Assembly: GCA_001898645.1 (NCBI GenBank)
Contig: MKUQ01000021.1
Location: forward strand, 1 to 64,000
Length of the DNA stretch: 64,000 bases
Reading direction: 5' to 3'
From: Burkholderiales bacterium 70-64
GTDB taxonomy: Bacteria; Pseudomonadota; Gammaproteobacteria; Burkholderiales; Burkholderiaceae_E
Within the stretch, counting starts at the first letter, position 1, and the number at the start of each line of letters is the position of its first letter. The translations under genes were made by a program, and so were the position numbers. Below the pieces are notes generated by a model. It saw nothing but the letters and a program-made list of their open reading frames with translations, searched no databases and was not told where the DNA came from. Positions 1 through 64,000 of this stretch are shown piece by piece.

Positions 1-69
1 ACGCCATGGTCCGCACCAACCAACCCTGGAACAACTCCCTTCACGCGACTTGACTCGGAAGACGGTTAC

Positions 70-1626
70 TCAGAAGCGCGGCAGCTCCGCGAACGGCAGC
101 CGCCCGCCGTGCACGTGCATCTTCCCGTACTCGGCGCAGCGCGCCGGGGTGGGGATGGCTTTGCCGGGGTTGAGCAGTCCGGGAGGATCGAAGGCGTGCT
201 TGACCGCGAAGAACGCCGCGCGCTCGGCGGGCGGGAACTGCACGCACATCGAGTTGATCTTCTCGATGCCCACCCCGTGCTCGCCGGTGATGGTGCCGCC
301 GAACTCCACGCACAGCTCGAGGATCTCGGCGCCGAAACGCTCGGCGCGCTGCCACTGGTCGGCGTCGTTGGCGTCGAACAGGATCAGCGGGTGCAGGTTG
401 CCGTCGCCGGCGTGGAACACGTTCATGCAGCGCAACCCGTAGCGCTGCTCCATGCCCTCGATGGCCTCGAGCATGCGCCCGAGCATGCGCCGCGGGATGG
501 TGCCGTCCATGCAGTAGTAGTCGGGCGACAGCCGCCCGGCCGCCGGGAAGGCGTTCTTGCGCCCCGACCAGAACAGCAGCCGCTCGGCCTCGGAGCGCGA
601 CACCTGCAGGCGCGTGGCGCCGGCCGCGCGCAGCACCTCCTCGATGCGCGCGATCTCCTCGGCGACCTCCTCGGCGGTGCCGTCGGACTCGGCCAGCAGG
701 ATCGCCGCGGCCTCGAGGTCGTAGCCGGCGTGCACGAACTGCTCGACGGCGACGGTGGCCTTGCGGTCCATCATCTCCAGGCCGGCCGGGATGATGCCGG
801 CGGCGATGATGCGCGCCACCGCATCGCCGGCGGTGGCCACGTCGCCGAACGAGGCCACCACCACCTGCGCCAGCGGCGGCGCGGGCAGCAGGCGTACGGT
901 GATCTCGGTGGCGATCGCCAGCATGCCCTCGGAGCCGATCATCAGCGCCAGCAGGTCCAGCCCCGGCGCATCGAGCGCCTCGCTGCCGAACTCGAACGGC
1001 TCGCCGTCGACGGTCAGGCCGCGCACGCGCAGCACGTTGTGCACGGTGAGGCCGTACTTCAGGCAGTGCACGCCGCCGGAGTTCTCCGCGACGTTGCCGC
1101 CGATGGTGCAGGCGATCTGCGACGACGGGTCGGGCGCGTAATAGAGCCCGTGGGGCGCGACCGCCTCCGAAATGGCGAGGTTGCGCACGCCCGGCTGCAC
1201 ATGCGCCAGGCGCGCCAGCGGATCGACGGACAGGATGCGGTTGAACTTGGCCAGCGACAGCACCACGCCGGCGGCGTGCGGCATCGAGCCGCCCGAGAGG
1301 CTGGTGCCGGCTCCGCGCGCCACCACCGGCACCTCGAGCGCGCGACAGGCCGCCAGCACCCGGCGCAACTGGTCCTCGGTCTCGGGCAGGACGACCGCCA
1401 GCGGCAGCTGCCGGTAGGCAGTGAGCCCGTCGCATTCGTAGGGCCGCGTGTCCTCGATGCGATGCAGCAGGCAGTGCGCGGGCAGGATCGCGGCCAGGCG
1501 TTCGATCACCTCGCGCCGGCGCTGCGGCGCGGGGGCCGCGGTGACGTCGGCGAAACGATCGTGATCGGGCGGCGGCGCATCGGCGCGGGCGCCCGCGAGG
1601 GTCGGCGAAATCGGCATGACTGCCAT
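70..1626 (-). CDS. glcD: FAD-linked oxidase, glycolate/D-lactate oxidase GlcD-like subunit
   Basis: Predicted flavoprotein of 518 residues that oxidises a 2-hydroxy acid such as glycolate or D-lactate and passes electrons towards the quinone pool. An FAD-binding PCMH domain (roughly residues 75-250) carries ARGAGTSLSGG and GGNVAENSGG. The C-terminal FAD-oxidase domain ends with the family motif GTITGEHGVGIEK near residue 440. Length fits GlcD (about 500). In glcDEF operons glcE and glcF follow; here the downstream side runs off the window, so partners cannot be seen. It is divergent from the LuxR-type regulator, with about 100 bp between. Two close starts are possible (1626 and 1617) and neither has a strong ribosome site. 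Substrate is inferred from family only. Confidence 0.85.
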   Translation of the reverse strand: MAVMPISPTLAGARADAPPPDHDRFADVTAAPAPQRRREVIERLAAILPAHCLLHRIEDTRPYECDGLTAYRQLPLAVVLPETEDQLRRVLAACRALEVPVVARGAGTSLSGGSMPHAAGVVLSLAKFNRILSVDPLARLAHVQPGVRNLAISEAVAPHGLYYAPDPSSQIACTIGGNVAENSGGVHCLKYGLTVHNVLRVRGLTVDGEPFEFGSEALDAPGLDLLALMIGSEGMLAIATEITVRLLPAPPLAQVVVASFGDVATAGDAVARIIAAGIIPAGLEMMDRKATVAVEQFVHAGYDLEAAAILLAESDGTAEEVAEEIARIEEVLRAAGATRLQVSRSEAERLLFWSGRKNAFPAAGRLSPDYYCMDGTIPRRMLGRMLEAIEGMEQRYGLRCMNVFHAGDGNLHPLILFDANDADQWQRAERFGAEILELCVEFGGTITGEHGVGIEKINSMCVQFPPAERAAFFAVKHAFDPPGLLNPGKAIPTPARCAEYGKMHVHGGRLPFAELPRF

Positions 1627-1730
1627 GATTGTGCACGAAAGGCGGTGCCGTCCGCACGCGCGGTGTACGCTTTCAGCCTGCTGCCGCGCGCCGTGGCGGG
1701 CGCACGGCGGCAGGCTTGCGGGAGCCGCCG

Positions 1731-4700
1731 ATGCCGGCCATGGTCGCCTTCTGTCCGCGTTGCCATCGCAGCAATCGCCCCGCCGCCGCCTTCTGCGACG
1801 GCTGCGGCGCGCCGCTCGATGCCGGCGCGCGCGCCTCGCCGCGGCAGGCTGCGCCGCATGCCGAACCCTTCATCGGACGCGAGCGCGAACTGGCGAGCTT
1901 CGATGCCGCGCTCGCCGAGGCCCTCGACATGGAGGGCCGCCTGCTCGTGCTGGCCGGCGATCCCGGCATCGGCAAGACGCGCACCGCGCAGGCACTGGCG
2001 CAGCGCGCGCAGGCGCAGGGCCTGCGCGTGCTGTGGGGCCGCTGCCCCGAAGAGCCCGGCTCGCCTCCTTACTGGCCGTGGCTGCAGGTGCTGCGCGCCT
2101 GGCTCGGCACGCTGGAAGACGATGCGCAGCTGCGCGCCGTGCTCGGCCACGCCGCCAGCCACCTCGCCGAGATCGTGCCCGAGATCGCCGCCCGCTGCCC
2201 CGGCCTGCCCGCCGTCGCGGCCACCGCCGACGCCGCGCAGGCACGCTTCCGCCTGTTCGACGCGATCGCCGGCGTGCTCGCGCGCATTGCTGCCGAGCGT
2301 GGCCTGGTGCTGATCCTGGACGACCTGCACTGGGCCGACACGCCGTCGCTGCGCCTGCTCGAGTTCCTCGCACCCGAGATCGGCACCCGCCGCATGCTGG
2401 TGCTGGGCACCTATCGCGACATCGCGCTGGCGCGCCACCACCCCTTGTCGGACACCCTCGGCACGCTGGCGCGCCATCCCCGCTTCACGCGCCTGCGCCT
2501 CCTCGGCCTGTCGCTCGAGGAAACCGGCCGCTTCATCGCCGAGGCGAGCGGCGCGGCCCCTTCGCCCGAGCTGCTCGCCGCGGTGCATGCCCAGACCGAG
2601 GGCAACCCCCTGTTCGTGGCCGAGACCACGCGCTTCCTGGTGCAGGAAGGGGTCCTTGGCGGCGACGCGGCGCCGTCCTCGCCCGCGCGCGGCGCACGCC
2701 TGCCGCGCCGGATCCCGGAAGGGGTGCGCGAGGCCATCGGCAGCCGGCTCAACCGGCTGTCGCCGGCCTGCAACCGGGTGCTGGCATGCGCGGCGGTGAT
2801 CGGGCGCAGCTTCGACACCCGGGTGCTGGCTCGCCTGCTGGACGGGACGCCGCAGGAGGAGTGGTCGGCGGCGCTCGACGAAGCGCTCGCCGCGTCGATC
2901 ATCGAGGCGCTCGCCGAACCGGGCGCCTGGCAGTTCAGCCACGTGCTGATCCGCGAGACGCTCTACGACGAAGTGCCGGCGACGCGCCGCGCGCGCCTGC
3001 ACCTGGCGATCGGCGCGATCCTCGAGACCCTGCACGGCGGCGACCCGATGGCCGAGGTGGCGACGCTGGCGCACCACTACTGCGCCGCCCTGCCGGCCGG
3101 CGATCCGGCCCGGGCGATCGAATACGCGCGGCGCGCGGCGCGGCGCGCCGACGCCCTGTTCGCATGGGAGGAGGCGGCGCGCTACTACCGCCTGGCCCTG
3201 CAGGCGCTCGACGATGCCGATCCCGGCGCCGCGCGCGAGCGGCTCGGCCTGCTGATCGCGCTGGGCAGCGCGCTGACCCGGGCCGGCGAGGACCTGGAGG
3301 CGGCCGAGATCCTGCAGCGCACCGCCGGCAGCGCCCGGACGCTCGGGCTGTCCGAGGAGCTGGCGCGCGCGGCCTGCGGCTTCGAGGAGGCGACCTGGCG
3401 CCCGGGGCTGCCGGGGCACGCCGCCGCACGCCTGCTGCACGATGCGCTGGCCGGGCTCGACGAAGGCGACAGCGTGCTGAAGGTGGAAGTGCTGAGCTCG
3501 CTCACGCGGGCCCTCATCTTCAGCGGCGACAGCGAGGCGGCCGCGCGCTTCGGCGCACAGGCCGAGGCGATGGCGCGGCGCATCGGCGATCCGCGGGCCC
3601 TGTCGACCGCGCTGCGCGCGGGGCTGTCGGCGCGCTGGCGGCCCGAGCAGTTCGAGCGGCGCATGGCGACCACGCTGGAGGCGATGCGCCTCGCCGAGCA
3701 GGTGGGCGATCGCGACCGCGCGCTCGAAGCCAGCAGCTGGCGCCTGTTCGACCTCATGGAGCTGGGCGACCTGCAGCAGCGCGCCGAGGAATTCCGCGCC
3801 TACGCGGAAGCCGCCAGCGCGACCCGCCAGCCCTTCTACCACTACATCTGCCTGTCCTCGCACGCCATGCTGGCCCTGTTCCACGGCCGCTTCGAGCAGG
3901 CCGAGCAGCACGCGCGCGAGGCGCTCGAATTCGGCCGGCGCATGCCCAGCCTCGATGCGGCGGGCGTCTTCGGCCTGCAGATGTTCAGCCTGCGCCGCGA
4001 GCAGGGGCGGCTGAAGGAGCTGGCTCCGCTGGTGGCGCATTTCGTGCAGGCCACCCCCGCGGCCGCCGCCTGGCGGCCGGGCCTGGCCATCGTGTATGCC
4101 GAGATCGGGATGACCGAGCAGGCGCGCGCGCAGTTCGAGCTGCTGGCCGCCGACGGCTTCGCGGCGGTGCCGCGCGATGCGCTCTGGGTCGCCTCGATGG
4201 CCTACCTGGCCGAGGTGTGCGCCCTGCTCGGCGACGCGCCGCGCGCCGGGCAGCTGTACGAGTTCCTGCTGCCCTGCGAAGGGCGCAACATCGTCGCCCC
4301 GCCCAACGTCGCCTGCTACGGAGCGGCGGCGCGCCAGCTCGGCATGCTGGCCGCGACGTGCCGGCGCTGGGCGCAGGCGCAGCAGCATTTCGAGGCGGCA
4401 CTGCAGGCCAATACGCGCCAGGAAGGCTGGCCGTGGCTCGCGCATACGCAGCACCAGTACGCGGCGATGCTGCTCGCGCGCGCCCAGCCCGGCGACGGCG
4501 CACGCGCGGCGGGCCTGCTCGACGAGGCGATCGCCTCGAGCCGGACCCTCGGCATGCCGGCGCTCGGCGAGCGCGCCGCGGTGCTGCGCGCGCGCCTCGG
4601 CGAGCGCGAGCCCGGCGGCGAGCCGCGCCCGGCCGGCCTGAGCGTGCGCGAGATCGAGGTGCTGCGCCTGGTGGCCACCGGCAAGGGCAACCGCGAGATC

Positions 4701-4826
4701 GCGCGCCAGCTCTTCGTGAGCCCCAACACGGTGGCCAACCACGTGCGCAGCATCCTCACCAAGACGCGCACCGCCAACCGCACCGAGGCGGCGGCGTTCG
4801 CGCTGCGCCACCTGCCGCGCAGCTGA
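1731..4826 (+). CDS. Zinc-ribbon, AAA-type ATPase and LuxR-HTH transcriptional regulator
   Basis: Large (1031 residues) signal-integrating regulator of the MalT/LAL type. It begins with a CxxC...CxxC zinc ribbon (residues 8-25). An ATPase module follows, with Walker A GDPGIGKT at 76-83 and Walker B LVLILDDLHWAD near 195. A long helical, TPR-like middle comes next, and a LuxR-type helix-turn-helix (LSVREIEVLRLVATGKGNRE onward) occupies the last 60 residues. The ATG at 1731 has a nearby GGAG and gives the complete zinc ribbon; an in-frame start about 100 bp upstream would add unlikely residues. A zinc ribbon before the ATPase is more usual in adenylate-cyclase fusions, and no cyclase domain is present. 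Target genes are unknown; the neighbouring FAD-enzyme genes are candidates. Domain calls are firm, signal unknown. Confidence 0.85.
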   Translation: MPAMVAFCPRCHRSNRPAAAFCDGCGAPLDAGARASPRQAAPHAEPFIGRERELASFDAALAEALDMEGRLLVLAGDPGIGKTRTAQALAQRAQAQGLRVLWGRCPEEPGSPPYWPWLQVLRAWLGTLEDDAQLRAVLGHAASHLAEIVPEIAARCPGLPAVAATADAAQARFRLFDAIAGVLARIAAERGLVLILDDLHWADTPSLRLLEFLAPEIGTRRMLVLGTYRDIALARHHPLSDTLGTLARHPRFTRLRLLGLSLEETGRFIAEASGAAPSPELLAAVHAQTEGNPLFVAETTRFLVQEGVLGGDAAPSSPARGARLPRRIPEGVREAIGSRLNRLSPACNRVLACAAVIGRSFDTRVLARLLDGTPQEEWSAALDEALAASIIEALAEPGAWQFSHVLIRETLYDEVPATRRARLHLAIGAILETLHGGDPMAEVATLAHHYCAALPAGDPARAIEYARRAARRADALFAWEEAARYYRLALQALDDADPGAARERLGLLIALGSALTRAGEDLEAAEILQRTAGSARTLGLSEELARAACGFEEATWRPGLPGHAAARLLHDALAGLDEGDSVLKVEVLSSLTRALIFSGDSEAAARFGAQAEAMARRIGDPRALSTALRAGLSARWRPEQFERRMATTLEAMRLAEQVGDRDRALEASSWRLFDLMELGDLQQRAEEFRAYAEAASATRQPFYHYICLSSHAMLALFHGRFEQAEQHAREALEFGRRMPSLDAAGVFGLQMFSLRREQGRLKELAPLVAHFVQATPAAAAWRPGLAIVYAEIGMTEQARAQFELLAADGFAAVPRDALWVASMAYLAEVCALLGDAPRAGQLYEFLLPCEGRNIVAPPNVACYGAAARQLGMLAATCRRWAQAQQHFEAALQANTRQEGWPWLAHTQHQYAAMLLARAQPGDGARAAGLLDEAIASSRTLGMPALGERAAVLRARLGEREPGGEPRPAGLSVREIEVLRLVATGKGNREIARQLFVSPNTVANHVRSILTKTRTANRTEAAAFALRHLPRS

Positions 4827-4872
4827 GGCGCGCCATGCCCCGACGCGGGGGCGATCGTAGGGTGAACAGGCC

Positions 4873-5130
4873 CTAGACCAGCCCGGCCGGCTGCAGCTCG
4901 TTGACCTCGATCACCACGTCGGCCGGCAGCCTGCTGCGGCGCGCCGCCTCGCGGATCGCCTCGGCGCTGGGCCCCTCGTAGAGACAGTAGGTCTTCTTGC
5001 GGTCGGCGCTCAGGAACGAGAACAGCCAGTTCACGCCGAGCTCGTCGTTGACCCGCTTGATCGCGGCGGCCACCTCGGCGGTCATCTCGAGCTGTTCGGC
5101 GAACTGGCGCTCGATGAGGAACAGCGGCAT
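4873..5130 (-). CDS. DUF4242 family small protein
   Basis: Small 85-residue cytoplasmic protein starting MPLFLIERQFAEQLEMT, with the DUF4242 features: an N-terminal FLIER strand, a central VNWLFSFLSADRKKTYCLYE block with a Cys, and repeated acidic/alanine helices. The ATG at 5130 is chosen because CGGGAG lies 6-8 bases upstream; a more distal in-frame start would add ten unconserved residues. No catalytic role is established for the family. It is divergent from the berberine-bridge-type oxidase and shares with it a 180-bp promoter region holding a perfect 18-bp palindrome. Confidence 0.75.
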   Translation of the reverse strand: MPLFLIERQFAEQLEMTAEVAAAIKRVNDELGVNWLFSFLSADRKKTYCLYEGPSAEAIREAARRSRLPADVVIEVNELQPAGLV

Positions 5131-5190
5131 CGCATTCTCCCGGAGGTTCGGTCCCAGCATTCCTTCTACGCCGCCCGCGTGCCCGCGGGA

Positions 5191-5208
5191 ATAGTCAGAT
5201 CTGACTAT
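5191..5208. promoter_or_regulatory. Perfect 18-bp palindrome, candidate operator
   Basis: ATAGTCAGATCTGACTAT reads identically on both strands. It lies between the divergent DUF4242 gene (start 5130) and the FAD oxidase gene (start 5312), where a dimeric regulator could control both. It is also strikingly AT-rich for this DNA. The protein that binds it is unknown; the nearby LuxR-HTH regulator is a possibility. Confidence 0.5.
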
Positions 5209-5311
5209 CGCCGTACGGGCGCGCGGGCCGCGAAAAATGATCGAAGCTGTCGATGGCAGGCGAGGCGCGGCGGTTCAAAGTGGCATGGCTTCGTTTTTGG
5301 AGGAGCGAACC

Positions 5312-6706
5312 ATGTCGAACGAAATTCCCGAGGACCTGCTCCAGGCGAACCTGCGCGGGACGCTGGTGCGTCCGGGCGATGCAGGCTACGACGACGCGCG
5401 CAAGGTGTACAACGCGATGATCGACCGGCGGCCGCGCCTGATCGCGCGCTGCGCCGACGTCGCCGACGTGATCACCGCGCTCGGCTTCGCGCGCGACCAG
5501 GGCCTGCTGCTGGCGGTGCGCGGCGGCGGGCACAACGGGGCCGGGCTCGGCGTGTGCGACGACGGCCTGGTGATCGACCTGTCGTCGCTGCGCGGGGTGC
5601 GCGTCGATCCGGCCGGACGCACCGCCCGCGTGGGGGGCGGCTGCACCTGGGGCGAGGTCGATCACGCCACCCACGCCTTCGGCCTGGCCGCGCCGAGCGG
5701 CGTGATCTCGACCACCGGCGTCGGCGGCCTGACCCTGGGCGGAGGCATCGGCAACCTCTCACGCAAGTACGGCCTGAGCATCGACAGCCTGATCGAGGCC
5801 GACGTGGTGCTCGCCGACGGCCGCCTGGTGACGGCCAGCGAGAAGGAGCACGCCGACCTGTTCTGGGCGCTGCGCGGCGGCGGCGGCAATTTCGGCATCG
5901 TCACCTCGTTCCTGTTCCGCCTGCATCCGGTGAAGGACATCGTCGGCGGCCCCACCCTGTGGCACCTGGCCGATGCGGCCAAGGTGATGCGCTGGTATCG
6001 CGACTTCATCGCCGCCGCGCCCGAGGACCTCAACGGCTGGTTCGCCTTCCTCACGGTGCCGCCGGGACCCCCCTTCCCCGAAGCGCTGTGGCTGAAGAAG
6101 ATGTGCGCAGTGGTGTGGTGCTATGTCGGCCCGCCGGAGCGCGCCGCGGCGGTGTTCGAGCCGATCGCCGGTTTCGGCCCGCCGGCCCTGCACGGCGTGC
6201 ACGCGATGCCGTTCCCGTTCCTGCAGGCCGCCTTCGACAAGCTCTATCCGCCCGGCCACCAGTGGTACTGGCGGGCCGACTTCGTCGACGAGCTGAGCGA
6301 CGCGGCGATCGCCCTGCACGAGCAGTACGCCGCGCAGATGCCCACCCCGCAGTCAGGCATGCACCTGTATCCGGTCGACGGCGCCGTGCACCGCGTCGGG
6401 CGCGGCGACACGGCGTTCAGCTACCGCGAGACGCGCTGGGCCTCGGTGATCATCGGCGTCGACCCCGATCCGGCCAACCGCGAGAAGATCACCGACTGGA
6501 CCCGGCGCTACCACGACGCGCTGCACCCGCACTCGGCCGGCGGCGCCTACGTGAACTTCATGATGGACGAGGGCCAGGAGCGCGTGCAGGCCACCTATCG
6601 CGACAACTACGCGCGGCTGGCCGCCGTGAAGGCGAAGTACGACCCCGGCAACCTGTTCCGGGTCAACCAGAACGTGCGGCCCGTCGCGGCCCGGGCGGCT
6701 GCCTGA
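5312..6706 (+). CDS. FAD-binding oxidoreductase, berberine bridge enzyme-like
   Basis: Predicted 464-residue flavoprotein oxidase or dehydrogenase of the BBE/PCMH family. The FAD domain covers about residues 35-210; RGGGHN with His74 matches the histidine that carries covalent FAD. A C-terminal BBE domain includes YVNFMMDEGQERVQATYRDN and the closing tail with Y..YDPGNLFRVNQN. The cysteine that makes the second flavin bond in bicovalent members is absent: the equivalent stretch is GVISTTGVGG. Single covalent attachment is therefore expected. The start is set by GGAGGAG eight bases before the ATG at 5312. The substrate, commonly a sugar, alcohol or alkaloid in this family, cannot be read from the sequence. 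Divergent from the DUF4242 gene; convergent with the sigma-54 activator. Confidence 0.85.
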   Translation: MSNEIPEDLLQANLRGTLVRPGDAGYDDARKVYNAMIDRRPRLIARCADVADVITALGFARDQGLLLAVRGGGHNGAGLGVCDDGLVIDLSSLRGVRVDPAGRTARVGGGCTWGEVDHATHAFGLAAPSGVISTTGVGGLTLGGGIGNLSRKYGLSIDSLIEADVVLADGRLVTASEKEHADLFWALRGGGGNFGIVTSFLFRLHPVKDIVGGPTLWHLADAAKVMRWYRDFIAAAPEDLNGWFAFLTVPPGPPFPEALWLKKMCAVVWCYVGPPERAAAVFEPIAGFGPPALHGVHAMPFPFLQAAFDKLYPPGHQWYWRADFVDELSDAAIALHEQYAAQMPTPQSGMHLYPVDGAVHRVGRGDTAFSYRETRWASVIIGVDPDPANREKITDWTRRYHDALHPHSAGGAYVNFMMDEGQERVQATYRDNYARLAAVKAKYDPGNLFRVNQNVRPVAARAAA

Positions 6707-6710
6707 TCGG

Positions 6711-8111
<1,401 letters not shown>

Positions 8112-8117
<6 letters not shown>

Positions 8118-8137
8118 TGTGAACGTTCATTCTGAAC
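8112..8137. promoter_or_regulatory. Two abutting 13-bp palindromes, candidate enhancer sites (UAS)
   Basis: GTTCACTGTGAAC (8112-8124) is immediately followed by GTTCATTCTGAAC (8125-8137). The half-site GTTCA...TGAAC is common to both. The pair is centred about 90 bp upstream of the predicted -24 element at 8216, the usual distance for an enhancer-binding protein. It overlaps the GTG start of the activator gene, so autoregulation is also possible. Confidence 0.6.
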
Positions 8138-8214
8138 ATATCTCTACCGTTACGGAAGCCCGGACTCCTGCGGATCACGAAAAAAGGCGATGCAGATCAA
8201 GCGTCTGACGATGC

Positions 8215-8230
8215 TGGCACGACTTTGGCT
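8215..8230 (+). promoter_or_regulatory. Predicted sigma-54 (-24/-12) promoter
   Basis: TGGCACGACTTTGGCT matches TGGCACG-N4-TTGCW with a single substitution in the -12 element. The invariant GG and GC have the required spacing of 12. It lies about 56 bp before the first gene of the reductase operon and downstream of the tandem palindromes. A weak IHF-like sequence (8195-8207) lies between them. Confidence 0.7.
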
Positions 8231-8285
8231 AGAGATCAGGCAAGCGGACGTGCGGCACCCCTGCCGCATCCGAAAGGAGGGAGCC

Positions 8286-8576
8286 ATGAAAACCATCGTC
8301 ACCCTGGCGCTTGCCGGCCTCGCCACCGGCGCCATCGCCGCCACGCCGGTCGGCGAGGATCAGGTCGCGGCGAGCTTCACGCGCATGTTCGCGCACGCGC
8401 CGGCACCGACCGCACCGGCCGATCGGACCGCGCTCGCGCACCTGGGCAGCGACCCGCTGGTGCGCACCGTCAGCGCCGCGCTGTGGGCCCAGGAGCCGGC
8501 CGGCTACCACGTGCCGCAGGTGGCCGCCTTCTCCGCGCGCCCGACGCCGGCACGCGCCCCGGGAAGCGCCCGATGA
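8286..8576 (+). CDS. Small exported hypothetical protein, first gene of the norSY-like operon
   Basis: 96-residue protein with a clear signal peptide (MKTIVTLALAGLATGAIAA, cleavage after the Ala run) and a short Pro/Ala-rich mature part of about 75 residues. No family was recognised and it contains no cysteine, heme or copper motif. AAGGAGGGAGCC gives a very strong ribosome site before the ATG at 8286. Its stop overlaps the next start as ATGA (8573-8576), so it is probably co-translated with the subunit II gene. As first gene behind the sigma-54 promoter it should be highly expressed. It could be an assembly factor or small extra subunit, but that is only inference from position. Confidence 0.7.
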   Translation: MKTIVTLALAGLATGAIAATPVGEDQVAASFTRMFAHAPAPTAPADRTALAHLGSDPLVRTVSAALWAQEPAGYHVPQVAAFSARPTPARAPGSAR

Positions 8577-9106
8577 TCCAGGAGAAGGTCTGGCTGATCT
8601 CGGTCACGCTGATGGGGCTGCTGGCGGCGGTCTTCGTCTTCGTGCATGCGCGCTCGCACCGGCGCGAGAACGACTACGCGCCGCTGCAGAAGCGCGCCTA
8701 CCGGCTGCGCGCGGTGTTCTTCTGGGCGCTGGTGCTCACGCTCGGGCCGGCGACGGTCTACACCCTCGCCGACCTGCCCTACGGCTCGGCGAGGGCCGGC
8801 TCGAGCGCGGGCGGCGTGCAGGTGATCGAGGCCGTGGGCCACCAGTGGCGCTGGGACCTCAGCCGCACCGAGGTCAAGGCCGGCGAGCCGGTGGAGTTCC
8901 TCGTCACCAGCGCCGACGTGAACCACGGCTTCGGCATCTACGACGCCGACCTGCGCCTGGTCGCCCAGACGCAGGCGATGCCGGGCTACACAAACAGGCT
9001 GCGCCACACCTTCGCGGCCGAGGGCACCTACCGCGTGCTGTGCATGGAGTACTGCGGGCTGGTGCATCACAACATGATCACCGAGATCAAGGTCGTCAAA
9101 CCCTGA
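8573..9106 (+). CDS. norS: Heme-copper reductase subunit II with CuA site (NorS-like)
   Basis: Subunit II of a heme-copper oxygen or nitric oxide reductase, 177 residues. It has two N-terminal membrane helices (about 5-27 and 46-66) and a periplasmic cupredoxin domain. All CuA ligands are visible: the His of VNHGFGIYD and the motif CMEYCGLVHHNM (C-x3-C-x3-H-x2-M). It should accept electrons from a soluble cytochrome c or cupredoxin and pass them to subunit I. It starts within the stop of the upstream gene and is followed nine bases later by subunit I. The symbol norS is used because the order subunit II, subunit I, SenC, membrane protein matches norSY-senC-orf1; an ordinary small cytochrome oxidase subunit II is the alternative. 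Confidence 0.8.
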   Translation: MIQEKVWLISVTLMGLLAAVFVFVHARSHRRENDYAPLQKRAYRLRAVFFWALVLTLGPATVYTLADLPYGSARAGSSAGGVQVIEAVGHQWRWDLSRTEVKAGEPVEFLVTSADVNHGFGIYDADLRLVAQTQAMPGYTNRLRHTFAAEGTYRVLCMEYCGLVHHNMITEIKVVKP

Positions 9107-9115
9107 GGGACGAGC

Positions 9116-10606
9116 GTGGCCATTTCCTATACCTATAAACCGACGATCGACCGCGGCGCCCGGGGCGGAGTCCTGGCCGCCATCGCCGTGGCGGTCGTGA
9201 CGCTGCTGCTGATGATGGTGTTCGGACTGCTGATGCGCATGGAGCAGGCCGAGCTCATCGCCATCGGGCCGACCTGGTTCTACCAGCTCATGACGCTGCA
9301 CGGCGCCGGCATGGTGGGCGTGGCGGGCCTGGCCGGGGCGGCGATCATGTGGCATTTCCTGAGCCAGTACGTGACGCTGTCGGCGCGCATCTTCGGCGCC
9401 AACCTGGTGCTGTTCCTGCTGGGCGTGCTGATGGTGCTCGCGTCCGTGCTCGGCGGGCATTTCCAGGGCGGCTGGACCTTCCTCTACCCGCTGCCGACCC
9501 GCGCCATGGGCATGTGGAGCAACGGCGCCGCCGTGCTGTTCATGAGCGGCATGCTGGTCATCGGCGTGGGCTTCCTGCTGCTGCACCTCGAGGTGGCGCG
9601 CGCGCTCACCAGCCGCTACGGCAACCTCGCGCGCGCCATGGGCTGGCCGCAGCTGTTCGGCCGCGATGCGGGCGATGCGCCGCCCCCGGCGGTGGTGGCC
9701 TCCGCCATGGTGACCATCGTCAACGTGCTGGGCCTGGTCGCCGGCGCCACCATCCTCGTGATGATGATCGTCAACGCGTACCTGCCCGGCTTCGCCATCG
9801 ATGCCCTGCTGGCCAAGAACCTGATCTACTTCTTCGGCCACGTGTTCATCAACGCCACCATCTACATGGCGGTGATCGCTGTCTACGAGATCCTGCCGCG
9901 CTACACGCACCGGCCGTGGAAGTCGAACAAGGTATTCCTGGCCTCGTGGACCGCCTCGACCCTGCTGGTGATATTCATCTTCCCGCACCACCTGCTGATG
10001 GACTTCGCCATGCCCAGGTGGATGCTGATCATGGGCCAGGTGGTCGGCTACCTCAACACCTTCCCGATCCTGGTGGTCACCGCCTACGGCGGGCTGATGA
10101 TCGTGTACCGTTCGGGCATCCGCTGGGACGTCGCCTCGACGCTGCTGTACGTGGCGCTGTTCGGCTGGGCGGCCGGCGCCATGCCGGCGTTCATCGACGG
10201 CACCATCGCGGTCAACTACGTGATGCACAACACCCTGTGGGTGCCGGGGCACTTCCATACCTACCTGCTGCTGGGCATGGTCACGATGGTGTTCGGCTTC
10301 ATGTACTACATCACGCGCGCGGGCGCCGCCGGCCATGATCACGCGGTCGATCGTCTCGCGGCGGGGATCTTCGTGCTGGCCACGCTCGGCTTCACGCTGA
10401 GCTTCCTCTACTCGGGCAAGGCCAGCATCGCGCGCCGCTACGCCGCGCACCTGCCCGAATGGGTGCCCTACGACCGCGTGGCCACGGTGTTCGCCGCCAT
10501 CGTGGTGGCCGCGGTGGCGGTGTTCGTGCTGCGATTCCTGGCGCGCCTGCCGATCGCCACCCGCGACTTCGCGCGTCCGGCGCTGCCCAGGGGCGTGGAG
10601 GCGTGA
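9116..10606 (+). CDS. norY: Heme-copper reductase subunit I lacking the active-site tyrosine (NorY-like, sNOR)
   Basis: Integral membrane catalytic subunit, 496 residues, about 12 helices. All six metal-ligand histidines are present: H62 (HGAGM) and H381 for the low-spin heme, H242 (FFGHVFIN), H291 and H292 (FPHH) for CuB, and H379 (WVPGHFH) for the high-spin heme. In oxygen-reducing oxidases of the A and B families the helix VI motif is HPEVY or similar, with a tyrosine cross-linked four residues after the first CuB ligand; here that place is N246. Loss of this tyrosine is a hallmark of nitric oxide reductases derived from oxidases. The sequence around GHFH resembles B-family (ba3-type) enzymes. 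GTG start with GAGGGA upstream. Function as a nitric oxide reductase is inferred from active site and gene order. Confidence 0.8.
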   Translation: MAISYTYKPTIDRGARGGVLAAIAVAVVTLLLMMVFGLLMRMEQAELIAIGPTWFYQLMTLHGAGMVGVAGLAGAAIMWHFLSQYVTLSARIFGANLVLFLLGVLMVLASVLGGHFQGGWTFLYPLPTRAMGMWSNGAAVLFMSGMLVIGVGFLLLHLEVARALTSRYGNLARAMGWPQLFGRDAGDAPPPAVVASAMVTIVNVLGLVAGATILVMMIVNAYLPGFAIDALLAKNLIYFFGHVFINATIYMAVIAVYEILPRYTHRPWKSNKVFLASWTASTLLVIFIFPHHLLMDFAMPRWMLIMGQVVGYLNTFPILVVTAYGGLMIVYRSGIRWDVASTLLYVALFGWAAGAMPAFIDGTIAVNYVMHNTLWVPGHFHTYLLLGMVTMVFGFMYYITRAGAAGHDHAVDRLAAGIFVLATLGFTLSFLYSGKASIARRYAAHLPEWVPYDRVATVFAAIVVAAVAVFVLRFLARLPIATRDFARPALPRGVEA

Positions 10607-11208
10607 CCCGCGCGCTCGGTGCCTCGCTGCTGGTGGTGCTGGCCGCGCTGGCCGTATTCACCTGGGGCACCGACGGCTGGAGCGCCTTCACCGGCGAGAC
10701 CGCACGGCGCGAACGGGTGCTGCGCCATCCGCGCCCGCTGCCGGCGGCCGTGCTGGAGGACCAGGACGGCCGCCCGTTCGAGCTGAGCGACTATCGCGGA
10801 CGCAGCCTGGCGGTGGAATTCATCTACACCCGCTGCCCGTCGGTGTGCCGCAGCCTGGGCACGGCGTTCCGGCAGATCCGCGACGCGGTCGCGCCGCAGC
10901 GCCTCGAGCGCGATTTCGCCCTGCTCAGCATCAGCTTCGATGCGGAGCACGACGACGTGCCGGCGCTGGCCGCGTGGGCCGCCGCCCACGGCGCCGACGG
11001 GCGCCACTGGCGCGTGGCCCGCGTGCGCGACCCGGCCCGGCTCGCGCCGCTGCTCGACGCCTTCGGCGTCGTGGTGATCGCCGACGGCCTGGGCGGCTAC
11101 GAGCACAACGCGGCGATCCATCTGCTCGATCGCGACGGCCGGCTGGCGCGCATCGACGACATCGAGGCGCCGCGCAGCTTCCTCGCCCGCGCGGGCCTGC
11201 AGCAGTGA
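10603..11208 (+). CDS. senC: SCO1/SenC-family copper chaperone
   Basis: Membrane-anchored periplasmic thioredoxin-fold protein, 201 residues, that delivers copper to the CuA site of the reductase or reduces its cysteines. It has one N-terminal membrane helix (about 4-22), the copper-binding RCPSVC motif (C78, C82) and a distal His in AAIHLLDRDG. A GTGA overlap couples it to subunit I and its own stop overlaps the next gene. SenC is a fixed part of norSY-senC-orf1 clusters, which supports the assignment of the operon. Confidence 0.88.
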   Translation: MTRALGASLLVVLAALAVFTWGTDGWSAFTGETARRERVLRHPRPLPAAVLEDQDGRPFELSDYRGRSLAVEFIYTRCPSVCRSLGTAFRQIRDAVAPQRLERDFALLSISFDAEHDDVPALAAWAAAHGADGRHWRVARVRDPARLAPLLDAFGVVVIADGLGGYEHNAAIHLLDRDGRLARIDDIEAPRSFLARAGLQQ

Positions 11209-11918
11209 ACGCGGCCGCCGCGCGGCGCGGCGCGGCGGCGTGGCCGGCCGCGCTGCTGTGGCTGGCGCTGGCGGCGCCGCCGCTGCGCGGTGCGCTGGAG
11301 GCGTCGATGAGCACGCACATGCTGCTGCAGATGCCGCTGCTGGCCGCGAGCGGGTTCGCCGCGGTGCGCGCACTCGCGCCGCCGCGGCGCGCGCGGGCGC
11401 TGGAGCTGGCCGGCGGCTGCGTGCCGCCGGTGCTGGCGGCGATGCTGGCCGCGAGCTACTGGATGCTGCCGCGCGCGCTGGATGCCGCGCTGGCCGACGG
11501 GGCCGCGGAGCTGGCCAAGTTCGTCACCCTGCCCCTGCTGGTGGGCGCGCCCCTGGCGCTGGCCTGGGAGCGGCTCGGCGCGGTCGGACGCGGCTTCGTG
11601 TGGACCAACCTCGCGAGCATGCTGGCGGTGACCGGCTGGCTCTACCTTGCCGCGCCGGTGCGCCTGTGCAATGCCTACCTGGCCTCGGGCCAGCACGAGG
11701 CCGGCGCGTGGATGGTCCGGCTCGCGGCGGCGATCCTGCTCGGCTGGCTGGCCGGGCTGCTCGTCGGCACGCCGGCGCAGCGCGGCGAGGCACCCGCCGG
11801 CGCGGGCGCGGCGCCTACAGGATGCGCGCCAGCCAGGCGCCGATCGCCTCGATCTCCTGCGGGCACACCGCGTGCCCCATCGGGTATTCGTGCCACTCGA
11901 CCGGATAGCCGAGCGTAG
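11205..11918 (+). CDS. Hypothetical membrane protein, orf1-like, last gene of the norSY operon
   Basis: 237-residue protein with about five or six hydrophobic helices. The N-terminal part contains STHMLLQMPLLAASG, reminiscent of the heme-copper-associated CtaG-like membrane proteins; the rest is Ala/Leu-rich. GTG start inside the stop of senC (GTGA). The last helix ends near residue 200; the remaining tail of about 40 residues is basic and Pro/Ser-rich and overlaps by 104 bp the end of the convergent esterase gene. That tail is probably not conserved, possibly because an original stop codon was lost. It occupies the position of orf1 in norSY-senC-orf1 clusters; its biochemical role is unknown. 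Confidence 0.7.
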   Translation: MNAAAARRGAAAWPAALLWLALAAPPLRGALEASMSTHMLLQMPLLAASGFAAVRALAPPRRARALELAGGCVPPVLAAMLAASYWMLPRALDAALADGAAELAKFVTLPLLVGAPLALAWERLGAVGRGFVWTNLASMLAVTGWLYLAAPVRLCNAYLASGQHEAGAWMVRLAAAILLGWLAGLLVGTPAQRGEAPAGAGAAPTGCAPARRRSPRSPAGTPRAPSGIRATRPDSRA

Positions 11919-12646
11919 CCAGCGCATCGCGCGACTGCCGCGCGCGCTCGATGCCGACCATCTCGTCGTCGCGGCCATGCGCCATGAAGATCGGGACATC
12001 GGCATTGGCCGCCTCGCGTTCGGCCGCCAGGGTGTCGGCCAGCGGCAGCCAGGTCGACAGCGCCATCACGCCGGCCAGCCGCCGGGGGTGTCGCAGGCCC
12101 GTCTGCAGCGCGATCGCCCCGCCCTGCGAGAATCCGGCCAGCACGATGCGCTGCGCGGCGATGCCGCGCTCGCACTCGCGCGCCACCAGCGCCTCCAGCA
12201 GCGCCTGCGACGCCCGGATGCCCGCTTCGTCCTGGCGCCGGCCGCCCAGCTCGACGATGTCGAACCACGCGCGCATCGCCATGCCCATGTTGATCGTCAC
12301 CGGGCGCAGCGGCGCGTGCGGGAACACGAAGCGCACCGCGAGGCGCGCCGGCAGGCGCAGCGCGGGCACTACCGGCTCGAAGTCGTGGCCGTCGGCACCT
12401 AGGGGTCTGTCGGAGTTGAAGCCGCCCCGGCCCGAAGGGTGAGCCCGTGGCCGGGCCGCACTCGGCGTTGCAAATGCTCGACGTGGCCACCGCCACGTCT
12501 GCGCTTTGCGCCTTGATTGCGGCCCGGCCACGGGCTCACGCGGGCCGGCTTCAACTCCGACAGACTCCTAGGCCGTGCAGCCAGATGACGGCGGCATCGG
12601 CGTGCGCGCCGGTGGAGGTCTCGATGGTCTCGGGCAGGGGGGTCAT
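11815..12646 (-). pseudogene. Carboxylesterase/phospholipase-family hydrolase split by a small mobile element
   Basis: Originally an alpha/beta-hydrolase of about 220 residues. The first part (12646 to 12572) encodes MTPLPETIETSTGAHADAAV through HGL. The rest (12398 to 11815) resumes GADGHDFEPVVPALRLP and includes the nucleophile elbow GFSQGG, the acid in HGRDDEMV and the His in YPMGHAVC. Joined, they give the family's HGLGADGHDF oxyanion motif. The two parts are separated by the 165-bp element plus a 4-bp target duplication, which shifts the frame and brings a stop soon after HGLG. A GTG inside the element could restart translation, but the product would lack the first strand and the HGLG loop. 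The gene is therefore very probably inactive. Confidence 0.85.
12399..12571. mobile_element. 165-bp MITE/REP-like palindromic element inserted at CTAG
   Basis: The element occupies 12403-12567 and is flanked on both sides by CTAG (12399-12402 and 12568-12571), which the uninterrupted esterase gene would contain once. Its ends are inverted copies, G(G/A)GTCTGTCGGAGTTGAAGC. Further inside, GAGCCCGTGGCCGGGCCGC is repeated in inverted form, and the centre has GACGTGGC-CACC-GCCACGTC, so the whole unit can fold into one long hairpin. It carries no transposase gene. A related single end lies at 24724-24746. Confidence 0.8.
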
Positions 12647-12696
12647 GTGGGCACTGTAGTTTGTGCTACCGTGACTTTCGAGGGAGAAGCAGAAGC

Positions 12697-13704
12697 ATGA
12701 CCGAAATCCGTGACGGCTTCGTCGGCGCCATCGGCAACACGCCGCTGATCCGGCTGCGCAAGGCGTCCGAGCTCACCGGGTGCGAGATCCTCGGCAAGGC
12801 GGAGTTCCTCAACCCCGGCGGCTCGGTGAAGGACCGCGCCGGGCTGTACATGATCCTCGACGCCGAGCAGCGCGGCGTGCTGCGCCCCGGCGGCATCGTG
12901 GTCGAGGGCACGGCCGGCAACACCGGCATCGGCCTCACGCTGGTGGCCAACGCGCGCGGCTACCGCACCGTTATCGTGATCCCGGCCACCCAGAGCCAGG
13001 AGAAGAAGGACCTGCTGCGCCTGTACGGCGCCGACCTGCGCGAAGTACCCGCCGCGCCGTTCAAGGACCCTGCCAACTACGTGCACGTGGCGCAGCGCCT
13101 CGCCGAGACGCTCGCGGCCGAGCATCCCGAGGGCGTGCTGTACGCCAACCAGTGGGAGAACCTGTCCAACCGCGACGGCCACTACGTCTCGACCGGGCCC
13201 GAGATCTGGCGCCAGACCGGCGGGCGCGTCGACGGCTTCACCTGCGCCATCGGCACCGGCGGCACCCTGGCCGGCACCGCGATGTACCTCAAGTCGCGCA
13301 ACCCGAAAGCGAGGATCGCGGCGGCCGACCCGATGGGCGCGGCCATGTACAGCTGGTTCACCCACGGCCGGCTCGAAAGCACCGGCAGCTCGATCACCGA
13401 GGGCATCGGGCTGGGCCGCGTCACCGCCAACATCGAGGGCGCGCCGGTCGACGTCGCCTATGAGATTCCCGACGAGGAGGCGCTGCCGATCGTGTTCGAC
13501 CTGCTGCGCGAGGAGGGCCTGTGCGTGGGCGGCTCCAGCGGCATCAACGTGGCCGGCGCGATCCGCCTGGCGCGCGAGCTGGGCCCGGGGCACACCGTGG
13601 TGACCATCCTCGCCGACGGCGGCAACCGCTACCAGTCGAAGCTGTTCAACCCGGAGTTCCTGCGCGGCAAGGGGCTGCCGGTACCGGCCTGGCTGGCAAG
13701 TTGA
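12697..13704 (+). CDS. cysK: Cysteine synthase, PLP-dependent (CysK-type)
   Basis: Makes L-cysteine from O-acetylserine and sulfide in the cytoplasm. Fold-type II PLP enzyme of 335 residues. IGNTPLIRL opens the domain, PGGSVKDRA holds the PLP lysine K45, EGTAGNTGIGL binds substrate and phosphate, and GTGGTLAG cups the cofactor phosphate. The C-terminus has the serine loop VGGSSGIN. Length fits the cysteine synthase/CysK2-like group, slightly longer than E. coli CysK. ATG at 12697 follows GGGAGAAGCAGAAGC. Divergent from the broken esterase gene by about 50 bp, so its promoter must lie there. Cystathionine beta-synthase-like activity cannot be excluded. Confidence 0.88.
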   Translation: MTEIRDGFVGAIGNTPLIRLRKASELTGCEILGKAEFLNPGGSVKDRAGLYMILDAEQRGVLRPGGIVVEGTAGNTGIGLTLVANARGYRTVIVIPATQSQEKKDLLRLYGADLREVPAAPFKDPANYVHVAQRLAETLAAEHPEGVLYANQWENLSNRDGHYVSTGPEIWRQTGGRVDGFTCAIGTGGTLAGTAMYLKSRNPKARIAAADPMGAAMYSWFTHGRLESTGSSITEGIGLGRVTANIEGAPVDVAYEIPDEEALPIVFDLLREEGLCVGGSSGINVAGAIRLARELGPGHTVVTILADGGNRYQSKLFNPEFLRGKGLPVPAWLAS

Positions 13705-13750
13705 CACCGACCGGCCGGATTGGCACTCTTGCTGCCAGCCGGTCAACCGT

Positions 13751-13957
13751 TGTGGGAGAGACCGCGCGTGCCGGTTCGTGCCGGCGCGGCGCGGCGCCGA
13801 AGGTGTATCGCCCCGGAAACTCTCAGGCAAAAGGACTGCAGCGGTTCGGCTCTCTGGAGAGAAGGCGTCGCATCCCGTGCGCCGCCTCGCCGAAGGAAAC
13901 AGGTGCCCGCGCCCGCCGCGGGCACTGAATGTCTCAGGCAAACGGACAGAGGGGGCT
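13751..13957 (+). ncRNA. Tandem glycine riboswitch (gcvT motif)
   Basis: Two glycine aptamers in series precede gcvH. Each starts with a GGGAGAG or TGGAGAG strand, contains GCCGAAGG, and ends with the signature CTCAGGCAAA followed by GGAC. Aptamer 1 is about 13751-13850; aptamer 2 about 13853-13957. The region between the second aptamer and the TTG start at 14005 is the expression platform. Known tandem glycine riboswitches switch the glycine cleavage operon on when glycine is plentiful. Confidence 0.93.
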
Positions 13958-14004
13958 TCCGATCCACCCGGGCCGCGCAGCGCGGCCGACCACGGAGCCC
14001 GCCC

Positions 14005-14391
14005 TTGGACAACCCCGCAGATCTCCGCTATACCTCGTCGCACGAGTGGCTACGCAACGAAGCCGACGGCACCGCGACGGTGGGCATCACCTTCCACGCG
14101 CAGGATGCGCTGGGCGAGCTGGTCTATGTCGAGCTGCCCGAGGTCGGGCGCCGGCTGGCGCAGGGCGAAGCCTGCGTGGTGGTCGAATCGACCAAGGCGG
14201 CCTCCGACGTCTACGCGCCGGTGGCCGGCGAGGTCGTCGCGGTGAACGAGGCGCTGGCCGACGCGCCGCAGACCGTCAACGAGGCGCCCTACGGCGCCGG
14301 CTGGCTGTTCCGTCTGCGCCCGGAAGACCCGGCGCAGGTCGGTGCGCTGCTCGATGCACAGGCTTACGGCGCCGGCCCCGGCGCAGCGTGA
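14005..14391 (+). CDS. gcvH: Glycine cleavage system H protein
   Basis: Lipoyl carrier protein of the glycine cleavage complex, 128 residues; it shuttles the aminomethyl group between P, T and L proteins. The lipoylated lysine is K64 in [14 protein letters not shown], and the start LRYTSSHEW is typical. No ATG lies in place: the TTG at 14005, with GGAG six bases upstream, gives the conserved N-terminus. It is the first gene behind the glycine riboswitch, followed four bases later by gcvP. The order H-P-T differs from the common T-H-P. Confidence 0.95.
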
Positions 14392-14395
14392 GCCG

Positions 14396-17359
<2,964 letters not shown>

Positions 17360-17413
17360 GCGCTTCGACGCGCTGCCCCCTGACACACCGACGCCCTGAC
17401 CACTTCGACCGCC

Positions 17414-18553
17414 ATGACCGACCCGCTGCACCGCCTCCCGCTCCATGCGCTGCACGCCGAGCACCAGGCGCGCTTCGGCGCCTTCGCCAGCTACGAGATG
17501 CCGATCCAGTACCCGTCGGGCCTGCGCGCCGAGCACCTGCACACGCGCGAGCAGGCGGGCCTGTTCGACGTCTCGCACATGGGGCAGCTGCGCATCACTC
17601 CCGCCGACGGCCGCCCCGCCACCCTGTACGCGCAGCTCGAGGCAGCGCTGCCCGTGGACTTCGAGGGATGGGCGAGCGGCCACCAGCGCTACTCGCTGCT
17701 GCTCAACGAGCGCGGCGGCATCGAGGACGACCTGATGCTGGTGCACCTCGCCGACGGCGCGCAGGCCGAGGTGCGCATGGTGGTCAACGCCGGCAACCGC
17801 GAGCACGACCTGGCGCTGCTGCGCGAGCGCTGCCCGAAGCTGCGCATCGAATGGACGGACGCGGCGCTGGTCGCGCTGCAGGGCCCCGCGGCCGAGGCGG
17901 CGCTGGCGGCGCTCGACCCGGCGGCCGCCGCGCTGCGCTTCATGGAGGCGGCCACGCTGCGCCTGCTCGGCGCCGAATGCTTCGCCACCCGCTCCGGCTA
18001 CACCGGCGAGGACGGCTACGAAATCTCGCTGCCGGCGGCGCAGGCCGAGGCCATCGTGCGCCGGCTGCTGGCGAACCCTGCGGTGAAGCTCGCCGGCCTC
18101 GGCGCGCGCGACACCCTGCGCCTGGAAGCGGGCCTGCCGCTGCACGGCAGCGACATCGACGCCGCCACCACGCCGGTGGAGTCGGGCCTGGCCTTCGCCA
18201 TCCCGAAGTCGCGCCGCGCCGGCGGCGCCAAGGCGGGCGGCTTCCCCGGGGCGGACACCATCCTGCGCGAGCTCGCCGAGGGCACCGCGCGCCGGCTGGT
18301 CGGCCTGGTGTCGCGCGAGCAGGTGCCGATCCGCGCCCACGCGCTCATCGCCGATCCCGACGACCGCCCGGTGGGCGAGGTCACCAGCGGCACGGTGTCG
18401 CCCACGCTCGGCCACCCGGTGATGCTCGCGCGCATCCAGCGCGGCGCCCTCGACAACGCGACGCGCGCTCCGCTCGCGGCCATCGTGCGCAACCGCCGCC
18501 TGGCGGTGACGCCCTCGCCGCTGCCGTTCGTGCCCAAGCGCTACCGGCGCTGA
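17414..18553 (+). CDS. gcvT: Aminomethyltransferase, glycine cleavage T protein
   Basis: Transfers the methylene group from GcvH to tetrahydrofolate, releasing ammonia. 379 residues, the usual length. The start HALHAEHQARFGAFASYEMP, FDVSHMGQ, the folate-site region RSGYTGEDGYEIS and the C-terminal barrel domain with GEVTSGTVSPTLG are all in place. It follows gcvP by 54 bp and precedes the amino-acid ABC transporter genes by 14 bp, so the transporter may share the glycine-responsive transcript. Confidence 0.95.
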   Translation: MTDPLHRLPLHALHAEHQARFGAFASYEMPIQYPSGLRAEHLHTREQAGLFDVSHMGQLRITPADGRPATLYAQLEAALPVDFEGWASGHQRYSLLLNERGGIEDDLMLVHLADGAQAEVRMVVNAGNREHDLALLRERCPKLRIEWTDAALVALQGPAAEAALAALDPAAAALRFMEAATLRLLGAECFATRSGYTGEDGYEISLPAAQAEAIVRRLLANPAVKLAGLGARDTLRLEAGLPLHGSDIDAATTPVESGLAFAIPKSRRAGGAKAGGFPGADTILRELAEGTARRLVGLVSREQVPIRAHALIADPDDRPVGEVTSGTVSPTLGHPVMLARIQRGALDNATRAPLAAIVRNRRLAVTPSPLPFVPKRYRR

Positions 18554-18567
18554 GAAGGAGACGCGGC

Positions 18568-19590
18568 ATGCCGAAATCCCGCCTCGCCGCGCTCGCCGAG
18601 CTCGTCCTCGCAGCCGCCCTGCTCGTGCCCGCGCTCGCCTGGGCCGGCCCCACCCTCGATTCGATCAGGCAGAAGGGAACCCTGCGCTGCGGCGTCAACA
18701 GCGGGCTGCTCGGCTTCTCGGCGCCCGACCGCCAGGGCCGCTGGAGCGGCATCGATGCCGACTTCTGCCGCGCGGTGGCCACCGCCATCCTGGGCAGCCC
18801 GGACAAGGCGCAGTTCGTGCCCACCAACACCCAGAACCGCTTCACCCTGCTGCAGACGGGCGAGATCGACCTGCTCTCGCGCAACACCACCTGGAGCTCG
18901 GGCCGCGACTCCACGCTGGGCGTGGTGTTCGCCGGCACGCTCTTCTACGACGGGCAGGGCTTCATGGTGCGCAAGTCGGCGAAGATCTCGAGCGCCAGGC
19001 AGCTCAACGGCGCCACCGTGTGCGTGCTGCCCGGCACCACCACCGAGCTCAACCTCACCGATTATTTCCGCAGCCACAAGATGAGCTTCAAGCCGGTGGT
19101 GGTCAACGAGCTGCCGCAGATCGAGCAGGCGTTCTTCTCGGGACGCTGCGACGTGTTCACCACCGATCTCTCCGGCCTGGCGGTCACCCGGCTCAAGGTC
19201 TCCAACAAGGACGACTACGTGATCCTGCCCGAGGCGATCTCCAAGGAGCCGCTCGGCCCGCTGCTGCGCCGCGGCGACTGGGAGTACTTCACCATCGTCA
19301 AGTGGGTGCTGTTCGGCCTGATCGAGGCCGAAGAATACGGCGTGACCTCGGCCAACGTCGACAAGCTCAAGGCCGAGAGCAAGGACCCCTCCATCCAGCG
19401 CCTGGTGGGCACCTCGGGCGACGTCGGCAAGGGCCTGGGCCTGGACAACGACTGGCTGGCGCGCACGGTCAAGGCGGTCGGCAACTACGGCGAGATGTAC
19501 GCCCGCAACATCGCGCCGATCGGCATCGAGCGCGGCCTGAATGCGCAGTGGAAGAACGGCGGGCTGATGTACGCGCCGCCCATCCGCTGA
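18568..19590 (+). CDS. aapJ: General L-amino acid ABC transporter, substrate-binding protein
   Basis: Periplasmic binding protein (340 residues) of the AapJ/BztA polar amino-acid importer family. A signal peptide ends at ALAWAG; the mature start has LDSIRQKGTLRCGVNSG, then the family hallmarks GRWSGIDADFCRAVA, NRFTLLQTGEIDLLSRNTTW and a C-terminal RNIAPIGIERGLNAQWKNGG. AGAAGGAG lies before the ATG at 18568. First gene of a complete aapJQMP set directly behind gcvT. Ligands of the family are polar and branched amino acids; specificity here is not visible. Confidence 0.92.
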   Translation: MPKSRLAALAELVLAAALLVPALAWAGPTLDSIRQKGTLRCGVNSGLLGFSAPDRQGRWSGIDADFCRAVATAILGSPDKAQFVPTNTQNRFTLLQTGEIDLLSRNTTWSSGRDSTLGVVFAGTLFYDGQGFMVRKSAKISSARQLNGATVCVLPGTTTELNLTDYFRSHKMSFKPVVVNELPQIEQAFFSGRCDVFTTDLSGLAVTRLKVSNKDDYVILPEAISKEPLGPLLRRGDWEYFTIVKWVLFGLIEAEEYGVTSANVDKLKAESKDPSIQRLVGTSGDVGKGLGLDNDWLARTVKAVGNYGEMYARNIAPIGIERGLNAQWKNGGLMYAPPIR

Positions 19591-19595
19591 AGGGC

Positions 19596-20789
19596 GTGCC
19601 TGCACCCGGCACGGGCGCACCCGCTGCCGCCCCGGGCGGCTCGCGCATGCTGCACAGCGAGCGCGTACGCGGCATCGTCTACCAGGCACTGCTGCTGGCG
19701 GCCGTGGTCGGCGTCGGCTGGTACCTGATCGACAACACGCTGCACAACCTGCAGACGCGCGAGATCCAGACCGGCTTCGGCTTCCTCGGCCGCAGCGCCG
19801 GCTTCGAGATCGGCGAGACGATGATCGAATACGACCCGTCGCGCACCTACGGCCGCGCGCTGGCGGCCGGGCTGCTCAACACCCTGTGGGTATCGGCGCT
19901 GGGCATCGTCGCGGCCACCCTCCTGGGCACGCTGATCGGCATCGCCCGCCTGTCGTCGAACTGGCTGCTGGCGCGGCTCGCCTCGGCCTACGTCGAGACG
20001 GTGCGCAACGTGCCGCTGCTGCTGCAGCTGTTCGTGTGGTACGGCATGCTCACCGAGCTGCTGCCGCCGGTGCGCGAGGCGATCGCCTTCGGCGACCTGG
20101 TGTTCCTGAGCCAGCGCGGGCTGCGCTATGCGTGGCCGCAACCCGCGCCCGGCTGGAGCGCCGCCGGCTGGGGGCTGGCCGCCGCGGTGGCGGGCGTGCT
20201 CGCCTGGCGCTGGCTCGCCGCGCGCCGGCAGCAGGCCACCGGCGCGCAGTGGCCCCTGCTGTGGCCGGCGCTGGCGATGCTCGCCGGCCTGCCGCTGGCC
20301 GGCTGGCTGCTGGGCGGCGCACCCACCGCGCTCGAGCGGCCGGTGCTCGGCGGCTTCGACTTCCAGGGCGGCAAGGCCCTCTCGCCCGAGTTCGTCGCGC
20401 TGCTGGCGGGCCTGAGCACCTACACCGCGGCCTTCATCGCCGAAGTGGTACGCGGCGGCCTGCTGGCGGTGGACCGCGGGCAGGACGAGGCGGCCATGGC
20501 GCTCGGCCTGAGGCCGGGCCAGCGCCTGCGCCTGGTCACCCTGCCGCAGGCGCTGCGTGTGATCGTCCCGCCGCTGACCAGCCAGTACCTCAACCTGACC
20601 AAGAACTCCTCGCTGGCCGTGGCCATCGGCTACCCCGACCTGCTGGCGGTGGCCAACACCACCATGAACCAGACCGGCCAGGCGATCGAGGCGATCGCCA
20701 TCGTCATGGCGGTCTACCTCTCGATCAGCCTGGCGATCTCGCTGCTGATGAACTGGTACGACGCGCGGCTGCGCCTCACGGAACGGTGA
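19596..20789 (+). CDS. aapQ: General L-amino acid ABC transporter, permease AapQ
   Basis: Inner-membrane permease of the His/Glu/Gln/Arg family, 397 residues from the GTG at 19596, or 380 from the ATG at 19647 (MLHSERVRG). Neither start has a strong ribosome site and family length fits both. Hydrophobic helices are separated by a large loop, as in AapQ/BztB. The ATPase-contact loop EAAMALGLRPGQRLRLVTLP lies near the C-terminus. It pairs with AapM to form the transmembrane channel. Confidence 0.92.
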   Translation: MPAPGTGAPAAAPGGSRMLHSERVRGIVYQALLLAAVVGVGWYLIDNTLHNLQTREIQTGFGFLGRSAGFEIGETMIEYDPSRTYGRALAAGLLNTLWVSALGIVAATLLGTLIGIARLSSNWLLARLASAYVETVRNVPLLLQLFVWYGMLTELLPPVREAIAFGDLVFLSQRGLRYAWPQPAPGWSAAGWGLAAAVAGVLAWRWLAARRQQATGAQWPLLWPALAMLAGLPLAGWLLGGAPTALERPVLGGFDFQGGKALSPEFVALLAGLSTYTAAFIAEVVRGGLLAVDRGQDEAAMALGLRPGQRLRLVTLPQALRVIVPPLTSQYLNLTKNSSLAVAIGYPDLLAVANTTMNQTGQAIEAIAIVMAVYLSISLAISLLMNWYDARLRLTER

Positions 20790-20793
20790 CGCC

Positions 20794-21837
20794 ATGTCGT
20801 GGCTGCGCACCCGCCTGTTCTCCACGCCGCTGAACGCGGCGCTCACCATGGTCCTGCTCGCGCTGCTGGCCTGGGGCCTGCCCCCGGCGCTGCGCTGGCT
20901 GGTGCTCGACGCGGTCTGGGGCAAGGCGCCGGCGGCCGCCTGCGACGCGGTGCGCGGCCACGGGGCCTGCTGGGCGGTGGTGGCCGAGAAGTACCGCTTC
21001 ATGCTCTTCGGGGTGTACCCGTACGCGCTGCAGTGGCGCCCGGCCGCCGTGGTGGCGCTGCTCACCGCGCTGCTGGCGGTCTCGGGCGTGAAGGCGCTCT
21101 GGCGCCCCTGGCTGGCCGCGGTCTGGGCCGCCGGCATCGCCCTCACCTTCTGGCTGATGAGCGGCGGCCTCGGCCTGGAGCCGGTGCGCACCGAGCAGTG
21201 GGGCGGCCTGCCGGTGACCCTGATCCTGGCCATCTTCGGCGCGGCCTTCGCCTTCCCGCTCGGGGTGCTGCTCGCCCTGGGCCGGCGCTCGCGGCTGCCC
21301 GTGGTGCGCGCGCTCTCGGTGGTGTACATCGAGGCGGTGCGCGGCGTGCCGCTGATCACCCTGCTGTTCATGGCCTCGGTGATGTTCGCCCTGTTCCTGC
21401 CCGAGGGGATGCGCATCGAGCAGCTGCTGCGCGCGCAGGTCGCCATCATCCTGTTCGTGGCCGCCTATCTCGCCGAGGCGGTGCGCGGCGGGCTGCAGGC
21501 GGTGCCGCGCGGCCAGTACGAGGCGGCCGAGGCGCTCGGGCTGGGCTACTGGAAGGCCACCGCGCTGGTGATCCTGCCGCAGGCGCTGCGCGTCGCCATC
21601 CCTTCCATCGTCAACAGCTTCATCTCGCTGTTCAAGGACACCTCGCTGGTGGTGATCATCGCCATCTTCGATTTCGCCTACGCGGTGAAGAAATCGGTGG
21701 AGACCGACTTCGCCTGGAAGAAATACTTCATCGAGGCGTTCCTGTTCTCGATCCTCGTGTACTGGATCTACTGCTTCGCCATGTCGAAGTACAGCCAGCG
21801 GCTCGAGCGCGAGCTCGCGCGCGGCACCCGCCGCTGA
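20794..21837 (+). CDS. aapM: General L-amino acid ABC transporter, permease AapM
   Basis: Second membrane permease of the importer, 347 residues with about eight helices. The EAA contact loop reads [20 protein letters not shown], followed by [16 protein letters not shown]. The extended N-terminal half with [20 protein letters not shown] is typical of AapM/BztC. The ATG follows the aapQ stop by four bases, which indicates coupled translation. A gap of 86 bp with a small tandem repeat separates it from aapP. Confidence 0.92.
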
Positions 21838-21860
21838 GCGCCGCGGCCGATCGAGCACGC

Positions 21861-21888
21861 CCCGAGCGCAGGCACCCGAGCGCAGGCA
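21861..21888. repeat. Two perfect 14-bp tandem repeats between aapM and aapP
   Basis: CCCGAGCGCAGGCA occurs twice back to back in the short gap before the ATPase gene. It looks like replication slippage; no regulatory role is suggested by the sequence. Confidence 0.6.
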
Positions 21889-21923
21889 CCCGACCCGGAC
21901 ACCCCGACCCAGGAAGCCCAACG

Positions 21924-22715
21924 ATGCCCCACTCCCCCACGATCGGCCCGGATGCCGGCGCACCGGCGGCCGCCGGCGACGCGCCGGCCATCCTCATCGA
22001 GGGGCTGAGCAAGTGGTTCGGCGACTTCCAGGTGCTCAGGAACATCGACCTGCGCATCGCCCGCGGCGAGCGCATCGTGATCTGCGGCCCCTCGGGGTCG
22101 GGCAAGTCGACGCTGATCCGCTGCATCAACCGGCTCGAGCCGCACCAGCAGGGACGCATCGTGGTCAACGGCACCGAGCTCACCGACGACCTCAAGCGCA
22201 TCGACGCAGTGCGCTCGAGCGTCGGCATGGTGTTCCAGCACTTCAACCTGTTCCCCCACCTCACCGTGCTCGAGAACTGCACGCTGGCGCCGATCTGGGT
22301 GCTCAGGCGCCCCCGGGCCGAGGCGCAGGCCGCCGCGATGCGGCTGCTCGAGCGGGTGCGCATCGCCGATCAGGCGCGCAAGTACCCGGGGCAGCTCTCC
22401 GGCGGCCAGCAGCAGCGCGTGGCGATCGCGCGCGCGCTGTGCATGAACCCCTCGATCATGCTGTTCGACGAGCCGACCTCGGCGCTCGACCCTGAGATGG
22501 TCAAGGAGGTGCTCGACACCATGATCATGCTGGCCGGCGAGGGCATGACCATGCTGTGCGTCACGCACGAGATGGGCTTCGCCAGGGCGGTCGCCGACCG
22601 GGTGATCTTCATGGACCAGGGCGAGATCGTGGAGCAGGATATCCCGGAGCGCTTCTTCGGCGCGCCGCGCAACGAGCGCACCCGGCAGTTCCTCAGCCAG
22701 GTGCTGCACCGCTGA
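21924..22715 (+). CDS. aapP: General L-amino acid ABC transporter, ATP-binding protein
   Basis: Cytoplasmic ATPase of the importer, 263 residues. Walker [10 protein letters not shown]-loop [16 protein letters not shown], signature [15 protein letters not shown], Walker [17 protein letters not shown] and switch His in [15 protein letters not shown] are all present. The first 25 residues are a Pro/Ala-rich extension; the conserved domain begins at [14 protein letters not shown]. Last gene of the aapJQMP run. Confidence 0.93.
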
Positions 22716-22718
22716 GGT

Positions 22719-23291
22719 TCAGAACGGCCCGACCACCACGTCGAGCGCGTGGCGCACGTGCAGCGTGAGCGCGAGCGCGGCCTGGTCGTTCTCGCCGAGG
22801 ATGCTCGCCGCCAGCGGCAGGTAGGCGCGCTCCTCGAACTGCGCGTGCGCGGCGTAGGTATCGCACAGCCGGCTGACGATGCCGCCGTCGAGCGCCGCCG
22901 GCTTGCCGCGCGCGATGCGCGTGAGCGCCGGCTCGATGGCCTTCCAGTCGGCCTCGATCTCGCGGTGCTCGCTGGTCAGGCGCGAGGCCAGTGCGGCCAC
23001 CAGCGCCGCTTCGTCGCCCCGGGCGGCGCTGCGCGCGACCGCCGGGAACAGCGCCTCCTCTTCCTCGGCATGATGCTCGAACACCGCGTCGCGGAAGAAG
23101 CGCAGCAGCTCGGCGGCCGTCTCGCGCGCCGCGCGCGACTCGGCCCCCGGCTGCGCCAGGCGCCCCGGCAGGGCGCGCAGCTGCTCGAGCCGCAGCAGGA
23201 TGCCGGCATGGCTCTGCGAGAAGTCGTGCAGCGGCTGATCGCGCCGGCCGGCCGGCGCCGCGGGGGCGGGTGCGGGGGGCTGGATGGCCAT
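22719..23291 (-). CDS. Hemerythrin HHE-domain protein
   Basis: 190-residue protein with a hemerythrin-like four-helix fold. Histidine/carboxylate ligands are visible in LHDFSQSHAGI, FEHHAEEEEALFPAV, SEHREIEADW and AHAQFEERAYLPLA, consistent with a non-heme di-iron site that could bind oxygen or nitric oxide or sense iron. The first 20 residues are a flexible Pro/Ala segment. It abuts the FAD oxidase gene (upstream on the same strand) by one base, suggesting an operon. No function is proven for this domain group. Confidence 0.82.
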   Translation of the reverse strand: MAIQPPAPAPAAPAGRRDQPLHDFSQSHAGILLRLEQLRALPGRLAQPGAESRAARETAAELLRFFRDAVFEHHAEEEEALFPAVARSAARGDEAALVAALASRLTSEHREIEADWKAIEPALTRIARGKPAALDGGIVSRLCDTYAAHAQFEERAYLPLAASILGENDQAALALTLHVRHALDVVVGPF

Positions 23292-23292
23292 G

Positions 23293-24705
23293 TCAGAGCG
23301 CGAAGATCTTGCCCGGATTGAGGATGTTGTCCGGATCGAGCGCGCGCTTGATCCGGCGCATCAGATCGAGCGCATCGTCTCCGGCCTCCTCCTCGAGGAA
23401 GCGCATCTTGTGCAGGCCCACGCCGTGCTCGCCGGTGCAGGTGCCGTCCATGGACAGCGCCAGGCGCACGATGGCGTCGTTCAGCCGCTCGGCCTCGGCC
23501 ATCTCCGCCGGGTCGTCGGGATCGATGACCAGCATCGAATGGAAGTTGCCGTCGCCGACGTGGCCGACGATCATGGTCGGGAAGCTCGCGCTGTCGAGGA
23601 TGCGCCGCGCGCCGGTGATGGATTCGCTCAGCCGCGAGATCGGCACGCAGGTGTCGGTGGTGATCGCGCGGGCGCCCGGGCGCACCTGCAGCCCGGCGAA
23701 ATAGACGTTGTGCCGCGCGGTCCACAGGCGCGTGCGGTCCTCCGGGCGCGTCGCCCATTCGAAGTCCTGGCCGCCGAGCTCGTGCGCGATCTGCTGCGCC
23801 AGCTCCGCCTGCTCGTGCACCGAGGTCTCGCTGCCGTGGAATTCGAAGAACAGCGTCGGCGCCTCGCGCAGCGTGGTGTGGCTGTAGGCGTTGATGGCGC
23901 GGATCGAGCGCTCGCAGACGTACTCGCAGCGCGCCACCGGCACGCCGAGCTGGATGATGCGGATCACCGCGTCGATGGCCTGCGCCAGGCTCGGAAAGCT
24001 CACCACCGCCGCCGACATCGCCTCGGGCACCGGGTACAGGCGCACCGTGACCTCGGTGATCACCCCCAGCGTGCCCTCGGAGCCGACGAACAGGCGCGTG
24101 AGGTCGTAGCCCGCCGAAGACTTCTTCGCGCGGCTCGCCGTGCGCACCACCTTGCCGTCGGCGGTGACCACCGTGAGGCCGAGCACGTTCTCCTTCATCG
24201 TGCCGTAGCGCACCGCATTCGTGCCCGAGGCACGCGTGGCCGCCATGCCGCCCAGGCTGGCATCGGCGCCCGGATCGATCGGGAAGAACAGGCCGGTGGA
24301 CTTCAGCGCCTCGTTGAGCTGCTTGCGCGTGACCCCGGCCTGCACCGTGGCCGTGAGGTCTTCGGCGTTGATCGCCAGCACGCGGTTCATGCGCGACACG
24401 TCGATCGAGATGCCGCCGTGCACCGCCAGCAGGTGCCCCTCGAGCGAAGAGCCGACCCCGTAGGCGATGACCGGGACGCGCCGGGCGCGGCACTGCGCGA
24501 CGACCTCCGCGACCTCCTCGGTGGTGTGGGCGAACACCACTGCGTCGGGCGGCGTGGGAGGAAACGGCGATTCGTCGCGGCCATGGTGCTCGCACACCGC
24601 GGCTGCGGTGCTGAAGCGTTCGCCGAAGCGCTCGCGCAGCGACGCCGCCAGGGCCTCGGGCAGCGGCCTGCGCAGTGCCTCGGGAAAAGCCTGCGGATGG
24701 TTCAT
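23293..24705 (-). CDS. FAD-linked oxidase, D-lactate dehydrogenase/glycolate oxidase family
   Basis: 470-residue flavoprotein of the GlcD/Dld family. The PCMH FAD domain contains PVIAYGVGSSLEGHLLAVHG and GGMAATRASGTNAVRYGTM. The C-terminal FAD-oxidase domain has VGHVGDGNFHSMLVIDPDD (metal/substrate region) and ends with CTGEHGVGLHKMRFLEEEAG and DPDNILNPGKIFAL. It resembles eukaryote-like D-lactate dehydrogenases more than the glycolate enzyme at the left end of the window. ATG at 24705, preceded by GGAGGTCGGC. It lies just downstream of a DUF364 gene on the same strand. Confidence 0.88.
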   Translation of the reverse strand: MNHPQAFPEALRRPLPEALAASLRERFGERFSTAAAVCEHHGRDESPFPPTPPDAVVFAHTTEEVAEVVAQCRARRVPVIAYGVGSSLEGHLLAVHGGISIDVSRMNRVLAINAEDLTATVQAGVTRKQLNEALKSTGLFFPIDPGADASLGGMAATRASGTNAVRYGTMKENVLGLTVVTADGKVVRTASRAKKSSAGYDLTRLFVGSEGTLGVITEVTVRLYPVPEAMSAAVVSFPSLAQAIDAVIRIIQLGVPVARCEYVCERSIRAINAYSHTTLREAPTLFFEFHGSETSVHEQAELAQQIAHELGGQDFEWATRPEDRTRLWTARHNVYFAGLQVRPGARAITTDTCVPISRLSESITGARRILDSASFPTMIVGHVGDGNFHSMLVIDPDDPAEMAEAERLNDAIVRLALSMDGTCTGEHGVGLHKMRFLEEEAGDDALDLMRRIKRALDPDNILNPGKIFAL

Positions 24706-24719
24706 GCCGACCTCCGGAT

Positions 24720-24746
24720 CTAGGAGTCCGTCGGAGTCGAAGCCGG
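24720..24746. repeat. Solitary end of the CTAG-associated palindromic element
   Basis: CTAG followed by GAGTCCGTCGGAGTCGAAGCCGG closely matches the end of the 165-bp element at 12403 (GAGTCTGTCGGAGTTGAAGCCGG), with the same CTAG junction. No second end was found here. It overlaps the last codons of the DUF364 gene: the TAG stop is part of CTAG, and the last residues (roughly PASTPTDS) come from the element. Confidence 0.6.
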
Positions 24747-25718
24747 TCCGCGCCGGGTCGCGGCGCCTGCGGCCAGCCGCAGCGTGACGCGCGTCACCGA
24801 CTTCTCGAAGAAATGGTATCCCGAACCGCCCTCGGCGAGCATCTCCAGCAGCGTATCCGGATCGGTGACCCGGGTGCCGCCGAGCACGGTGACGCCGCGC
24901 CGCACATACGGCGGCGTGAACAGCGTCGCGGTCGGCCCGACCACCGCGGCCTCGGCGCCCGGACGCAGCAGGTGCAGCAGCCCATCGAGGCTGCCGTTGA
25001 CCAGGGCGGTGCCGGTGGTGATGAACACGTCGGCGTGCGGCACCACCTCGGGCGCCCGGTCGGCGGGCACGTAGTAGGGCATCTCGTCGGGCTTGAGCGT
25101 GGCCGGGTCCATCTCCAGCACGTTGAACGGCTGGTGACGCCGGCGCAGCTCGCGCATGTAGGGCGGGAAGGCGCCGACCAGCGCCACCCGGGCGCCGGCG
25201 GGGATGTCCAGCTCCTCGAAGGCGTCGCCTTCGTGCTGCACCACGCCCGGGGCCAGCCCGTCGCGCTGCCACAGCGTCTCGGCCAGCGCATTCAGGGTGG
25301 CGATGGCCAGCGCCCGGCGCAGGTCGAGCCCGCGGTAGAGGTCGTCGAGCAACTCGCGCACCGGCTTGCCGGCGAGCTTGCCCGGCGTGGGCATGGCCCG
25401 CGCCGAGCTCGGGCAGCACACCGCCTCGGGGACGCTGCGGATCGGCGTCGCGCACAGCCCGCCGACGCCGTTCACGAGCTTCACGCCGGTGAAGAACAGG
25501 CCGAGCACGGCACGCTCCACGCGCAGGGCATCCAGCTCGGGGCCGAGCCGCTCGGCCACCGCGCGATGCAGCTCGGCCAGCAGCGGCGGCTGGACGCCGG
25601 CCGCGGGCGTGCGGCCGGCAGCCGGCGCCGCGACGCCTGCCGAGGATGCCGCAGCGCCCGCCGCGGATGCCGGCGCAGGCTCGCGCTGGAGAGTGAGGGT
25701 ATTGGTGTCCGTGCTCAT
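24720..25718 (-). CDS. DUF364-type putative metal-chelating domain protein
   Basis: 332-residue cytoplasmic protein. After a low-complexity Ala-rich N-terminus (about 1-45), a region with GVKLVNGVGGLCATPI and EAVCCPSSARAMP carries three conserved cysteines. A Rossmann-like half follows with VALVGAFPPYMREL, FNVLEMDP, DVFITTGTALVNGSLD and AAVVGPTATLFTPPY. This matches DUF4213/DUF364 proteins, described as possible heavy-metal chelators. The last residues and the stop codon come from a repeat element. It lies upstream of, and in line with, the FAD oxidase gene. Function is unknown; a role in metal or cofactor handling is inferred only. Confidence 0.75.
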   Translation of the reverse strand: MSTDTNTLTLQREPAPASAAGAAASSAGVAAPAAGRTPAAGVQPPLLAELHRAVAERLGPELDALRVERAVLGLFFTGVKLVNGVGGLCATPIRSVPEAVCCPSSARAMPTPGKLAGKPVRELLDDLYRGLDLRRALAIATLNALAETLWQRDGLAPGVVQHEGDAFEELDIPAGARVALVGAFPPYMRELRRRHQPFNVLEMDPATLKPDEMPYYVPADRAPEVVPHADVFITTGTALVNGSLDGLLHLLRPGAEAAVVGPTATLFTPPYVRRGVTVLGGTRVTDPDTLLEMLAEGGSGYHFFEKSVTRVTLRLAAGAATRRGPASTPTDS

Positions 25719-25833
25719 GATCCGGTTCCCGTCAGGGTTGAGGGCTATCGATGAAGATTACTCTTGTATATTGCTTTTTGCATCGAGCGTACACTCGGAA
25801 TCTTCGCATCAGTGCACGCCGGAGACCACCGCC

Positions 25834-26400
25834 ATGGGATACCGACTCTCGAAGATCGCCACGCGCACCGGCGACGACGGCACCACCGGCCTCGGCGACG
25901 GCAGCCGCACGCACAAGGGCGGCCCGCGCATCCAGGCGATCGGCGAGGTCGACGAGCTGAACAGCACCATCGGGCTGCTGCTCACCGAAGAGCTGCCCGA
26001 GGCGGTGCGCACGCAGCTCCTGGCCATCCAGCAGGACCTCTTCGACCTGGGCGGAGAGCTGTGCATCCCGGGCTTCGAGAACGTGCGCGACAGCCAGGTC
26101 GCGCAGCTCGACGCATGGCTGGAGAGCCACAATGCCGCGCTGCCGCGCCTGCAGGAATTCGTGCTGCCGGGCGGCTCGCGCGCCGCCGCGTTCGCGCACC
26201 TGGCGCGCACCGTGTGCCGGCGTGCCGAGCGCGCGGTGGTGGCGCTCGGGCGGGCCGAAACCGTGCGGCCGACCTGCCGCCAGTATCTCAACCGCCTGTC
26301 CGACCTGATGTTCGTGCTCGCCCGCGTGCTCAACCGGCATGCCGGCGTAGGCGACGTGATGTGGCAGAAGGATCAGGCGTCGCGTGCGGCTTCGAGGTAG
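25834..26400 (+). CDS. Cob(I)yrinic acid a,c-diamide adenosyltransferase, PduO type
   Basis: ATP:cob(I)alamin adenosyltransferase, 188 residues, which makes adenosylcobalamin in the cytoplasm. Hallmarks are the ATP-binding start KIATRTGDDGTTGLGDGSR, IGEVDELNSTIG, and the C-terminal region VCRRAERAVVAL with the active-site arginines. ATG at 25834 follows GGAGACCACCGCC. The 115-bp gap upstream is AT-rich for this genome and probably holds promoters for this gene and the divergent DUF364 gene. Its 3' end overlaps the convergent cNMP-binding gene by 28 bp. It implies that the cell uses B12-dependent enzymes. Confidence 0.9.
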   Translation: MGYRLSKIATRTGDDGTTGLGDGSRTHKGGPRIQAIGEVDELNSTIGLLLTEELPEAVRTQLLAIQQDLFDLGGELCIPGFENVRDSQVAQLDAWLESHNAALPRLQEFVLPGGSRAAAFAHLARTVCRRAERAVVALGRAETVRPTCRQYLNRLSDLMFVLARVLNRHAGVGDVMWQKDQASRAASR

Positions 26401-26966
26401 GACACCAGCTTGGCGCTGGTCTGGCGCAGCCGCTCCGAGAGCAGCTGCACCAGCTTGAGCAGGATCTTGTTGCCCAGCTTGGGCTCCTCGCCGAGCACCA
26501 GCATGAGGGCGTCGCGCGTGAGCACCGCGATGCGGCTGTTCTCGAGCGTGACGCACGAGGCGAAGCGCGGCTCGCCGTCGAACATCGACATCTCGCCCAG
26601 CGAATGGCCGGAGTGCGCCACGGCGATGCGCGAGGGATAGTTGTAGCGGTTGCGCCGCAGGACATCGACCATGCCCTGCATCAGCAGCATCATGAAGTCG
26701 CCCGTCTCGCCTTCATTGATGACGGTGACCCCCGGAGGCGCCTCGTAGACGTACATGAAGGTGCCGAGCTTGCGCGTCTCGGCCATGTCAAGCCCCGAGA
26801 ACAGCGGCGTCTTGGCCATCAGCGCGTGGATCTGGTCGGCGAACTCGCTGGCCCGCCCGACCGGACGCAGCCCCAGCGCCAGCAGGCGTTCATGGGGAGT
26901 ACGCTTGCCCGACGCCGCTGCGGCGGATGTCGTCGGGGGCGAAGTCGCGCCTTGAACCGCTTCCAT
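26373..26966 (-). CDS. Cyclic nucleotide-binding domain protein without DNA-binding domain
   Basis: 197-residue protein with one CAP/cNMP-binding beta-barrel (about residues 50-170), including FSGLDMAETRKLGTFMYVYE, VINEGETGDFMMLLMQG and the phosphate-cassette-like GHSLGEMSMFDGEPRFASCV. No helix-turn-helix follows; the C-terminal helix KLGNKILLKLVQLLSERLRQ is typical of stand-alone regulatory subunits. The ATG at 26966 with GGAG upstream is preferred over an in-frame GTG at 26987. Partner and ligand are unknown. Confidence 0.8.
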   Translation of the reverse strand: MEAVQGATSPPTTSAAAASGKRTPHERLLALGLRPVGRASEFADQIHALMAKTPLFSGLDMAETRKLGTFMYVYEAPPGVTVINEGETGDFMMLLMQGMVDVLRRNRYNYPSRIAVAHSGHSLGEMSMFDGEPRFASCVTLENSRIAVLTRDALMLVLGEEPKLGNKILLKLVQLLSERLRQTSAKLVSYLEAARDA

Positions 26967-27071
26967 GGCTATCTCCGGTGACTCCACGTTTTTAGCATGA
27001 TACCTGCGCCGCGGGCCGGCGCGCCCGCCGGCCGCGGGGCGCGTGCCGACCGGCGGCCCGGGAGTCTGCCC

Positions 27072-28145
27072 TCACTCCTCGTCGGCCTCGACGAGGCGGC
27101 GTTTGCGCACGCCCTCGGCCAAGACGTCGAGCACACCCACCGTGTCGTCCCAGCCGATGCAGCCGTCGGTGATGCTCTGGCCGTAGACCAGCGGCCTGCC
27201 GGGGGTGAGGTCCTGGCGGCCGGCGAGCAGGTGGCTCTCGATCATCACCCCGAAGATGCGCGTGTCGCCGCCGGCCACCTGGCGCGCGATGTCGGCGGCC
27301 ACCGGCACCTGGTTCTCGGGCTTCTTCTGGCTGTTGCCGTGGCTCGCATCGATCATCAGCCGGCAGGCCAGTGCCGCGGCGGCCGCCTCGCGGCAGGCGG
27401 CGTCGACGCTGGCGGCGTCGAAGTTCGGCTGGCGGCCCCCGCGCAGGATCACGTGGCAGTCCTCGTTGCCGTTGGTCGAGACGATCGCCGAGTGCCCGCC
27501 CTTGGTCACCGACAGGAAATGATGCGGCTGCGAGGCGGCCTTGATGGCGTCGAAGGCGATCTTGAGGCTGCCGTCGGTGCCGTTCTTGAAGCCGACCGGG
27601 CACGACAGGCCGGAGGCCAGCTCGCGATGGACCTGCGACTCGGTGGTACGCGCGCCGATCGCCCCCCACGCGATCAGGTCGGCGATGTACTGCGGTGTGA
27701 TCATGTCGAGGAACTCGGTCCCGGCGGGCACCCCGAGCTCGTTGATGTCGAGCAGCAGCTCGCGCGCATGGCGCAGCCCCTTGTTGATATCGAAGCTGTC
27801 GTCGAGATCGGGGTCGTTGATCAGCCCCTTCCAGCCCACCGTCGTGCGCGGCTTCTCGAAGTACACGCGCATGACGATCTCCAGCTCGGGCGCCAGCCGC
27901 TCGCGCTCGGCGCGCAGCCGTCCGGCGTATTCGCGCGCCGCATCGGGGTTGTGGATGGAGCACGGCCCCACCACCACCACCAGCCGGTCGTCCATGCCGT
28001 GGAGGATGCGGTGGATCGCCTGGCGCGTGCCCGCGGTGGTGGCCGCGGCCCCCTCGCTGATCGGGAACTCGCGCAGCAGGTGTGAGGGAGGCGCGAGCTC
28101 CTTGATCGCGCGGATTCGCAGGTCGTCGGTGGTGATGGGGCTCAT
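27072..28145 (-). CDS. aroG: 3-deoxy-7-phosphoheptulonate (DAHP) synthase, class I
   Basis: First enzyme of aromatic amino-acid synthesis; condenses phosphoenolpyruvate with erythrose 4-phosphate. 357 residues, the AroF/G/H length. Motifs seen: VVVGPCSIHN, FEKPRTTVGWKGLINDP, AGTEFLDMITPQY, CPVGFKNGTDG, and the metal-binding DASHGNSQKKP. An N-terminal extension, where feedback inhibitors act in the family, is present. A leader peptide rich in Phe, Tyr and Trp plus an intrinsic terminator lie just upstream, so transcription is probably controlled by attenuation. Confidence 0.95.
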   Translation of the reverse strand: MSPITTDDLRIRAIKELAPPSHLLREFPISEGAAATTAGTRQAIHRILHGMDDRLVVVVGPCSIHNPDAAREYAGRLRAERERLAPELEIVMRVYFEKPRTTVGWKGLINDPDLDDSFDINKGLRHARELLLDINELGVPAGTEFLDMITPQYIADLIAWGAIGARTTESQVHRELASGLSCPVGFKNGTDGSLKIAFDAIKAASQPHHFLSVTKGGHSAIVSTNGNEDCHVILRGGRQPNFDAASVDAACREAAAAALACRLMIDASHGNSQKKPENQVPVAADIARQVAGGDTRIFGVMIESHLLAGRQDLTPGRPLVYGQSITDGCIGWDDTVGVLDVLAEGVRKRRLVEADEE

Positions 28146-28176
28146 GATGGCTTCGGTCGGGGCTGGTGGGTGGGGC

Positions 28177-28206
28177 AAAAAAAAAACCGCCGGGCGGGGC
28201 CGGCGG
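28177..28206 (-). terminator. Intrinsic terminator in the aroG leader (attenuator)
   Basis: On the minus strand CCGCCGG-CCCCGC-CCGGCGG forms a 7-bp all-GC stem and is followed by ten T residues. It sits about 30 bp before the aroG start and after the leader-peptide stop. The leader codons around residues 18-21 contain CCGGCGG, which could pair with the 5' arm and act as antiterminator. Confidence 0.85.
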
Positions 28207-28230
28207 TCGGATCGGATTCGGTTCGCTGCT

Positions 28231-28323
28231 TCAGGTCTTCGAACGTGCTCCCGACTCGTCCCGCCGGCGGCAGGAAAAGCCGTAAAAGAAGAAGCCGAAG
28301 AACCAGGGAGTGCGGTGCAGCAT
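28231..28323 (-). CDS. Aromatic-rich leader peptide of the aroG attenuator
   Basis: A 30-codon open frame, MLHRTPWFFGFFFYGFSCRR followed by ten more residues and TGA, lies between the MFS gene and aroG. Residues 7-16 contain one Trp, six Phe and one Tyr, far above chance. Together with the downstream GC hairpin and T-run this is the layout of a translation-coupled attenuator such as pheL or trpL. Ribosome stalling when charged tRNA-Phe (or Tyr/Trp) is scarce would prevent the terminator and allow aroG transcription. No strong ribosome site is seen, only an A-rich stretch. It starts ten bases after the MFS stop codon. Confidence 0.8.
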   Translation of the reverse strand: MLHRTPWFFGFFFYGFSCRRRDESGARSKT

Positions 28324-28332
28324 TTTTTTAGT

Positions 28333-29637
28333 TTACGGCCTCCCGGCGCCGACCGCAAGCGGCCGTACGCGCGGGATCCAGTAGCCCAGGATGGCCGCGC
28401 CCAGGAAGGCGAGCCAGGCCGAGGCGCCGATGCCGGCCGCCAGCGTCGCGGCGGCGGTCACCGCGGACAGCAGGGCCGGCCCGCCGGTTCCCCCGATGTC
28501 GGACAGCAGCCGCCACACGCCCAGGAAATGGGCGCGCCCGCGCGCCGGCGAGTGGTCGGCGCCGAGGGTCATCACGATGCCCGAGCCGAGGCCGTTGCCG
28601 AAGCCGACCAGCAGCGAGGCGAGCAGGAAAGGGATCACCGACGCGGTGAAGGGGATCGTCAGCAGCGCCACGCCCATGATCGCCATGCACGGCACCGCCA
28701 CCCAGTTGCGGCCCTTGGTGTCCATCAGCTTGCCGGCCGGATAGAACACCAGCATGTCGGCGGCGCTCGACAGGCCGTAGACCAGCGAGGCGCGGGCGGC
28801 ATCCAGGCCGATGTGCTCGGCCCACAGCGGGATGATCGCCTGGCGCGAGGCGCGCACGGCGCTGATCATCACGATCCCCATCCCCACGGTGAGGAACACC
28901 TTGCGGTGGGTCGCCATGATGGAGCGCAGCGTCGGCTCCGCCGCGGGCACGGCCGCGCCGCCCGGTGCGCCGCCCGGTGCGCCGCTTGATGCGCCGCTCC
29001 CCGTGCCGCCCGCAGCGCCGCCGGCCGCGCTGCTCTCCGCCGCGCCCGCGCCCGCGCCGGCGCCGCCGTCGCCCGGCAGATCGGCCATGCGGACCGCCAG
29101 CATCGCCGAGGCCAGCAGGGCCGCCATGCCCACCCACCAGGCACCCGACAGGCCGATGAAGTGGATCAGCCCGGCCGCCGCGAACGGCCCGATGAACAGG
29201 CCGATGCGCATCACGCCGCCGAGGGTCGACAGCGCCCGGGCGCGCAGGTAGAGCGGCACCGCCTCGGTGAGGTAGCTCAGGCGCGCCAAGTTGAACACGG
29301 CCGCCGACATGCCCACCATCACGATGCCGGTGGCGAAGCTGCCGATGCCCGGCGCCAGCAGGCACAGCAGCATGCCCAGCGCGCACCAGATCGACGCTCC
29401 GACGATGGCGCGGCGCTCGCCGTAGCGCGCGGTGATCAGCGAGGCGGGAAGGTTGCTGGCCAGCGAGCCGATGCCGATCAGGGTGACCACCAGGGCCGCC
29501 AGCGACACCGAGCCGCCGAGGTCGCGCACGCTCAGCGGCACGGCGGGCAGGATCGCGCCTTCTCCCAGCCCGAACAGGAAGGAGGGACCGAAGGCAGGAA
29601 CGGCAATCTTCCTGAGGCTGAAGGGCGCCGGGGACAC
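28333..29637 (-). CDS. Major facilitator superfamily transporter
   Basis: Inner-membrane carrier, 434 residues, about twelve helices in two halves. The half boundary is a long Gly/Ala/Pro-rich cytoplasmic loop (about residues 195-235) of low complexity. The first half has GIGSLASNLPASLITARYGERR (the helix 2-3 region) and the second has ADMLVFYPAGKLMDTKGRNW, which matches the MFS A-motif area. The GTG at 29637 is the only plausible start before helix 1; its ribosome site is weak. It diverges from the SDR gene with only about 40 bp between. The substrate is not identifiable. Confidence 0.82.
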   Translation of the reverse strand: MSPAPFSLRKIAVPAFGPSFLFGLGEGAILPAVPLSVRDLGGSVSLAALVVTLIGIGSLASNLPASLITARYGERRAIVGASIWCALGMLLCLLAPGIGSFATGIVMVGMSAAVFNLARLSYLTEAVPLYLRARALSTLGGVMRIGLFIGPFAAAGLIHFIGLSGAWWVGMAALLASAMLAVRMADLPGDGGAGAGAGAAESSAAGGAAGGTGSGASSGAPGGAPGGAAVPAAEPTLRSIMATHRKVFLTVGMGIVMISAVRASRQAIIPLWAEHIGLDAARASLVYGLSSAADMLVFYPAGKLMDTKGRNWVAVPCMAIMGVALLTIPFTASVIPFLLASLLVGFGNGLGSGIVMTLGADHSPARGRAHFLGVWRLLSDIGGTGGPALLSAVTAAATLAAGIGASAWLAFLGAAILGYWIPRVRPLAVGAGRP

Positions 29638-29680
29638 GCCCGCGAAGATAACATTCCAGCTCCGATCCCCGGAGAAGGCC

Positions 29681-30385
29681 ATGGACTTCGACGACCGTTG
29701 CGTGATGGTGACCGGCGCCACCGGCAACCTCGGGCGCGCGGTGGCCGCCGCGTTCGCCGATCGCGGCGCACGGCTGGTGCTGCTCGGCTCGCGGCCGGAG
29801 AGCCTGCGCCAGGCGTTCGGCAACGGCGACGAGCGGCGCATGCTGGTGCCGGTCGACCTGCTCGACCAGGGCCAGGTCGATGCGGCGGTGGCCTCGGCCG
29901 TCGCGCGCTTCGGGCACATCGACGTGCTGTGCAACCTCGCCGGCGGCTTCCGCATGGGCCAGGCGGTGCACGAGACGCCGGACGCCGGCTGGACCTTCCT
30001 CATGGACCTCAACGTGCGCACCCTGGTGCACGCGGCGCACGCCGTGGTGCCGCGCATGATCGAGGCCGGCGGGGGGCGCATCGTCAACGTCGGCGCCTAC
30101 GCCGCGCAGAAGGGCGCGGCCGGCATGGGCGCCTACGTGGCCTCGAAGGCGGCGGTGATCCGCATCACCGAGACGCTGTCGGCGGAGCTGCGCGAGCGCG
30201 GCATCAACGTGAACTGCGTGCTGCCCACGGTCATCGATACGCCCGAGAACCGCGCGGCGATGCCCGCGGCCGACTCGGCGCGCTGGGTGGCGCCCGCCGA
30301 CCTCGCGCAGGTGATCGCCTTCCTCGCCTCGGACGCCGCGCGCGCGATCCATGGCGCGGCGCTGCCGGTGACCGGCCTGAGCTGA
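29681..30385 (+). CDS. Short-chain dehydrogenase/reductase family protein
   Basis: 234-residue Rossmann-fold protein. NAD(P)-binding TGATGNLG lies near residue 11, NLAGG stands for the NAG motif, and YVASK supplies the catalytic Tyr and Lys. The serine normally about 13 residues before the Tyr is replaced: the strand reads IVNVGAYAAQKG. Activity may therefore be altered or lost. Strong ribosome site (CCCCGGAGAAGGCC) before ATG 29681. Divergent from the MFS gene and convergent with the ABC ATPase gene. Confidence 0.85.
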   Translation: MDFDDRCVMVTGATGNLGRAVAAAFADRGARLVLLGSRPESLRQAFGNGDERRMLVPVDLLDQGQVDAAVASAVARFGHIDVLCNLAGGFRMGQAVHETPDAGWTFLMDLNVRTLVHAAHAVVPRMIEAGGGRIVNVGAYAAQKGAAGMGAYVASKAAVIRITETLSAELRERGINVNCVLPTVIDTPENRAAMPAADSARWVAPADLAQVIAFLASDAARAIHGAALPVTGLS

Positions 30386-30412
30386 GCGGCCGCGGCGGGC
30401 GCTCCGCCCGCG

Positions 30413-31207
30413 CTATCCGAGCAGCAGCGTATCGTCCGAGAGCGTCTCGCCGCGCACCCGCTCGAACATCGCGAGCAGGTCGGCCACCTCGAGCCCCTTG
30501 CGCTGCTCCCCGGCCACATCGAGCACCACCTGCCCCTGGTGCAGCATCACCGTGCGCTCGCCGGCATCGAGCGCCTGGCGCATGCTGTGGGTGACCATCA
30601 TGGTCGTGAGCCGGTGCTCGGCGACGATGCGCACCGTGAGCGCGAGCACGAACTCGGCGGTGCGCGGATCGAGCGCGGCGGTGTGCTCGTCGAGCAGCAG
30701 GATGCGCGAGGGCCGCAGCGTGGCCATGAGCAGGCTCACCGCCTGGCGCTGGCCGCCCGAGAGCAGTCCGATGCGGTCGGACAGGCGGTTCTCCAGCCCC
30801 AGGCCGAGGCCGGCGAGCCGGGCGCGGTACTCCTCGCGGCGCGCCGCCTTCACCGCGCGCCCGAAGCCGCGGCGCGCGCCGCGCAGGTCGGCCAGCGCCA
30901 TGTTCTCCTCGATGCTGAGGTCTTCGCAGGTGCCGGCCATGGGGTCCTGGAACACGCGCGCCACCTGGCCGGCGCGCTCCCATACCGGCCGGCGGGTGAC
31001 GTCGACCCCGTCGATCTCGACGCGGCCGCTGTCGACCGCCGTCTCGCCCGACACCGCGTTGAGCAGGGTCGACTTGCCCGCGCCGTTGGAGCCGATCACG
31101 GTGACGAACTGCCCGCGCGGGATCTCCAGCGTCAGGCCGCGCAGGGCCCGCGTCTCGATCGGCGTGCCGCGGTTGAAGGTGAGGTGCAGGTCGTGCACGC
31201 CTATCAT
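30413..31207 (-). CDS. ABC transporter ATP-binding protein (TrpZ-like)
   Basis: 264-residue ATPase. Walker A GSNGAGKST, Q-loop VARVFQDPMAGTCEDLSIEEN, signature LLSGGQRQAVSLLMATL, a Walker B with LLLDEHTAALDPRTAEFV (His in place of Pro after Glu, normal for this subfamily) and VTHSMRQAL. It forms a three-gene set with the permease and binding protein upstream on the same strand, overlapping the permease by four bases. The family imports aromatic amino acids (TrpXYZ of streptococci) or remains uncharacterised. Confidence 0.88.
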   Translation of the reverse strand: MIGVHDLHLTFNRGTPIETRALRGLTLEIPRGQFVTVIGSNGAGKSTLLNAVSGETAVDSGRVEIDGVDVTRRPVWERAGQVARVFQDPMAGTCEDLSIEENMALADLRGARRGFGRAVKAARREEYRARLAGLGLGLENRLSDRIGLLSGGQRQAVSLLMATLRPSRILLLDEHTAALDPRTAEFVLALTVRIVAEHRLTTMMVTHSMRQALDAGERTVMLHQGQVVLDVAGEQRKGLEVADLLAMFERVRGETLSDDTLLLG

Positions 31208-32097
31208 CGCGCGCCTCCCCGGCCGGCGGCGCGGCGCCTGAGCATGGGCAGCACCAGCGCGATCGCCACCAGCACCGCGGTGATCAGGTTGAGGTCCTGG
31301 GCCTGCAGGCCGATGAACTCGCTGTTGAGCGCCAGCGCGACGAAGAAGCGGTAGACGATCGCGCCCAGGATGACCGCGAGCGTGGCCAGCACCAGCCGGC
31401 GCGAGGGCAGGATGTTCTCGCCGACGATCACCGCGGCGAGGCCGATCACGATGGTACCCACCCCCATCGAGATGTCGGCGCCGCCCTGGGTCTGCGCGAA
31501 CAGCGCGCCGGCCAGCCCGACCAGCGCGTTGGACAGCGCCATGCCGCCGAGCACCATGCCTCCGGTGTTCACGCCCTGGGCGCGCGTCATGCGGCCGTTG
31601 GAGCCGGTGGCGCGCATCGCCAGGCCGGCCTGGGTGGAGAAGAACCAGTCGACCAGCAGCTTCGCCGCCAGCACGATCGCCGCCAGCAGCAGGGGGCGGA
31701 ACACGTAGTCGGCGAGCGCGCCCGGCTGCAGCGCGACGAAGACCGTGGGCTCGGCGATCAGCGGCACGTTGGGCCGCCCCATGACGCGCAGGTTGATCGA
31801 GTAGAGCGCGGTCATCACCAGGATGCTGGCGAGCAGATCCATGATGCGCAGCCGCACGTTGAGCCATCCGGTGACCAGGCCGGCCACGGCGCCCGCGGCC
31901 ACCGCGGCCAGGGTCGCGCTGAACGGATCGGCGCCGGCCGCGATGAGCGTCGCGGCCACCGCCCCGCCCAGCGGGAAGCTGCCGTCGACGGTGAGGTCGG
32001 GGAAGCGCAGGATGCGGAACGAGATCAGCACGCCCAGCGCGACCAGCGCAAAGACCAGGCCGATCTCGAACGCGCCGAGCAGGGTGTAGAGCGACAT
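31204..32097 (-). CDS. ABC transporter permease (TrpY-like)
   Basis: Membrane permease of 297 residues with about eight helices, related to branched-chain amino-acid (LivH-type) permeases. Recognisable stretches are LRFPDLTVDGSFPLGGAVAA, AMRATGSNGRMTRAQGVNT and GVGTIVIGLAAVIVGENILP. Stop overlaps the ATPase start as ATGA. It lies 43 bp after the binding-protein gene, consistent with one operon. Confidence 0.88.
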   Translation of the reverse strand: MSLYTLLGAFEIGLVFALVALGVLISFRILRFPDLTVDGSFPLGGAVAATLIAAGADPFSATLAAVAAGAVAGLVTGWLNVRLRIMDLLASILVMTALYSINLRVMGRPNVPLIAEPTVFVALQPGALADYVFRPLLLAAIVLAAKLLVDWFFSTQAGLAMRATGSNGRMTRAQGVNTGGMVLGGMALSNALVGLAGALFAQTQGGADISMGVGTIVIGLAAVIVGENILPSRRLVLATLAVILGAIVYRFFVALALNSEFIGLQAQDLNLITAVLVAIALVLPMLRRRAAGRGGAR

Positions 32098-32140
32098 GGC
32101 GAAACCGATCAGGCAGCCGGCTCGTCAGATCGGGACGTTC

Positions 32141-33112
32141 TCACTCCACGATCTTCGCGGCCGACTTCAGCAGCGCCTCCGGCAGCTTCGCCCCCTGCCT
32201 GGCGGCCGCGCCCGGGTTCACGTACAGCTCGAGCCTGGAGCTGGTCTCCGAGGCGATGTTGCCCGGGCGCTCGCCCCCGAGCACGCGCGCCACCATCCTG
32301 CCGGTCTGCATGCCGAGGTCGCGGTAGTTCACGCCGAGCGCGGCGATCGCGCCCCGCTTGACGCTGTCGGTGTCCGAGGCCACGAGCGGGATCTTGGCAT
32401 CGTTGCCCACCTTGACCAGCGCCTCGTAGGCCGACACCACGTTGTTGTCGGTGCTGGTGTAGATCACGTCGACCTTGCCGATCAGGCTGCGCGCGGCCGA
32501 GCCGACGTCCACCGTGCGCGGGGCGGCCGCCTCGACCAGCGTCATGCCGGACTTCGGCAGCAGCTCGCGCAGCTGCTTGACCACCACCACCGAGTTGGCC
32601 TCCCCCGGGTTGTAGACCATGCCCACCCGCTTGGCGCCGGGCACCACCTGGCGGATCAGCTCGATCTGCCTGCCGAGCTCGAGCAGGTCCGACACGCCGC
32701 TGACGTTGGTGCCCGAGGGCGCCATCGAGGGCACGAGCTGCGCCGCCACCGGATCGGTGACGGCCGAATAGATGACCGGGATCTGCCGGGTGGCCGCCAC
32801 CACCGCCTGCGCCGAAGGCGTGGCGATGGCCACGATCACGTCGGGCTTGTCGCCGATGAACTTGCGCGCGATCTGCGCGGCAGTGCCGGTGTTGCCCTGC
32901 GCGCTCTGGTACTGCCACTTCAGGTTCTTGCCGTCCACGAAGCCGGCCTGCGCCAGCGCCTCCTTCACGCCGTCGCGCACTGCATCGAGCGCGGGATGCT
33001 CGACGATCGCGGTCACGGCGACCGACTTCTGCTGGGCGGCGGCCGGGGCGGTGAACGACACGGACAGCGCGAGGGCGCCGGCAACGGCGGAAAGGGACTG
33101 GGCGAGCTTCAC
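32141..33112 (-). CDS. ABC transporter substrate-binding protein (TrpX-like)
   Basis: Periplasmic binding protein, 323 residues, with a signal peptide ending in APAAAQQ. It belongs to the ABC_sub_bind family: VAVTAIVEHPALDAVRDGVK, PDVIVAIATPSAQAVVAATR, IPVIYSAVTDPVAAQLV and VGMVYNPGEANS are family landmarks. First gene of the importer operon. Streptococcal homologues transport tryptophan; a link to the nearby attenuated aroG is suggestive, but ligand specificity is not shown by the sequence. Confidence 0.87.
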   Translation of the reverse strand: MKLAQSLSAVAGALALSVSFTAPAAAQQKSVAVTAIVEHPALDAVRDGVKEALAQAGFVDGKNLKWQYQSAQGNTGTAAQIARKFIGDKPDVIVAIATPSAQAVVAATRQIPVIYSAVTDPVAAQLVPSMAPSGTNVSGVSDLLELGRQIELIRQVVPGAKRVGMVYNPGEANSVVVVKQLRELLPKSGMTLVEAAAPRTVDVGSAARSLIGKVDVIYTSTDNNVVSAYEALVKVGNDAKIPLVASDTDSVKRGAIAALGVNYRDLGMQTGRMVARVLGGERPGNIASETSSRLELYVNPGAAARQGAKLPEALLKSAAKIVE

Positions 33113-33157
33113 GACGCGGCTCCTGGATTCGAGGGGTCGGGCTGGAATGCCGCGAGT

Positions 33158-33300
33158 CTAACCTGCTGCCGGGGGCCGTCCTGGCGTACGCAGGTCCGAC
33201 ATCACGGGCGGTACGTAGCGGTAGCCCCGGTACAGAAGCACCCAGTCGATACGGAGAACGACTTGCCCCTGCGGCGAATCGGGCGTCCAATCTCCGCATG
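33158..33300 (-). pseudogene. Possible remnant of a pseudopilin-like gene 3' end
   Basis: A minus-strand frame without its own start ends in WVLLYRGYRYVPPVMSDLR. This resembles the end of the pilin-like protein at 41296-41820 (WVFLYRGELVRQVPPTMLRY). The nucleotide sequences also align over about 50 bases with a few gaps. No domain start or pilin N-terminus is present. It may be the leftover of a duplicated or deleted copy at the left border of the cytochrome bd region. Chance similarity cannot be excluded. Confidence 0.4.
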
Positions 33301-33325
33301 AATGGCGGAGAAAATCGCTATCCCT

Positions 33326-33474
33326 TCGACGACGAGCAGGTGGGCGGCCATCGCCAGGTGCTCGCTTGACACCGCGCTCCGCGATATCAACGAATTGCCG
33401 GCGCTGGGCGTGCTGAAGAAACTGCCGGGCGCGGCGGACGCAGCACGGGCTACGAGCTGGCGGCACAGCCATGA
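33326..33474 (+). pseudogene. Fic-family protein C-terminal remnant, frameshifted
   Basis: One frame encodes SRWAAIARCSLDTALRDINE then LPALGVLKKLPG, the winged-helix tail found at the end of many Fic-domain proteins. After a frame change near 33430 it continues as GGRSTGYELAAQP and stops. The Fic catalytic core (HPFxxGNGR) is absent from the window. The stop overlaps the start of the next gene. It marks an old deletion at the left edge of the cytochrome bd region. Confidence 0.65.
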
Positions 33475-34616
33475 CGAATACCCGAAACTCCCGACATATC
33501 GCAGTCCTGGGCGCCGGCTTCGCCGGCCTGTCGACGATCCGCGAGCTGCGTCGTCGCGACCCCGCGGCTGAGATCACGCTGATCGCACCACGCCCGGAGC
33601 TGCACTACCTTCCAGGCATCATCTGGATCCCGAGCGGCTTGCGCCGCCGGGAGGATCTGATCGTGCCATTGGACAACTTTCTGCAGCGCCAGCGCGTGCG
33701 CTTCGTCTCTGCGGAGGTCACGGGCCTGGCCGACGGCGGCCGCACGGTGCACACGACCGTCGGTGATGTCGACAACGACGGTCTGGTACTCGCCACCGGT
33801 GGACGCTTCCTCAAGAGGCTGCCCGGCATCGAGCATGCCATCACGCCATGCGAAGGTATCGCAGCGGCGGAACGCGTCCGCGATCGTTTGCGCGAAATGA
33901 CGGGCGGCACGATCGCCGTCGGATTCGCAGGCAATCCCAACGAGCCCGGTGCGGTGCGCGGAGGTCCCATGTTCGAGTTCCTGTTCGGCATCGACGCGCA
34001 ACTCGAACGGGAAGGACGGCGCCGGCAATTCGAGCTCGTCTTCTTCAATCCGTCCCCCGAGCCCGGCAACCGTCTCGGCATGAAGGCCGTGAGGCACCTG
34101 CTCCAGGAAATGGAGCGGCGGGTCATCCGGACCCACCTGGGCCACAAGCTGGTGCGATTCGAAGCCGACCGGGTCGTGACGGAAGGTGGATCGTTCGCGG
34201 CGGACCTGATCCTCTTCATGCCGGGCATGACCGGCAACGCCTGGTTCGATGCAACGACGCTCCCCCGGTCCCCGGGCGGTCTGGTGCAGGCCGACGCACA
34301 TTGCCGGGTGCCAGGCTTCGAGCGCGTGGTCGTGGTCGGGGACTCGGGCAGCTTCCCCGGCCCGGGCTGGTTGCCCAAGCAGGCTCATATGGCGGACCTG
34401 CAAGCCAGGGCCGCAGCAGCCAATCTGCTCGCCGACCTGGACGGCCGCCCATCGAGCGAGACCTTCCGCATCGAGCTGATCTGCATCGTGGATGCGATCG
34501 ATCGCGGAACTCTGGTGTGGCGCACGCCGGAGCGCAACCTGCTGCTGCCGCCCACCCGCCTTTTCCACTGGGCCAAGCGTGGTTTCGAGTGGAACTACCT
34601 CAGGCAGTATCGGTGA
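33471..34616 (+). CDS. FAD/NAD(P)-dependent oxidoreductase, sulfide:quinone reductase-like
   Basis: 381-residue flavoprotein of the SQR/NDH-2 superfamily. N-terminal FAD-binding HIAVLGAGFAGLSTIRELRR, a second glycine-rich strand at GTIAVGFAGNPNEPG, and the FAD-closing VVVVGDSGSFPGPGWLPKQAH. The C-terminal part ends FHWAKRGFEWNYL, a membrane-associating helix as in SQR. Cysteines occur near residues 124, 280 and 338; whether they form the SQR redox pair is unclear. It is the first gene of a set followed by cydDCABX, and electrons it puts into quinol could be used by the bd oxidase. Third-codon positions look less GC-biased than in the surrounding genes. Confidence 0.78.
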   Translation: MTNTRNSRHIAVLGAGFAGLSTIRELRRRDPAAEITLIAPRPELHYLPGIIWIPSGLRRREDLIVPLDNFLQRQRVRFVSAEVTGLADGGRTVHTTVGDVDNDGLVLATGGRFLKRLPGIEHAITPCEGIAAAERVRDRLREMTGGTIAVGFAGNPNEPGAVRGGPMFEFLFGIDAQLEREGRRRQFELVFFNPSPEPGNRLGMKAVRHLLQEMERRVIRTHLGHKLVRFEADRVVTEGGSFAADLILFMPGMTGNAWFDATTLPRSPGGLVQADAHCRVPGFERVVVVGDSGSFPGPGWLPKQAHMADLQARAAAANLLADLDGRPSSETFRIELICIVDAIDRGTLVWRTPERNLLLPPTRLFHWAKRGFEWNYLRQYR

Positions 34617-34789
34617 GAGCCCGATCCATCCACTGACGCCTCGGGCCCTGCGGCGCGGCAAGCTGCGGGGATCGAGCCGGTCCTGGACTATGATCATCGC
34701 AGCGGCAAGGCCTCCACGGCATCCGGGCGCAGCTCCTTGCATCCGGCGACGCACGAACGCGCAGGTAGCCATCGGCGAGCGTATCCGCG
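34617..34789. other. Gap between the SQR-like gene and cydD
   Basis: 173 bp with no recognisable gene. It has no clear terminator, and no promoter could be picked out by eye. Part of it may encode the true N-terminus of cydD if translation begins upstream of 34790. Confidence 0.3.
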
Positions 34790-36529
34790 ATGTGCAGACG
34801 ATCTCCAGGCAGGCGGCTCGCACCCGGGCCTCGACCGACGTCGGCCCTGCGGCTCGACGCAGCTTGCCTGCTTCATGCCATCAGCCCATTGCTGTGGCTG
34901 CCACAGGCAGCATCGATTGCGCTGGGTGTGTCACGCCTGCAGAGCGGCGCAGGCCTGAACGGCGTCTTGTGGCCGGCGGCGGGCATCGTACTCGCCGGCG
35001 TGCTGCGCGCCTGGCTCGAAGCGTGGAGCGCCGGGCGCATGTTCGACACGGCGCGCGAGCACCTGAGCCGCTGGCGCGGCCGTGCCGTCGCTGCATTGGC
35101 GGCACGTTCTCCGCTGGATCGCGCCCGCGTGCACGCCGGTGCTGCGGCGAGCGCGCTGGCAGAGCAGGCCGAGGCGATTCTCCCCTGGCAGACGCGCTAC
35201 CGCGGCGCCATCTGGCGTGTGCGCCTCATGCCCGCGCTGATCCTGATGCCCGTGGCCTGGTATTCCTGGGTCGCGGCGGCGGTGCTCGTGCTGGCAGCAC
35301 CGCTCATCCCCATGTTCATGGTGATCGTGGGTTGGCGCGCCCGTGCCGCCAGCGAGGCGCAGTGGCTGCAGATGGGCAGCATGAATGCGTTCCTGCTCGA
35401 TCGCCTGCGTGGCCTGTCGACGCTGCGCGCACTGGGCAGCGTGGAGACCACGGCTCGCCGCCTGCGCGCCAGCGCCGAGGATTTGCGTCATCGCACCATG
35501 CGCGTGCTGCGCATCGCGTTCCTGTCTTCGGCGGTGCTGGAGCTTTTCGCGGCGCTGGGTGTGGCAATGGTGGCCGTCTACGTCGGGTTTCATCTGCTGG
35601 GGTATCTGGATTTCGGCGCCTGGGGCCGGCGTCTCAGCCTCGCGGAAGGGCTGTTCGTCCTGTTGCTGGCGCCAGCCTTCTTCGAACCCTTGAGAGAGCT
35701 GGCCTCGGTCTGGCATGACCGCGCCGCCGGCATGGCGGCGATGGATGCCCTGGAGCGGCTCAATGCGGACGGGTTGCCGTTGCCGGACGACGAGCCTGCG
35801 GCTCAGCCTGCGCGGCAGGCTTTGGCGGGTAGTTCCGAACAGGATGGTGCGCGCGCTCGTCCGCCGCGCATCAGGGTCGAGAACCTCGCATTCGGGTTTT
35901 CCGGCGAGGCCCCCGTTTTCCGGGACTTTGCGCTGGACGTGAAGCCCGGCGAGCATGTCGCCCTGATGGGCGGCAGCGGGACGGGAAAAACCGTCCTGAT
36001 GTCGCTGCTGGCCGGTTTGTTGCCGGCTTCGGCAGGCCGCATCGAAATCGGCGGCGCGGCGTTGACCGCCGGATCGGCACGCCTCTTGCGCAGCCGCATG
36101 GCCTGGATGGGGCAGCGCCCCCACGTATTTTCCGGATCGGTCCGGCACAACGTGGCCCTCGGGCGAGCGGGCGTAGAGGACACGCAGGTGCGCCGGGCGA
36201 TCCGGTGGGCGCGGCTCGACGAGGTGGCGCAGGCCCATCCCGGCATCTCGCTCGGAGAAGGCGGGGCAGGCCTGTCGGGAGGCGAAGCCGCGCGTCTGGC
36301 GCTTGCCCGCCTGGCCGCTGCACCGCATGCCGATCTGCTGCTGGCGGACGAGCCGACGGCGCATCTGGACACCGAAACCGCCGGGCAGGTCATCGAGTCC
36401 CTCGCGGCCCTGGCCCAGGGGCGGACCCTGATCGTGGCCACTCACGATCCTGTGCTCGCCGCGCGCATGGACCGCGTCGTGCACCTTTCGGCGCCTGTCG
36501 ATGCCGCAGAGCCGATCCCGGGAGGATGA
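34790..36529 (+). CDS. cydD: Heterodimeric ABC exporter for cytochrome bd assembly, CydD subunit
   Basis: Half-transporter of 579 residues that, with CydC, exports glutathione/cysteine to the periplasm and is required for cytochrome bd assembly. N-terminal membrane domain of about six helices (about 20-310), then a nucleotide-binding domain with Walker A MGGSGTGKT, signature LSGGEAARLALARL and Walker B DLLLADEPTAHLD. Length fits CydD. The ATG at 34790 has no good ribosome site and the first 20 residues are basic and non-conserved, so the start is uncertain. cydC follows one base after the stop. Confidence 0.9.
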   Translation: MCRRSPGRRLAPGPRPTSALRLDAACLLHAISPLLWLPQAASIALGVSRLQSGAGLNGVLWPAAGIVLAGVLRAWLEAWSAGRMFDTAREHLSRWRGRAVAALAARSPLDRARVHAGAAASALAEQAEAILPWQTRYRGAIWRVRLMPALILMPVAWYSWVAAAVLVLAAPLIPMFMVIVGWRARAASEAQWLQMGSMNAFLLDRLRGLSTLRALGSVETTARRLRASAEDLRHRTMRVLRIAFLSSAVLELFAALGVAMVAVYVGFHLLGYLDFGAWGRRLSLAEGLFVLLLAPAFFEPLRELASVWHDRAAGMAAMDALERLNADGLPLPDDEPAAQPARQALAGSSEQDGARARPPRIRVENLAFGFSGEAPVFRDFALDVKPGEHVALMGGSGTGKTVLMSLLAGLLPASAGRIEIGGAALTAGSARLLRSRMAWMGQRPHVFSGSVRHNVALGRAGVEDTQVRRAIRWARLDEVAQAHPGISLGEGGAGLSGGEAARLALARLAAAPHADLLLADEPTAHLDTETAGQVIESLAALAQGRTLIVATHDPVLAARMDRVVHLSAPVDAAEPIPGG

Positions 36530-36530
36530 C

Positions 36531-38234
36531 GTGGAGCGTAGAAGCGCCCCGGCGCCGATCCTGCTGCCCGCGCTGCGGGCCATGCTCGCCGGGTCTTCGC
36601 GTCGCATGGCACTGGGCGCCGCGCTGTCGGCACTGGCGGTCCTCGCGGGCATGGGCCTGCTGGGCCTGTCGGGGTGGTTCATCGCCGCTGCTGCCATCGC
36701 CGGGCTGCAAGTGGCCAGCGCCCTGGCGTTCGACGTCTTCGCGCCTTCGGCCGGCATCCGCCTGCTGGCGCTGGGGCGCACCGCCGCCCGCTACGGTGAG
36801 CGGCTCGTCACGCACGATGCCGCGCTGGCCGCGTCGGCGCAGCTGCGCGAGCGCCTCTTCCGAGGGTGGGCGGGCACAGGGGACATCCGGGATCTGTTGC
36901 GCCGCCCGGCCCGGGCGCTGTTCCGACTGACCAGCGACCTCGACGCACTGGAGTCCCTTTATCTTCGCCTGCTGGTGCCTGCCGGCGCGGCACTGGGCGC
37001 CGCGTTCCTCGGCGCCGTGGTGCTCGGCATCATGGCGCCCTGGCTCGGCATCGCGCTGGGGAGCTGGGTGCTGGCCCTTGGCGCGTCCGTGGCCGCCGGG
37101 CTGTTCCTCCGTTCGCGCCTGCCCGCCGTGCGCCGTGCGCTGGTCACCGAGCGCCTGCGCGCCCAGGCCGTCGACCTGGTGTCGGGCCAGGCGGAGCTGG
37201 TCATGGCCGGCCGCCTGGCCGGCCAGTGCGATGCGCTGCAGCGAACAGACCGTCGCCTGGCGCGTGCCGACCGGCATCTGCACCGCCTGGACGTCATGGG
37301 TAGCGCCGTTTACGGCGTGGCCGGCAGCCTCACGGCGGCCCTCGTGCTTCTGGGCGTCGGCGCGCTGGTCGACCAGGGACGGCTCGGAACCGCCGGCGCA
37401 ACGCTGGCCTTGCTGATCGCGCTGAGCGCGATGGAGCCGTTCGCAGCGCTCAGGCGAGGCGCCCTGGAAGCCGGGCGCACGTGGCTGGCGGCGCAACGGC
37501 TGTCGCCGCATTGCGGCGGTGCCCGGCCATCGTCTCCGCCCATCGAATCTGCCGAGCCGGGATATGCGATCACCCTGCGGCAGGTGTCGGTGCGCTATCC
37601 GGACAGCCCCGTGGACGCGCTGCAGTCCATCGCCCTGTCACTGGCACCCGGCGAACGGATCGCCGTGGTCGGTCCCAGCGGCTCGGGCAAGTCGACGCTG
37701 ATGGCCCTGGCCGCAGGCGAACTGGCGCCGCGCCAGGGAACGATCCGATCACTGCCCCACGCCTGGCTGAGCCAACGCACCGATCTGTTCCAGGACAGCC
37801 TGCGCGACAACCTGCTGCTGGCCAATGCCGACGCCGACGACGCCTCCCTCTGGCGCGCGCTCGGGTCGGCAGGGCTCGCATCCGAGGTACGAGGCCTGCA
37901 GGCCGGGCTGGATACCCGGCTCGGAGAGGGCGGGCTGGGACTGTCGGGCGGACAGGCGCGCCGCCTGGCACTTGCGCGACTGCTGCTCCAACCCCGTTCC
38001 TTGTGGCTGCTCGACGAGCCGACCGAAGGGTTGGATGCCCTCACTGCCGCCGACGTGCTGGCGCGGCTCCATGCACTGGGCGCAGGGCGGGCGTGGCTCA
38101 TGGCCACCCACCTGCGGCGCGAGGCTGCGCTTGCGGACCGCCTGCTGGTGCTGCGCAGCGGCCGGCTCGAAGCCGAATTTTCGCGAGGCAGCGCCGGCTT
38201 CGAAGCGGCATTGGCTGCATTGCGGCCCGACTGA
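36531..38234 (+). CDS. cydC: Heterodimeric ABC exporter for cytochrome bd assembly, CydC subunit
   Basis: Partner of CydD, 567 residues. The membrane domain begins ALSALAVLAGMGLLGLSGWF and contains ALGRTAARYGERLVTHDAAL, typical of CydC. The ATPase domain has Walker A GPSGSGKS, signature LSGGQARRLALARL and Walker B WLLDEPTEGLDALT. GTG start at 36531 with GGAGG overlapping the cydD stop region. Followed by cydA after 44 bp. Confidence 0.92.
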   Translation: MERRSAPAPILLPALRAMLAGSSRRMALGAALSALAVLAGMGLLGLSGWFIAAAAIAGLQVASALAFDVFAPSAGIRLLALGRTAARYGERLVTHDAALAASAQLRERLFRGWAGTGDIRDLLRRPARALFRLTSDLDALESLYLRLLVPAGAALGAAFLGAVVLGIMAPWLGIALGSWVLALGASVAAGLFLRSRLPAVRRALVTERLRAQAVDLVSGQAELVMAGRLAGQCDALQRTDRRLARADRHLHRLDVMGSAVYGVAGSLTAALVLLGVGALVDQGRLGTAGATLALLIALSAMEPFAALRRGALEAGRTWLAAQRLSPHCGGARPSSPPIESAEPGYAITLRQVSVRYPDSPVDALQSIALSLAPGERIAVVGPSGSGKSTLMALAAGELAPRQGTIRSLPHAWLSQRTDLFQDSLRDNLLLANADADDASLWRALGSAGLASEVRGLQAGLDTRLGEGGLGLSGGQARRLALARLLLQPRSLWLLDEPTEGLDALTAADVLARLHALGAGRAWLMATHLRREAALADRLLVLRSGRLEAEFSRGSAGFEAALAALRPD

Positions 38235-38278
38235 CCTGCTCGAGCGCGCGTCATTTCACGTCGATAGAGGAAACCGCC

Positions 38279-39874
38279 ATGGACTTCGACATCGTCGGCC
38301 TGTCGCGATTGCAGTTCGCGATCACGGCGCTCTACCACTTCCTTTTCGTGCCGCTGACGCTGGGCTTGTCCATCGTGATTGCCATCATGGAAACGGTCTA
38401 CGTGATGACGGACCGGGCCATCTGGCGCGACATGACCAGATTCTGGGGCGTGCTGTTCGGCATCAACTTCGCCATGGGCGTGGCCACGGGCATCGTGATG
38501 GAGTTCCAGTTCGGCATGAACTGGAGTTACTACAGCCATTACGTCGGCGACATCTTCGGCGCCCCGCTCGCTCTGGAGGGGCTGATGGCCTTCTTCCTGG
38601 AAGCGACCTTCGTCGGCCTGTTCTTCTTCGGCTGGGATCGGCTTTCCAAAGTGAAGCACCTGATCGTCACATGGTGCGTGGCGCTGGGCTCGAACTTCTC
38701 GGCGCTGTGGATCCTGATCGCCAACGGCTGGATGCAGAACCCGGTCGGCGCCCGGTTCAATCCGCAGACCATGCGCATGGAGATGACGGACTTCTTCGCC
38801 GTGCTCACCAACCCGGTGGCGCAGGCCAAGTTCGTGCACACCGCCTCCGCCGGCTACGTGACGGCTGCCATTTTCGTGCTCGGCATCTCGGCCTGGTATG
38901 TCCTCAAGGGACGGCATCTGCAGCTTGCCAAACGCTCCATGACGGTGGCGGCATCGTTCGGCCTCGCCTCCGCGCTGTCGGTGGTGGTGCTGGGCGACGA
39001 GAGCGGCTACCTCTCCACCGAGCACCAGAAGATGAAGCTGGCCGCCATCGAAGCGATGTGGAAGACCGAGCCCGCTCCGGCCGCGTTCACTGCCTTCGGC
39101 TTTCCTGACCAGGCAGCGCGAGAAACCCACTATGCGGTCCACATCCCGTGGGCCATGGGGCTGATCGGTACGCGCTCGCTGACGACCGAGATTCCCGGCA
39201 TCGACGATCTGGTCGCCCGTGCCGAGACGCACATCCGGGACGGCATCGTGGCCTACGACGCCCTGCAGCAGATCCGCGCCGCAAAAGGCGGCGCGAGCGT
39301 CCCGCCCCAGGTGCAAGCCGCATTCGAGGAGCACGGGAATATGCTGGGCTATGCGCTGCTGCTCGAGCGTTACGTGGACGATCCCCGCCAGGCCACGCCC
39401 GAGCAGATCACCAAGGCCGCGTGGGACACCGTGCCGCGGGTGGCGCCCCTGTTCTGGATGTTCCGGTTGATGGTCGGCCTGGGCTTCTTCTTCATCCTGT
39501 TGACCGGCACGTTCTTCTGGCTGTCGGCGCGGCGCCGGCTGGATGCACACCGATGGCTGCTCGAGGTCGCCGTGTGGTCCATTCCCTTGCCCTGGATCGC
39601 CGCCGAGTGCGGCTGGATCGTGGCCGAGGTGGGACGCCAGCCTTGGGTCATCGAAGGCGTTCTGCCTACGGCCGTGGCCGTCTCGAACCTCGGCGCATCG
39701 ACCGTGCTGCTCACGATCGCCGGCTTCGCGGCGATCTACACCGTCCTGCTCGTCATCGAGATGAAGCTGATGCTCGAGGCGATCCGCAAAGGCCCCGATG
39801 CCCATGCGCCGACCGGCATCGAAGGCCGGCCTGCCGGCTCCGTCGACCTGGCGCCTGCGCAGCAACACCCATGA
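38279..39874 (+). CDS. cydA: Cytochrome bd ubiquinol oxidase subunit I
   Basis: Catalytic subunit of the high-affinity, NO- and sulfide-tolerant quinol oxidase, 531 residues. Heme ligands and proton-path residues are in place: H20 (ALYHF), H187 (KFVHTAS), E100 and E108 (LEGLMAFFLEATF), and GWIVAEVGRQPWV near the C-terminus. The Met heme ligand lies in FWMFRLMVG near residue 400. The Q-loop between helices 6 and 7 is of the long (E. coli-like) kind. ATG preceded by AGAGGAAACCGCC. Part of cydDCABX. Confidence 0.96.
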   Translation: MDFDIVGLSRLQFAITALYHFLFVPLTLGLSIVIAIMETVYVMTDRAIWRDMTRFWGVLFGINFAMGVATGIVMEFQFGMNWSYYSHYVGDIFGAPLALEGLMAFFLEATFVGLFFFGWDRLSKVKHLIVTWCVALGSNFSALWILIANGWMQNPVGARFNPQTMRMEMTDFFAVLTNPVAQAKFVHTASAGYVTAAIFVLGISAWYVLKGRHLQLAKRSMTVAASFGLASALSVVVLGDESGYLSTEHQKMKLAAIEAMWKTEPAPAAFTAFGFPDQAARETHYAVHIPWAMGLIGTRSLTTEIPGIDDLVARAETHIRDGIVAYDALQQIRAAKGGASVPPQVQAAFEEHGNMLGYALLLERYVDDPRQATPEQITKAAWDTVPRVAPLFWMFRLMVGLGFFFILLTGTFFWLSARRRLDAHRWLLEVAVWSIPLPWIAAECGWIVAEVGRQPWVIEGVLPTAVAVSNLGASTVLLTIAGFAAIYTVLLVIEMKLMLEAIRKGPDAHAPTGIEGRPAGSVDLAPAQQHP

Positions 39875-39886
39875 GGAGAAACGAAC

Positions 39887-41041
39887 ATGATCCTCCACGA
39901 GCTGATCTCCTACGACGTCCTGCGCCTGACCTGGTGGGCACTGCTGGGGGTGCTGCTGGTCGGATTTGCCCTCACCGATGGCTTCGACCTGGGCACCGGC
40001 GCGCTCCTGCCCTTCGTGGCACGCAGCGACATCGAACGCCGCACCGCCATCAACACCATCGGCCCGGTCTGGGAGGGCAACCAGGTTTGGCTGATCCTCG
40101 GCGGCGGGGCCATCTTCGCGGCCTGGCCGCAGCTCTATGCGGTGTCGTTCTCGGGCTTCTATCTGGCGATGTTCGCCATCCTGTTCGCGCTCATCCTGCG
40201 GCCCGTGGCGTTCAAGTTCCGCAGCAAGCGAGAGGAGCCGGCATGGCGCAGCCGCTGGGACTGGGCCTTGTTCGTGGGCGGCTTCGTCCCGGCGCTGATC
40301 TTCGGCGTGGCGATGGGCAACGTGCTGCAGGGCGTGCCCTTCCGCATCGAGAAGGACATGCAGATCTTCTATGACGGATCGTTCTTCGGGCTGCTCAACC
40401 CCTTCGCCCTGCTGTGCGGCCTGGTCTCGGTCGCCATGCTGGTCATGCACGGTGCTGCCTGGCTGCAACTCAAGACGTCGGGCGCCGTAGCTGAACGCGC
40501 GCGCCGTTTCGGCATCGTGGCGGCACTGCTCACCGTGGCGCTGTATGCGGCGGCGGGCGTACTGCTGGCCAACTTCGTGACGGGGTATGCGATCACGAGC
40601 CACATCGACACCGCAGGCGCGTCAAACCCTCTGCTCAAGAGCGCCGTGGCGCAGGGCGGCGCCTGGCTCGCCAACTACACCTCCCACCCCACGCTGTGGG
40701 TGGTGCCGGCGCTGGGGCTGGCGGGCCCGGTGATCGCTGCCATCTGCCTGGCCGCCCGCTGCCCGCTGGCTGCCCTGCTCGCCGGAGGCGCCGGCATCAC
40801 CGGGATCGTCACCAGCGTGGGGGTGTCCATGTTCCCCTTCATCCTGCCCTCATCGGTCGACCCCTCGGCCAGCCTGACGGTGTGGGACTCCTCGTCGAGC
40901 CATCTCACGCTGTTCATCATGCTCGTCTCGACAGTCATCTTCATGCCCCTCGTCCTGGCGTATACGAGTTGGGTGTTCTCGGTCCTGCGCGGCAAGGTCG
41001 ACCCCGACGCCATCAAGGACGGCAAGAGCCATGCGTACTGA
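39887..41041 (+). CDS. cydB: Cytochrome bd ubiquinol oxidase subunit II
   Basis: Membrane partner of CydA, 384 residues, about eight or nine helices. Signature stretches: LLVGFALTDGFDLGTGALLP, GPVWEGNQVWLILGGGAIFA and VSMFPFILPSSVDPSASLTV. The start overlaps no other gene; AGGAGAAACGAAC precedes ATG 39887. cydX follows after 32 bp. Confidence 0.96.
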   Translation: MILHELISYDVLRLTWWALLGVLLVGFALTDGFDLGTGALLPFVARSDIERRTAINTIGPVWEGNQVWLILGGGAIFAAWPQLYAVSFSGFYLAMFAILFALILRPVAFKFRSKREEPAWRSRWDWALFVGGFVPALIFGVAMGNVLQGVPFRIEKDMQIFYDGSFFGLLNPFALLCGLVSVAMLVMHGAAWLQLKTSGAVAERARRFGIVAALLTVALYAAAGVLLANFVTGYAITSHIDTAGASNPLLKSAVAQGGAWLANYTSHPTLWVVPALGLAGPVIAAICLAARCPLAALLAGGAGITGIVTSVGVSMFPFILPSSVDPSASLTVWDSSSSHLTLFIMLVSTVIFMPLVLAYTSWVFSVLRGKVDPDAIKDGKSHAY

Positions 41042-41073
41042 GCGTACACGCCACCATTCACAGGACACCGACC

Positions 41074-41193
41074 ATGTGGTACTTCGCCTGGATTCTCGGC
41101 TTGCCTCTGGCGGCCGCCTTTGCCGTTCTCAATGCAATGTGGTTCGAGTTGATGGAAGACGAAGCGGCCCGACACGACCGCCCCAAATGCTGA
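41074..41193 (+). CDS. cydX: Cytochrome bd small subunit CydX
   Basis: 39-residue single-helix peptide, MWYFAWILGLPLAAAFAVLN plus AMWFELMEDEAARHDRPKC. The start MWYFAWILG and the Glu/Asp-rich stretch after the helix are characteristic of CydX/CbdX, which stabilises the hemes in CydAB. It is the last gene of the oxidase operon. The following 100 bp to the pilin-like gene hold no gene. Confidence 0.93.
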   Translation: MWYFAWILGLPLAAAFAVLNAMWFELMEDEAARHDRPKC

Positions 41194-41295
41194 GATTGAC
41201 CGCTGCCGCCCGCGGCCGGTGGGTTGTCGTTGATCCGGCTGGCGAAAACTTCGACGACAAAACCGTTCGGCGTCCGTTCACAGGGCCCGCTCACA

Positions 41296-41820
41296 CTACG
41301 AAGGATCGACGTACCTCAGCATCGTAGGCGGCACCTGGCGCACGAGCTCGCCGCGGTAGAGGAACACCCATTCGGAGTACCGGGCCTTGCCGGTGAATTC
41401 CGCATCCCGTTCCGCGAAGCCGGCGCGCTTGAGCGGAGTCGCGCCCGAGGTGCTGTACACGCCCATCACGCCGCCATCGGGCGCGATCACCAGGCCCCAT
41501 TGCGGCCGGCCGGTCATGGGATCGGCGTAGACGCGCCGCAGATGCCGCCGCGCGGACAGCTGCCGCCGGTCGTCGAGCAGCGCCTGCAGGCTGTCCGGGT
41601 AGCGCTTGACCGGCCCGGGCGAGGTCTCGTAGTAGCTCGCAATGGCTCGGCGCATCTGATCGCCGACGAAAAGCAGCTCTTCCTCCCGGTCGCGCTGCCG
41701 CTGCATGGACCACAGCACGCCCTCGCCTGCGAGGACGCAGGCGCCCAGCGCCAGCCAGAAGAGCAGCACCAGGTAGCCCAGGCCCCGCTGCCGGCGCCGC
41801 GAGGCGCTACCATTCGCCAT
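41296..41820 (-). CDS. Pilin-like membrane protein with atypical N-terminus
   Basis: 174-residue protein with a basic start (MANGSASRRRQRG), a single hydrophobic helix (LGYLVLLFWLALGACVLAGE) and a pseudopilin-like periplasmic part that shares with GspG-type proteins the segments SYYETSPGPVKRYPDSLQAL and YADPMTGRPQWG. The prepilin peptidase motif GFTLIE is absent: glycine is followed by LGYL and the usual Glu at +5 is missing. It may be an uncleaved minor pilin. It starts within the previous gene (14-bp overlap) and is the last gene of the pilus-like operon. Confidence 0.7.
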   Translation of the reverse strand: MANGSASRRRQRGLGYLVLLFWLALGACVLAGEGVLWSMQRQRDREEELLFVGDQMRRAIASYYETSPGPVKRYPDSLQALLDDRRQLSARRHLRRVYADPMTGRPQWGLVIAPDGGVMGVYSTSGATPLKRAGFAERDAEFTGKARYSEWVFLYRGELVRQVPPTMLRYVDPS

Positions 41821-42181
41821 AGGCCCGGCCATCGCGCGCGACACCCTCGGCACCGCTCTTCACATCGAACACGGCACCCTTGAAACCCTTGGGGGGCGGC
41901 ACCACGATCCAGCCCGCCGCGCCCCGCGCGACGGGATCCTCGGGGACCGCCCGAAGGTAGCGGCGCTCCACCAGCTCCTCCAGGGTCTCGGGATAGCGGC
42001 CCGTATCGGCGTAGTACTTGTCGATGGTGGAGCGCAGCGTCGCCAGGTTCTCCCGCAGCACCGCTTCCCTGGCCTTGTCGAGGCTGCCGAGGTAATGGGG
42101 CGCGACCAGCGACAGCAGCGTGGCCACGATGGCCAGTACCACCAGCAGCTCGATCAGGGTGAACCCGCGTCGCGCAGGCAT
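41807..42181 (-). CDS. Type II secretion GspG-like / type IV pseudopilin
   Basis: 124-residue major-pseudopilin-like protein. Perfect prepilin start RRGFTLIELLVVLAIVATLL, with the Glu at +5, followed by a helix and a GspG-like globular part (LRSTIDKYYADTGRYPETLE). The YP...L..LV pattern is typical. It lies between two other pilin-like genes. It would form the pilus or pseudopilus shaft if the machine were intact. Confidence 0.85.
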   Translation of the reverse strand: MPARRGFTLIELLVVLAIVATLLSLVAPHYLGSLDKAREAVLRENLATLRSTIDKYYADTGRYPETLEELVERRYLRAVPEDPVARGAAGWIVVPPPKGFKGAVFDVKSGAEGVARDGRAYGEW

Positions 42182-42194
42182 CGGCCGGCCCTCG

Positions 42195-42690
42195 TCACCA
42201 TTCGCGATACGGCACGCCGTTCAGGCCGACGCGGGGATCGAGCGAATACACGTCGTAGACGTCCCTGCCCTCGATCGGCTCCTCGTGCGAGGAGGCATAG
42301 GATCGCTTGCCCCACAGCCGCACCGCCGGCAGGTCGGGTTCGCTGCGCATGGGGTCGCGTGGAATCCGCCGCAGGAATCGCAAGCGGGCGCCCGCGGGAT
42401 CACGCTGGTCGACGACGCCGTCGACCAATGCCTCCAGCGACGGCGGATATCCCGAATCGTCGGCCTTGCGCGGCACCCGCCCCTCGTCGGCGGCCTGCTT
42501 GTAGGCATCGATCGCCCGGCGCAGGCTCCTGAGCGACTCGCGCAATTCCTGCTCCTTGCCGCGGCGCACGACGACCTCGGTCATGGGGATCGCGATGCCG
42601 GCGAGGATGCCCACGAGCGCCAGTGTGACCAGCAGCTCGATCAGCGTGAAGCCGGCGCATCCGCGCCGCGCAGGGCGTCTCCCCGGCTTC
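42195..42690 (-). CDS. Type IV/GspG-like pseudopilin
   Basis: 165-residue prepilin with CAGFTLIELLVTLALVGILA (cleavable, Glu at +5), then LRSLRRAIDAYKQAADEG and YPPSLEALVDGVV, plus a tail describing a GspG-like calcium-binding-type loop (RIPRDPM). ATG at 42690 overlaps the end of the secretin gene by two bases. It probably duplicated from, or is paired with, the neighbouring pseudopilin. Confidence 0.85.
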
Positions 42691-44476
42691 ATGGCGCCTT
42701 CTTGTCTTCGGGTGCCGCGGCCTCGCCGACGAACCGCAGCGGCCGCGTCCGCAGAACGTTCTCGGTGCCCGACCAGAACTCCAGCGCCTGCGCGTCGGGC
42801 CGCACGGTGCCGCGCACCAGGCGCGGCGTGATGGAGAGCACGATCTCGTTCTTGGACCGGCTGTCCACGGGCGCCGTGAACAGCCGCCCGACGATGGGCA
42901 GCTGGCTCAGGCCGGGGATGCCGCTGGAGGAGCTGCGGTCCTGGTCGTTGATCAGGCCCGCCAGGATCTGCGTCTGCCCGTCCTGCAGTCGCAGCACCGT
43001 GGATGCGTTGCGCGAGCCGATCTGGTAGGCCACGGTTCCCGTCGCGGTGGAGATCTGCTTGGCGATCGAGCTCACCTCCAGATTGACCTTGATGCCCACG
43101 TCCTGCGGCGGATGCACCGTCGGCTCGACGCTGAGCTTCAACCCCACGTCCAGGTACTGGACGCTCTCGGCGACGAAGCCGGTCGCGGTGGACGTCGTGG
43201 TGATCACCGGCACCTTGTCGCCGATCATGACCGTAGCCTTCTCGCGGTTGCGCACGCGCACGCGCGGGTTGGCCAGCAGGTTGGTGATCCCGCTGTCCTG
43301 CCGGAAGTTGAGCGTGGTGGCGGAGACCGATGCGCCCAGGCGAGAGGCATTCAATCCCCTGAGATCGGCCAGCGTCAGGTTGCCGCTGCCCGAGGCGAGC
43401 GGGACGAGCGAGAGCTGCGCGGGCCACTGGATGCCGAGATTGAGCAAGGCGTCCTGCTGGACTTCGAGCACCTCCATCTCCAGCATCACCTCCGGCTCGG
43501 CGAGATCGTGCAGCGCCACCAGCTTCTCGGCGAGCCGGACGGCCTCGGGGGTGTCGCGCATCACCAGGAGGTTGAGCTTCTCGTCGACCACCAGGTCGCG
43601 GGTCTTGAGCAGGGTCTTCAGCGTGGCCTGCATCTGGGCGGCGCTGGCGTCCTGCAGGTAGAAGGCCCGCACCACCAGGTCTTCGTAGTTCTTCTGCTTT
43701 TCTGGCGTGTCCGGATACACCAGCACCGCGCCGCCGCCCAGCAGCTTGCGGCGCAGCTGGCTGGTCCTCAGGATGAGGTCGATCGCCTCGTCCACATAGG
43801 CGTTGCGCAGGTACACCGTGGTCTTGAGGTCCGGGGAGATGTCCTTGTCGAGGATGAAGTTCAGGCCTGAGCTGCGCGAGAGGGCTTCGAAGATCATGCG
43901 CACGCTGGCATCCCGGAAGTCCAGGTGTATCGGCCTCGCTCCTGCAGGCCGCAGGACGGGCTCCTCGAACGTCCGCCTGGCCGATTCCCGCTCGATCTCG
44001 CCCTGGAGCTGCCGGGCCGGCACGAAGCCGGGATCCTCGGCCAGCACCCGGCGCAGATGCGCGAGCGCCAGTGCCTCGTCGCCCTTCAGGAACGCACCGC
44101 GCGCCTGCCCGACCGCTTCGGCATGCTCGCGCGCACGCGCCAGCTGCGCCAGCGCCTCCAGCGCCATGGGATGGGCAGGCTCCACCGCCAGGATGCGACG
44201 GTAGGCCGCTTCCGCGCCCTGTGCGTCGTGCTCCGCGCGGGCGCGCTGCGCGGTCGAGAGCATCCGGTCGACCCACGACGCCTGCTGCAGGCGGAGGTCC
44301 TTGAGGATGTCCGCCCGCTCCGGAGCCATCTGCGCGGCCTGTGCGAGCTTGGACAGCCCGGCCTCGGGCTGCCCTTCGCGCAGGAGGTGCACGCCTTCGC
44401 GGTGCAGGCGGTCCGCGGCGCAGCCCGCCAGCCCCGCCAGCAGCACGGCGCCCAGCAGCCTGCGCGCACGCGTCAT
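42689..44476 (-). CDS. Outer-membrane secretin, MshL/PulD-like, with TPR N-terminus
   Basis: 595-residue lipoprotein (lipobox LAGLAGCA) forming the outer-membrane ring of a pilus or type II-like machine. The first 170 residues contain TPR-like repeats (GAEAAYRRILAVEPAHPMAL). A short secretin domain (about 185-250), an N-type domain (about 265-340) and the secretin core follow, with VPVITTTSTATGFVAESVQY and the closing GLSQLPIVGRLFTA. Upstream and downstream gene overlaps show one operon. Confidence 0.88.
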   Translation of the reverse strand: MTRARRLLGAVLLAGLAGCAADRLHREGVHLLREGQPEAGLSKLAQAAQMAPERADILKDLRLQQASWVDRMLSTAQRARAEHDAQGAEAAYRRILAVEPAHPMALEALAQLARAREHAEAVGQARGAFLKGDEALALAHLRRVLAEDPGFVPARQLQGEIERESARRTFEEPVLRPAGARPIHLDFRDASVRMIFEALSRSSGLNFILDKDISPDLKTTVYLRNAYVDEAIDLILRTSQLRRKLLGGGAVLVYPDTPEKQKNYEDLVVRAFYLQDASAAQMQATLKTLLKTRDLVVDEKLNLLVMRDTPEAVRLAEKLVALHDLAEPEVMLEMEVLEVQQDALLNLGIQWPAQLSLVPLASGSGNLTLADLRGLNASRLGASVSATTLNFRQDSGITNLLANPRVRVRNREKATVMIGDKVPVITTTSTATGFVAESVQYLDVGLKLSVEPTVHPPQDVGIKVNLEVSSIAKQISTATGTVAYQIGSRNASTVLRLQDGQTQILAGLINDQDRSSSSGIPGLSQLPIVGRLFTAPVDSRSKNEIVLSITPRLVRGTVRPDAQALEFWSGTENVLRTRPLRFVGEAAAPEDKKAP

Positions 44477-45042
44477 CGGCCTTCTCCGACCAGCAGCGCC
44501 TGCTTCGCGGACAGCGGCAGATAGATGAACTGCAAGGCGCCCTGGTCGTCCTCACCCTCGAACAGGTAGTCTTCGCCGAGCTTCTCGCCCGCGCGCACCG
44601 CCAGCCCCTCGCCCGCGCGCGCCAGGTAGAACTCGGTCGCTTCACGCGGCCCGCCCGCCGTTTCCTGCCGGCCCAGGTAGCGAAACGGCAGAGGCGGCGC
44701 GACCGGCGCCGCGACGGCGGGGGGAGGCGGCGGCGCGGGGGGCGGCGGAGCCGGCACGGGAGGCTGCCAGGTCGTGACGGCGAAGGGATCGGCGTCACGA
44801 CTCGCATGCCGGGCCTGCGCCTCGCTGTCCGCGCGGGGAACCAGCTCCAGCGCCGCGCTTTCCGGCGGCTGCGGCACCGGCGCAGCCGCTGCCGGCGCCG
44901 CCGCTGCGACGCGGCTTGCGCCGGGCAGGGCGCCGGCGATCTCGACCCGATCCCGGTCCTGGTGCCGATAGGTCCACGCGCTCGTGCCCAGCGTCGCCGC
45001 CAGGCAGAGCATCAGCCACCGGTGTCGCCGCGCGGCATCCAT
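44473..45042 (-). CDS. PilP/GspC/MshK-like periplasmic protein
   Basis: 189-residue protein with one N-terminal helix (WLMLCLAATLGTSAW), a long Pro/Ala-rich linker including a proline run (about 95-112), and a small beta domain near the C-terminus (FRYLGRQETAGGPREATEFY then KLGEDYLFEGEDDQGALQFI). This layout and the location before the secretin match proteins that dock the inner-membrane complex to the secretin. Assigned by layout and position; sequence similarity is weak. Confidence 0.65.
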   Translation of the reverse strand: MDAARRHRWLMLCLAATLGTSAWTYRHQDRDRVEIAGALPGASRVAAAAPAAAAPVPQPPESAALELVPRADSEAQARHASRDADPFAVTTWQPPVPAPPPPAPPPPPAVAAPVAPPLPFRYLGRQETAGGPREATEFYLARAGEGLAVRAGEKLGEDYLFEGEDDQGALQFIYLPLSAKQALLVGEGR

Positions 45043-45044
45043 GG

Positions 45045-45611
45045 TCAGGGCGCTCCGAGAAACACCGAGAAGCGCAGCTCGCCGTCGATCCGGGCATCGC
45101 CGATGGACTGCCGGCTCAGGCGCATCGATTCGAGCGCGAGGGTCGCGTCGTCGCCCAGTGCACGCAGGATGAAGCGGCGCAGCTGCGGGTAGCTCCCCTT
45201 GGCGGTCACGGTGATGTCGAAACGGGCGATCGTCTCGCCGGGCTGCATCTCCAGGCGATAGCTCCCCTGCTCCAGCGCCAGCCGGCAAGCCTGTGCGGCA
45301 CCGTGCAGCCGCGCCAGCGCATCCAATTGCGCCTGGCCCGACACGGGTGGCAGGCGGCCGTGCAACTGCGCGAGCGGCGTGGCCCCTCGTGGTGCAGCGG
45401 CTTGCGTGCGTTCGCGCGCGAGACGCTCGCGCAGGCCTGTCGACGCGCGTTGCAGCGAGGCGATGTCCTCCTGCGCGCGAGGCAGCAGATGCCCGTGGAT
45501 GACGCCGGCAGCCAGCAGGAACAGCGCTCCCGCCACGCCGGCAGGTCCGAGTGCCGCGACAAGCCGGCGGCACCACCATCGCGTACGTTCCGCGAAGTGC
45601 ACCGGCGCCAT
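45045..45611 (-). CDS. PilO/MshJ-like inner-membrane alignment protein
   Basis: 188-residue protein with one helix (LVAALGPAGVAGALFLLAAG), a coiled-coil segment (AQEDIASLQRASTGLRERLA) and a ferredoxin-like C-terminal domain with FDITVTAKGSYPQLRRFILR. PilO- and GspM-type proteins have this form. ATG at 45611 overlaps the end of the PilN-like gene. Confidence 0.7.
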   Translation of the reverse strand: MAPVHFAERTRWWCRRLVAALGPAGVAGALFLLAAGVIHGHLLPRAQEDIASLQRASTGLRERLARERTQAAAPRGATPLAQLHGRLPPVSGQAQLDALARLHGAAQACRLALEQGSYRLEMQPGETIARFDITVTAKGSYPQLRRFILRALGDDATLALESMRLSRQSIGDARIDGELRFSVFLGAP

Positions 45612-46164
45612 CAGTGCCCCCGCTCGGCGCCGGCCTGCCGGGTGCGCCAGCGCGCCACGATCGTGGCGCTCACGGGATGCTGGGGATCCTGGAGACGGAC
45701 CTGGTGCGACTCGAGATCCGCACCGCTCAGCGCCGGGGCCTCGCCGAGCCGTTGCACGTACCCGAGCAGAACCTGCATGTCCTTGGCTTCGGCCTGGATG
45801 CGAACCTCGCCGCGCTGCGCATCGGGCTCCATGGCCAGCAAGGTGACGCCGGCATCCCCGGCCGACTCGACGCTTTCGAGCAAGCGTGCCCACGGCGCGT
45901 TGAGGCGCGCCACGACGCGCACGGCCTGCGACAGCGCTTCCCCGGGCACGCTCGGGGCATCGCCGGCCGCGCGCCTCGCGTGCCGATCGGCGCCTGCAGG
46001 CGATCCCATTGCAGCTGCAGCGCTTCGCGCTCGCGCCATGCGTCCCGCAATTGCTCCCCTTCCCAGGCCAGCCATGCCGCGGCGAGCGCCGGCAGCAGCA
46101 ACCGGGCAGCGCGCCGGGGGCCGGGCCTGCGCGCAGGCCCGAAATCGATGCGCACTTTCTTCAT
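45611..46164 (-). pseudogene. PilN/GspL-like protein, interrupted by a frameshift
   Basis: The first part, MKKVRIDFGPARRPGPRRAA then a helix and coiled coil up to WDRLQAPIGTRGAR, is in one frame from 46164. The rest, AGDAPSVPGEALSQAVRVVA to TRQAGAERGH, is in another frame and ends at 45611. The switch falls in a GC-run near 45965 (GGCGCGCGGCCGGCG); adding or losing one base would restore a protein of about 183 residues. Either the gene is broken or a base is miscalled. No slippery heptamer was seen that would support programmed frameshifting. Confidence 0.65.
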
Positions 46165-46961
46165 GCCGCGGCCACCAGTCGCGCCATCGCCAGGGGCGCG
46201 GGCTCTTGCATGGGCGTGCACGCGAGCCAGTCCATGCGGCCGCCCTGCGCGACACTCACATCCGGCGTGCCGGCGGCGGGACACCCGGGAGCGTGAAGCA
46301 TGGCCGCAGGCTTTCCCGGCAGGCCGAGCAGGCGGTGCTCCAGAGCCGCCAGCACCGGCAGCTCCGCCGCCCCGGCACGGGCCGCTGCAACGCGCAGGCT
46401 TTGCCAGCCGTGCGGCCCGTGGCTTGCCCAGACGATGCGATCAGACTCCGATACGCCCAGCAATCGTCCGGGCCCGGTGCGGCGGTACCAGCGGTTCCAC
46501 GCATACAGGAAGTACGGCATCAGGGCGCCGCCGGAGAGCTCACGCGCGCGCCACAAGCCATGCCAGCGTTCGGTCAGGGCATCCGGCATGGCGCAGGCCA
46601 CGCGCGGGCGTCCGTACTGCGCGGGAGCCGCGGCCATGCGCCATCCATCCATATCGCCGTTGCACGCCTCGAGCTGCAGACGGATCCAGGCCCGTTCCTG
46701 CACGGTGGTCAGGCGCTTGTCGGTCCAGGGCACCAGTGCAAAGCGGACGAAGCGGCTCGACACCGCCATGTCGGCGCGCACCGACCGGAGGTCGTTCGCC
46801 TCGATCCATGCCTGCAGGGCGTCTAACGCCTCTTCCCATCCGCCCGCCTCGCTGCCCTGCAGGAGCTCGCAGCGAGCCTCGCCCCGGCGCGGCCGCCGCA
46901 CCACGCCGACCTGCGCGGGGCACAGCGCCAAGGCCATCGACTCATTCCGAAAAAGTGACAC
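46161..46961 (-). CDS. PilM/MshI-like cytoplasmic pilus assembly protein
   Basis: 266-residue protein with actin-like-fold features of MshI/PilM: VRADMAVSSRFVRFALVPW, QERAWIRLQLEACNG and VWASHGPHGWQSLRVAAARA. GTG start at 46961, or ATG at 46937 (MALALCPAQVG). It overlaps the end of the ATPase remnant by 20 bp and the start of the PilN-like gene by four, as in mshI-mshJ-type operons. Confidence 0.65.
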   Translation of the reverse strand: MSLFRNESMALALCPAQVGVVRRPRRGEARCELLQGSEAGGWEEALDALQAWIEANDLRSVRADMAVSSRFVRFALVPWTDKRLTTVQERAWIRLQLEACNGDMDGWRMAAAPAQYGRPRVACAMPDALTERWHGLWRARELSGGALMPYFLYAWNRWYRRTGPGRLLGVSESDRIVWASHGPHGWQSLRVAAARAGAAELPVLAALEHRLLGLPGKPAAMLHAPGCPAAGTPDVSVAQGGRMDWLACTPMQEPAPLAMARLVAAA

Positions 46962-47129
46962 GGGCCACCTCTTCGAGCGTCGTCACGCCGTCGAGTGCGG
47001 CGCGCACGGCGGCTTCGCGGATCAGCCGAGTGCCGGCAGCCTGCGCGGCCTCCTTGAGCGTGCGTATCGGAGCGCGCGCGACGATCAGCTCGCGCAGCTC
47101 GTCGTTCATCCGCAGCAGCTCGCCGACGG
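46942..47129 (-). pseudogene. Pilus assembly ATPase (GspE/PilB/MshE type), C-terminal remnant
   Basis: Only about 61 codons remain, starting at the IS end: VGELLRMNDELRELIVARAP, then IRTLKEAAQAAGTRLIREAA and VRAALDGVTTLEEVARVTFS followed by a stop. This is the conserved end of GspE-family ATPases (the L..GVTTLEEVLRVT motif). The Walker domain and all upstream codons are lost, and they do not appear on the other side of the IS. Confidence 0.8.
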
Positions 47130-47163
47130 TGGGCTGCCCCCGAATCTCCGGACAGTCCCGATA

Positions 47164-48030
47164 TTACAAGGCTGCCGCTTTCTCCTCGAACTGAACCGGG
47201 CTGAGATAGTCGAGCACGGAGTGCCGACGCCTGGGGTTGTAGAAGCGCTCGATGTAGTCGAACACATCCGCCCGTGCATCGTCTCGGCTGACGTATTGCT
47301 TGCGGTCCACGCGCTCGGTCTTGAGGCTGGAGAAGAAACTCTCCATTGCTGCGTTGTCCCAGCAATCGCCGCGCCGACTCATGCTGCACGTGATACCGTG
47401 GGCCGAGAGGAGTCGCTGGAACGCTTCGCTCGTGTACTGGCTGCCTTGGTCCGAGTGATGAAGCAGTTCCTTAGGCATGCCTCGACGCCAGACGGCCATC
47501 ACCAAGGCGTCGATGACGAGCTGCGCGGTCATCTCGGGCTTCATCGACCAGCCGACGATTCTGCGCGAGTACAGGTCGAGCACGACCGCCACGAACAGCC
47601 AGCCTTCAGCCGTCCAGATGTATGTGAAGTCGGCAAGCCACTTCTTGTTCGGCGCGTCGGCTTCGAACTCGCGTTGCAGCAGGTTCGGCGCGATGCTGTG
47701 TTCGGGGCGAACGCCGTTGTCGTTCGGCGACCGGCGTCGTTTGCGGCGTGCGGCAAGCCCTGCAGTGTGCATCAATCGCTCGACTCGGTGAATGCCACAC
47801 TTCTCGCCCCAGGCCAGGACGTCGCGCCAGACGCGGCGGCTACCGTAGGTACGGTCGCTCGCCTCGAAGCTCTGTCGTATCAGCCCAATGAGCTTCGTGT
47901 TGGCGACCGAGCGCTTGCTCGGTCGCCTGCCGAGCCACTCGTAGAAGCCGCTCGAGGAGACTTCCAGGACCTCGCACAACACTCGAACCGGCCACACCGC
48001 GCGATGTTTGGCGATGAAGCCGAACTTCAC
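47164..48030 (-). CDS. IS3-family transposase, OrfB (catalytic)
   Basis: 288-residue integrase-core protein. The HTH_21-like start is followed by an rve domain with the DDE residues in LADFTYIWTAEG, LHHSDQGSQYTS and MESFFSSLKTERVD. YIERFYNPRRRHSVLDYLSP is the typical end. GTG start inside the orfA stop (GTGA); the full transposase is expected from frameshifting with orfA. Confidence 0.93.
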   Translation of the reverse strand: MKFGFIAKHRAVWPVRVLCEVLEVSSSGFYEWLGRRPSKRSVANTKLIGLIRQSFEASDRTYGSRRVWRDVLAWGEKCGIHRVERLMHTAGLAARRKRRRSPNDNGVRPEHSIAPNLLQREFEADAPNKKWLADFTYIWTAEGWLFVAVVLDLYSRRIVGWSMKPEMTAQLVIDALVMAVWRRGMPKELLHHSDQGSQYTSEAFQRLLSAHGITCSMSRRGDCWDNAAMESFFSSLKTERVDRKQYVSRDDARADVFDYIERFYNPRRRHSVLDYLSPVQFEEKAAAL

Positions 48031-48320
48031 GTCGGGTCCTTCGCGAAGTAGCCGAGCGCCTTTTTTAGGATGTCCCGCTCCATCTTCACCCGGGCGAGCT
48101 CGCGACGCAGCTGCTCGTTCTCGGCCTGGGTATCGCTCTTGAGCGGCTTGCCGGGCGCGGCCTCGTAGCGGCCGTCCTGGAACTTCTTGACCCAGTCGGC
48201 GACGACGCTTCGGTCAACGCCCAGGTCCTTCGCTACGGCAGCAATCGAGTTGCCAGGCGCCGTCGCCAGGCGGACCGCCTCGCGCTTGAACTCATCGGTG
48301 AACTTCCTGCGGGTTCGCAT
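48027..48320 (-). CDS. IS3-family transposase, OrfA (DNA-binding)
   Basis: 97-residue protein with the HTH_Tnp_1 domain (RRKFTDEFKREAVRLATAPG, then SIAAVAKDLGVDRSVVADWV) and a C-terminal leucine-zipper region (NEQLRRELARVKMERDILKK). The slippery heptamer A AAA AAG lies at 48066-48060, in ILKKAL, where -1 frameshifting would fuse OrfA to OrfB. Confidence 0.92.
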   Translation of the reverse strand: MRTRRKFTDEFKREAVRLATAPGNSIAAVAKDLGVDRSVVADWVKKFQDGRYEAAPGKPLKSDTQAENEQLRRELARVKMERDILKKALGYFAKDPT

Positions 48321-48378
48321 CGCTCTCTCCTAAACACATGTTGCCATCCAATGTGTCCGGAGATTCGGGAGCAGCCCA

Positions 48379-51300
48379 GTGTAGAGCTTGCCGTTCGCGT
48401 CGGACTGGGTCTGCACCCGGCCGAGGCTGTCGTACACGTTGGCGGCGAAGGCCGTGGTGGGGTTGGACGGGTAGAAGACCTTGGTCATGCGCCCCGGCAG
48501 GTCGTACTGGAAGGTGGTGGCCTTGGCCGTGGCGTCGGTGAAGGTGGCGAGGTTGCCGCCGGCGTCGTAGGCGTACTGCACGCTGCGGCTGCCGTCGGAG
48601 ACGGCGGTGATGCGGCCCGAGGCGCTGGTCAGCGTGAGGGTGCGACCCAGACTGTTGCTCACCTGGGTGAGGTCGCTGCCGGAGTAGGTGAAGCTGGCCT
48701 GCACGCCACTGGGGTGCACGTAGCTGCCGATCCTGCCGGCGGCATCGAAGTTCAGCCGGGCCTTGTCGGCCGTCTCGTAGGTGTAGGTGGCGTCGGCGTT
48801 GCGGATGAGCTTGGCCGAATTGGCCGGCGGCGCGTTGTAGCTGCCGTCGGGCAGCCTAACGAAGACCTCGCCGTTGAGGCCGTTGCGCACGATCACGGTG
48901 TTGCCGGTGAGCTGCTCGCCGTACCAGCGCTGGCCCAGCGTGGCCGTCACCATCTTGGTCAGCGGCGCGGCGGCATCGCCGAGCAGGTCGAGCGACACCA
49001 GGGTCTCGGCAATGGTGCCCGCCGCGTCCAGCGCCGAGTCTTCGCCCATCGATTGCAGGCCGTCGGAGCTGGCGCTCGCGCTGGAGGCCAGGTTGTGCGT
49101 CCAGCCCTTGCCCAGGGCGGCCGACTGGTTGCGCATGCCGGAGCTGTAGAGCCGCTCGAAGCGCAGGGCATGCGGGAACTCGCCCACGCCCGTGGCCAGG
49201 TCGCCGTGGGCGTAGACGAAGTAGCCCTTGGTCATGTCGATCGGGTCCCGCAGGCCCAGGCCGGTGAAGCCGGTCAGCGAGTCCAGGCTCCAGGAGGAGG
49301 CCAGGACCGCCGAGTTCAGGACGGGCTGCGAGACCGGGCTGGTGCCGAAGCCCCCGGCCAACCCCCCGCCGATGATGGCGCCGATGCTGTAGCCGCTGAC
49401 GCTCGTATAGATCATGTAGTAGGCCACGCCCGTCCACCCGCCCTCGGTGAGGTTGCAGCGCGCCGGCAGGATCAGCCGCCAGCCGGCGCTCACGGCGCTG
49501 GAGAAGGTGGAGGTCCACGACGAGCAGCCCACGAGATTGGGCTGCACCGCGCTCGCGTAGTTGGCCGCGCGCGCATCGTAGATCCTGTCGCCGGCGGCGG
49601 ACGCGATGTCGATCAGCTTGACCGTGGACACGGCACTCACGCCCGAGGTCTGCTGCACCGCGGTGGATTCCAGGATGCTGCCGTGCATGGCCGCGGTGAA
49701 GAACGCGGCCAGCTCCTTGTTCGTGTTCGCGTCCTGGTTGATCACGCCGACCATGTTGCCGGGCAGGTCCACGTAGGGCGACGTGTTGTAGCCGGCGATG
49801 CCGACCTGATGGTGGAACAGCGTGTTGGTGCGCGACAGGCGGTCGCTGATGTAGGTGGCCTGCACGAGCTGCGCGATCCAGTTCGAGGACAGCAGCGCCA
49901 GCGAGGAACCCAGCGCCAGCTCCGAGGTGTCGGCCGCGCCGGAGGCGCGGGCGTCTTCGAGCCGGGCGCGGTGGCGCTCGATGGCGCCGCGCCCCACCGG
50001 CCCCCAGCCGTTGCCGATCACGAAAGTGCCGCCGGCCTTGATCTGCTGCGTGAACGCCTGGTTCGCGTAGGTGTATGCGTAGGCGCCGTGCGTCACGGTG
50101 AAGCTCACGTTGGCGTAGGTGCCCGGGGTGGTGGCCGTACCGGTGGCAGCCACCGTACCGTCGAGCATCAGCACCGGCTGGTTCGCGCCGTTGTAGGTGA
50201 TGCTCAGGCGCTTGCCGTAGATGGCGTCCGAGGTGTAGGTGGCATCGATGCCCTGGTACTGCAGGCGCAGCGTGGGCTTGTAGCTCGCCGGGATATCGGT
50301 GGTCCATTCGGTGAGCGCCACCGAGGTGTCCTGGTACGGCAGCGTCGTCTGGCGGAGGATCGGGCCGCTGTGCGGGTTGATCGTCATGCCGCCGATCACG
50401 TCGTCGAGCACGCCTGCGGGTTTGTTGGTGCGCAGGTAGGCGGCCAGGTTGCCGGCGTAGGCGGCGAGGTTGTTGCGGATGTTCGTGCGATGGATGTTCT
50501 GCACGTAGTCGGCAGTCACCGTCGCGCCCGAGGTCGCCGCGGCCAGGTAGGCGGCGGCGTTGTAGCCGGTGGCCGTGACGAGATCGATGCCGGTCTTGCG
50601 CGTGTGCGGCTTGTAGCTGGGGTCGAAGTAGTAGCTCGTGCCGCCGATGTTGACCTTGACCCACACGTGGTCGATCTTGATGCTGTAGAGCGCGGCCGTG
50701 GAGCCGGGGCAGCTGCCGGCGGCCGTGGCGGTCACCGAGGCGATGGGCACCTGCCCGTTGCCCAGCAGGTTGAGCACCGCGCACACGTTGGTCGTGTCCA
50801 CGCCGAGCCAGTCGCCGACCTGCGCGGCCATCAGGTTCAGGCGCCCGCGCACGTAGCTGGCGGTGTAGCCGGCCTGGCGCAGCAGATCCACCATCAGGCC
50901 GGCCTGGTCGAAGGCCGTGCCCTGGTTATCCAGGATCGTGCCGACCGGGCCCTTCTGCACGCCCCAGATCGGTACGTACTCGACGTTGTTGCGCACGTAT
51001 TCGTAGATGAGGTCCGGGTCGTTGCGCAGCGCGCGCGCCAGCTCGGGGATCGATGCCGGCCCGGTGGGCGCGGCATCGCCGGCCACGCGCTGCGCGGTTT
51101 GCGCGCCGCCCGTCCGGCCCGAGGGCGGGAGCCGCGGCGCCAGGCCCGGGTTGAGCACCTGGGGCAGCGGGCGCGCGCGGATCGCGCGCTCGGACTCCTC
51201 GGGCGTCACCGGTGCGAGAACGGCCCGGCTCAGGCCCGGCGTTTGCTCGCGAGCCTGGGGCGATGCCGCGCCGCTCTTGCCGGCGCTCTCGGGCGAGGCC

Positions 51301-51434
51301 GCCCCCACCGCGGGCACGCCGTTGCCGAAGGTGATCGGGCCGGCCGCGTGCGCGTGCGTGCCCGCTGCGAGCAGCATCGCCGCGGCAATCGCGGCTGCAG
51401 CGAGCGTCCCGGCGCGGTGTGTCGGATTCGACAT
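48379..51434 (-). pseudogene. Secreted Rhs/YD-repeat protein with transglutaminase-like domain, 3'-truncated by the IS
   Basis: About 1018 codons survive. A signal peptide (LLAAGTHAHAAG), a proline-rich linker, a transglutaminase-like domain (YVRNNVEYVPIWGVQKGPVG to IDHVWVKVNIGGTSYYFDPS), a long unassigned beta-rich middle, a DUF6531-like segment (YAHGDLATGVGEFPHALRFE) and YD repeats (FDAAGRIGSYVHPSG, YAYDAGGNLATFTD). The reading frame enters the IS after SDANGKLYT, so the Rhs core and any C-terminal toxin are lost. In the transglutaminase-like domain the His and Asp are visible, but no Cys is seen at the usual active position (GTAFDQAGL). GGAGGAG precedes ATG 51434. No immunity gene is visible. 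Confidence 0.82.
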
Positions 51435-51521
51435 GGCAATACTCCTCCGGCGAGCCGCTCGCGGCGGCTCGCGCATTCGTCGGTGGACTGCGGGAAAGGG
51501 GAAAGGCGGGCGCCGCGCGCC

Positions 51522-51749
51522 TCAGCTGGGCGCGCCCGTCACCGTGAAGCTCGTGCGGTTGCCGGCCGCGTCGTAGACGTAGGTGATCACCACCCCGTTG
51601 CTGTAGGTCACCTGGGCCAGCCGCCCGAGGCTGTCATAGACATAGCTGGCCGAGCCGGCCAGCGCCGCCGAGGCGCCCAACGCCGCCGCCGATGCCAGCA
51701 CGCACGAGGAGGCGGCCCGCGCAAGTCGTCGCTTCGCAATGAATCCCAT
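51522..51749 (-). CDS. Secreted peptide with one YD repeat
   Basis: 75-residue product with a signal peptide (MGFIAKRRLARAASSCVLAS, then an Ala-rich core ending LAGSA), followed by ASYVYDSLGRLAQVTYSNGV and VITYVYDAAGNRTSFTVTGA: little more than one and a half YD-repeat units. CGGGAGATCGAC precedes ATG 51749. It lies 87 bp upstream of the large Rhs-like gene in the same direction. It may be a truncated copy or an accessory. Confidence 0.7.
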   Translation of the reverse strand: MGFIAKRRLARAASSCVLASAAALGASAALAGSASYVYDSLGRLAQVTYSNGVVITYVYDAAGNRTSFTVTGAPS

Positions 51750-51893
51750 GTCGATCTCCCGAGAAGTACATGGCCTGACCGGCATTGAATCCTCTCGGCG
51801 CCTTGCGCGTAACTACCAAAGATCGCAGGGTGCAAAAGCGACGACGGACGAGGCCTGCGCGAAGCCTCGCCTCGCGGCGTTACAATTTTTCAT

Positions 51894-52235
51894 TTGCCTC
51901 CGACCGTGTCGCTCATCCTGAAGTGCCTCCTCGGCGCACTGGCGGTGCTGCTGATCGCACTGCTGTCCAGGACCAGGAACTTCTACATCGCCGGTCTCGT
52001 TCCGCTGTTCCCGACGTTCGCGCTCATCGCGCACTACGTGGTCGGCACCGAGCGCACGCCGCAGGAGCTGCGCACCACGGCACTCTTCGGCCTGCTGTCG
52101 CTGGCGCCGTACGCCCTGTACCTCGGGGTGGTGTTCTGGCTGAGCGTGAGAGCGCCCCTGTCGGTCACGCTCGTCTCCGCCACGGTGGCGTGGTGCCTGG
52201 GTGCGGCGGTGCTTCTGGCGCTCTGGCCTCGTTAG
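51894..52235 (+). CDS. glpM: GlpM-family membrane protein
   Basis: Small inner-membrane protein (109-113 residues) with three or four helices. The conserved TRNFYIAGLVPLFPTFALIA and HYVVGTERTPQELRTTALFG are the GlpM family core. GlpM was linked to glycerol metabolism and alginate in Pseudomonas; its biochemical role is unknown. The start is TTG 51894 or GTG 51906, both with poor ribosome sites. It is preceded by a short AT-rich stretch (51880-51896) that may contain the promoter. Converges with the DUF748 gene, 13 bp apart. Confidence 0.8.
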   Translation: MPPTVSLILKCLLGALAVLLIALLSRTRNFYIAGLVPLFPTFALIAHYVVGTERTPQELRTTALFGLLSLAPYALYLGVVFWLSVRAPLSVTLVSATVAWCLGAAVLLALWPR

Positions 52236-52248
52236 GGCCGGCGCCGCA

Positions 52249-55200
52249 CTATTTCAGCCTGAGGTCGACGCGCGTCGTCGGCGGCGCGCTCTTGGAGGCG
52301 GAGCCCGGAACCGATGCGGCTTCCCCGGCGGCCTGCGCCGCGGACGGCCTGGCAGCCTCCTCGCCGGCCGGCTGCGGCGCGGATTCCCCGGCCGCCTTTC
52401 CGGCCTGCGCGCCGCCCTCCCCGCCGGCCTGCGCGGGTGCGGCAGCGGCCCCGCTCGTGCCTTCGACCTTGGGCGAGACGATGAACAGGCGCGCAGCCGG
52501 GATATGGCCGTTGTCGGCCAGCCAGCCCTTGACCTGCTGGGCCCGCTCGTTGGCCAGCCGGACCAGCGCGTTCTCGCTCACGCGAGCGTTGGCGAGCAGC
52601 ATGCGTTCCATCTCGGCCACCGGCTGCGACTTCACCAGGCCGATCACGTTGCGCGGCTTGTCGAAGGAGGCCGCCTTGTAGGCCTGCGTGAGGTACTTCT
52701 CGTACTCCTGCGGCGCGACCGTCACCTGGTCGAGCGCCTCGTTGCTCGCGCTGCCGCCGCCCGTGTCCTTGAGCTTCTGCGCCTTGACCGCGCGCTCGAG
52801 CGAGCGCTTGCGCAGCGCCTCGCCGTCGACGGCGCCATCGGCGCGCCCGGAGATGTCCAGGCTGAGCCCGGGCCGGTCGTTGAGCGCCTTGGCGAGCGCC
52901 TCGAGCTTCTCGTGCGCCGGCGCATCGAGCGCGGAGCGGCCCGGCGCGAAGCCGACCCACGACAGCTCCTCGCCGCGAGCGCCGGCCAGGTTCGCGAGCA
53001 GCGAGAACGGCGCGGTGACCGCCTTGACGATCAGGTTGCCGATGATGCGCAGCACGATGCCGGCGATGCTGAACTGGGGATCGTCAAGCGAGCCGCTGAT
53101 GGGCAGGTTGACGTCGATCACGCCGTTGCGGTCTTTCAGCAGCGACACCGCGAACAGCACCGGCAGCTTGAGCGCATCGGGGCTGTCGACCTTCTCGCCG
53201 AAGGTGAGCTGGTCCAGCACGATGTTGTTCTCGGCCGTGAGCTGGCGGTTCTCGACCTTGTAGGAGACCTTGGCCGACAGCTTGCCCTTCTCGATGCCGT
53301 AGCCGACGTACTTGCCGGAGTACGGCGACAGGCGCGGCAGGTCGATGTCGCTGGCGTTGGCCGTCACGTCGAGGAAGAGCGGATCGGCCAGGGGATTCAC
53401 CTTGCCGAGGATCTCGACCGCGCCGGTGTGGTCGATGCGCCCGCGCAGCTCGAGGTCGCCGGCCTCGCCGGGCGTGATGCGCGAGACCTGGCCGTTCAGG
53501 CCGGTGAGGTTGGCCGAGTAGTTCGGCTTGACGAAGAAGTCGCTGAAGTCGACGTTGCCGTTGACCAGCTTCACGCCGCCGATGCGCAGGTTGCGCGGCG
53601 TGCCGCCGGCAGGCCGCGAGGGCGGCGGAAGGGTCACGGTCTGCGCCTTCGACGAGGCCGGCGCGCCGGCCGAGGGCGCCGGAACGGCGCCCGGCGGCAT
53701 GGTTTCGTCCACCGGCGCTGCCGCAGCCGACGCGGGCCGCGGCGCCGGGGCGGGCGTGGCGGCGGCCTCGCCCTGCGGGGCGGAGCGGTCGGCCAGGAGG
53801 TCCTGCAGGTTCAGGCGGCCCTGGGAATTGAGGACCAGGCGCGCATAGAGGTCGGTCAGCGTGACGCCGCCGACGTCGACCTTGAGCGGCTCGGAGGCGA
53901 AGTCGATCGCCTGCAGCGCCAGCGATTTCCAGCGCAGCAGGTCGTTGTTGGCGGCCCTCGAGCGCACGCCGAAGTCGTCGACGGCGGCACTCCCCTTCCA
54001 CCACACCCGCGGGGCGGCGCCCGGCGGCAGCTCGAAGCGCAGATCGCCCTGCGCGCTGGCCGCGCCGCCCGAGACGGTCGCTCGCACGTACTCCGAGAAG
54101 TAGGGCTGGAAGGGAGCGATCGCGAGGCGGCGCACCGCCACGCGCAGCGTGCCCGCCAGCGGGCTGGGCGCCACCTCGCCGGAGACCGCGAGCATGCCGC
54201 CGCGATCGACGCGCGAGCGCAGCGAGAGCTTGATCGGGGGCGCCCGCTCGGCGCTGGACAGGCCGCTGGCCTGGAGGTCGATCCCCTGCAGATGCATGTT
54301 CGCCGCCTGGCCGCCGCGCTCGTCTTCGACGTCGACGCGGAAATCGCCGACCGCGAGCTTGGCCAGCGTGAACGACCAGGGCGACGGCGCGGCCGCGGCA
54401 CTCGCCGGCGCGGGGGCCGGCGTCTTCGCCTTCGTCGGCGAGGCGGGGCGCGCACGCTCGCTGCCCGCGGCCTGTGCGGCGGGCTCGGCGATGCGCTGCA
54501 GGTTGAAGCGATCGTCCTTCTCGCGGCGCACCAGCATCTGGCCGCCGCGGGTCGCCAGCGTGCCGAGCGCGAGCTCGCGCCTGGCGAGGTCGAGCGTCAC
54601 GCCGTCGAGGTCGAGCTGCGGCAGGGTGAGCAGGCTGCGCTTGTCCCAGCGCTGGCGCAGCGACAGCTCCTTCAGCCGGGCTGTCCCCTCTTCGACCCGG
54701 ACCGACGTAGCGCCCCCCTCGGCGGGCGCGACGCGCACGCGCGCGTCGAGCGCCAGCGTGCCGCCGAGCACGTCGAGCGCCAGCGTGCCGCCGAGCACGT
54801 CGAGCGCGACCTGCGGTTCGGCGATCCACCACCAGTTCTTCAACGCCAGGTTGGAGAGCTGCCCCTTGGCGTCGAAGGCGCCCTTCTGCCAGAAGCCGCT
54901 GCCCTTGGCCTGCACCCGCTCGCCGCCGGCCAGCGCCAGCGCCAGGTCGAAGTCGGCGGCCACGTCGGGATCGCTGGCGAGCTTGCGCACGGTGAGGTCG
55001 ATCGGGCCGGCATCCAGGCGCAGCGGCTTGGGGTCGAACTGCGCATCGCCGAAGGCGAGCTTGCCTCCGGTGAAAGCGATCTCGTCGACGCGCCATTGCA
55101 GGGGCGCCGGCGCGGCGTTCGCATTCGTGGCCGTACTGCCCGAACCGCTGCTGCCGGTGCCGCTTCCTGCCGGCGCTGCGCTGCGCTCCCGAGGACGCTC

Positions 55201-56349
55201 GAGCGCCGCCAGCACCGGTTCGAGGAAGCGCGCCTGGCCCGCCTTGCGCTGCACGGCGATCTCGGGCGAGGCGATCGTGACGCGGCCCACCGTGTAGCGG
55301 TTCTCGGGCCAGGCCAGCGAGACCGGATCGACGGCGATCGATTCCACCGCCAGCAGCGGCGTGCCGTCGGGCTGGCGCACGTCGAGCGCAGCGAGCCTGG
55401 CGTTGCCGGTCACCGCGATGGTGGGCGTCTTGCCGGCCGGCTGCGAGAAGACGATCTTGAGCGCGGTATCGAGCTTGGCCGAGCGCAGCTCGACGGGCAG
55501 CGGCAGCGGCGAATAGCCGGTGAAGCGGGTCAGGTCGACGCCGTCGAGATCGACGTCGAGCGTGGAGTCGCGAGTCTCGCTGAACGGCAGCGAGCGCCCC
55601 TCGAGCTCGAACGGCGCGCCGTTGATCGCGGCGTGCAGGCTGGGCTCGACGTAGACCTCTTCGTCGACCGGCAGGCTGGAGACGAAAGGCACCCGCAGCG
55701 CGAACGGCGCCACTTCCTGGCGCACGCCGAGCTTGCCGTCGTCGAAGGCGAAGCGGCCGTCGTCGATCACGATGTTGGCCACCGAGAAGCGCGGCGTCGG
55801 GCCGGGCTCGGAAGGCTGCGCGCTCCATTTGTCGATCAGGTCCTGGATGCTCAGGCGCCCCTGTGCATCGCGCGCCAGGTGCAGCCGCGGCTGGTCCAGG
55901 GTGACGGCCGACAGCACCGGGGCGAGGCGGTACAGCGAACGCCAGGAGAGGTCGGCCATGAGGAGGCGGAAACCGGCGAACTCGGACTTTCCGGCCGGCT
56001 CGGCGACGCTGAGGTCATGCACGCGCAGCACCAGCCGGAACGGGTCGAACTCGATGCGCCCGATCGACACCGGCCGCCCCAGCTCGGGCGGCAGCCGCAG
56101 TTGCAGCTGGTTGTGGATGACGCGCGGCACCACCAGGAAGCCCAGCAGCGCGTAGGCGCCCAGCACGATCGCCGCCCAGATCAGGATGCGCCACAGCAGG
56201 CCCGGGCGACGCCGCGGCGGGGGCGAGGAGGAGGCCGGAAACCGCGGCCCGGGCGGAGATGCGGCCGGCGGAGGTGCGACCGGCGAAGTCGTGGCCGGCG
56301 AGGCTGCGTTCGTGCCTGCCGCCGCCGCGCCGTCGCGTTCGCCGGCCAT
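52249..56349 (-). CDS. DUF748/AsmA-like large envelope protein with OmpA-like end
   Basis: 1366-residue protein. A cytoplasmic Pro/Ala-rich start (about 1-48) is followed by one helix (LWRILIWAAIVLGAYALLGF) and a very long periplasmic part of AsmA/DUF748 repeats (VTLDQPRLHLARDAQGRLSI, VTLTDLYARLVLNSQGRLNL). Near the end an OmpA-like segment appears (FAPGRSALDAPAHEKLEALA). Such proteins are bridge-like lipid-transfer candidates between inner and outer membrane. A perfect 27-bp tandem duplication lies in the coding sequence (54745-54798), doubling the nine residues LDVLGGTLA. Confidence 0.82.
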   Translation of the reverse strand: MAGERDGAAAAGTNAASPATTSPVAPPPAASPPGPRFPASSSPPPRRRPGLLWRILIWAAIVLGAYALLGFLVVPRVIHNQLQLRLPPELGRPVSIGRIEFDPFRLVLRVHDLSVAEPAGKSEFAGFRLLMADLSWRSLYRLAPVLSAVTLDQPRLHLARDAQGRLSIQDLIDKWSAQPSEPGPTPRFSVANIVIDDGRFAFDDGKLGVRQEVAPFALRVPFVSSLPVDEEVYVEPSLHAAINGAPFELEGRSLPFSETRDSTLDVDLDGVDLTRFTGYSPLPLPVELRSAKLDTALKIVFSQPAGKTPTIAVTGNARLAALDVRQPDGTPLLAVESIAVDPVSLAWPENRYTVGRVTIASPEIAVQRKAGQARFLEPVLAALERPRERSAAPAGSGTGSSGSGSTATNANAAPAPLQWRVDEIAFTGGKLAFGDAQFDPKPLRLDAGPIDLTVRKLASDPDVAADFDLALALAGGERVQAKGSGFWQKGAFDAKGQLSNLALKNWWWIAEPQVALDVLGGTLALDVLGGTLALDARVRVAPAEGGATSVRVEEGTARLKELSLRQRWDKRSLLTLPQLDLDGVTLDLARRELALGTLATRGGQMLVRREKDDRFNLQRIAEPAAQAAGSERARPASPTKAKTPAPAPASAAAAPSPWSFTLAKLAVGDFRVDVEDERGGQAANMHLQGIDLQASGLSSAERAPPIKLSLRSRVDRGGMLAVSGEVAPSPLAGTLRVAVRRLAIAPFQPYFSEYVRATVSGGAASAQGDLRFELPPGAAPRVWWKGSAAVDDFGVRSRAANNDLLRWKSLALQAIDFASEPLKVDVGGVTLTDLYARLVLNSQGRLNLQDLLADRSAPQGEAAATPAPAPRPASAAAAPVDETMPPGAVPAPSAGAPASSKAQTVTLPPPSRPAGGTPRNLRIGGVKLVNGNVDFSDFFVKPNYSANLTGLNGQVSRITPGEAGDLELRGRIDHTGAVEILGKVNPLADPLFLDVTANASDIDLPRLSPYSGKYVGYGIEKGKLSAKVSYKVENRQLTAENNIVLDQLTFGEKVDSPDALKLPVLFAVSLLKDRNGVIDVNLPISGSLDDPQFSIAGIVLRIIGNLIVKAVTAPFSLLANLAGARGEELSWVGFAPGRSALDAPAHEKLEALAKALNDRPGLSLDISGRADGAVDGEALRKRSLERAVKAQKLKDTGGGSASNEALDQVTVAPQEYEKYLTQAYKAASFDKPRNVIGLVKSQPVAEMERMLLANARVSENALVRLANERAQQVKGWLADNGHIPAARLFIVSPKVEGTSGAAAAPAQAGGEGGAQAGKAAGESAPQPAGEEAARPSAAQAAGEAASVPGSASKSAPPTTRVDLRLK
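54745..54798. repeat. In-frame 27-bp tandem duplication inside the DUF748 gene
   Basis: Two perfect copies of a 27-bp unit (GTCGAGCGCCAGCGTGCCGC through CGAGCAC) with the beginning of a third. It encodes LDVLGGTLA twice and keeps the frame. It looks like recent slippage in a repetitive beta-strand region. Confidence 0.8.
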
Positions 56350-56360
56350 CGCGTGTCCGC

Positions 56361-57821
56361 CTACGCGGTGCCGCCGACGGTGAGCGCCTCGATGCGCAGC
56401 GTCGGCTGCCCGACGCCCACGGGCACGCTCTGCCCGTCCTTGCCGCACACGCCGATGCCGGGATCGAGCCGCATGTCGCGGCCGATCATGGTCACGCGGG
56501 TGAGGGCGTCGGGCCCGTTGCCGACGAGCGTGGCGCCCTTGACCGGGTATTGCAGCCTGCCGTTCTCGACCCACCATGCTTCCGAGGCCGAGAACACGAA
56601 CTTGCCGTTGGTGATGTCGACCTGGCCGCCGCCGAAGTTCACCGCGTACAGGCCGCGATCCACCGAGGCGATGATCTCGGCCGGGTCGCGATCGCCGTTG
56701 AGCATGTAGGTGTTGGTCATGCGCGGCATGGGCAGGTGCGCGAACGATTCGCGCCGGCCGTTGCCGGTGGCCGGCAGCTTCATCAGCCGCGCGTTCAGCG
56801 TGTCCTGCAGGTAGCCCTTGAGGATGCCGTCCTCGATCAGCACGTTGCGCTGCGTCGGATTGCCTTCGTCGTCGATGTTCAGCGAACCGCGCCGTCCGGC
56901 CAGCGTGCCGTCGTCGACCACCGTGACGCCGGGGCTGGCCACGCGCTGGCCGATACGCCCGGCGAACACCGAGGAACCCTTGCGGTTGAAGTCGCCCTCG
57001 AGCCCGTGGCCCACCGCCTCGTGCAGCAGCACCCCCGGCCAGCCCGGCCCGAGCACCACGGTCATGGTGCCGGCGGGCGCCGGGCGCGCCTCGAGGTTGG
57101 TGAGCGCCGACTGCACCGCCTCCTCGACGTAGACGGCGATGCGCGCCTCGTCGAAATGGGAGAAGTCGAAGCGGCCGCCGCCGCCGCTGTGGCCCTGCTC
57201 GCGCCGGCCGCCCTGCTCGGCGATCACGGTGAGCGACAGCCGCACCAGCGGGCGCACGTCGGCGGCGATCAGGCCGTCGGAACGCGCCACCAGCACCACG
57301 TCGTATTCGGCGGCCAGGCCCGCCATCACCTGCCTGACGCGCGGATCCTTGGCGCGCGCGGCGCGCTCGACGCGCTCGAGCAGCGCCACCTTGGCGCCGG
57401 CGTCGAGGCGCGGGATCGGGTCCTCGGGCCGGTACAGCGCGTGGCCGGCGCCCGGCGCCAGCCCGTCGGCCACCTTCACGCGGCCGGCGCCGCGCGAGGC
57501 GATGGTGCGCGCCGCGCGCGCAGCCGACATCAGCGCCTCGGCGCCGATCACGTCGGAGTAGGCGAACGCGGTCTTGTCGCCGGCCACTGCGCGCACCCCG
57601 ACGCCCTGGTCGATCGAGAAGCTGCCCGACTTGACCATGCCTTCCTCGAGGCTCCAGCCCTCGCTGCGCGTGAACTGGAAGTACAGGTCGGCGTAGTCGA
57701 CGCGATGGCGGAAGATCTCGGCGAGCGCCGCGTCCAGGTGGCGCTCGTCGAGCCCGTAGGGTTCGAGCAGCAGCGCGCGGGCGATCGCCAGGTGCTCGAA
57801 GGGAGGATCGTTCGGCTTCAT
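56361..57821 (-). CDS. tldD: Metalloprotease TldD
   Basis: 486-residue zinc peptidase subunit that acts with TldE (PmbA) on peptides such as microcin precursors and CcdA. The metal motif HEAVGHGLEGD lies near residue 265. MVKSGSFSIDQGVGVRAVAG and ASPGVTVVDDGTLAGRRGSL are TldD signatures. Length is normal. ATG 57821 begins ten bases after the nitrilase stop, so the two genes probably form an operon; tldE is not in the window. Confidence 0.95.
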   Translation of the reverse strand: MKPNDPPFEHLAIARALLLEPYGLDERHLDAALAEIFRHRVDYADLYFQFTRSEGWSLEEGMVKSGSFSIDQGVGVRAVAGDKTAFAYSDVIGAEALMSAARAARTIASRGAGRVKVADGLAPGAGHALYRPEDPIPRLDAGAKVALLERVERAARAKDPRVRQVMAGLAAEYDVVLVARSDGLIAADVRPLVRLSLTVIAEQGGRREQGHSGGGGRFDFSHFDEARIAVYVEEAVQSALTNLEARPAPAGTMTVVLGPGWPGVLLHEAVGHGLEGDFNRKGSSVFAGRIGQRVASPGVTVVDDGTLAGRRGSLNIDDEGNPTQRNVLIEDGILKGYLQDTLNARLMKLPATGNGRRESFAHLPMPRMTNTYMLNGDRDPAEIIASVDRGLYAVNFGGGQVDITNGKFVFSASEAWWVENGRLQYPVKGATLVGNGPDALTRVTMIGRDMRLDPGIGVCGKDGQSVPVGVGQPTLRIEALTVGGTA

Positions 57822-57831
57822 GCGGCCTATG

Positions 57832-58722
57832 CTACATGACCCTGTGCGAGAGCGCCGGCAGCCCCGAGCGCACCGAGCGCAGCCGCGCGCGCTCCACGTC
57901 GCCGAGCACCACGCCCTCGCCTTCGGCGCGCACCGCGACGACCTCGCCCCACGGGTCGACCAGCATCGAATGGCCCCAGGTGCGCCGGCCGTTCTCGTGG
58001 CGCCCGCCCTGCGCCGGCGCCAGCAGGTAGCACTGGTTCTCGATCGCACGCGCGCGCGCGAGCACCTCCCAGTGCGCGCTGCCGGTGGTGTAGGTGAAGG
58101 CCGAGGGCACCACCACCAGGTCGACCGGCGCGAGCGCCCGGTACAGCTCGGGAAAGCGCAGGTCGTAGCACACGGTGAGCCCGACGCGCCAATGCGCCGG
58201 TACCTGCCCGGCGCCGGCCGGCTGCTCGAGGTCGAACACCGTCGGCGTGGCCCCGGGCACGATGGTGGCGGCTTCGTCGTAGCGCTCGGTTCCGTTGTCG
58301 TAGCCGAACAGGTGGATCTTGTCGTAGCGCGCCACGCGCCTGCCTTCCGGACCGTAGACCAGCGTGCTGTTGAGCACCTTGCCCGGGTCGCGGCTGGCCA
58401 GCGGCACGGTGCCGCCGACCAGCCAGATGCCGTGCGCGGCGGCCTGCCCCGACAGGAAAGACTGGATCGGCCCGTCGCCGTCGTGCTCACGGATCGCCAG
58501 CTTGTCGCGGTCGCTGCGCCCGAGCAGCACGAAATATTCGGGCAGGGCCACCAGCCGGGCGCCGGCAGCGGCAGCCTGGCCGATCAGCGCCTCGGCGCGC
58601 GCGAGGTTGTCGGAGACGTTGGCGCCCGACACCATCTGCAGCGCCGCCACGCGCAGCGTCGGTGCGCCCGCGGCGGCGCCCGCCGCCTCGCCGTCCCTCG
58701 CCCGGTTGGCCTGGTTGCTCAT
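57832..58722 (-). CDS. Carbon-nitrogen hydrolase, Nit1-like (deaminated glutathione amidase type)
   Basis: 296-residue nitrilase-superfamily enzyme. Catalytic triad visible: E62 (LPEYF), K135 (YDKIHLFG) and C185 (TVCYDLRFPELYR). The YDKIHLFG and VCYDLRFP sequences fit the Nit1/NitB group that repairs deaminated glutathione. The first 20 residues are a variable extension. It stands between yhdP and tldD in the typical betaproteobacterial order. Confidence 0.88.
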   Translation of the reverse strand: MSNQANRARDGEAAGAAAGAPTLRVAALQMVSGANVSDNLARAEALIGQAAAAGARLVALPEYFVLLGRSDRDKLAIREHDGDGPIQSFLSGQAAAHGIWLVGGTVPLASRDPGKVLNSTLVYGPEGRRVARYDKIHLFGYDNGTERYDEAATIVPGATPTVFDLEQPAGAGQVPAHWRVGLTVCYDLRFPELYRALAPVDLVVVPSAFTYTTGSAHWEVLARARAIENQCYLLAPAQGGRHENGRRTWGHSMLVDPWGEVVAVRAEGEGVVLGDVERARLRSVRSGLPALSHRVM

Positions 58723-58743
58723 GCCGCTATCCCTCCTGTGTTT

Positions 58744-61700
58744 TCAAGGCAGCCCGCCCGGACCCGGCATGCCCGGAGCGGCCGGCGCACCCGGAGCGCC
58801 CCGGGCGCCCGGCACGGCCGGCGTACCCGAGGCGCCCGGAACGGCCGGCGCGCCGGGCGCGCCCGGAGCCGCCTCGGCGGGCCGGCGCCGCTCGGCCACC
58901 TGGGGGTCGCTCCACGGACCGGTGACGTCGTACTCGTAGGCGAACATGCGCTGCAGCGGTTCGCGCAGCATCATCTGCGCCACGAACGAGCCCAGGCCGA
59001 TCGCCGGATTGGCCAGCGCCGCGTAGGCGAGCGATGCCAGGCCCGCGTTCAGCTCCGGCTGCACCTCGACCACCAGCGACTGGGTCTCGGCGGCCACGTT
59101 GGCCTCGCCGCGGATGCGCACCGACGCGGCCACCCCGCGCATGTGGAAGTCCTGCGTGCGCGCGATGCCGGCGTCGATCTTCGCATGGCCGCCGATCTCA
59201 TCGAACGCGAAGCCGTCGGCGAACACGTCGCGGAAATCGAAGGTGAGCCGCCGGCGCAGCGACTGCAGGCTGAGCACGCCGATCAGCTTGGCGATGCCGG
59301 GATCGGACTTCAGGAACTGCCCCTTGCCCAGCGCGAGCGAGAGCTCGCCGCCCAGGCTGCGGTAGTCCAGCCGCAGCGGCGAGCCGTTCCAGCGGATCTT
59401 CCCGCCCAGCGTGCCGGCGCCGCCGCTGACCGTGCCTGGAAAGCCCAGCGTGGCCAGCAGGGCGCCGGTGTCGTTCATGCGCAGCTCGAAGTCCAGCGCG
59501 GTGTCGCGTTCGGCTCCGCCCGGGCGCGTCTGCCAGCTGCCGCTGGCCTCGAGCGTTGCGCTCGGGTGGCGGATGCGCAGCTGCTCGAGCCGCCACACCG
59601 GCGCCGCCGCGCTGCCGCCGTTGGTGGCCTTGAGCGACAGCGCGCCCAGGCGCCGTTCGTCGAGGATCAGCTCCTCGGCGGCGACGTCGAGCGCGGGCAG
59701 CGTCTGCGGGGCGCTGTCGAGCAGCGTCTCGAACTCGCCGATGCGGTTGGGCGGGATCTCCAGCCGCGTGAAGCGCGCCACCAGCGTGCCCTGCGACTGG
59801 TCGGCGGCAGCCTCGCGCCAGCTGAAGTAGCCGTCGATTTCGCGCGCGTGCACGTTGGCGCGCCAGTAGCCTTCGGCGCGCGAGGCGCCCAGCACGACGT
59901 CGTGCAGCACCTTGCCGGCCACCTCGACCGTGCCGGCGACCAGCGAGACGGTATCGGGCAGCAGCGAGAAGCCCGGCGCGTAGCCTTCGGCGCCGCCGGC
60001 CTGCGCCGGATGCAGCAGATCCTGGCCGAGCAGCGCGTTCCAGGCGTCCAGATCCACCCCGGGGGCGCGCAGCAGCACGGCGAAGCCCGCATCGGGCAGG
60101 GTCGGCGTGTCGTCCAGCGCGAAGGCGCCGCGGCGCACCAGCAGCCGTTGCGAACCGGGTTCGCGCTCGCGCTCGAACACCAGGCGCACGTCGTCACGCA
60201 ACGTCACGCGCAGCGTGTCCTTTGCCGGCCGTTCGTCGGCATCGGACGGCGGCACCGGCACCGACTCGATGCGCAGCGGCCACTTCGCGTCGGCCGCCTT
60301 GTCGAAGGGTGCGGGCAGGCTGCTGGCCAGGCCGGCGAGGTCGGAGGTGATGGTCAGCGTCGAGGCGCGCCGATGCATCTCGACCTCGGCCCGGTACGCG
60401 GTGGAGCCGGACAGCCCGCGGGTGAGCGCGTTGTCGGCCAGCTGCACGATGCCGGCCGCCGGGACGGTGCCGCGCGCATGCAGCAGGAAGCGGCCGGGCG
60501 CGGGCGTGTCGCCTTCGACGCTGACCGGCCCGCCGAGCAAGGTGGCGGTGAGCGAGCGCAGCGCCAGCCGGTCCTCGGTGAACTCGAGCCGGCCGCCGAC
60601 CGCATCGAACGGCGGCAGCGTGCGCTCGAGCCGCACGGTGTTGCCGGCCAGCTGGACACTGCCGCGCACGCGCGCGTCGTCGAGCGCCTCGATCGGCAGC
60701 TCCAGCGCCAGCTGCAGCGTGGCGCCGCCTTCGATGGCGAGGTCGCGCGCGAAATCGTCGATGCGCGTGCGCAGCGGACTCTCGTTGACGAACCGCACCA
60801 TGTCCTGCGCCGGGCCCACCCCGCTGCCCTCGACGCGCAGCAGCGGCTCGCGGAACTCGGCGATGGCGGCGTGCGTGCGCGCCAGCGCGACGTTCCATAC
60901 CCTGCCGGACTGCACCTCGATGTCCATGCCGGCGCGCTCGAAGCGCAGCTGCCCCTGGATGCGCTCGATCGCCGGCCACCCCGGCGCATAGGCGAGCCGC
61001 GCGTCCTGCAGCCTGGCCTCGACGCGGAACTCGCCGGTGCGCGGGTCGCGGTAGGGGAAGTCTTCCAGGTCGCCCGCCAGCACGAAGCGCACGTCGTCGG
61101 AACGGCCGGCGAGCACCGCCTCGCGCACCCAGTCGCGCACCTCCGCCGGGATCTCCAGCGGCAGGTAGCGCGCGGTGCGCGTCGCATCGGCGCGCTGCAG
61201 GCGGCCCTGCAGGTCGACGATGCCGGCGCCCTTGCCGCCGCTGCGATAGTGCCCCGTCACCTCGCCGGCCGCATCGGCATTGGCGAAGCGGAACGATTCG
61301 ATGTGCACGTCGACCGCCGGCGGCGCCTCCGGGGCGGGCGGTGCACCCAGCGTCCAGGCGGCGCGCGCCTCGAGCTGCTCCAGCGGCACCTCGGGCTCGG
61401 CGAACAGGCCTGGAAAGCGCAGCACGACCGCATCGCCGTGCAGCGCGACGCTGCCGCCGCCCTCGGTCAGCCGCGCGCTGCCCGAGACGTTGGCGAAGCT
61501 CGGCAAGCGCAGCTCCCCGGGCTTGGGCGGCGCCTCGACGCGGCGAAAGCTCAAGTGCTCGAAGTCGAGCTCGACGGCGTAGCGGGTCGGCGCGGCGCCG
61601 CCGGCGTCCGGACGCGCGCCGGCCTCGGGCGAAGGCGCTTCGGACGCCACCGGCGCCCCCGCCTTCCAGTCGATCGCCAGCCGGCTCACCGTGCCGGCCA

Positions 61701-62964
61701 CGCGCAGCGGCTCGAAGCGGCGGCGCAGGTCGTCGGGCACCGGCAGGCGCGCCAGCAGGTCCATCACGCCGACCGTATCGAAGCGCCCGAGCGACAGGCG
61801 CCCGGCCAGCGGGCGGCCCGAGCGGTCGAGTTGCAGCATCGCGTCGCTGCCGGCCACGACCAGCGAGTGGCCGCGGTCGTCGTCGACGCGCAGCCGGGGA
61901 AAGGCGAACGTGGTGGCGCCCTCGGCATCGCGGTGCGCATCGGCCTCGAGCGACAGCGAGCGGATCGGCAGGCGGCGGCCGTCGAGGTCGGCCGCCACGT
62001 CGTCCAGCGCGAGCTTCACCCGCGCGCCGTCGGCGACGCCGCGCTGGAAGTGCGACCAGGCGCGCAGCCGGCCCTGCCCCGCTGCGATGGCGAGCGCGCC
62101 CTGAGGTGCGCCGGCAGGCATGCCGAACCAGTCGTGCCAGCGCCGCGACAGCGCGGCCAGCTCGATGCGCTCGACGCCGAGGTAGGCCTCGCCCTCCCAC
62201 TGGCGCCAGTCGCCGGGGCGGGCAAACGGCGCACGGCGGAACTCGATCGCCGCATCCACGCCGCCGGCCGCATCGAGCAGCGCCGGCACGTGCAGCGAAG
62301 CGCGGTGCAGGCGCCCTGCCGAACCGATGGCGATGTCGACGTCCTGCAGTTGCGCGGATTCGCCCAGCACGCGGTCGTTCCATTCGATGCGCACGCGCTG
62401 CAGCGCGATCCGGCGCTGCGCGAGAAGCAGCTCGAGGGCATCGCCGCGCGCCGGGGCGTCGAGGTCGACGTCGATGCCGGCCACGCGCAGGCGGTGCGCG
62501 GCCAGCCGCTCGACGCGCAGCACCGGCGCCTGGACCTCCAGCAGCGCCAGGCGCGGGCGGCCGCTCGCCAGAGCACGCAGCGAGAGCACGGCGCGCACGC
62601 GGTCGGCGGAAAACGCGCGCTGGCCGTCGGCGTCATCGATCGAGACGCCCTGCGCCACCAGCCACGGCCGCAGGCCGTCGAAACCGGTGACCAGCGTGCC
62701 GAGCCGGATCGGGCGCCCGCTCGCCTTCGCGAGCTCATGCTCGATGGACGGCCGCCAGCGATCCAGCTGCGGCCAGACGAAATGGCGGATCCCCACGTAC
62801 GCCGCGGCAAGGAGCACCGCCAGCGCGATCCCCGCCCAGGCGAGCCAGCGCAGCCCGGCGGCGAGCGCCGGGGCCAGGCGCGCAACGGCCCCCGGCGGCG
62901 CCTGCCCGGCGGCGGAAGGCGACTCGTCCGGGGCGGAGCGACGCGGGGAGAAGATGGAAAACAT
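58744..62964 (-). CDS. yhdP: YhdP/TIGR02099-family AsmA-like envelope protein with collagen-like tail
   Basis: 1406-residue inner-membrane-anchored protein. A single helix (LRWLAWAGIALAVLLAAAYV) follows a short cytoplasmic start. The periplasmic part carries the family segments (YLPLEIPAEVRDWVREAVLA, GRVWNVALARTHAAIAEFRE and the AsmA-like C-terminal domain). YhdP-type proteins take part in phospholipid transport to the outer membrane. The last 40 or so residues, after DPQVAERRRPAE, form Gly-x-Pro-like repeats (GAPGAPAVPGASGTPAVPGA), a collagen-like tail not expected in the family. Divergent from glnE by 70 bp. Confidence 0.87.
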   Translation of the reverse strand: MFSIFSPRRSAPDESPSAAGQAPPGAVARLAPALAAGLRWLAWAGIALAVLLAAAYVGIRHFVWPQLDRWRPSIEHELAKASGRPIRLGTLVTGFDGLRPWLVAQGVSIDDADGQRAFSADRVRAVLSLRALASGRPRLALLEVQAPVLRVERLAAHRLRVAGIDVDLDAPARGDALELLLAQRRIALQRVRIEWNDRVLGESAQLQDVDIAIGSAGRLHRASLHVPALLDAAGGVDAAIEFRRAPFARPGDWRQWEGEAYLGVERIELAALSRRWHDWFGMPAGAPQGALAIAAGQGRLRAWSHFQRGVADGARVKLALDDVAADLDGRRLPIRSLSLEADAHRDAEGATTFAFPRLRVDDDRGHSLVVAGSDAMLQLDRSGRPLAGRLSLGRFDTVGVMDLLARLPVPDDLRRRFEPLRVAGTVSRLAIDWKAGAPVASEAPSPEAGARPDAGGAAPTRYAVELDFEHLSFRRVEAPPKPGELRLPSFANVSGSARLTEGGGSVALHGDAVVLRFPGLFAEPEVPLEQLEARAAWTLGAPPAPEAPPAVDVHIESFRFANADAAGEVTGHYRSGGKGAGIVDLQGRLQRADATRTARYLPLEIPAEVRDWVREAVLAGRSDDVRFVLAGDLEDFPYRDPRTGEFRVEARLQDARLAYAPGWPAIERIQGQLRFERAGMDIEVQSGRVWNVALARTHAAIAEFREPLLRVEGSGVGPAQDMVRFVNESPLRTRIDDFARDLAIEGGATLQLALELPIEALDDARVRGSVQLAGNTVRLERTLPPFDAVGGRLEFTEDRLALRSLTATLLGGPVSVEGDTPAPGRFLLHARGTVPAAGIVQLADNALTRGLSGSTAYRAEVEMHRRASTLTITSDLAGLASSLPAPFDKAADAKWPLRIESVPVPPSDADERPAKDTLRVTLRDDVRLVFEREREPGSQRLLVRRGAFALDDTPTLPDAGFAVLLRAPGVDLDAWNALLGQDLLHPAQAGGAEGYAPGFSLLPDTVSLVAGTVEVAGKVLHDVVLGASRAEGYWRANVHAREIDGYFSWREAAADQSQGTLVARFTRLEIPPNRIGEFETLLDSAPQTLPALDVAAEELILDERRLGALSLKATNGGSAAAPVWRLEQLRIRHPSATLEASGSWQTRPGGAERDTALDFELRMNDTGALLATLGFPGTVSGGAGTLGGKIRWNGSPLRLDYRSLGGELSLALGKGQFLKSDPGIAKLIGVLSLQSLRRRLTFDFRDVFADGFAFDEIGGHAKIDAGIARTQDFHMRGVAASVRIRGEANVAAETQSLVVEVQPELNAGLASLAYAALANPAIGLGSFVAQMMLREPLQRMFAYEYDVTGPWSDPQVAERRRPAEAAPGAPGAPAVPGASGTPAVPGARGAPGAPAAPGMPGPGGLP

Positions 62965-63034
62965 GGGCGACAATCTCCGGTCAAGCATACCTCCTCGCCA
63001 CGCCTTTCCCTTCCTTTCTCCAGGACGATCCACC

Positions 63035-64000
63035 ATGCAGTTTCACGGCGAGCAGCACTCCGGCTACTTCCGGCGCACCTTGCAGGCGCTCGCCAGCGCC
63101 GGCGGCGAGGAGCCGGTGCGCGCGCGGCTGTCGGCGCTGGCCGCCGAGCCGCTGTCGCCCGCGGCGCTCGCGGCGCTGTGCGAGGCGGTGGCCGTGGCCG
63201 GGGACACCGCCGCGAGCCTGCGGCGCGCCCGCACCTGGCTGATGCTGACGCTGATCGAGCGCGACCTGCGCGGGTTGGCCACGCTCGACGAGGTGTGCAC
63301 GGCGATGACCGAATTCGCCTCGTGGGCCACCGGCCGCGCGCTGGCCGCTGCCGCCGCCGATCTGGTGGCCCGCCACGGCCGTGCGCTCGATCGCCGCGGA
63401 CGCCCCCAGGACCTGCTCGCGGTCGGCATGGGCAAGGCCGGAGGCCACGAGCTCAACGTCTCCTCCGACCTCGACCTGGTGCTGGTGTTCCGCGAAGAAG
63501 GCGAATCCGAGGGCGTGGACGGCGCCGGGTGCATCGCCGCCAGCGAGTGGATGCACCGCCTGGCGCGCCGGGCGATCGCCCTGCTGTCGGACTACACCGC
63601 CGACGGCTACGTATTCCGCGTGGACACGCGGCTGAGGCCGAACGGTGACTCGGGTCCGCTGGTGGTCTCGCTGAACATGCTCGAGCAGTACTTCTACGCC
63701 CAGGGGCGCGAATGGGAGCGCTTCGCCTGGCTCAAGGGCCGCGTCATCGCCGACTCCGGCCTGGCCGGCGCGCAGGCGCGCGCCGAAGACGAATCCGCGC
63801 TGGCGGCCGTGGTCGCGCCGTTCGTGTTCCGGCGCTACATGGACTACGAGGTGTTCGCGGCGCTGCGCGAGCTGCACGACATGATCCGCGGCGAGGTGGC
63901 GCGCCGCGCCGCGCGCGATCCTGACGCGCTCGACGTGAAGCTCGGCCGCGGCGGCATCCGCGAGGTGGAGTTCACCGCGCAGCTGTTCCAGATCGCCCGC
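63035..64000 (+). CDS. glnE: Glutamate-ammonia-ligase adenylyltransferase, 5' part (runs off window)
   Basis: First 322 codons of GlnE, which adds and removes AMP from glutamine synthetase according to nitrogen status. The frame stays open to the last base. The nucleotidyltransferase motif is clear: AVGMGKAGGHELNVSSDLDL, then YVFRVDTRLRPNGDSGPLV and LGRGGIREVEFTAQLFQIAR. These belong to the N-terminal deadenylylating domain. ATG at 63035. Divergent from yhdP. Confidence 0.95.
   Translation, partial: MQFHGEQHSGYFRRTLQALASAGGEEPVRARLSALAAEPLSPAALAALCEAVAVAGDTAASLRRARTWLMLTLIERDLRGLATLDEVCTAMTEFASWATGRALAAAAADLVARHGRALDRRGRPQDLLAVGMGKAGGHELNVSSDLDLVLVFREEGESEGVDGAGCIAASEWMHRLARRAIALLSDYTADGYVFRVDTRLRPNGDSGPLVVSLNMLEQYFYAQGREWERFAWLKGRVIADSGLAGAQARAEDESALAAVVAPFVFRRYMDYEVFAALRELHDMIRGEVARRAARDPDALDVKLGRGGIREVEFTAQLFQIAR

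Follow-up and report, generated by a model that had tools for sequence, protein, structure and literature searches.

A four-cysteine PAS activator and a sigma-54-type control region paired with an sNOR-type norSY operon

The 64-kb window, i.e., the whole stretch of DNA analysed, contains at positions 8112-11921 an operon for a small exported protein, NorS, NorY, a SenC/SCO protein, and Orf1, all encoded on the forward strand. The operon's first gene, for the small exported protein (8286-8576), is followed by norS (8573-9106), whose product is a CuA subunit II (Pfam COX2, E 7.8e-9) with the CuA ligand string CMEYCGLVHHNM directly readable in its translation, and by norY (9116-10606), encoding a heme-copper subunit I of the COX1 type (Pfam COX1, E 4.2e-46). 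Next come senC, for a SCO1-like protein (10603-11208; SCO1-SenC, E 1.5e-12), and orf1 (11205-11921, stop codon included), for the norSY-cluster membrane protein. The order norS-norY-senC-orf1 is named in PMC4940428. Relatives of the small exported protein were found by tblastn as ORFs in loci L012 and L029; ORFs resembling it by eye also occur in L033 and L034. For Orf1, the search of Pfam assigned no family (sole match, E 1.9), and its predicted structure (mean pLDDT 84) matched no PDB fold at E<=0.001. An alignment of 12 Orf1 rows reveals the invariant residues W86-M87-x-P89-R90 and Cys155. Related loci, 38 in number, were collected with six short peptide patterns as seeds and form a sample without Nitrosomonas rather than a census; orf1 is present in all 38, norS in 37, and senC in 35 (it was not seen in L020, L021, and L040).

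NorY retains all six His ligands in the active-site columns and has Asn at the TM6 position of the O2-reductase Tyr; the position of the C-family-type Tyr also lacks this residue. The comparison covered 36 of the 44 COX1 matches above the cut-off (8/8 from the window's own genome and 28/36 from six other genomes), and Tyr is missing at both known positions in 17 of 17 sNOR rows. Substitution of Asn for Tyr is listed for sNOR, and likewise for CuANOR, in Table A4 of PMC8756737; bNOR (CuANOR, Bacillus) resembles sNOR in both its CuA subunit and its Asn active site. However, the Asn-bearing Sporosarcina row L078, presumed to be bNOR, groups with the B-family O2 reductase and outside the sNOR clade. 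In the tree, the window's NorY falls together with its Nitrosospira and Nitrosovibrio counterparts and outside the sampled A-, B-, and C-family oxidases, cNOR, qNOR, bNOR, and eNOR, where the four NOR labels are our own, based on active-site residues and grouping. The 11-row clade uniting it with Nitrosospira has support of 100/99, and an 18-row clade 100/100. The tree comprises 17 of 39 NorY rows (the window and 16 of the 38 loci) and 22 of 36 other COX1 matches; the 14 COX1 matches outside it include the window's own norY (L006) and second copies of rows already present (L084, L085, L088, and L089). NorY also departs from B-family O2 reductases in both the missing TM6 Tyr and its branching, the family being represented by one O2-type row (L073). 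This phylogeny, suggested in the first-pass annotation as a check, therefore places subunit I outside the O2 reductases sampled, with references that exclude gNOR and nNOR and with long branches among the outer rows.

The norSY-senC-orf1 clusters of ammonia-oxidising bacteria share with the window the gene order, the CuA subunit II, and the Asn active site, and NorY from nine such loci is 69-71% identical to that of the window. Comparative sequence data thus strongly support an sNOR-type operon. The first-pass annotation had described the same gene order of CuA subunit II, subunit I, SenC, and membrane protein behind a small exported protein, a tyrosine-less subunit I, and an sNOR-type enzyme; all of this is borne out by the genes found, the six His, the Asn in place of Tyr, the CuA subunit, and the clade with Nitrosospira. 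The family itself is described in PMC11388526 as only a proposed one. Its function is disputed between NO removal and high-affinity O2 respiration. Indirect evidence for NO reduction by the sNOR of Nitrococcus mobilis comes from a study cited in PMC6967387, and we infer that the NorSY enzyme described here would reduce NO.

Upstream of the operon lies what appears to be a full sigma-54 control module. Two tandem palindromes of the form GTTCA-N3-TGAAC, GTTCACTGTGAAC and GTTCATTCTGAAC, lie in a 13-bp register at 8112-8137 (chance expectation 0.00), with 98 and 111 bp between their centres and the -12 position downstream. This putative enhancer was not named in the earlier annotation, whose start coordinate, 8112, falls on it. 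The -24/-12 promoter-like element, TGGCACGACTTTGGCT (8215-8230, forward strand), agrees with 11 of 12 consensus positions and is the only exact pattern match in 64 kb, where 0.10 is expected. Taken alone it is modest evidence, since with one mismatch allowed the window has 3 matches against 5.1 expected. Between the two, 20 bp before -24, lies a weak IHF-like site (8195-8207, forward strand), matching 7 of 9 consensus positions (GATCAAGCGTCTG). This site does not outscore shuffled sequence and is not significant alone (p 0.28), but its position is conserved: among 19 control regions, 16 have their best IHF-like match 19-20 bp upstream of -24.

Divergently from the operon, on the reverse strand (6711-8117), lies a gene for an enhancer-binding protein with PAS, AAA+ (sigma-54), and Fis-type HTH domains (Pfam PAS, Sigma54_activat, and HTH_8). 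Most orthologs have their Met where this gene has an in-frame GTG, at 8096; this GTG is likely the true start, which would place the whole enhancer upstream of the coding sequence. The sigma-54 loop reads GAFSGA instead of GAFTGA, and rpoN is present in the genome.

An orthologous activator is linked to norSY in 18 of the 38 related loci. All 18 are betaproteobacterial by title, and because 8 of them come from one genus, Aromatoleum, the locus counts overstate independence. The exact palindrome occurs in 14/18 loci with the activator and in 0/20 without it, and the strict combination of enhancer and promoter in 12/18 against 0/20, the upstream region being informative in 19 of these 20 because L038 begins within norY. 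A looser enhancer pattern gives 17/18 against 0/20; it was widened after the sequences had been seen, and the exact one is preferred. In L021, which has the activator, the enhancer is only a divergent one and the promoter is weaker. A -24/-12-like score of 10 or 11 of 12 is reached by two of the 19 activator-less loci (L009 and L040), so even a good GG-N10-GC element has no diagnostic value by itself. In the nine loci of ammonia oxidisers neither activator nor enhancer occurs, and no -24/-12-like element there scores above 9/12; the window differs from them in carrying the activator, the enhancer, the promoter element, and the extra first gene.

The activator PAS was also sought elsewhere in 13 genomes in which norSY is unlinked to an activator, and was found in none (E<=1e-10). 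This whole-genome search covers 13 of the 20 loci without activator, including 3 of the 9 from ammonia oxidisers; the rest, several of them MAGs, were judged from their flanks. The same PAS model was effective in other searches, giving matches in Aromatoleum-family genomes and in the genome of the window, where the activator is its only match. Among 81 Aromatoleum-family genomes, the only four with strong PAS matches (E<=1e-48) are the only four with a NorY of at least 70% identity, a test only partly new, as G401 was picked for having both genes and the PAS stretch of G441 is that of L032. Of seven groups with good support in the NorY tree, six are also recovered for the activator, and the two trees are largely congruent.

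These data bear on the alternative that activator and norSY adjoin by coincidence and that the promoter match has arisen by chance. It could draw on the 5.1 one-mismatch matches expected per window and on the two activator-less loci with a good element, but activator and enhancer are jointly present or absent over the 38 loci, the enhancer-promoter spacing is fixed, and the trees agree, which leaves this explanation very improbable indeed. A chance promoter was rejected on the comparative data, which are strongly contrary, the joint enhancer and promoter pattern being the diagnostic one. The pairing of activator, enhancer, and promoter for norSY is strongly supported by these comparisons. The first-pass annotation had proposed a good -24/-12 promoter opposite a PAS-type enhancer-binding protein, and a sigma-54/PAS circuit formed by them; each component was recovered, and many genomes combine the activator with the enhancer, the IHF-like site, and the -24/-12 element, activator and enhancer being jointly absent elsewhere.

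A close parallel is E. coli NorR, which binds enhancers of the form GTCA-N3-TGAC and controls NorVW, a flavorubredoxin. As judged from sequence alone on the window's side, both systems combine a divergent one-component sigma-54 activator, tandem enhancers, IHF (in the window an IHF-like site), a -24/-12 promoter, and an NO reductase (in the window a predicted one) as target; for NorR-norVW, the tandem enhancers, IHF, sigma-54 promoter, and target are described in PMC4601167 and PMC2941729. The two differ in the enhancer sequence, which is GTTCA-N3-TGAAC in the window, in the target, which is a heme-copper enzyme in the window, and in the sensor, as NorR has a GAF domain with non-heme iron and the window activator a PAS domain with four Cys. 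The activator scores 338.9 bits against the NorR model (cut-off 476) and 341.4 against the NifA model (cut-off 528.85). Membership in NorR was rejected on the score and the PAS in place of GAF, and the activator would work like NorR without belonging to it. Linkage, palindromes, tree agreement, and the four Cys without His thus point to a co-inherited activator circuit of NorR-norVW-like build with another sensor.

Cys57, Cys66, Cys70, and Cys76 of the PAS domain (numbered from 8117) are invariant in 19 of 19 activators and also present in the divergent L095. An alignment of 13 of the 19 PAS sequences has no invariant or nearly invariant His, and a heme sensor of the FixL/DOS type was ruled out on these 13 sequences for want of a conserved heme-ligand His. 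The best of five PAS models, built without cofactor, has a pLDDT of 82 (the others 59-74); the Cys stretch is among its least sure parts (block pLDDT 65-72). A fold search returned generic PAS, LOV, FixL, and DosP matches, with no hint of a ligand. The spacing, C-x8-C-x3-C-x5-C, differs from that of staphylococcal NreB. NreB resembles the activator in its four-Cys PAS (PMC4601167) but is a histidine kinase and not a sigma-54 activator; the four Cys typical of NreB-like Fe-S PAS sensors are all present in the activator. It may sense NO through an Fe-S cluster; four Cys are equally compatible with sensing of O2, redox, or copper.

Two other readings of the same circuit have to be weighed here. 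In the first, NorSY serves chiefly in the high-affinity reduction of O2, and an O2-labile Fe-S cluster on the Cys4-PAS signals low O2, as in NreB. NreB indeed carries an O2-labile [4Fe-4S] cluster on its four-Cys PAS (PMC4601167), and in N. europaea O2 limitation raises norSY and senC expression 2.7- to 10.8-fold, the authors proposing that the enzyme may be a high-affinity oxidase (PMC6967387). However, neither the absence of Tyr in the sNOR rows nor the separation of NorY from the B-family O2 reductase fits such a role, and for O2 the genome encodes an A-family oxidase as well as relatives of the C family (cbb3-type); we regard this reading as unlikely. In the second, copper or the thiol redox state is what the activator responds to, which would confine synthesis of the copper-dependent enzyme and of SenC to times when copper is available or conditions are oxidising. 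The Cys-rich sensor without conserved His and the copper enzyme and SCO protein encoded by the operon are in keeping with it, but the sole enhancer-plus-promoter site in the genome is that of norSY, and we judge it quite improbable. Nine further exact palindromes exist in this genome, all within long open frames (weak evidence in G+C-rich DNA), and at none of them does a GG-N10-GC element score 9 or more within 180 bp; norSY therefore looks like a single target, and a wider regulon was rejected on this ground. One of the nine, in L049, is located where a transposase-like frame begins.

The reading we favour, and consider probable, is that the sNOR operon is under its own one-component sigma-54 activator, responsive to NO via a PAS metal centre. 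The signal would be NO, or NO with low O2, perceived at a metal centre, perhaps Fe-S, on the four invariant PAS Cys. The product of the divergent gene would then bind the tandem GTTCA-N3-TGAAC sites, and DNA bending at the IHF-like site, roughly between -45 and -33, would bring its AAA+ ring into contact with sigma-54 polymerase at -24/-12; DNA binding, the role of IHF, and the transcription start are all predicted from the arrangement of sites. A transcript for the small protein, norS, norY, senC, and orf1 would start near 8240. Electrons would pass from a periplasmic cytochrome c to the CuA of NorS and on to NorY, which would reduce NO to N2O, with copper loading by SenC and perhaps also by Orf1. 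The ammonia-oxidising relatives would have lost this circuit and would regulate norSY by some other means.

That the examined ammonia oxidisers, which are without the circuit, may have lost it is suggested by their nesting in the NorY tree (8-row group 97/92; some inner branches at 83/61 or open). A bolder proposal, put forward tentatively, is that this is a new class of NO sensor, an sNOR-dedicated one-component sigma-54 activator with a four-Cys Fe-S PAS, whose circuit was ancestral to betaproteobacterial norSY and was lost in ammonia oxidisers, where sNOR was first noted, once NO became a constant metabolic by-product. The circuit also suggests that the four-Cys PAS is another route of NO or redox sensing on a sigma-54 activator, and that ammonia oxidisers have rewired how a presumed N2O-forming enzyme is regulated. 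A dedicated, conserved activator offers a clean genetic handle on the disputed enzyme, as its signal likely points to the physiological substrate, and the circuit is testable since several named Aromatoleum species, A. tolulyticum and A. diolicum among them, carry it. Open-access literature searches turned up no account of sNOR being controlled by sigma-54.

The strict combined pattern was found in two of 399 genomes of the window's order, its own and one other, and the reversed control pattern in one of the same 399. Plasmid records gave no activator match at 1e-60; relatives of NorY occur in three of them, at 37-53% identity.

In the window, which has a G+C content of 71%, the activator gene on the minus strand (6711-8117) is divergent to a tightly packed plus-strand operon. 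The latter encodes a small exported protein (8286-8576), CuA subunit II (norS, 8573-9106), subunit I (norY, 9116-10606), SCO1/SenC (10603-11208), and Orf1 (11205-11921), with 4-base overlaps between adjacent genes except for a 9-bp gap between norS and norY. The 468-aa activator consists of PAS, sigma-54 AAA+ (with a sigma-54 loop reading GAFSGA), and Fis-type HTH domains. Its earliest possible start (8117) falls within two head-to-tail palindromes, GTTCACTGTGAAC and GTTCATTCTGAAC (8112-8137), located upstream of the operon and forming a putative enhancer; the GTG at 8096 is the likelier start since it is aligned with the Met of most orthologs. The tandem palindrome pattern is expected 0.00 times by chance. 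Between the putative enhancer and the operon lies a promoter-like element, TGGCACGACTTTGGCT (GG-N10-GC, 8215-8230), the sole exact match to the pattern in the window (0.10 expected); its -12 C is 111 and 98 bp away from the centres of the two palindromes. An IHF-like sequence begins 20 bp before the -24 element, matching at 7/9 positions (p 0.28 versus shuffles). For rpoN, one match was found in the genome. The first-pass annotation had proposed a good -24/-12 promoter, a PAS-type enhancer-binding protein opposite the operon, and the norSY-senC-orf1 gene order of ammonia-oxidising bacteria (AOB); sequence analysis supports all three, the last by agreement in name and order with a published AOB inventory (PMC4940428). 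It was also observed that the 3' end of orf1 overlaps a convergent esterase-like ORF (11815-12531, minus strand) by about 100 bases (11815-11921) and that the C-terminal tail of Orf1 is unconserved.

The assignment of subunit I depends on residues of the catalytic subunit and on its phylogeny. The residue at the Tyr position is N in sNOR and also in Bacillus CuANOR, Y in O2 reductases, Q in eNOR, D in gNOR, and E in cNOR/qNOR (PMC8756737 Table A4). Aligning 36 heme-copper ORFs of seven genomes (that of the window plus six more) with 17 NorY sequences (the window's and those of 16 of the 38 related loci) revealed six retained His and an Asn at the TM6 Tyr position in 17/17 NorY rows, with V or T at the C-family Tyr position, as expected of the "tyrosine-less" subunit described earlier. 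In a 39-row maximum-likelihood tree, with family labels assigned in this analysis and gNOR and nNOR references left out, the window NorY falls within an 11-row clade with Nitrosospira and Aromatoleum (100/99), nested inside an 18-row clade (100/100). Outside the latter are the sampled A-, B-, and C-family oxidases, cNOR, qNOR, eNOR, and Sporosarcina bNOR. Long branches (L005, L007, and L008, all heme-copper ORFs of the window's genome) triggered a program warning, so the deep joins are unsure. Thus, the phylogeny called for in the first-pass annotation places subunit I with Nitrosospira and apart from the sampled O2-reducing oxidases, gNOR being outside the sample, and by sequence the window subunit I is an sNOR. 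This family is itself a proposed one, outside the four biochemically characterised (PMC11388526), and an oxidase role has been argued for it (PMC6967387). The same genome encodes a second Asn-type subunit I, L005 (C22:23608-24882, minus; GHTIVN), accompanied by an SCO protein and by a subunit II that is a cytochrome c-CuA fusion; L005 sits on a long branch as the outermost row of the clade that contains sNOR. It also encodes an eNOR-like subunit I, L004 (C63:28515-29807, minus; GHSSQQ), and, about 3 kb from it, the very divergent heme-copper subunit L008 (C63:23888-25093, minus), with the motif GHVIQF and Phe at the Tyr position.

Scanning genome_contigs with peptide seeds retrieved 38 loci with NorY relatives, 33 at 67-85% identity (including nine AOB loci of Nitrosospira/Nitrosovibrio at 69-71%) and five at 49-57% from more distant groups; norS is present in 37, senC in 35, and orf1 in 38. 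An orthologous activator (59-76%) was found inside the fetched flanks of 18/38 loci: eight from Aromatoleum, one each from Noviherbaspirillum, Ramlibacter, Sulfuritalea, and Thiobacillus, two from Burkholderiaceae MAGs, and four from Rhodocyclaceae/Rhodocyclales MAGs. Of the 18 loci with the activator, 14 have the exact palindrome, versus 0/20 without it; for the strict palindrome-plus-promoter pattern the counts are 12/18 versus 0/20, with L038 among the latter lacking DNA upstream. A good -24/-12-like element alone is also present in 2/19 activator-less loci (L009 and L040), so the weight lies on the two features together. L032 and L046 have the activator relocated beyond the other end of the operon, but the enhancer and promoter still precede norS. 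The best IHF-like match is positioned 19-20 bp upstream of the -24 element in 16/19 control regions (exceptions L033, L034, and L037). A weak case is L021, whose enhancer and promoter are both divergent. Judged from these comparisons, the activator, enhancer, and promoter are a conserved circuit. The first gene between promoter and norS varies: it encodes a small exported protein with, by eye, a DPLxxSFxRML-like motif in L012, L029, L033, and L034, another exported protein in L017, and a small cytochrome c (CLSCH motif) in Ramlibacter L019, which fits electron delivery to CuA.

Activator and NorY also appear to be inherited together. The Aromatoleum family was represented by 81 genomes; four of them have strong PAS matches (E<=1e-48; next best 7.7e-9), and the same four have NorY of at least 70%; two further genomes have NorY at 51-52% and no activator. 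The centre genome was picked for having both genes, and one of the other three repeats L032. Without the centre genome, 3/80 genomes have the PAS and the same 3/80 have NorY, a coincidence of 1 in 82,160 under random placement (calculated by hand; generous, as kinship is ignored). No activator PAS was found at E<=1e-10 in 13 whole genomes, three of AOB included, whose norSY lacks a linked activator. The NorY tree has seven well-supported groups, six of which are also found in the activator tree (window+L012+L021, L017+L019, L032+L046, L033+L034, Aromatoleum, and L011+L045); the seventh, L012+L021, is not resolved there. The AOB NorY sequences fall within an 8-row group (97/92), and the remaining five rows of that group all carry the activator, an arrangement suggesting that the AOB lineage lost it. 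Two Burkholderiaceae MAGs, L020 and L021, share local synteny with the window, and L012 does so piecemeal; the host is therefore probably a member of that group. In L020, the activator is absent and there is just a degraded promoter-like stretch; in L009, with NorY 85% identical, the activator is absent, the first gene looks frame-broken, and the promoter position reads TGGCGCGAGCGCGGCT. By sequence, both look like loss in progress. The apparent promoter remnants are located at L020:5000-5400 and L009:5100-5460.

The PAS domain contains four Cys, C-x8-C-x3-C-x5-C, invariant in 19/19 activators and kept in L095, a divergent further activator; the Cys spacing of the sensor NreB is different. The best of five AlphaFold models shows a PAS fold (pLDDT 82, others 59-74; Cys stretch 65-72), which in a fold search matches generic PAS structures. 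In an alignment of 13 PAS sequences, no His is invariant or nearly so, evidence against a FixL/DOS-type heme PAS. Functionally, the nearest precedent is NreB, whose four-Cys PAS domain carries a [4Fe-4S] cluster that is O2-labile (PMC4601167). Sigma-54 activators for NO reductases are already known. NorR acts at norVW as a divergent activator with three tandem enhancers, IHF, and a sigma-54 promoter (PMC4601167; PMC2941729), and the window activator is likewise divergent, with tandem enhancers, an IHF-like site, and a sigma-54 promoter-like element. By analogy, the PAS domain would keep the AAA+ ring inactive pending a signal, upon which the ring would remodel sigma-54 polymerase. Since the sole target seen in this genome is a putative NO reductase, that signal is most likely NO; low O2 and copper are less likely alternatives. 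What appears new is a sigma-54 activator for sNOR, and likewise the Cys4-PAS class. For either, no report was found in the open-access literature, which is no proof of absence; in two related papers, the mentions of sigma-54 concern a reference gene and flagella. Another PAS-type sigma-54 activator of this genome, L127 (C20:69538-70704, plus), is devoid of the Cys cluster and is separated by about 2 kb from a qNOR-like gene, L007 (C20:72829-74190), which, given this proximity, may also be under sigma-54 control.
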